Below are positions 1 to 20,055 of a DNA stretch of 20,055 nucleotides, piece after piece. The notes under the pieces are model-generated. The model did not search any database, had not been told where the DNA came from, and saw nothing but the letters and a program-made list of their open reading frames with translations. Position 1 is the stretch's first letter, and every line of letters begins with the position of its first letter. Source of the stretch: a virus; IMG/VR virus record IMGVR_UViG_3300037805_000421, positions 1 to 20,055 of that record. One strand, given 5' to 3'. Made by a program: the position numbers and the translations under genes.

Positions 1-2923
1 TTCCTCCAGTAGAACCCCCTGTGCTTCCCGAAGGAACACCAGTAGAACCCCCTGTGCTTCCCGAAGGAACACCAGTAGAACCCCCTGTGCTTCCCGAAGG
101 AACACCAGTAGAACCACCCACAACTTGAAGTGCTTCCCATTCTTTTGCGTATCCCAAAATGCCAGCAAGGACATTACCACCACCCAACTGCTTGAAGAAA
201 TCTAAATTTAAAGCCCCTGCAAGATTGCTTACCTCTTGATCGAACTCTTTATAAATAGGGCTTCCCTGCTGCACAACCCCTGCCTCGTATGCCTCTAAAC
301 CATACAACCCCGAATTTGATAAGCTGGTCATTCTCTTTTGCTTTTCAATCGTGCTACCGGCTTCAGGATGAAGGGACAATAAAAGAGCATCTATTATATC
401 TTCAAAGACTTCATCAGATAATTTTTGTAAAGCAACATCAAGACCCTTCTCATCAACCTGGATACTTTTAAAATAAGCTTCAGGTAAGGTCTTTGCTAAG
501 TCAACCCCAGGTATTTTGTTAAGCTCATTAAAAACCCCGTCAAAATAATCAACTACCATCTGAGTTATCTGGTTTTCTTTTTCAGGAGCAAGACCAAGGT
601 TACCAGCCCCGGCAACAAATCCGAATTCGTCTGAATAAATAGTTGTCCCGACCGCTTTTGGATATGTGAACCCTTTTTTACCAAACCCAATAGCAGGAAG
701 TTCTGACCATCCAGGAGCCTGGAACCCTTCAAGGATTCCTTTCATAACCCAACCGGCGAAAGCTGTAAACCCTGCCGTTGCTAAACCGGAAGCCAGACCG
801 CTTGACAAGAAACCTGATCCTGAAGCTGAAGCACTTGCACCAGCCCCCCAACCCCCACCACCGATAATCCCGGCGTTTCCTATTTCAAGACTATAAGCTG
901 TGTTGCCAGCAATTGCAGCACTTGCTGCAGCACCAGAAGTACTGCCACCACCAAGCAAAGACTTAATTAAACCACTTAAACCTCCACCACTACCGCTTCC
1001 CCCTGTCAATCCACCGGTAAGGCTTCCGATCAAACCCCCTGAACCATTGGACCCAAAGATTTGTTTTAACGCCCATTCTGTAGCCATCTGACCCAAAATA
1101 TCAGTAAAGTTTTTGAGCATACTATTTAAAAGGGTTTCCCAGGCATCCCCTATGTCTTTAAAATCCCCTTTTATAATAGCAAAGAAAGAATCAGAAAACG
1201 CCTTGCTCATTCCACTGGAAATAGTATCTGCCATTTTTTGACCATGCTCTGCCCAAGTGGTAGTCTGCTTTTGGGCATCACTCATGCCGATTTTAAAACC
1301 ATCAAAGAAAGTTCCTGTTGCCAAGAGCATATCTTTTTGCCCTTTGATTACAGCAGCATTAACTTTTTCTTGATCTATTATTGTAAGGTTAGATAAGTCT
1401 TTTGTAACCTTATAAGAAGCTTCATGGATTAATTTAAAATCTGCTGCCTTTTTTTCAAGTAACTTTTTTTCTTCTGCAATCGCTAAAATTGTTTCGTTGC
1501 CTACAACCTTACTTAATCCCTGGACAACTTTATAAATGTCCTCATGATTCTTTTTCCAGTTTAAAACACGTTCATCAAGTTTATCTTTTTCAAATTTTAT
1601 TAACGCTTTTTCATCATCAGTAAGTTGTATGATATCTTTTGAAGCATCTTTAATACCATCCGACCATTTGCCAAAATCTAAATAAGAATCATCTTGTGCC
1701 AAGCTTAATGCTTCAGTGGTTGACGTTAAATCTTTTATTCGTGCTTCGGTATCTTTTAAAGCTTTGGTTGATTCCTGAAGGTTATCCAAGACTCTTTTTT
1801 TTGCTGCTGATCCAAAAGTTTTTTCATACCTCTTATCAAGTTCTTCTATCTCATCTCTTAATTTTGTAGCCTGTAATTCTAAAAACCCCAAGTCAGTTTC
1901 AAAAAGCTTAACAGTAGAAACACCATCCAGTATCGCAGTTTTCCAACTTATAAGACCGGTTGAAGCAAGACCCATTGCTTTGGAAATATCAACCATCGCA
2001 TTAAAGAATTTAACACTGAACCCACCGGCTTTAATCAAAGATGTCCCGACAACCAAAAGATTCTTAGAAAATTCTCCAAGCTGATCTATAACAGTTGGAT
2101 TCTGTTTTATCATTTCATTGGTCTGAAAGACCCATTCAGTTACTTCAGGTAAAAGCTTGACCCCGATAGCAGCAGAAATGTCTTCGATATTAGCTTTCAA
2201 CTGCTTCATCTGGTTGGCAAAAGAACCCATTGTTCTCTTTTGATCCCCAATTGCAGCAGCAGAACCTTTTAAGATAAGTTTAAATGCAACCCAGGCTTTA
2301 GTGTTAGCATCCACCATACCTTTACCGTTCCAAAGACCCATGTCCAAAGCAGCTTGCTTTATTACAGTTTCGTTTAAAACGACCCCGTATTTTTTCATGG
2401 TTTCAAAGTTACCAACCAAAGCACTCTGAATATCAAGCATTACCGTTGCCGTTGGCAAATTATTAAATGACCCCAAATCAGCAGCAAGCTTTACAACTTC
2501 ATTTGACATTTTAAGGGCTTCATCGGAAGCCATGCCCATTGGAACCAATAAGTCTTGAATACTGGAAAGATAAAGTTTTGATTCCTTTGTTGACATTGCA
2601 TAAGAATCAACAAGGACTTTTGCCATTTTTTCAGCTTCTTTTCTATTGCTTTCAAAAACAACATTGAATTTACCTGTTGTTTCTTCCAGGTCACTTGCTG
2701 CTTTTATGGCTTTGCCCATCCCAACTGCAGCAGTAGTACCAAAAGCAACCAAAGCAACTGACGTTATGCCAAGGGCTTTTTTAACGCTTGCCGTGTCAAG
2801 AGCAAGGCTTTTCATGCCCTTTGAAGCTTTAGTGGTACTCTTGTCTATATTATCACCAAACTTCTTAACCTTTAAAGAACCTTTATCATCAACAACTAAT
2901 TCTAATTTTAATGTCTTAGCCAT
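1..2923 (-). CDS. Tail tape measure protein (partial, C-terminus beyond the window)
   Basis: An open frame of 974 codons starts at ATG 2923 and runs off the left edge without a stop. In siphophages this protein sits inside the tail tube, sets tail length and helps DNA delivery. Seen: a lysine-rich start (MAKTLKLELV), a hydrophobic Ala/Gly/Val stretch near residues 45-65, a helical middle rich in Lys/Glu/Gln with coiled-coil character, then a Gly/Ser/Ala-rich hydrophobic part at about residues 610-710 (antisense to 790-1090). It ends in the window in an 11-residue Gly/Ser/Thr repeat. Length, order after the chaperone pair and composition fit the family. I saw no clear transglycosylase or peptidase motif. 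The start overlaps the end of the frameshifted chaperone frame by 8 bases, which suggests coupling. Confidence 0.9.
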   Translation of the reverse strand, partial: MAKTLKLELVVDDKGSLKVKKFGDNIDKSTTKASKGMKSLALDTASVKKALGITSVALVAFGTTAAVGMGKAIKAASDLEETTGKFNVVFESNRKEAEKMAKVLVDSYAMSTKESKLYLSSIQDLLVPMGMASDEALKMSNEVVKLAADLGSFNNLPTATVMLDIQSALVGNFETMKKYGVVLNETVIKQAALDMGLWNGKGMVDANTKAWVAFKLILKGSAAAIGDQKRTMGSFANQMKQLKANIEDISAAIGVKLLPEVTEWVFQTNEMIKQNPTVIDQLGEFSKNLLVVGTSLIKAGGFSVKFFNAMVDISKAMGLASTGLISWKTAILDGVSTVKLFETDLGFLELQATKLRDEIEELDKRYEKTFGSAAKKRVLDNLQESTKALKDTEARIKDLTSTTEALSLAQDDSYLDFGKWSDGIKDASKDIIQLTDDEKALIKFEKDKLDERVLNWKKNHEDIYKVVQGLSKVVGNETILAIAEEKKLLEKKAADFKLIHEASYKVTKDLSNLTIIDQEKVNAAVIKGQKDMLLATGTFFDGFKIGMSDAQKQTTTWAEHGQKMADTISSGMSKAFSDSFFAIIKGDFKDIGDAWETLLNSMLKNFTDILGQMATEWALKQIFGSNGSGGLIGSLTGGLTGGSGSGGGLSGLIKSLLGGGSTSGAAASAAIAGNTAYSLEIGNAGIIGGGGWGAGASASASGSGFLSSGLASGLATAGFTAFAGWVMKGILEGFQAPGWSELPAIGFGKKGFTYPKAVGTTIYSDEFGFVAGAGNLGLAPEKENQITQMVVDYFDGVFNELNKIPGVDLAKTLPEAYFKSIQVDEKGLDVALQKLSDEVFEDIIDALLLSLHPEAGSTIEKQKRMTSLSNSGLYGLEAYEAGVVQQGSPIYKEFDQEVSNLAGALNLDFFKQLGGGNVLAGILGYAKEWEALQVVGGSTGVPSGSTGGSTGVPSGSTGGSTGVPSGSTGGSTGG
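6..116 (-). repeat. 33-bp perfect tandem repeat in the tape measure gene
   Basis: Three identical 33-bp units occupy 6-38, 39-71 and 72-104, and a partial copy follows at 105-116. Each unit encodes 11 residues, GVPSGSTGGST, in the tape measure frame, so copy number can change without a frameshift. The tract abuts the window edge and positions 1-5 already differ from the unit, so this end of the array may be near. Confidence 0.95.
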
Positions 2924-3260
2924 TTTGAATCTCTTTTATCTTCAGTATAACGATATTGATTTTTTCCCAAAACAAGGGACGTTGATCTGCTTCAATTTGA
3001 AAGTCGTTTAAAATATTTGTAATCAGTGTCATATTGAAACCGCTTGAAGGGTGGTGGAACCCTGGCAAAATCTTGCCAAATAAATAATAGAAGTCAGAAT
3101 TCGATTCGTCCAGAAATTCCACCACCCCCCTTTTACACTTTTTAACATACGGTTCACCCTTGCACTTAACTTTTACAAAACCGTCTTTAACCGCTATTCT
3201 ACATTTTCGGCAAGATGAACTTCCTTTGCCGAACTTCCATCCTGCCCATGCTGCAAATTT
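2916..3260 (-). CDS. T-like extension of the tail assembly chaperone, made by -1 frameshift
   Basis: This frame is -1 relative to the upstream chaperone gene and is open from just after a TGA at 3263-3261 to a TAA at 2918-2916. Before GTG 3125 it has no ATG, GTG or TTG codon, yet the part from 3260 to 3125 looks coding: it has Cys at 3212, 3203, 3164 and 3137 (C-x2-C-x12-C-x8-C) and continues smoothly into the downstream part. This is the layout of lambda G and G-T, where a -1 slip yields a long chaperone that recruits the tape measure protein to the tail tube subunit. After slipping at AAATTTG the fusion would have 111 residues from the first frame plus 112 from this one. The GTG at 3125 alone would give a 69-residue product, which I think is not the main one. 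Confidence 0.8.
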   Translation of the reverse strand, partial: KFAAWAGWKFGKGSSSCRKCRIAVKDGFVKVKCKGEPYVKKCKRGVVEFLDESNSDFYYLFGKILPGFHHPSSGFNMTLITNILNDFQIEADQRPLFWEKINIVILKIKEIQNG

Positions 3261-3586
3261 TCAAGTTCGCCTTTAATAATAGACTCAAACCCGACATTCC
3301 ATGAATACACAAAACCGGCAATACCACCCAAATTATAATCAAAGACCCTTTCTTTTGTTTCTTTTGTGCATTTTAATTCTTTGTCATTGCTATCAACAAT
3401 CTTTCGCCAGTTCTCAACAGAGTACATAAAAATGCTTTTACGCTGTTCCCCTGGAACTGTTAAAGACTGATCTACCGACATGATAAAATCGTTCCTGCCT
3501 ATCGGATAAGGTCTTAAAAACAATTCGCAATCTTCATACTTAACCCATCTTGCCTTGTACGTTTCCCTTGACATTTGTAACTTCAT
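3194..3586 (-). CDS. Tail assembly chaperone (G-like)
   Basis: This 130-residue protein lies between the tail tube genes and the tape measure gene, which is the usual place for the lambda gpG-type tail assembly chaperone. The family holds the tape measure protein soluble during tail assembly. The protein is charged and soluble, with no membrane segment or signal peptide. It starts at ATG 3586 behind AAAGGG at a good spacing. The last 19 codons overlap the -1 frame that encodes the T-like extension, with the slippery heptamer at 3260-3254. Assignment rests on position, size and the overlapping -1 frame rather than on a diagnostic motif. Confidence 0.8.
   Translation of the reverse strand: MKLQMSRETYKARWVKYEDCELFLRPYPIGRNDFIMSVDQSLTVPGEQRKSIFMYSVENWRKIVDSNDKELKCTKETKERVFDYNLGGIAGFVYSWNVGFESIIKGELENLQHGQDGSSAKEVHLAENVE
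3254..3260 (-). promoter_or_regulatory. Candidate -1 ribosomal slippery heptamer AAATTTG
   Basis: On the minus strand the heptamer reads A AAT TTG in the frame of the upstream chaperone gene, which is the canonical X XXY YYZ form. Re-pairing one base back gives AAA TTT, then GCA in the new frame. A TGA in the -1 frame lies directly before it and the zero-frame stop is 58 bases further on, so the shift must happen in this short interval. Confidence 0.75.
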
Positions 3587-3603
3587 GTCAAACCCTTTCG
3601 CTA

Positions 3604-4482
3604 TTAAACATTAGCTGTAAATGATGGAGTCCCATCAATAGTAAAATCAAGTGTTTCTTTTACGTTATCCCCAACTGATCCTGCAACAGCATCACCAGAA
3701 AACAAAACCCAACAATTAAAATGATCCCCTGTCTGGTCCTGGTCTGGATCGTAATTAAAGAGTTGCAAAAAGAAGAACTCTTTATTCGTAATGCCGTCAA
3801 TCATTGAATCAGAACCGATAAAAAAGCTTGATGCACTCCCCGTTCCTGATCCTTGACCTACTGTATTGTGTTTCCACTTCTGACCCATGTAAGACTGATC
3901 TGCCAAATCAAGAGTGATATTAAAAGACCAATCGGTAAGATACCCAACCTTTTCCAAACCAGACGTTTCAATTTGTCCGAGGTTCCCTGCAACCGTTACA
4001 GTTCCAACATTGCCTGTAAAATAAGCAGTGCCGGTTGTATAATCAATTCTTAAAACTGTTTTCCCGCCATCATCAGTAAAAACCGGTGGATTATTAGGGT
4101 CAAGAATCCTTTTGGTTGTGTCGGTTATCTGAGCCGAAGCACCGGAAGCAGTGCAAGGTTCTGCAAACAAGTTCCCAACCGTCCATTCATCCAATAACGT
4201 ATGACCTGTTGTTGCAGCAAAAGTAATTGTCTGAGTGTCGGAAAGGGCTTGTGCTGCTCCGGTAATCGCAACCGTTGCAGTATACGCACCCCCGTCTTTT
4301 CTCCATTTAAAAGTATCCGGGGTTCCCTCTGCATCAATCTCAACCTCAAAGAAAGCAGAGTCAGCAGCAGAATAAGCGGTTCCCCAGGTAACATCATTAA
4401 GCCCTGCCCCTGAGAAACCGTTCGGTCTGAGTCTATATATTGCCCCATGTCTGCCATGTTGCGGTGTTGTCGGTGAAGCCAT
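3604..4482 (-). CDS. Large tail tube protein paralog with inserted domain
   Basis: This 292-residue protein is a paralog of the 137-residue protein encoded just upstream. Both have HGR at residues 9-11. Both also share a DWS-x-N block (residue 184 here, 27 there), W-K-x-N-x-VGQG after it, and an SVGD...DFT-x-DG C-terminus. Between HGR and DWS this copy carries about 160 extra residues with a beta-rich, Thr/Gly-rich composition (for example FFEVEIDAEGTPDTFKWRK and TVTVAGNLGQ). I infer a tail tube or tube-decorating subunit with an inserted domain that may project outward. The order of tail terminator, tube and chaperone supports a tail tube role. Which paralog forms most of the tube cannot be told from the sequence. 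Confidence 0.8.
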   Translation of the reverse strand: MASPTTPQHGRHGAIYRLRPNGFSGAGLNDVTWGTAYSAADSAFFEVEIDAEGTPDTFKWRKDGGAYTATVAITGAAQALSDTQTITFAATTGHTLLDEWTVGNLFAEPCTASGASAQITDTTKRILDPNNPPVFTDDGGKTVLRIDYTTGTAYFTGNVGTVTVAGNLGQIETSGLEKVGYLTDWSFNITLDLADQSYMGQKWKHNTVGQGSGTGSASSFFIGSDSMIDGITNKEFFFLQLFNYDPDQDQTGDHFNCWVLFSGDAVAGSVGDNVKETLDFTIDGTPSFTANV

Positions 4483-4494
4483 TATTCACCCCCC

Positions 4495-4908
4495 TTATGC
4501 TACAGTGAGAGCCAATGCCCCGTCACCTGTAAAATCAAAGGAACAATTAACAGTGTCACCCACGCTTGCACTTGTGGCAAATCCATTCAAAAAGATATTC
4601 CCTGAGAAATAGTCCCCAGTATCTTCAAGCATAAATTTAAGGTCTGTAATTTTTGTTCCTGGTGAAGCAGTGATAATGTTATCAAGCAATGCTTTCTGTT
4701 CAGTATTACCGGCAACAAAATGGAAAGTCATTGATCCATTCCAACCACCCTGACCAACTACGTTTTCTTTCCATGCCTGACCCTGCCTTGAAGCATCACT
4801 TAAATCAATACTGGCATTAATTGACCAATCCACTGAATAATCAATTAATGACCCACCATCGTCAATCCTGCAAACTCTGCCGTGAATTGGTGCTGTGTTC
4901 CCTGCCAT
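4495..4908 (-). CDS. Tail tube protein (short paralog)
   Basis: This 137-residue protein sits where siphophages encode the major tail protein that polymerises into the tail tube. It starts at ATG 4908 behind GGAG from the end of the upstream small gene. It has a beta-rich pattern, with SVDWSINASIDLSD at about residues 25-38 and WKENVVGQGGWNGSMTFHF after it. The C-terminal segment (SVGDTVNCSFDFTGDG) also occurs in the larger neighbour. This compact form is probably the basic tube subunit and the neighbour the derived copy, but that direction is inferred from size alone. Confidence 0.8.
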   Translation of the reverse strand: MAGNTAPIHGRVCRIDDGGSLIDYSVDWSINASIDLSDASRQGQAWKENVVGQGGWNGSMTFHFVAGNTEQKALLDNIITASPGTKITDLKFMLEDTGDYFSGNIFLNGFATSASVGDTVNCSFDFTGDGALALTVA

Positions 4909-4911
4909 TTT

Positions 4912-5082
4912 TTACTTCTCCTTTTTCTTGGTTTTCTTGACCCTTGTGGCAACAACTTTACCGTTAAGATCAATTACATTAAAAAGAACATCAGGGCAAT
5001 TAATACAGCTTGCCTGACATTCATTTACCTTTTTACATTTTTTGCTACAACTTAATTTAAATAAACCACGATAACTTTTCAT
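4912..5082 (-). CDS. Small Cys-rich protein in the tail operon
   Basis: This 56-residue frame fills the gap between the tail terminator and tail tube genes. Its ATG at 5082 overlaps the upstream TGA as ATGA, which argues for translation by coupling. It stops 3 bases before the next start. Cys residues at 12, 16, 22, 26 and 29 (C-x3-C-x5-C-x3-C-x2-C) suggest a small metal-binding fold, and the last ten residues are mostly Lys. I do not recognise the family. A role as a small zinc-binding tail assembly factor is possible but unproven. Confidence 0.65.
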   Translation of the reverse strand: MKSYRGLFKLSCSKKCKKVNECQASCINCPDVLFNVIDLNGKVVATRVKKTKKKEK

Positions 5083-5525
5083 ATATCCCCCATGTCATAA
5101 AAATATCTTACGTCAACAACCATGTCAAAGATACCATGATTATTATCTGCACCACCCTCAAAAAAAACAGTGTCCCTGATAAAAGTATCATTCCTGTAAG
5201 AATTATATGTTGCGTTAGTCAAAACAGCTTCAACATCTGCTGCAAACTTATCCAAAGCATCATAATCGTTATTTCTGGCATCCACTTTTACAAAGCCCCA
5301 AACGTGCAGGACAAGGATACTTTGTGAGCCTGTCTGGTAATCATCGACCCTGTTATTTCGTTCCTTCCATAAAGCAATCCCGGGCATCTTTCCCTGCATA
5401 TCCTGTAAGTCCCGTATGCCCCTCATTATCGTATCTATATTTGTCTGATACCCTTTTGCAACCGTAATGTTTGCAAGCGTGGCAAGAATAGAGTTTATAA
5501 TAGTATTCTGTAATGATATGGTCAT
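5079..5525 (-). CDS. Tail terminator / tail completion protein
   Basis: This 148-residue protein follows the gp10-like gene and precedes the tail tube genes, the position of the lambda gpU or SPP1 gp17 type protein that caps the tail tube and joins it to the head. Content fits: helical start (ISLQNTIINSILATLAN), a strand with LVLHVWGFVKVDARN, then DKFAADVEAVLTN and a final beta segment FDMVVDVRYFYDMGDI. I chose ATG 5525 over the TTG nine bases upstream because AAAGGG sits nine bases before the ATG and directly abuts the TTG. With this start the gene overlaps the upstream stop as ATGA. Confidence 0.75.
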   Translation of the reverse strand: MTISLQNTIINSILATLANITVAKGYQTNIDTIMRGIRDLQDMQGKMPGIALWKERNNRVDDYQTGSQSILVLHVWGFVKVDARNNDYDALDKFAADVEAVLTNATYNSYRNDTFIRDTVFFEGGADNNHGIFDMVVDVRYFYDMGDI

Positions 5526-5914
5526 TTGTCCCAACCCTTTTGAACTGATTCAAATATTAGCTTCTCAAACCGGTCAACTCCTGAAATAAGCCCCGGATAC
5601 ATGAAAGATCGTTTTTTAATTTTAATTGGATACCCTCTTGGATGAATGGTTCCCCCAAACTCGTGAACAGGAGCATAAATACTTGAGGACTTCATGGTCC
5701 CCACAAGAGAGTCTTGTCTTTCCTTTACAGAGTACGTTAAGCTTCGTTTTAAAGCCCCTGTCTTGGTTGCAAGGCGTTTATCACTCATGCCTGACATAAA
5801 GCGATTTTTAGTAGTGGTCCTGGCTTCCTTCATATACTTTTGCATAGGAGAAAGAAACATATCTGTAAAGTTATCCGGCAACTTAGGTTTTTTTATTTTA
5901 AAACTAAAGTCCAT
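5522..5914 (-). CDS. HK97 gp10-like head-tail joining protein
   Basis: This 130-residue basic protein matches the HK97 gp10 family in size, place and pattern. It has an Arg/Lys-rich N-terminal helix region, TKTGALKRSLTYSVK near residues 51-65, and YAPVHEFGGTIHPRGYP near residues 80-96; the YAP-x-x-HEFGG segment is typical of the family. It ends in a helix. These proteins act at the head-tail interface or in tail completion. The gene overlaps both neighbours: its start lies within the end of the connector gene and its stop forms ATGA with the terminator start. Confidence 0.88.
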   Translation of the reverse strand: MDFSFKIKKPKLPDNFTDMFLSPMQKYMKEARTTTKNRFMSGMSDKRLATKTGALKRSLTYSVKERQDSLVGTMKSSSIYAPVHEFGGTIHPRGYPIKIKKRSFMYPGLISGVDRFEKLIFESVQKGWDK

Positions 5915-6734
5915 GCTTCATGTTCCTTTTAGCCATTGCCATGAATTCCGGTAAAAGATTATCTGTCAATTTTGTAAATGCCATTGTACCACCATCAGGA
6001 CCAAAGTTTTTAGAACTCGTCCCCCATTCCCTTCCTTGTGCCTGAGTGAACCAGAAGCATCCTTGTCTGACTAATAATTGTTTTAACCAGGCAGGGACAT
6101 TTGCATCAGTGTACCCTGCTGTATAATCTATAATAACAGTTTGATAAGAATCCTTTATTTTAAAGTTCGGATAAACAATCCCGGCTTCCTTATCTAAAGT
6201 GTATTTGTTTAAGTAAATTTCAGGAATGTTTAAATAAATCTCTGCTGAATCAATACAGCTTGCAGGAAACATTGTTAATATCTCTGAAGATTTAAAATCA
6301 CCATATCCTGATACTGTTGTTGCTGCCCAATTCGATCCCAAAGCGTTCACTGCAGCAACCACTGCTGTCACTGTTGTATTGGCAACCCAGGTTACGGTAA
6401 CGTCCGGTGTTCCACTATCTAATACAAGGCTTAAACCTGTTGAAAGAACTTCACAAGTTGCTGTGGATTCGGTTCCGGTGTTCTCAATCGTCATAACCCC
6501 CGTTGTACCAACCCCTACCCTGGAAATAGCACTTATAGGATAATTCTTTGTTCTAAAGAAAGAGAACCCATACCCGTCAACATATTCAGCATAAGTTGTT
6601 GAAGCCCAAGTCCTATTGGTTATCATGTCCCAAATAGACATAACAGAGGTTGCCAATATAGTTAACAAAGCATCATCCGTTGCCCCTGATATTCCAAGTT
6701 CTGTTTTTAAGTCTGTTTTATCTATAAAAGCCAT
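5904..6734 (-). CDS. Head-tail connector protein, gp6-like, with inserted domain
   Basis: The first 70 residues (IDKTDLKTELGISGATDDALLTILATSVMSIWDMITNRTW...) and the last 80 (PNFKIKDSYQTVIIDYTAGY, then PAWLKQLLVRQGCFWF) fit the gp6-like connector family that forms a ring below the portal. The usual family length is about 100-200 residues; this protein has 276. The extra part is a Thr/Val/Ser-rich beta region at about residues 73-155, which looks like an inserted domain. I chose ATG 6734 over the TTG six bases upstream because AGGA lies six bases before the ATG. Its end overlaps the gp10-like gene by 11 bases. Confidence 0.8.
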   Translation of the reverse strand: MAFIDKTDLKTELGISGATDDALLTILATSVMSIWDMITNRTWASTTYAEYVDGYGFSFFRTKNYPISAISRVGVGTTGVMTIENTGTESTATCEVLSTGLSLVLDSGTPDVTVTWVANTTVTAVVAAVNALGSNWAATTVSGYGDFKSSEILTMFPASCIDSAEIYLNIPEIYLNKYTLDKEAGIVYPNFKIKDSYQTVIIDYTAGYTDANVPAWLKQLLVRQGCFWFTQAQGREWGTSSKNFGPDGGTMAFTKLTDNLLPEFMAMAKRNMKHGL

Positions 6735-6837
6735 GTTCAATCCTTGTCTGTGTGTTCATACCAACTTTGAAAGCTAACCAAATTTGAGTTTGTCCCTGAT
6801 ATAAATTCTCTTAAATAAATAGTATTCTGTTTTAATA

Positions 6838-6984
6838 TTATTCAATGGTTCCCTGGCAAAAGACACAAATGTTTCCTGCACCGGCTGTTCCCGCTAAAAT
6901 TTCTTCGGTCCCTGAAGCATCGGCACTTACCGCATTTTTAATAAACCCTACCGTTGCCTGTGGACTCGTAACTGTAATTGCCAT
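6838..6984 (-). CDS. Small hypothetical structural-region protein (48 aa)
   Basis: The frame starts at ATG 6984 behind GAGG with six to seven bases spacing and encodes 48 residues: MAITVTSPQATVGFIKNAV, then an acidic/Gly segment, and CVFCQGTIE at the end. The start signal and the placement between two structural genes support a real gene. The CVFC pair could bind metal or form a disulfide. The same frame reopens after three stops and runs on for about 30 codons, so this may be a truncated copy of a longer protein. I do not recognise it. Confidence 0.5.
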   Translation of the reverse strand: MAITVTSPQATVGFIKNAVSADASGTEEILAGTAGAGNICVFCQGTIE

Positions 6985-6997
6985 GCTTTACCTCATA

Positions 6998-7014
6998 AGG
7001 GGCTTTTACACCCC
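6998..7014 (-). repeat. Intercistronic hairpin, copy 1
   Basis: The plus strand reads GGGGCTTTTACACCCCC, a GC stem of four or five pairs with an eight-base loop. The same 17 bases occur at 7798-7814, in the same place relative to a stop codon and the next ribosome binding site. There is no T-run after the stem on the minus strand, so it is not a standard intrinsic terminator. Confidence 0.7.
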
Positions 7015-7022
7015 CGTTAAAA

Positions 7023-7532
7023 TTAATAAGCTGCTTCAACATAAGCACCGGCTGAAAGTGGAGTATAATAAAGAACAAACTTCCCTGCTCCACTTGTTGC
7101 GTTGGCTGTGCCTGTTAACTGTCCGATAGTGCCAATAAATCCTGCACCACCAATGTCTTGAGCAGCAGGAGCTATATCAGAGATTCCTGCCGTTGCTGTA
7201 ATCACTGCTGCTGTTGCCACTGCCCCACCTACAGACTTGACCTTAATACCGGCAGCAACACCACTTAAAGACCCACTCGCTCCGGTCATCGGCTGGACTG
7301 CGATTGCCGGTGTCGTAAATGTTGCATTAAAAAGCATGGTGGTTGCGGTTGCAGAGATTGCAGTCGTAACTTCAAACCATAATCCATGAACCCTTATTTC
7401 ACCATACACGTTGAAAATTTCTTCCTGTGCCTGGATCAGTTTTGCCGTTCCTAAAGCAATGGTTGTTTCAACTCTCATGCCGTTGATTAAATCAGATATT
7501 CTTGCTCTTGTGCTTGCTGCATAGTTTGCCAT
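7023..7532 (-). CDS. Hypothetical structural protein (169 aa)
   Basis: This 169-residue protein lies between the capsid and connector genes. After a charged N-terminal part with RARISDLINGMRVETTIALG and HGLWFEVTTAI, it is mostly Ala/Gly/Thr/Val with short strands (for example ATAAVITATAGISDIAP and GAGKFVLYYTPLSAGAYV), which is common for virion surface or fibre-like proteins. No signal peptide or membrane helix is clear. A capsid decoration or head fibre protein is the best guess from place and composition. ATG 7532 is the start. A conserved hairpin follows its stop. Confidence 0.7.
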   Translation of the reverse strand: MANYAASTRARISDLINGMRVETTIALGTAKLIQAQEEIFNVYGEIRVHGLWFEVTTAISATATTMLFNATFTTPAIAVQPMTGASGSLSGVAAGIKVKSVGGAVATAAVITATAGISDIAPAAQDIGGAGFIGTIGQLTGTANATSGAGKFVLYYTPLSAGAYVEAAY

Positions 7533-7544
7533 TTGTCAGCACTC

Positions 7545-7778
7545 CTATTTTGTAGCCTTTTCAGCTTTTTTTTGTTTCTTAGATACCGATTTAAAGATCA
7601 TCTTTTTCTTTACAGGCTTCTTTGCCTGTTCAGCATCATAAATATTATCCAAGTGTTTCTGGTAAGGAATAGCCACTCCGTTCTCACAAAACCGTCTTGC
7701 TAAAGTTCTTTCGACATAACAGCTTTGTCCTTCTTTGTAACCGTCCTTATCCTGGTTGAAATATATATGCATTGTCAT
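7545..7778 (-). CDS. Small hypothetical protein with Lys-rich tail (77 aa)
   Basis: The 77-residue product starts at ATG 7778 behind AAGGAAGG. The first 50 residues look folded (IYFNQDKDGYKEGQSCYVER, then LARRFCENGVAIPY); the last 25 are very Lys-rich (KKPVKKKMIFKSVSKKQKK). Small proteins with such a layout often sit between capsid and connector genes in siphophages, but I cannot name a function. The basic tail could contact DNA or the inner capsid. It sits tightly between two structural genes with a repeated hairpin upstream. Confidence 0.7.
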   Translation of the reverse strand: MTMHIYFNQDKDGYKEGQSCYVERTLARRFCENGVAIPYQKHLDNIYDAEQAKKPVKKKMIFKSVSKKQKKAEKATK

Positions 7779-7797
7779 TTTGTCACCTTCCTTTTAA

Positions 7798-7814
7798 GGG
7801 GGCTTTTACACCCC
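7798..7814 (-). repeat. Intercistronic hairpin, copy 2
   Basis: This is the second copy of GGGGCTTTTACACCCCC; here one more G at 7797 extends the stem to five GC pairs. It lies seven bases after the stop of the gene ending at 7822 and before the ribosome binding site of the gene starting at 7778. Confidence 0.7.
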
Positions 7815-7821
7815 CAGGATT

Positions 7822-8307
7822 TTAAGTCAAGGCAGTTAATGACCGATTGCCGGTATAACGTGGTTCAAGGATTGCCACTGCTGACAGGTTGCCGGTTGCC
7901 CCGGTTGCTGTATCAGGGAAAGAAAGTGTTAACCAATTTTCTCCGTTTGCAACATCCATATCACTTGCATCAACTTCAACAACCAACATATAATTATCAT
8001 ATGTTGCATGAGCAATTACCAGTGCTGCACTTGTGGCATCTGCTGCTAAAACATCGGCATTTGCTGCCAAAGCTGCTGCACCCATAAAAGCATAGTGAAA
8101 GGTCAAGGCACTGGTTAAAGCACCATCCGTTGCCCCTGAATACACTTCGCAATAAAGTGCTGCCCCGCCAAGTGTCTGAAGGTTAACAAGGAAGGTTGCA
8201 TGGTGGTAATTCTTCATGTTAATAGAATCACATGGATTTGTTGCTGAAGCACTTACGTCCATATCGCTTGCAATCGGTACTACTTTATAAATTTCTGGAA
8301 ATTTCAT
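7822..8307 (-). CDS. Hypothetical structural protein next to the capsid gene (161 aa)
   Basis: This 161-residue protein follows the major capsid gene by 15 bases and has the same style of ribosome site (AGAGAGGTATAAAAG before ATG 8307). Its composition is Ala/Thr-rich with beta-strand segments (HHATFLVNLQTLGGAALYCEV, then NYMLVVEVDASDMDV and NWLTLSFPDTATG). Position and composition suggest a capsid decoration, cement or minor head protein. I know no diagnostic motif in it. The similar ribosome binding site suggests expression at levels close to the capsid protein, which fits a high-copy virion component. Confidence 0.75.
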   Translation of the reverse strand: MKFPEIYKVVPIASDMDVSASATNPCDSINMKNYHHATFLVNLQTLGGAALYCEVYSGATDGALTSALTFHYAFMGAAALAANADVLAADATSAALVIAHATYDNYMLVVEVDASDMDVANGENWLTLSFPDTATGATGNLSAVAILEPRYTGNRSLTALT

Positions 8308-8322
8308 CTTTTATACCTCTCT

Positions 8323-9621
8323 TTATGCTCTTGTATCCAATTTAACAAAATGGGAAAGAGTGTTTGTTCCTTTAAATGGAGTGATTGCCGAACCAAGGAC
8401 AGGTTCCCCGTCAAATCTGTACGTAAACCGAAAAACACGCTGGTCTGTTAGGAACTGCACATGAATAGATACATCGCTTTTCATTCCACCCTTATCAATC
8501 GCTTGATACTGTGAAAAATCGCACAACATTATATCACCGGTTGTTCCTAGCGTTTCGCATTGCTCAATCGGAACCACTGGACGACCAAAAAGAGTGCTGT
8601 ACGGTTGTGCTGAAGCACCACCGGCAGGAAGATAAACCGGAACCCCACCAGTACCAACTGCCAAGGACATAGAATCTAATTGAGTTTCACAATCTTGATT
8701 AATAATCCAAATTGAATTTGGTCTTGATGCCGCTATCATTCGCATCCGCATTTTTAAAACATTCTCATATACAATTGTCGATGCAGCCTGTCCAGCTTCT
8801 TTGCTTACAGAAACCATACAACCTGAATTAAGAATACCCAAAGGCTGTCCTGCACCAGAACCGTTTATAATCGCATCAGTCAGCTTAAATTCAAACTCTT
8901 TTGCAAAACCGGCTTCTATAATTTGCTGGATGGTTGGAGCATCGTCCAGGTTTTCCTCTGTAACATAACAAGCCCCAACAAGTTTGTTTAGTTTCAAATC
9001 AATCTTTCTGAACTTAGGTCTTGACGGTGTAATGGTATCTGCTTCATTTACCCAATATGATACAATTCCCCCTGCCCTGGAGCCGTTCACTCTAGATGTT
9101 TCATCAATTCCGTTAAATGTCATTGAATTGGCATTTCCACCAAGAGTTACTTTGTTAACCTGTGGCAAGATTTGACCGCTTGCCCAAGTATTCGTCAAGA
9201 GTCTGGTTGACATTTCCGTTCCGACAAGAAAACCACCATCAGAAGGAATCCCCTCATTTAACCCTGTTGCTGCTCTTGTGGAGAGTCTTGGATCAACCGC
9301 TCTCCCTGGAACAGCAGCATTCATAACAGCCATTAAAAACTCACCGTCAGAAGCAAAGGTGTCCCTTTTTTCCTGTTCAATAGCACTGACAGGAGTTATA
9401 TCTGGTTCTTTTGCAGATTTTTTTGTACGGCTGAGCATACCCTGTGTTCGTTTTTCCAAGGTAATATTTGCTTCAAGCTCGTCAATCTCACTCAACCAAG
9501 AATTCGCCTGTTTGCGTTCTTCTTCATTCGGTTTTCTATTTTCAGACTCAATTAATGATCTCATATCGCCAAGCTGTTTAACGATAATCTCAATGTCCTC
9601 TTTCATTTTTTTGATGTTCAT
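8323..9621 (-). CDS. Major capsid protein, HK97 fold
   Basis: This 432-residue protein has the HK97 layout: an N-terminal coiled-coil delta domain (about residues 1-75, Lys/Glu-rich), a linker to about 100, then the capsid core starting near NEGIPSDGGFLVGTEMSTRLL. Core features are the E-loop region with VNEADTITPSRPKFRKIDLKLNKL, ending in YVTEENLDDA, the segment FAKEFEFKLTDAIINGSG, and the late GRPVVPIEQCETLGTTGDIMLCDFSQY. The upstream gene is a U35-type protease, which in this family removes the delta domain during maturation. The start ATG 9621 overlaps the protease stop by four bases and follows AGAGAGG. Confidence 0.93.
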   Translation of the reverse strand: MNIKKMKEDIEIIVKQLGDMRSLIESENRKPNEEERKQANSWLSEIDELEANITLEKRTQGMLSRTKKSAKEPDITPVSAIEQEKRDTFASDGEFLMAVMNAAVPGRAVDPRLSTRAATGLNEGIPSDGGFLVGTEMSTRLLTNTWASGQILPQVNKVTLGGNANSMTFNGIDETSRVNGSRAGGIVSYWVNEADTITPSRPKFRKIDLKLNKLVGACYVTEENLDDAPTIQQIIEAGFAKEFEFKLTDAIINGSGAGQPLGILNSGCMVSVSKEAGQAASTIVYENVLKMRMRMIAASRPNSIWIINQDCETQLDSMSLAVGTGGVPVYLPAGGASAQPYSTLFGRPVVPIEQCETLGTTGDIMLCDFSQYQAIDKGGMKSDVSIHVQFLTDQRVFRFTYRFDGEPVLGSAITPFKGTNTLSHFVKLDTRA

Positions 9622-10334
9622 TTTTTATACCTCTCTAAAGTTGAATTTATCCTATCCAAAACAGAACCTTCAATGATCGTTGGATCAGGTTCAGTGTTAG
9701 CAGCAGCAGGGATCGTTGGATTTGCTATTGCCCTTATTTTTTCGGCAGCATCGTCAAAGCGATTCTCACCGGTAAAAACGTGTTCAGTGTCACCCTCAAT
9801 AATCGTTATTCTTGTTTCTGGAATAACGTCTTTCCTGGCTTCTTCAAGCGTTCTAAGCCCCACTGTAGTATCAGGATAAGCAGGGAAAGTAACCGGTCCA
9901 ACATCGTATATTAAGCCGAATTCAGTTATGGTCCTTTGAGGTTTATCAGATTCAAGGTCTTTCCATTCATCTGCAAGAATATTAAAGGAAAAAGATTGAC
10001 CGTCAAGTAATCCAAGATCAACCTCTTTTGCCGTTTCTCTAAAATTATGAGTGTCTACAGGAGTCGCTTCCATCTTAACGCCTGTCTTGTCCTCAACCAA
10101 AGTAAGGTTCACCCCTGATCTGGCAAAGATTAAAGAAGCGTCATGGTTTTTAAGTCCCCTAACATCTGAAGCCTTTAAAGCTTTTGTTGCTGCCCCTGGT
10201 GCTATCCGTTCGATAAATCCCATGTCCTCACTGTCTTTATTATAAATAATAGGATACCCGACAATGCTTTTTATAGTCCCGTCACCTCGTTTCTCAACCT
10301 TGACCGGTGTTTTTATTGTCCTTGTTTCTTTCAT
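9618..10334 (-). CDS. Prohead maturation protease (HK97 gp4-like, peptidase U35)
   Basis: This 238-residue protein has the motifs of herpesvirus/HK97-type prohead serine proteases: VGYPIIYN and FIERIAPGA early, LKNHD at about residues 61-65 giving the catalytic His, and GLLDGQSFSF at about residues 108-117 giving the catalytic Ser. It then has the segment RTITEFGLIYDVGPVTFPAYPDT, the usual end of the domain. It cleaves the capsid delta domain inside the procapsid and is then lost. I chose ATG 10334 rather than GTG 10340 because AGAGGT sits at normal spacing before the ATG. The last 50 residues are a low-complexity tail. Confidence 0.9.
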   Translation of the reverse strand: MKETRTIKTPVKVEKRGDGTIKSIVGYPIIYNKDSEDMGFIERIAPGAATKALKASDVRGLKNHDASLIFARSGVNLTLVEDKTGVKMEATPVDTHNFRETAKEVDLGLLDGQSFSFNILADEWKDLESDKPQRTITEFGLIYDVGPVTFPAYPDTTVGLRTLEEARKDVIPETRITIIEGDTEHVFTGENRFDDAAEKIRAIANPTIPAAANTEPDPTIIEGSVLDRINSTLERYKK

Positions 10335-10343
10335 GTTCACCTC

Positions 10344-12296
10344 TTAAATTATAGATAAATAACAATCACAACCTTGATGCAACCCAGGATGAGATTTAGT
10401 ACCGTTTATTTTCATTACACCGTCAGCACCGGCAGGGTCTAATTTGTCACCAGACTTCACAAAGCTTTGTCCACGACCCACCTTTTTCCCGTTCAAGCTT
10501 TTACAATATGGACAAGTTTCTGCCCCTCTTATTCTCCAGACTGTAGAAAGCCCTGCCGACCATACAACTGCCTGGAAAGCAAAATTTGATGCCCTGACCC
10601 CTTCGTCTGCTTTTATCTTGTCCGGTCTTTTGTCCTGCCATTCATCTGCTCTTTGAACTATGGCATCCATTCCGTCAGGAACAATTGCCAGCATCTGACC
10701 CTTGGAAGAAGAAACGTGTCTTAAAGTGTAAGTATCAACATATTCCTGAGTATCTTTTTCTAAATCTTCTTCAGTTTTCAGTTCATTATTTGTGGCATCT
10801 ATAATGGACGAAATGTAAGACCTTAAAACCGGTCCCATTTTCTGTTCAATATATTCAGGGAATTTCTCATAAAAATCATTCAAAAAGACCTTCATGGAAG
10901 TTTTATCTCTTGTCGGTGTTAATGCTTCCTTCTTGATCGCTTTGGTTTCTCTATTTACGACCGCCCTGGCAGCATCATAAATCAATGGGGCATATTGTTT
11001 TTGTATCCGGTCCCGTAATCTTATAGACTGAGATTCTGAAATTCTGGTTTCCGGTTCCTTGAAAAATGTTCTAAAATCTGTATCAAACGGTTCATCTGCC
11101 TGGTCCAAAGGTATCATATTGAGCATAATATACTTTTTATCGGCTTCCGGTGAAGGATCAGGATTCATGTTTTCTTTAGCTCTTATCTCATTAGGGCTTA
11201 TACCACCAACCTGGAATATCTTATTATAAAACTCTGCCCTTGCTTGAGAATCACCCCTTAAAAGACCCTGAACTGCAAATTCAAAGAATAAACCTGATCT
11301 TCTTTCCTGTTCTGTTAAAAGCTGCAAAGAGATTGCACTTTCCCATCTGACAATCCAACCCATTAGGCAGGAGTCCACATACGAACCGTTTTCTTGTTCA
11401 AGATTATTCCGGTTAGAATTTGCCCCGTGTAAGGCTATTTTGTGCGGTGGAACATGATACATTCCGCAAATTTCCTTCTTTTGGAAGTCCCTGGTGCTTA
11501 AAAATTGAGCATCGTCCATCGAAACGGTTAATGGTTGGTATTCTCCCCCACCCTCTGCAACCATGACCTTATGAGCCTTTCCAAGCCCCGAAAACCCTTC
11601 TTTTAATGCTGCATTGAATTGTTTCCTGTTTTCTTCCGTTAAAGTTTCCTTTATTTTATAAATTCCTGAAGGATGAGTCCCTTCACCGAAATAAGTAGAA
11701 CCGAAATCTTCTGTTGCAAGCCCAAGCCCAATGGCTTCCCGTGCAAGCCCGACCATTGACTTACCGACAAGACCATTGAACCCAAACCCCGGAATGTGAA
11801 AAACCTCTCTCCTTGTCCTAACCTTATCCTCACCATTGACTTTATATGTGTATAAAAGCTCGTTCTTTTTATTTCTATGGATCTTTATTTGACCAGGGTC
11901 CGGTAATTGCCATAAATTTTTTATCTTTCCACCAATATCTTCCCTGTCTATAAAGGCGTATGAGTTGCCCCATAATAAAAGATGCCCTTGTAAAGTTTCC
12001 CGAAAATTAAAAGAAGTTGTGTCCTGATTCGGTCTATTATGAAGAATATCGTATAAATGATGATCTGTTATTAAGTCTTTACCACCACTTTTTCTTTTTT
12101 TGTATAAATTTAAGGGTAATTTAGCAATATCTCCTGCTATAAGAGTAACACAAGCCAAGACCGTTAAATATTTCAGGGCTTCTTTTTCATCAACTTTCAC
12201 CCCTGCTTTTGTCGTTTGTGCAGGACCATACCAGAAATCATCGTAAGCAGATATTTGTCCTGAAAGGTTCCTTAAAATCTTCGTAAATAATCCCAT
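10344..12296 (-). CDS. Portal protein fused to a MuF-type C-terminal domain
   Basis: Residues 1 to about 400 are an HK97-type portal (early YLTVLACVTLIAGDIAKLPLNLY, then LLWGNSYAFIDRE, and GMYHVPPHKIALHGANSNRNNLEQ) forming the dodecameric DNA channel at the capsid vertex. Family portals usually end near 380-450 residues; this protein has 650. The extra part is helical and ends in a Cys/His module: CPYC at 595-598, His 636 and 640, Cys 643 and 645 (HPGLHQGCDC). That pattern is typical of the MuF/SPP1 gp7 head morphogenesis family, usually a separate gene after the portal. No separate MuF gene exists here, which supports a functional fusion. Start ATG 12296 is 3 bases after the previous stop. 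Confidence 0.9.
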   Translation of the reverse strand: MGLFTKILRNLSGQISAYDDFWYGPAQTTKAGVKVDEKEALKYLTVLACVTLIAGDIAKLPLNLYKKRKSGGKDLITDHHLYDILHNRPNQDTTSFNFRETLQGHLLLWGNSYAFIDREDIGGKIKNLWQLPDPGQIKIHRNKKNELLYTYKVNGEDKVRTRREVFHIPGFGFNGLVGKSMVGLAREAIGLGLATEDFGSTYFGEGTHPSGIYKIKETLTEENRKQFNAALKEGFSGLGKAHKVMVAEGGGEYQPLTVSMDDAQFLSTRDFQKKEICGMYHVPPHKIALHGANSNRNNLEQENGSYVDSCLMGWIVRWESAISLQLLTEQERRSGLFFEFAVQGLLRGDSQARAEFYNKIFQVGGISPNEIRAKENMNPDPSPEADKKYIMLNMIPLDQADEPFDTDFRTFFKEPETRISESQSIRLRDRIQKQYAPLIYDAARAVVNRETKAIKKEALTPTRDKTSMKVFLNDFYEKFPEYIEQKMGPVLRSYISSIIDATNNELKTEEDLEKDTQEYVDTYTLRHVSSSKGQMLAIVPDGMDAIVQRADEWQDKRPDKIKADEGVRASNFAFQAVVWSAGLSTVWRIRGAETCPYCKSLNGKKVGRGQSFVKSGDKLDPAGADGVMKINGTKSHPGLHQGCDCYLSII

Positions 12297-12299
12297 ATT

Positions 12300-12455
12300 T
12301 TACCTTTTGCCCACGATTGACCGTAATATTCCAAAGTTTAAAATAATTATACCAACTGAAATGATTGATACAGGCAAGGACTGAAACAAATAAAGACCGT
12401 ACCCCATCAACCCCAAACCAAGCAGTATTAATAAATCCGACAAATCAATTTTCAT
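12300..12455 (-). CDS. Small membrane protein between large terminase and portal (51 aa)
   Basis: This 51-residue frame fills the gap between the large terminase and the portal. After MKIDLSD it has two hydrophobic stretches, LLILLGLGLMGYGLYLF at about residues 8-24 and VSIISVGIIILNFGIL at about 28-43, then a basic end (RSIVGKR). It is thus predicted to span the inner membrane once or twice with the basic end in the cytoplasm. The start follows GAGG in the end of the terminase gene. Function is unknown. Small membrane proteins at this position recur in siphophages, but I know no tested role. Confidence 0.7.
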   Translation of the reverse strand: MKIDLSDLLILLGLGLMGYGLYLFQSLPVSIISVGIIILNFGILRSIVGKR

Positions 12456-12462
12456 AATAACC

Positions 12463-14157
12463 TCATACAAATGTTGGAACCGGTGTTGATTTTATGCCTT
12501 CATCATACATTGCCCTTGCCATTGCCGTTATTGTTGCAACAGCACCGTCTATTTTATTTTCATCCCCTTCTTTAAAAGGGAAAATATTATCTTTTTTATC
12601 AACCCTGCAACAAACATTTGCCATCATCCAGGTTGTGACCGGATTCCCGTCATGGTGAAAACTTCCATCCCTGATACACGCTTCAATCTCTTTCATTGGT
12701 TCAGACAAGAAAGAAACATTTTGAGGTATCTCCACACACTGGACCCCGACATTCAATAAATTTGTTATAAGCTGCTGTGCATTCCAAGGATCGTTGCAGA
12801 CTTCACCACCACCATTCTCTGATCCGGATAAATCAAAATCTTTTGCATCCTGTTTTATTGTTTCCTGAATCTCATGTATATCAATCCTCGCACCTGGAGT
12901 TGCCGTTAAAAAGCCTGTATGCACCCAACCGGCATAATGGGCATATTCTTCGTCAAATGTCCGTTCTTCCGGTATCCAATGCCTTGAGAACAGGTAATAA
13001 TGACTCTTAGCATCAATGATTTTTTTAAAAAGATACATCTTGGATGCAATATCAATCTTAGATGCCAAGTCCAATCCAAGAGAAACCGGAAGCCCTTTGA
13101 AGTCGTTTATGTTAAGGTTTTCTTCACATTTACCCCATTCGACCATATTCATCCAAGCCTGACCAGCATTTGACCATACGTTTAAGTGTTTACATTTAAC
13201 TGAATTCTGGTCCCGTGGTGACTGCAAGGCCGTGTGAAGCTGTGACCTTAAATAAGGTTCTAAAACTGAAACACCTAAATTCGGATTCGCTTTTTTCCAG
13301 GTTTCAAAGTTTTCCCATTTATCATCCTTATCAATCGTATAAATTACAGCAAACAATTCTTCATTTACAAGATCACCGGACAATATTTTTTCAACCCTTT
13401 TTTGTAAATCAAAGCATGGAACTTTGGTATTTGTCCCTGCTGTTGTGACTGACAATAGCATAGGCTGTTTCCTGGACCCCATGCCGGTCTTTCCGGTATC
13501 ATAGGAGTCTTTGGTCTTAGACTCGTGGTATTCGTCTTGTATCCAGCAATGAGGATTCCCACCGTCCCCAGGGTTTCCTATAACTCTTTCAAAAAAAGAA
13601 CCATCAGACAAGGAACACATTTTTCCAGGGTTTTCCGGTGTTCCCATTAAGGTTATATTAAATCGGTTTTTATATGCCGGTGTTTGTTTCGCCATTTTCC
13701 AGGCAGGAGCAAATACAAAGTCTGCCTGTTTCTCTGAGCCGGCAGCACTATAAACCTCTGCCCCTTTTTCACCATCGGCTGAAAACATATAATTCCCGAC
13801 AACTGCAGCACCAAAACTTTTCCCGTTCTTTCTTGGTATCAGTAAAAACATTTCATTGAACCGTCTTAGACCATTATCTTTCCTGACCCACCCGAAAGGA
13901 ACCCCAAAACAAAAACATTGCCAAGGTTCCCACTTTAGCGTTTTCCCGCTTAAATCCCCTTTTGAATGGGGCATCAGTTCCCCGAACCTTAAAAACCTTT
14001 CGCACTTATCCATATCGAATTCAAACGGAAAGTCTTTTCTTTCCATATCGTCAAGATGCCTTTGGCAAGCCTGGATAACCTGTAAGCAAACATTAACCTT
14101 GCCAGAAACACAATCCCTGGCATACTTGTTCGCTTTATTTGTTAAAGGATGCTTCAA
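12463..14157 (-). CDS. Terminase large subunit
   Basis: This 564-residue protein is the DNA packaging motor: ATPase plus headful or cos nuclease, acting at the portal. Seen: Walker A-like PRKNGKS at 108-114, Walker B with D208-E209 (CWIQDEYHE), motif III SVTTAGT near 236-242, then a C-terminal nuclease domain with SLGLDLASKIDIASK carrying an early Asp, and a late segment with DENKIDGAVATITAMARAM. It fits the Terminase_1/HK97 group. The start is TTG 14157, overlapping the small subunit stop, with AAGGAG eight bases upstream; the early ANKYARDCVSG segment, which is conserved in the family, supports this start. Confidence 0.95.
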   Translation of the reverse strand: MKHPLTNKANKYARDCVSGKVNVCLQVIQACQRHLDDMERKDFPFEFDMDKCERFLRFGELMPHSKGDLSGKTLKWEPWQCFCFGVPFGWVRKDNGLRRFNEMFLLIPRKNGKSFGAAVVGNYMFSADGEKGAEVYSAAGSEKQADFVFAPAWKMAKQTPAYKNRFNITLMGTPENPGKMCSLSDGSFFERVIGNPGDGGNPHCWIQDEYHESKTKDSYDTGKTGMGSRKQPMLLSVTTAGTNTKVPCFDLQKRVEKILSGDLVNEELFAVIYTIDKDDKWENFETWKKANPNLGVSVLEPYLRSQLHTALQSPRDQNSVKCKHLNVWSNAGQAWMNMVEWGKCEENLNINDFKGLPVSLGLDLASKIDIASKMYLFKKIIDAKSHYYLFSRHWIPEERTFDEEYAHYAGWVHTGFLTATPGARIDIHEIQETIKQDAKDFDLSGSENGGGEVCNDPWNAQQLITNLLNVGVQCVEIPQNVSFLSEPMKEIEACIRDGSFHHDGNPVTTWMMANVCCRVDKKDNIFPFKEGDENKIDGAVATITAMARAMYDEGIKSTPVPTFV

Positions 14158-14612
14158 GTGCCGAACTCCTTAAACTTGTCTTTCTTTTTATCTTTAACCT
14201 TCGTTGCAGTAACACTTGCCCTCTTTGCCGGTGACATTCCGAATTCCCCTGCAAACTTGTATACTTGTTCATAGGCTTTGTTTAAAACCCACATTGCAGG
14301 AGAAAGAATAATATTACCGTTACTTGTTTTATATAATTCTCCTTTGCCTGCAATGATCTTCTCATATTTTACAACCCTTCCCCAAGCCTGACAATATATT
14401 GCCAATGCTGCCATATCTATTTTAGAAAGAAGCCCCAGGTCAACCAATTGCTTTGAAATCCTGTTCCATTCAATAAGCCCTGCTTCTGATAAAAACTCCG
14501 GTGGTTCTGGAATACCAATATCAGGCATCGGTTCATTTGGGTTTAACCGGTCTGCCCGTTGTGTCCCTTTTAATAACTTTAGTTGTGTCGGCAATTTTTT
14601 ACGCCCTGCCAT
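14154..14612 (-). CDS. Terminase small subunit, P27 family
   Basis: This 152-residue protein starts MAGRKKLPTQLKLLKGTQR, the typical opening of P27-type small terminases, followed by a Pro-rich segment (PMPDIGIPEPPEFLS), and then helices with LIEWNRISKQLVDLGLLSKID and ALAIYCQAWGRVVKYE. The C-terminus is Lys-rich. The small subunit recognises the packaging site and hands DNA to the large subunit encoded next, with a 4-base overlap. Its 5' end overlaps the end of the methyltransferase fragment by 14 bases. Confidence 0.92.
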   Translation of the reverse strand: MAGRKKLPTQLKLLKGTQRADRLNPNEPMPDIGIPEPPEFLSEAGLIEWNRISKQLVDLGLLSKIDMAALAIYCQAWGRVVKYEKIIAGKGELYKTSNGNIILSPAMWVLNKAYEQVYKFAGEFGMSPAKRASVTATKVKDKKKDKFKEFGT

Positions 14613-14811
14613 TTAAGACCGCCTTTCCACCGGTGTATTCTTCCCACCGTTTTATAATTACATCACAATAATGCTCGTCAAGTTCCATCATCCTGCATTG
14701 CTTATTGGTTTTCTCACAAGCTATTAATGTTCCCCCTGCCCCACCATAAATATCAGCAACAATCTTTTTATCTTTTAAACTATAATAATCAAAAAACCAT
14801 TCGACCAGCAA
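14599..14811 (-). pseudogene. C-terminal fragment of the DNA methyltransferase, out of frame
   Basis: This 70-residue frame carries the end of a beta-class amino-methyltransferase: VADIYGGAGGTLIACEKT, the motif I (SAM-binding) loop, then CRMMELDEHYCDVIIKRWEEYTG. It lies in the -1 frame relative to the ParB/methyltransferase gene upstream and joins it right after FELCWS. In related proteins about 35-40 residues, including an HPTQKP segment, separate those two points, so a deletion is likely. The only available start is TTG 14811, with no clear ribosome site. It could be reached by a -1 slip at T TTT TTG (14796-14790), but the missing segment would remain missing. Confidence 0.75.
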
Positions 14812-15662
14812 AGTTCAAATGTTGACCCATACATTTTATCGGCACTTTCATCAAGCCTTTTATCCCACACAATCCAACTACCATCATTTTTATTTTGTAA
14901 ATGCTCTGAATAATAATCTGCACCCCATAAAAAGATTTCTTTGCAATAACTAAATGATTTAAAAACTGTATCTATTAATTCTGGCGTGAAGTCATCATGA
15001 TCACCAATAACCTGTTTATGCTTCTTACCACCTAAAGCATTTTTTTCTTTGGCAAAAGCTAAAGAAGATTTAGCAGAACTCCAATCAGTATCCAGGTACA
15101 TTCCATAAGGAGGATCAGTAAAAACCATGTCAGCCTTTTGCCCACCCATCAATCTTTCAACCTGTTCAATGTCTGTGCTGTCACCACATAAAAGCCGGTG
15201 TTCACCAAGTATCCACAAGTCCCCCAGGACACAAATAGATTCTTCAACCTCTGGAACAGCATCATCTTCGGTCAACCCTTTCTTTTCTTCTTCTAAACTA
15301 AAGCCGGTCAACTCAATATCAAATTCCTCTGCACTCAATGCTTCAAGTTCGATCCCTATAAGTTCCTCATCCCAACCGGCATTGTCTGCCAATCGATTAT
15401 CAGCAAGGATATAAGCCTTCTTTTGTATGTCAGATAAATGTGAAAGCTCAATCACTGGGGCTTTAGAAAGTCCAAGCCTTCTTGCTGCCATCAATCGACC
15501 ATGACCGGCAATGATACCCTTATCCCCATCACACAATATAGGATTGTTAAACCCGAACTCTTTTATGCTGGCAGCTATCTGTGCCACCTGTTCATCTGAA
15601 TGAGTCCTGGCATTGTTAATGTAAGGAATTAGCGTTTCTATTTCACATTCTTTTATTTTAAT
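14775..15662 (-). CDS. ParB-like nuclease domain plus DNA methyltransferase, probably damaged
   Basis: From 15662 the frame encodes 295 residues. The N-terminus (KECEIETLIPYINNARTHSD, then IAASIKEFGFNNPIL) and AGHGRLMAARRLGL near residues 52-65 form a ParB/Srx-type domain; DPPYG at 183-187 is methyltransferase motif IV of a beta-class enzyme. The frame ends in FELCWSNGFLIIIV before motif I, which sits in another frame downstream. No ATG, GTG or TTG exists before residue 26 (GTG 15587), which would remove the first strands. GAGGGG with five bases spacing precedes ATT 15662, so initiation is at ATT or the ATG was lost. Such phage enzymes modify phage DNA; this copy may be inactive. Confidence 0.75.
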   Translation of the reverse strand: MKIKECEIETLIPYINNARTHSDEQVAQIAASIKEFGFNNPILCDGDKGIIAGHGRLMAARRLGLSKAPVIELSHLSDIQKKAYILADNRLADNAGWDEELIGIELEALSAEEFDIELTGFSLEEEKKGLTEDDAVPEVEESICVLGDLWILGEHRLLCGDSTDIEQVERLMGGQKADMVFTDPPYGMYLDTDWSSAKSSLAFAKEKNALGGKKHKQVIGDHDDFTPELIDTVFKSFSYCKEIFLWGADYYSEHLQNKNDGSWIVWDKRLDESADKMYGSTFELCWSNGFLIIIV

Positions 15663-15702
15663 GACGTCCCCTCGCTTTAATTTGGCATAGGAAGAAAAAA
15701 GC

Positions 15703-15716
15703 TGACCATTCGGTCA
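15703..15716. promoter_or_regulatory. Perfect inverted repeat TGACC-ATTC-GGTCA
   Basis: Five-base arms flank a four-base centre about 40 bases upstream of the ParB/methyltransferase start and 64 bases after the stop of the HNH gene. It could be an operator half-site pair or a short hairpin. The evidence is only symmetry and placement. Confidence 0.3.
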
Positions 15717-15779
15717 AGAGATAAAAACTCTTTTTAAAAAAGACCCCCCTGCCGTGCCTTGTTATGCCTAACCTACAAA

Positions 15780-16328
15780 TCATCCTACCAACCTTCCTTG
15801 GTTTTCGTTAGATAGTACCTTTGTGCCTTTCTTGCTATTACATAGGAAACAGCATAATTGAGTATTCTTCTTGCTATGCTCTCCGTTTTTGCTCAACGGA
15901 ATTATATGGTCAATAGTCGGTGTCATTAAGTCCGGAAATCTTGTTTCCATCTTCAGTTGAGATATACATATCTGGCATTTCCCACCATCTCTGTTATATA
16001 GAAAGAATACATCAACTTTTTCAACAAAATTCTCAACCGGTAAATCTTTGCTGCTGTAATAATAGTTGCCATTGTATTTTCTTTTAGTCTGATAACATCT
16101 TTGGCATTGTTCGGATCGTTTCAACTTAGGTTGTCCACAAATACACAAGTCCTTCTCTCTATTCAATCTCTTAACCTTCTTTGCTCTTTCAACCTGTTGA
16201 GTCCTGCACTTATCACAAAGCATTGTAACCGGTGAATCTTCTCCGCAACCACGACACAATCCAAGGAATACCCTCATTCTCTTAATCCACTTCCTTCTTT
16301 CTTTTGATTTGATTGTTAGCTTGCCCAT
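15780..16328 (-). CDS. HNH endonuclease with two N-terminal zinc ribbons
   Basis: This 182-residue basic protein starts at ATG 16328 behind AAGAAGGG. Residues 25-41 hold C-x2-C-x9-C-x2-C and residues 62-78 hold C-x-C-x10-C-x2-C, two likely zinc ribbons for DNA binding. The C-terminal third is an HNH nuclease: C118-x2-C121, TIDHIIPLSKNG with D140-H141, N155, and C160-x2-C163-N164, an HNN variant. It is either a free-standing homing endonuclease or a nuclease used in packaging. It overlaps the preceding HNH gene by 13 bases and precedes the methyltransferase and terminase genes. Confidence 0.88.
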   Translation of the reverse strand: MGKLTIKSKERRKWIKRMRVFLGLCRGCGEDSPVTMLCDKCRTQQVERAKKVKRLNREKDLCICGQPKLKRSEQCQRCYQTKRKYNGNYYYSSKDLPVENFVEKVDVFFLYNRDGGKCQICISQLKMETRFPDLMTPTIDHIIPLSKNGEHSKKNTQLCCFLCNSKKGTKVLSNENQGRLVG

Positions 16329-16693
16329 TGTGCTGCCCTTCTTTTATGGATTATTTCATGGCAAGATATACAAACGCTTTGAAGGTTTGATAATGTTAAT
16401 CTTAATTGTGGATGGGTTTCAATCGGTTTTATATGATGAACCAATGTTGCAATGATAAACTTTTTACTTTTAAGGCAGACTTCACAAAGAGAATCCTTAT
16501 TAATCTTTTTACTCCTGATAAATAACCAGTCTGCATCATAACCACGTTGTGCAGAGTTGCCCCGCTTTGAATCATACTTTCCTGCTGAAAGTTTTTTGCG
16601 TTGTTCTATGACCGGTCCGCAAACAGGGCAATAGGTTTCTATAGTTAAAACCCTTTTACATTTCCTGCATGGTTTCTTGGGAGTTACCGGCAT
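16316..16693 (-). CDS. HNH endonuclease (phage packaging type)
   Basis: This 125-residue protein has a zinc ribbon, C9-x2-C12-x9-C22-x2-C25. It then has YDSKRGNSAQRGYDADWLFI, a common segment of phage HNH proteins encoded before terminases, and the HNH core: C70-x2-C73, VHHIKP with H86-H87, N103, C108-x2-C111-H112 and H116. In HK97 the comparable protein (gp74) assists the terminase in DNA cleavage, and the same role is likely here. I chose ATG 16693 over 16735 because AGGA lies upstream at good spacing and the longer form would overlap the previous gene by 38 bases. Confidence 0.9.
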   Translation of the reverse strand: MPVTPKKPCRKCKRVLTIETYCPVCGPVIEQRKKLSAGKYDSKRGNSAQRGYDADWLFIRSKKINKDSLCEVCLKSKKFIIATLVHHIKPIETHPQLRLTLSNLQSVCISCHEIIHKRRAAQWAS

Positions 16694-16697
16694 TATA

Positions 16698-16937
16698 TTA
16701 TCCTGCGTAGTAAGATGGAACTTTAAAGCAACCACTTGGTTGACCGTGAATATGTTTACCCTTTAGGAAAATAGGAATGGTTGTTTCTTTTGGGAGCTTA
16801 ATTGGTTCAAGCCGGTTGATAGTGTTGCCCCTTAAAAAATAATATACAGCAGATTCATGTTCTCTTTTCTCCTGCCTGTTTTTTTTAAAATTCAAAAGCA
16901 AACCCCATAAAAGGTAATCTTTTTCGGAATATACCAT
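16698..16937 (-). CDS. Hypothetical protein (79 aa)
   Basis: This 79-residue basic protein begins MVYSEKDYLLWGLLLNFKKN and ends SGCFKVPSYYAG. It starts at ATG 16937 and stops 5 bases before the next gene's start. I do not recognise it and see no clear motif, signal peptide or membrane helix, though residues 8-16 are hydrophobic. It is the first gene after a 110-base gap with a candidate promoter, so it may head the transcript that runs into packaging genes. The ribosome site is weak. Confidence 0.5.
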   Translation of the reverse strand: MVYSEKDYLLWGLLLNFKKNRQEKREHESAVYYFLRGNTINRLEPIKLPKETTIPIFLKGKHIHGQPSGCFKVPSYYAG

Positions 16938-16970
16938 ATATTTACATGAGAAATAGAGTAAATCAAGGAT

Positions 16971-16999
16971 ATTCTATAAAAATAATAGCAATGAGCCAA
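16971..16999 (-). promoter_or_regulatory. Candidate sigma70-type promoter before the HNH/packaging genes
   Basis: On the minus strand TTGGCT (16999-16994), a 17-base spacer and TAGAAT (16976-16971) lie in the 110-base gap 16938-17047, about 34 bases before ATG 16937. This is the widest gene-free gap in the window, so a middle or late promoter here is plausible. Apart from this element I see nothing in the gap. Confidence 0.35.
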
Positions 17000-17047
17000 T
17001 ATCTTGCTCTAAGCTGAATCTTAATTTCCCTTTAAAACCCTTGACAA

Positions 17048-17308
17048 TCAAAGCTGTTCAAGTTTGTAGTCTAATCCTGGTTTATGATGGTGCAAGACCT
17101 CTTTTTTACTGTTTAGATACTGTAAGACCCTTATCTTTGGAAAGTCTTTTTTGAACTTTTTTGACATTAAATCAAACAACTTCCTTTCCATTTTATTCCT
17201 GATAATCCCGACCTCAAAAGGACTGTTTTTCTTGATCCGGATTACCTTGATTGAAAGCTTATTCCTATCCAGAAAATAATAGACAAAACTCTTTTTATTC
17301 TTGTTCAT
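17048..17308 (-). CDS. Hypothetical basic protein (86 aa)
   Basis: This 86-residue, very Lys/Arg-rich protein begins MNKNKKSFVYYFLDRNKLSI and includes FDLMSKKFKKDFPKIRVLQYL. It starts at ATG 17308 behind GGAGG, a strong ribosome site, and overlaps the end of the lipoprotein gene by 14 bases. The start FVYYFLDRN resembles the FLDRN-like openings of short phage proteins, but I assign no family. A DNA- or RNA-binding role would fit the charge. Confidence 0.6.
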   Translation of the reverse strand: MNKNKKSFVYYFLDRNKLSIKVIRIKKNSPFEVGIIRNKMERKLFDLMSKKFKKDFPKIRVLQYLNSKKEVLHHHKPGLDYKLEQL

Positions 17309-17474
17309 CTTTCCTCCAATATTTAGTTTTTAGCCCTCTATCCCTGATAATCCACTTGGGTCCAGGTTCATACCCTGAATTAAATTGAATCGGCTTGTAA
17401 TCGCCTAAATCTAACTTCTCCGGTGTATAGTTGCATGATGTTAGGAACAGGATTGATATTAGGATTATTTTCAT
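17295..17474 (-). CDS. Small lipoprotein (59 aa)
   Basis: This short frame fills a gap between hypothetical genes. It begins MKIILISILFLTSCN: one Lys, a hydrophobic core and an L-T-S-C lipobox with Cys 14, a clear signal peptidase II site. The mature part has about 46 residues, ending in a charged RKDEQE. I infer a lipid-anchored envelope protein. Phage lipoproteins of this size include superinfection exclusion proteins and outer-membrane spanins; it lacks the Pro-rich Rz1 pattern and there is no neighbouring lysis gene. The mature N-terminus lacks Asp at +2 (Asn instead), so outer-membrane sorting is likely in a Gram-negative host. Confidence 0.7.
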   Translation of the reverse strand: MKIILISILFLTSCNYTPEKLDLGDYKPIQFNSGYEPGPKWIIRDRGLKTKYWRKDEQE

Positions 17475-17478
17475 TGGT

Positions 17479-17499
17479 TTAATAGTTCTGGATTTTCAT
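17479..17499 (-). CDS. Possible six-residue leader ORF before the lipoprotein gene
   Basis: ATG 17499 follows GGAG at nine bases and encodes MKIQNY, stopping at 17479, four bases before the lipoprotein ATG at 17474. The lipoprotein ATG has no clear ribosome site of its own, so the leader may deliver ribosomes by re-initiation. It could also be chance. Confidence 0.35.
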   Translation of the reverse strand: MKIQNY

Positions 17500-17515
17500 C
17501 TTTTGATTCTCCTTA

Positions 17516-17761
17516 TTATTGAAATAATCTTGTCCGAACGTCCGTATATTCATAATCCTCTGCAACCAGTTCAATAGAATCTAATTCACGATCAGATGAA
17601 AAACCAATATCCGCACCATCAAGATAATCTCTAACTTTTTTATAAGCCCCATCCATCGTCTTTGCTACCACATAAGACCGATGATATTTAACTCCACATC
17701 CGGTCCCATATGTACCTTTTAGGTTGACCTTAAATAATTTGTCTGTCTTTACGCTTCTCAT
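17516..17761 (-). CDS. Hypothetical protein (81 aa)
   Basis: This 81-residue protein reads MRSVKTDKLFKVNLKGTYGT, then VKYHRSYVVAKTMDGAYKKV, then DYLDGADIGFSSDRELDSIE. The pattern of a strand, YVVAKTMDGAYKKVRDYL helix, and a final strand (ELDSIELVAEDYEY) resembles small phage proteins of the early region with a beta-alpha-beta layout, but I cannot name a function. ATG 17761 follows AGGAG at normal spacing (in AGGAGAATTAGAA). It is soluble, with no signal. Confidence 0.65.
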   Translation of the reverse strand: MRSVKTDKLFKVNLKGTYGTGCGVKYHRSYVVAKTMDGAYKKVRDYLDGADIGFSSDRELDSIELVAEDYEYTDVRTRLFQ

Positions 17762-17790
17762 TTCTAATTCTCCTATTTATATTCCTTTGG

Positions 17791-18717
17791 TTATTTAACC
17801 TTTCCAGGTTTATCTGGTACTGGCATCCAATGAGTTACATCGTCTATTAACCACCCACCATTCCCGTGGAAACAATCACCATAGATAACCTTATCAGACC
17901 CAATAAATTCTTTTAGATATTTAACCTTGCTATATCTGCCAATATCTATTCCGGTATGCTCAAAATAATAAATGACCCTTTGCCCTTCTTCTGGTAACTT
18001 GTCCTCAACTCTTATCCAGGTCATATTCCCCCCTTTGGTATTAAATAAATTACAGCTTACGTCACCGATATTTAGCCCTATCTTTTTAAGACCTTTATTT
18101 TCCCCTTTTGTAATCATTAAAGAAGGTTTATTGGACCCAAGCCTTAAAACTTCCTCTGCCTTTACAGGATTTCCGATTAAATTAGGTTCTGATATATGTT
18201 CCAGGTATCCTTTTTGTAAGTTTTCTGATTCATGGGTCCCATACAATTTAGCAGGATAAACCGGAACATCACTTTTGCTTTTATAATCGTAATATCTTGA
18301 TTGGAATTCATTCTTTTTAAATGGTAATTCTTTTTCAGTTGTTGAACATAAGAAAATCCAACCACCCATATCCTGAACTACAGCATGAATAATTGGATCA
18401 TTAAAAACAACTGTTTCATAAGAACCAACAGCACTGATTGTTTTTTTAAGTTTTGACCATGCAACCAAAGCATTGTCTTTTGAAGTCCCTTCAATGATCC
18501 TTACAATATCTGCTGGTTTAGGCATCCACTGACCATTATCAGGGCTTTGAATATGGACAGAAAAAGCAGCTTTAACAGCATCATGTCCAAACTTCTTTAC
18601 AGCTTCATAGAAAAGCTCATATACAACAGGGTTAGGGTCTGAATCTCTTGGACGTTTATAAATAGAATATGTTGCAAGATATAAAGTTGCGAACTCTTTT
18701 ATAAAATCATTTTGCAT
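17791..18717 (-). CDS. Replication-associated protein fused to a DUF551 domain
   Basis: The 308-residue product has two parts. Residues 1 to about 230 are helical, with ELFYEAVKKFGHDAVKAAF and QWMPKPADIVRIIEG, a pattern of the DUF6475-like proteins often encoded next to phage replication initiators and thought to act like helicase loaders. Residues from about 232 (MTWIRVEDKLPEEGQRVIYY ... VTHWMPVPDKPG) are a DUF551 domain, usually a separate short gene. I chose ATG 18717 (GGAAAGG upstream) rather than 18756, which would overlap the previous gene by 50 bases. An internal ATG at 18024 has its own ribosome site, and the junction crosses a six-G tract, so the fusion may be recent. Confidence 0.8.
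   Translation of the reverse strand: MQNDFIKEFATLYLATYSIYKRPRDSDPNPVVYELFYEAVKKFGHDAVKAAFSVHIQSPDNGQWMPKPADIVRIIEGTSKDNALVAWSKLKKTISAVGSYETVVFNDPIIHAVVQDMGGWIFLCSTTEKELPFKKNEFQSRYYDYKSKSDVPVYPAKLYGTHESENLQKGYLEHISEPNLIGNPVKAEEVLRLGSNKPSLMITKGENKGLKKIGLNIGDVSCNLFNTKGGNMTWIRVEDKLPEEGQRVIYYFEHTGIDIGRYSKVKYLKEFIGSDKVIYGDCFHGNGGWLIDDVTHWMPVPDKPGKVK
18024..18036 (-). promoter_or_regulatory. Internal ribosome binding site before the DUF551 module
   Basis: On the minus strand AAAGGGGGG lies directly before AAT-ATG, with the ATG at 18024 in frame with the long gene. It would allow a separate DUF551 protein of about 77 residues. Removing one G from the tract would end the upstream frame in TGA overlapping this ATG (ATGA). 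Confidence 0.6.
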
Positions 18718-19414
18718 TTTGTTCACCTTTCCTTTGCTGAACCCATCTTTCAGCATTGGTCATTCCTTTATTGTTATTTACTTTATTATCTTCTTTAAAC
18801 CAAACACTCCGCATTTTTTGCTTCCAACTATTTACCTTGTTGCCCCTGGAATCATACCACTCTGCACAATCATAAAATTCAAAAGCATCAGAACCCTTAT
18901 TAGCATCAAACCCATTCTCAATAAAATAATTTATAACTTGGTCTTTTGTCGGTGGTAAAAAAGGCTTCTTTCTTCTTTTGTTCTTCTGTTCTTTTGTTCT
19001 CTTGTTCTTGTTTGTGGTTACTTGCTGGTTACTTGCTGGTTGTTTGCTGGTTAGTTGTTGGTTAGATTGCTGGTTGATTGCATCATCACAAAACTGGTAA
19101 GTCTTCCAATTTGCTATAGATACTATACTAAATTTGTTGGTTGGTTTGATGGTTAGATTTTTAGACTTTTTTAAAAAAGTTAAACACGTTCTGATTTTCT
19201 GTTCTGACAGTCCAGTTTCTTCCGCTGCCTTTTTTCTACCAAAAATAAACTCTCCAGGTTGTAAATATATCTCTTGGAAACCAACTACAAATTTTTTATC
19301 TTTTGTATGGTTAGCTTTCATTAAACACCAACTCCAAAAAACCCAAACATTATGGTTTTTAAGAAGACCACCGTCTAATGATTTTCTCCATAACCGGATA
19401 TATCCCCGATCCAT
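18707..19414 (-). CDS. Replication initiator-like protein (winged-helix N-terminus)
   Basis: This 235-residue basic protein opens with MDRGYIRLWRKSLDGGLLKN, typical of phage replication proteins of the lambda O/DnaD-like type. It continues with YLQPGEFIFGRKKAAEETGL and SEQKIRTCLTFLKKSKNLTI, a winged-helix pattern, up to about residue 110. A Gln/Asn/Lys-rich linker (about 113-150) follows, then a C-terminal segment with PTKDQVINYFIENGFDANKG. It would bind the phage origin and recruit the helicase. The linker DNA is a direct repeat array, as in lambda O, where the origin lies in the gene. It starts 2 bases after the HTH gene's stop, so they form an operon. Confidence 0.8.
   Translation of the reverse strand: MDRGYIRLWRKSLDGGLLKNHNVWVFWSWCLMKANHTKDKKFVVGFQEIYLQPGEFIFGRKKAAEETGLSEQKIRTCLTFLKKSKNLTIKPTNKFSIVSIANWKTYQFCDDAINQQSNQQLTSKQPASNQQVTTNKNKRTKEQKNKRRKKPFLPPTKDQVINYFIENGFDANKGSDAFEFYDCAEWYDSRGNKVNSWKQKMRSVWFKEDNKVNNNKGMTNAERWVQQRKGEQNAK
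19016..19080 (-). repeat. Iteron-like 11-bp direct repeats inside the replication gene (candidate origin)
   Basis: On the plus strand GGTT recurs at 19016, 19027, 19038, 19049, 19060 and 19072, giving five steps of 11, 11, 11, 11 and 12 bases; the first two units are identical (GGTTACTTGCT). As 11 is not a multiple of 3, the repeats change reading frame each time, so the conservation is at DNA level. Three more GGTT copies lie at 19139, 19143 and 19151. A purine-rich minus-strand tract (18964-19013) adjoins the array and could serve as an unwinding element. Confidence 0.65.
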
Positions 19415-19416
19415 AC

Positions 19417-19581
19417 CTAATCCTTAATGCGTAAAACTTTTTTGAGTTTCTTCAAATTTTCAGGAGTCGGTTTTCCCCCACCCTGTTCCCATAACCGATA
19501 AGAAACAACACTTACCCCAACAGCTTTTGAAACATCAATTTGTGTCATGCCTAACTTTTCTCTTGCCTTTTTAAAATCCAT
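19417..19581 (-). CDS. Cro/CI-type HTH regulator (54 aa)
   Basis: This short protein is a single helix-turn-helix domain: FKKAREKLGMTQIDVSKAVG, then VSVVSYRLWEQGGGKPTPEN, with the usual T-Q-x-x-V/L-A and S-x-x-x-W-E pattern. It starts at ATG 19581 behind GGGGG and stops 2 bases before the replication gene. It would bind an operator, probably near its own promoter, and control early transcription in the manner of Cro. There is no divergent repressor gene in the window, so the usual two-protein switch is not visible here. It has no dimerisation domain beyond the HTH. Confidence 0.88.
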   Translation of the reverse strand: MDFKKAREKLGMTQIDVSKAVGVSVVSYRLWEQGGGKPTPENLKKLKKVLRIKD

Positions 19582-19598
19582 ATTTCCCCCTTATTGTT

Positions 19599-19604
19599 AT
19601 TATA
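19599..19604 (-). promoter_or_regulatory. Candidate -10 element TATAAT before the HTH gene
   Basis: TATAAT on the minus strand lies 17 bases before ATG 19581 in an AT-rich 64-base gap. No good -35 is present at 16-18 bases. A 9-base direct repeat (ATAAATAAA at 19621-19629 and 19637-19645) lies upstream and could be a binding site for the HTH protein. Confidence 0.35.
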
Positions 19605-19645
19605 CTACTACTTTATACTTATAAATAAAAAAGTCCATAAATAAA

Positions 19646-19849
19646 TCATATTTTATGTTCATGTATTTTATTGTGACATTCCCAACATACTGATAAAAGG
19701 TTCTTTACTGTATCCTTCCCACCTTGGCTTTTTAGCTTGATATGGTGACAGTGTAAAGAATGATCGTCAAAGTGGTATTGTCTTGGGCATAATTGACAAG
19801 AATAGTTGTCCCTTTCAAATACTTGGTTGACTATTTTTTTCGGTATCAT
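19646..19849 (-). CDS. Small HNH endonuclease (67 aa)
   Basis: This is a minimal HNH domain: VFERDNYSCQLC with C18-x2-C21, HCHHIKLKSQGGKD with H35-H36, N50, and C55-x2-C58-H59, ending in H63. All expected metal and catalytic positions are present. It starts at ATG 19849 behind AAGG. Domains this small occur as free-standing homing or phage nucleases. Its place upstream of the HTH and replication genes, away from the terminase, argues against a packaging role. It may be a mobile insertion in the early operon. Confidence 0.88.
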   Translation of the reverse strand: MIPKKIVNQVFERDNYSCQLCPRQYHFDDHSLHCHHIKLKSQGGKDTVKNLLSVCWECHNKIHEHKI

Positions 19850-19881
19850 ATTAACCTTAATATATTATTTAGCGTAATATG

Positions 19882-20046
19882 TTAATCATCAGAGTGGCGT
19901 TTCTGTTGCGTTTTTTTATTATTTTCCTCTTGTGGGAATGCACCACACTTAATGCACCAATATGCAAGACCGTAATTTTCTGCACCACAAGCAGAACAGA
20001 ACCATTGTTCGTCTGGGTGTTCTTTTTTTTCTTGTTCAAAATCCAT
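19882..20046 (-). CDS. RanBP2-pattern zinc finger protein (54 aa)
   Basis: The frame starts at ATG 20046 with GGAG at the window edge and encodes 54 residues. Residues 15-34 read W-x-C-x2-C-x3-N-x6-C-x2-C (W15, C17, C20, N24, C31, C34), the exact RanBP2-type zinc finger spacing, a fold that binds single-stranded RNA or ubiquitin in eukaryotes. The rest is charged and probably unstructured. In a phage it may bind nucleic acid or a host protein; I cannot choose. It may also be classed as a short zinc ribbon. Confidence 0.7.
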   Translation of the reverse strand: MDFEQEKKEHPDEQWFCSACGAENYGLAYWCIKCGAFPQEENNKKTQQKRHSDD

Positions 20047-20055
20047 TTTTTCTCC

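Follow-up and report, generated by a model that had tools for sequence, protein, structure and literature searches.

A probable −1 frameshifted G/GT tail assembly chaperone pair whose T domain carries a candidate four-cysteine metal site

Introduction

In phage lambda, G binds the tape measure protein, T binds the tail tube, and the ratio of G to the fusion protein GT is controlled (PMC5009743). Two features of the lambda system recur, the second of them as a prediction, in the locus described here: the position of the gene before that for the tape measure protein, and a −1 slip near the end of G through which T is appended to most of G (PMC5009743). In Escherichia coli, A_AAA_AAC is a weaker slip site than A_AAA_AAG (PMC5009743), and the weaker heptamer would suit the synthesis of GT at a low level. 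A_AAA_AAC is also found in two further phages: in the T1-like phage OzMSK, the G stop codon follows it at once, and the annotation gives T as a product of frameshifting in the tape measure chaperone, while in the Acinetobacter phage Loki it lies directly before the G stop codon, and gp12/gp13 are annotated as a frameshift fusion (PMC5313236). The E. coli dnaX gene shares with the present locus a three-part layout of Shine–Dalgarno-like stretch, slippery heptamer and downstream hairpin (PMC3711429), but it differs in the gene concerned, the heptamer and the purpose.

Here, we analyse a virus record of 20,055 bases (IMGVR_UViG_3300037805_000421), which is referred to throughout as the window. 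We conclude that it very probably encodes the G/GT tail assembly chaperone pair of a long-tailed phage, made by a −1 slip on A_AAT_TTG, and that T has a probable Cys4 metal site.

Results and Discussion

Genomic context

The minus strand of the window carries a structural block that is standard for a long-tailed phage: terminase, portal, protease, capsid, connectors, two tail tube proteins, G, T and a long gene. The part of the block that surrounds G and T is as follows, with two ORFs lying between the major tail protein and the tape measure gene.

4495–4908, minus strand: major tail tube protein, used as the neighbour probe
3604–4482, minus strand: second tail tube (major tail) protein, which has a long insertion in its N-terminal region (phrog_10528)
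2–2923, minus strand: tape measure gene, cut off by the contig end and identified tentatively from position and length

The ATG of the tape measure gene (2923–2921) overlaps the end of T. Within this gene, at positions 6–115, there are 3.3 copies of a perfect 33-bp repeat that run up to the contig end and encode repeated GSTGGSTGVPS. The two tail tube proteins (3604–4908) stand in tandem and belong to the same family, both matching phrog_10528; the tandem pair is also seen in the related loci L008, L024, L025, L028 and L029, and L022 has one such gene. Elsewhere in the window, the portal protein (10344–12296) is extended at its C terminus by a long additional part that contains C-x2-C and GCDC motifs and is possibly a fused minor head protein, although this is a guess. 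A ParB-like/DNA methylase gene is divided into two ORFs of 270 and 70 aa (14599–15587, minus strand); its counterpart in a near relative (L122, 1514–2593) is an uninterrupted ORF of 359 aa whose middle part has diverged, as though this stretch had undergone exchange and the copy in the window were broken. Three HNH endonuclease ORFs lie at 15780–16735 and 19646–19849.

The overlap of G with the −1 frame

The elements from which the predicted frameshift was recognized are these.

3586–3194, minus strand: G, the 0-frame ORF of 130 aa for the tail assembly chaperone
3263–3261, minus strand: TGA that ends the preceding −1 frame immediately 5' of the heptamer
3260–3254, minus strand: candidate slippery heptamer A_AAT_TTG, reading ..GAA AAT TTG.. 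in the G frame
2916–3254, minus strand: T, a −1 frame extension of 112 aa and a stop codon, with no start before GTG 3125
3125–3123, minus strand: GTG, the first ATG, GTG or TTG of the −1 frame and the first in-frame start of T, downstream of the Cys4 module

Beyond the TGA at 3263–3261, the −1 frame opens with the AAA TTT of the heptamer and continues to a stop at 2918–2916, the 112 codons of T running from 3254 to 2919. An earlier note on this DNA had described G as overlapping a −1 frame that lacks ATG, GTG and TTG from 3260 to 3125, with AAATTTG in the G frame at 3260–3254 directly after a −1 frame TGA; its coordinates are borne out, and the TGA is where it was said to be. The predicted GT junction at the heptamer reads ..GELENL|AAWAGW...

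The 0-frame itself changes character at this point. The predicted structure of G is ordered to about residue 112, which is where the heptamer ends, and disordered beyond; the last 19 residues, after the heptamer, are poorly conserved as well as predicted to be disordered. In a comparison with the relative L008, dN/dS is 0.055 for G and a relaxed 0.50 for its 0-frame tail past the heptamer, both ratios being rough, as synonymous sites are near saturation.

In the long genes of the same loci, in-register X_XXY_YYZ heptamers occur at 0.0048 per codon, A_AAT_TTG being seen twice and A_AAA_AAC 11 times in 68,608 codons, and the chance of finding any in-register heptamer in the single overlap of the window is about 10%; the case for frameshifting therefore rests on conservation.

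Conservation of the slip site and its register

Six other contigs carry copies that are identical over the G/T region, and a genome bin of a Desulfobacula sp. includes a 4 kb contig with the same T. The host may therefore be a sulphate-reducing bacterium, although the assignment of a short viral contig to a bin is weak evidence. Direct searches reached L008 (G 76%, T 69%) and L015 (T 52%) and no further. Relatives were found by neighbourhood and profile searches, the tail tube gene probe yielding 79 loci; merging of the T proteins at 80% identity and the addition of hits from genomes of the phylum of the Desulfobacula bin left a non-redundant set of 50 T proteins. Among the neighbour-probed loci tallied, 53 extend 1,700 nt or more past the tail tube gene, and all of them have T. 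Wherever G was recognized as well, T overlaps it at an offset of −1 and has no conserved start of its own.

An in-register heptamer directly precedes T in 47 of the 50 non-redundant proteins, usually 6 nt before the start of the domain. The sites comprise 31 AAAAAAC, five AAATTTG, five AAAAAAA and two AAAAAAG, with CCCTTTG, AAACCCT, AAAAAAT and GGGAAAC once each, and in 19 relatives the G stop codon is directly 3' of the heptamer. These conservation statistics, like those for the stimulators below, ignore shared ancestry, so the 47 sites cannot be counted as independent events. A heptamer also accompanies each of the T matches from Desulfobacterota genomes, which were detected with the T protein profile only. 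At the codon level, the Leu of the heptamer is TTG in the window, L008, L015 and L024, and the Leu three positions before it is CTT, TTA, CTT or TTG in these four. T, in turn, is under purifying selection: dN/dS relative to L008 is 0.116 (a rough value, since synonymous sites are near saturation).

These data bear on two readings that dispense with frameshifting. According to the first, T would be translated from an internal start, for which GTG 3125 with a G-rich stretch before it is available, or ribosomes would re-initiate once past the stop codon of G; in the record of a T1-like phage, moreover, the frameshifted T is said to have a ribosome binding site of its own as well. Initiation at GTG 3125 would, however, omit the Cys4 module, which is the most conserved part of T, and the first start in the T frame is not conserved, falling at open-frame residue 57 in L015 and 79 in L024, whereas the heptamer and its register are. 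We therefore reject independent initiation as very improbable. According to the second, the open −1 frame is a product of decay or of chance, or a single gene appears split through an error in sequencing; errors do occur in public, metagenome-built virus collections such as that from which this contig comes. Against this, the region is identical in six other contigs, the division between G and T is repeated in dozens of relatives, and T is under selection, such that this explanation is scarcely credible and was likewise rejected. The frameshifted G/GT pair, as the earlier note had proposed it, is favoured by gene position, the −1 offset, the heptamers at 47 of the 50 sites, the selection on T and the matches of the G family to known chaperones. 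Among the 37 G proteins of the family, 19 match the PHROG tail assembly chaperone family phrog_313 (best E-value 1.3e-18); the G of the window resembles such proteins through its predicted fold, for which the named structural neighbours are mostly tail or tape-measure chaperones, with weak E-values that do not pass 0.001.

Three relatives (L027, L080 and L089) have no heptamer. In L027 (6130–6666), G and T form one in-frame ORF, a fusion that apparently arose by loss of the end of G. In L080 (2268–2290) and L089 (7140–7160), T is at −1 and X_XXY_YYZ is replaced by ACRGGACTGA; the sequences at the corresponding position are ACAGGACTGA and ACGGGACTGA, where most relatives have AAAAAACTGA or similar. 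Phage C119 has A_AAG_GTC_TAA at this position.

Candidate stimulatory elements

Two elements that may stimulate slipping flank the heptamer.

3274–3267, minus strand: AAAGGCGA, a weak Shine–Dalgarno-like stretch that precedes the heptamer by about 10 nt, putative upstream stimulator
3246–3209, minus strand: predicted stem-loop with an 11-bp outer stem (3246–3236 with 3219–3209), separated from the heptamer by a 7-nt spacer

The best duplex of the upstream stretch with the anti-Shine–Dalgarno sequence is −4.2 kcal/mol in the window, the family mean peaking at about −5.7 kcal/mol for 8-mers that end 4 to 7 nt before the heptamer and averaging about −1.3 kcal/mol further upstream. This upstream affinity exceeds that of synonymous resampling at 35 of 47 sites (P = 0.004, uncorrected for shared ancestry). 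On the other side, the 54 nt downstream of the heptamer are predicted to fold with −20.2 kcal/mol (z −4.55), none of 200 shuffles being as stable, and the stem-loop is a likely downstream stimulator. Folds with z < −2 are found at 16 of 47 family sites versus 19 of 282 control places, again uncorrected for shared ancestry. Inspection of the folds revealed no hairpin conserved base by base, the stems of the window and L015 being in slightly different registers; the hairpin is kept in kind, and we claim no covariation.

The T domain and its Cys4 module

Shortly after the G–T junction, T contains four cysteines.

3212–3135, minus strand: Cys4 module C-x2-C-x12-C-x8-C, candidate metal site, with Cys codons beginning at 3212, 3203, 3164 and 3137

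The spacing is exactly that read earlier from the segment, and the module is not peculiar to this phage: the four cysteines, with their CxxC pair or pairs, are the sole invariant columns among the aligned T proteins (43 of 43). Their spacing is mostly of two types, approximately C-x2-C-x11-15-C-x7-9-C, to which the window belongs, and C-x2-C-x12-13-C-x2-C.

An AlphaFold2 model of T is mostly helical with a mean pLDDT of 92.4. A structure search with this model found no solved relative; in a viral structure library it gave weak matches (E-values of 1 or more), three of which are tail or tape-measure chaperones. Direct searches with either G or T of the window returned no match in 50,697 phage records, Pfam or PHROGs. 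The comparison with known T domains that had been suggested for this segment thus gave a divided answer: the T of the window has no match and falls short of the curated cut-off of PF08809 (DUF1799), whereas in L027, L110 and L113 the C-terminal half of T, beyond the first Cys pair, scores higher than that cut-off against DUF1799. Most of the Pfam domain follows the Cys4 module. The helical part of T behind the module is remotely related to DUF1799-type T domains.

The Cys4 module probably holds a metal, structural zinc or other, with zinc as the simplest reading. Even if the frameshift is real, the four cysteines could instead hold an iron–sulphur cluster or act as a redox switch: four invariant cysteines fit a cluster and zinc alike, and the T copy in the Desulfobacula bin, together with the relatives in genomes of the same phylum, points to anaerobic hosts. 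CxxC pairs about 12 residues apart are, however, a usual layout of a structural zinc site, and we consider the cluster or switch rather unlikely. A bolder proposal, which has a small chance of being right, is that a large group of phages, probably of anaerobes, has an obligate metal site (zinc or iron–sulphur) in T, and that recruitment of the tail tube in these phages is metal- or redox-dependent.

Proposed mechanism

The slip site, its register and conservation, the coding selection on T, the predicted RNA hairpin and the invariance of the cysteines are given by the sequences; from them we infer slipping itself, a slip rate, the binding of metal and the binding partners, as follows. Most ribosomes would translate G to its stop codon, giving the 130-aa protein, and a minority would slip back one base on A_AAT_TTG, aided by the stem-loop 7 nt downstream and perhaps by the Shine–Dalgarno-like stretch upstream. 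The resulting GT fusion would have 223 aa, 111 from G and 112 from T. By analogy with lambda, G would coat the tape measure protein, the T part of GT would recruit tail tube subunits, and both proteins would leave before the tail is completed; the Cys4 module would probably serve as a structural site for zinc or another metal within T.

The family brings to the T part of tail chaperones, for which no solved relative was found, a candidate metal site that is well conserved. It also offers some 50 diverse but alignable frameshift cassettes of site, Shine–Dalgarno-like stretch and hairpin, across which the contributions of the elements can be compared.

Comparison with known systems

Unlike those of lambda, the proteins of the window have no database match to known G or T families, and T has the Cys4 module. 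To our knowledge, this module is absent from the T of lambda, and we found no tail assembly chaperone with a zinc, cysteine or zinc finger description in the open-access papers examined. T1-like phages (C119 of the Drexlerviridae, and OzMSK) have a homologous T domain, reached through L110 and likewise in the −1 frame; past the slip site it contains no Cys, unlike the T of the window. The model of the window T also weakly resembles the Loki protein (TMq 0.64, E 2.7), and the T of Loki, again in contrast to that of the window, is devoid of Cys. Since the homologous T of the T1-like phages is free of Cys, the Cys4 T domain is apparently a variant, consistent and hitherto undescribed, of a known kind of T domain, and the Cys-bearing T proteins and the Cys-free ones of the T1-like phages and Loki provide a natural comparison for the function of T.
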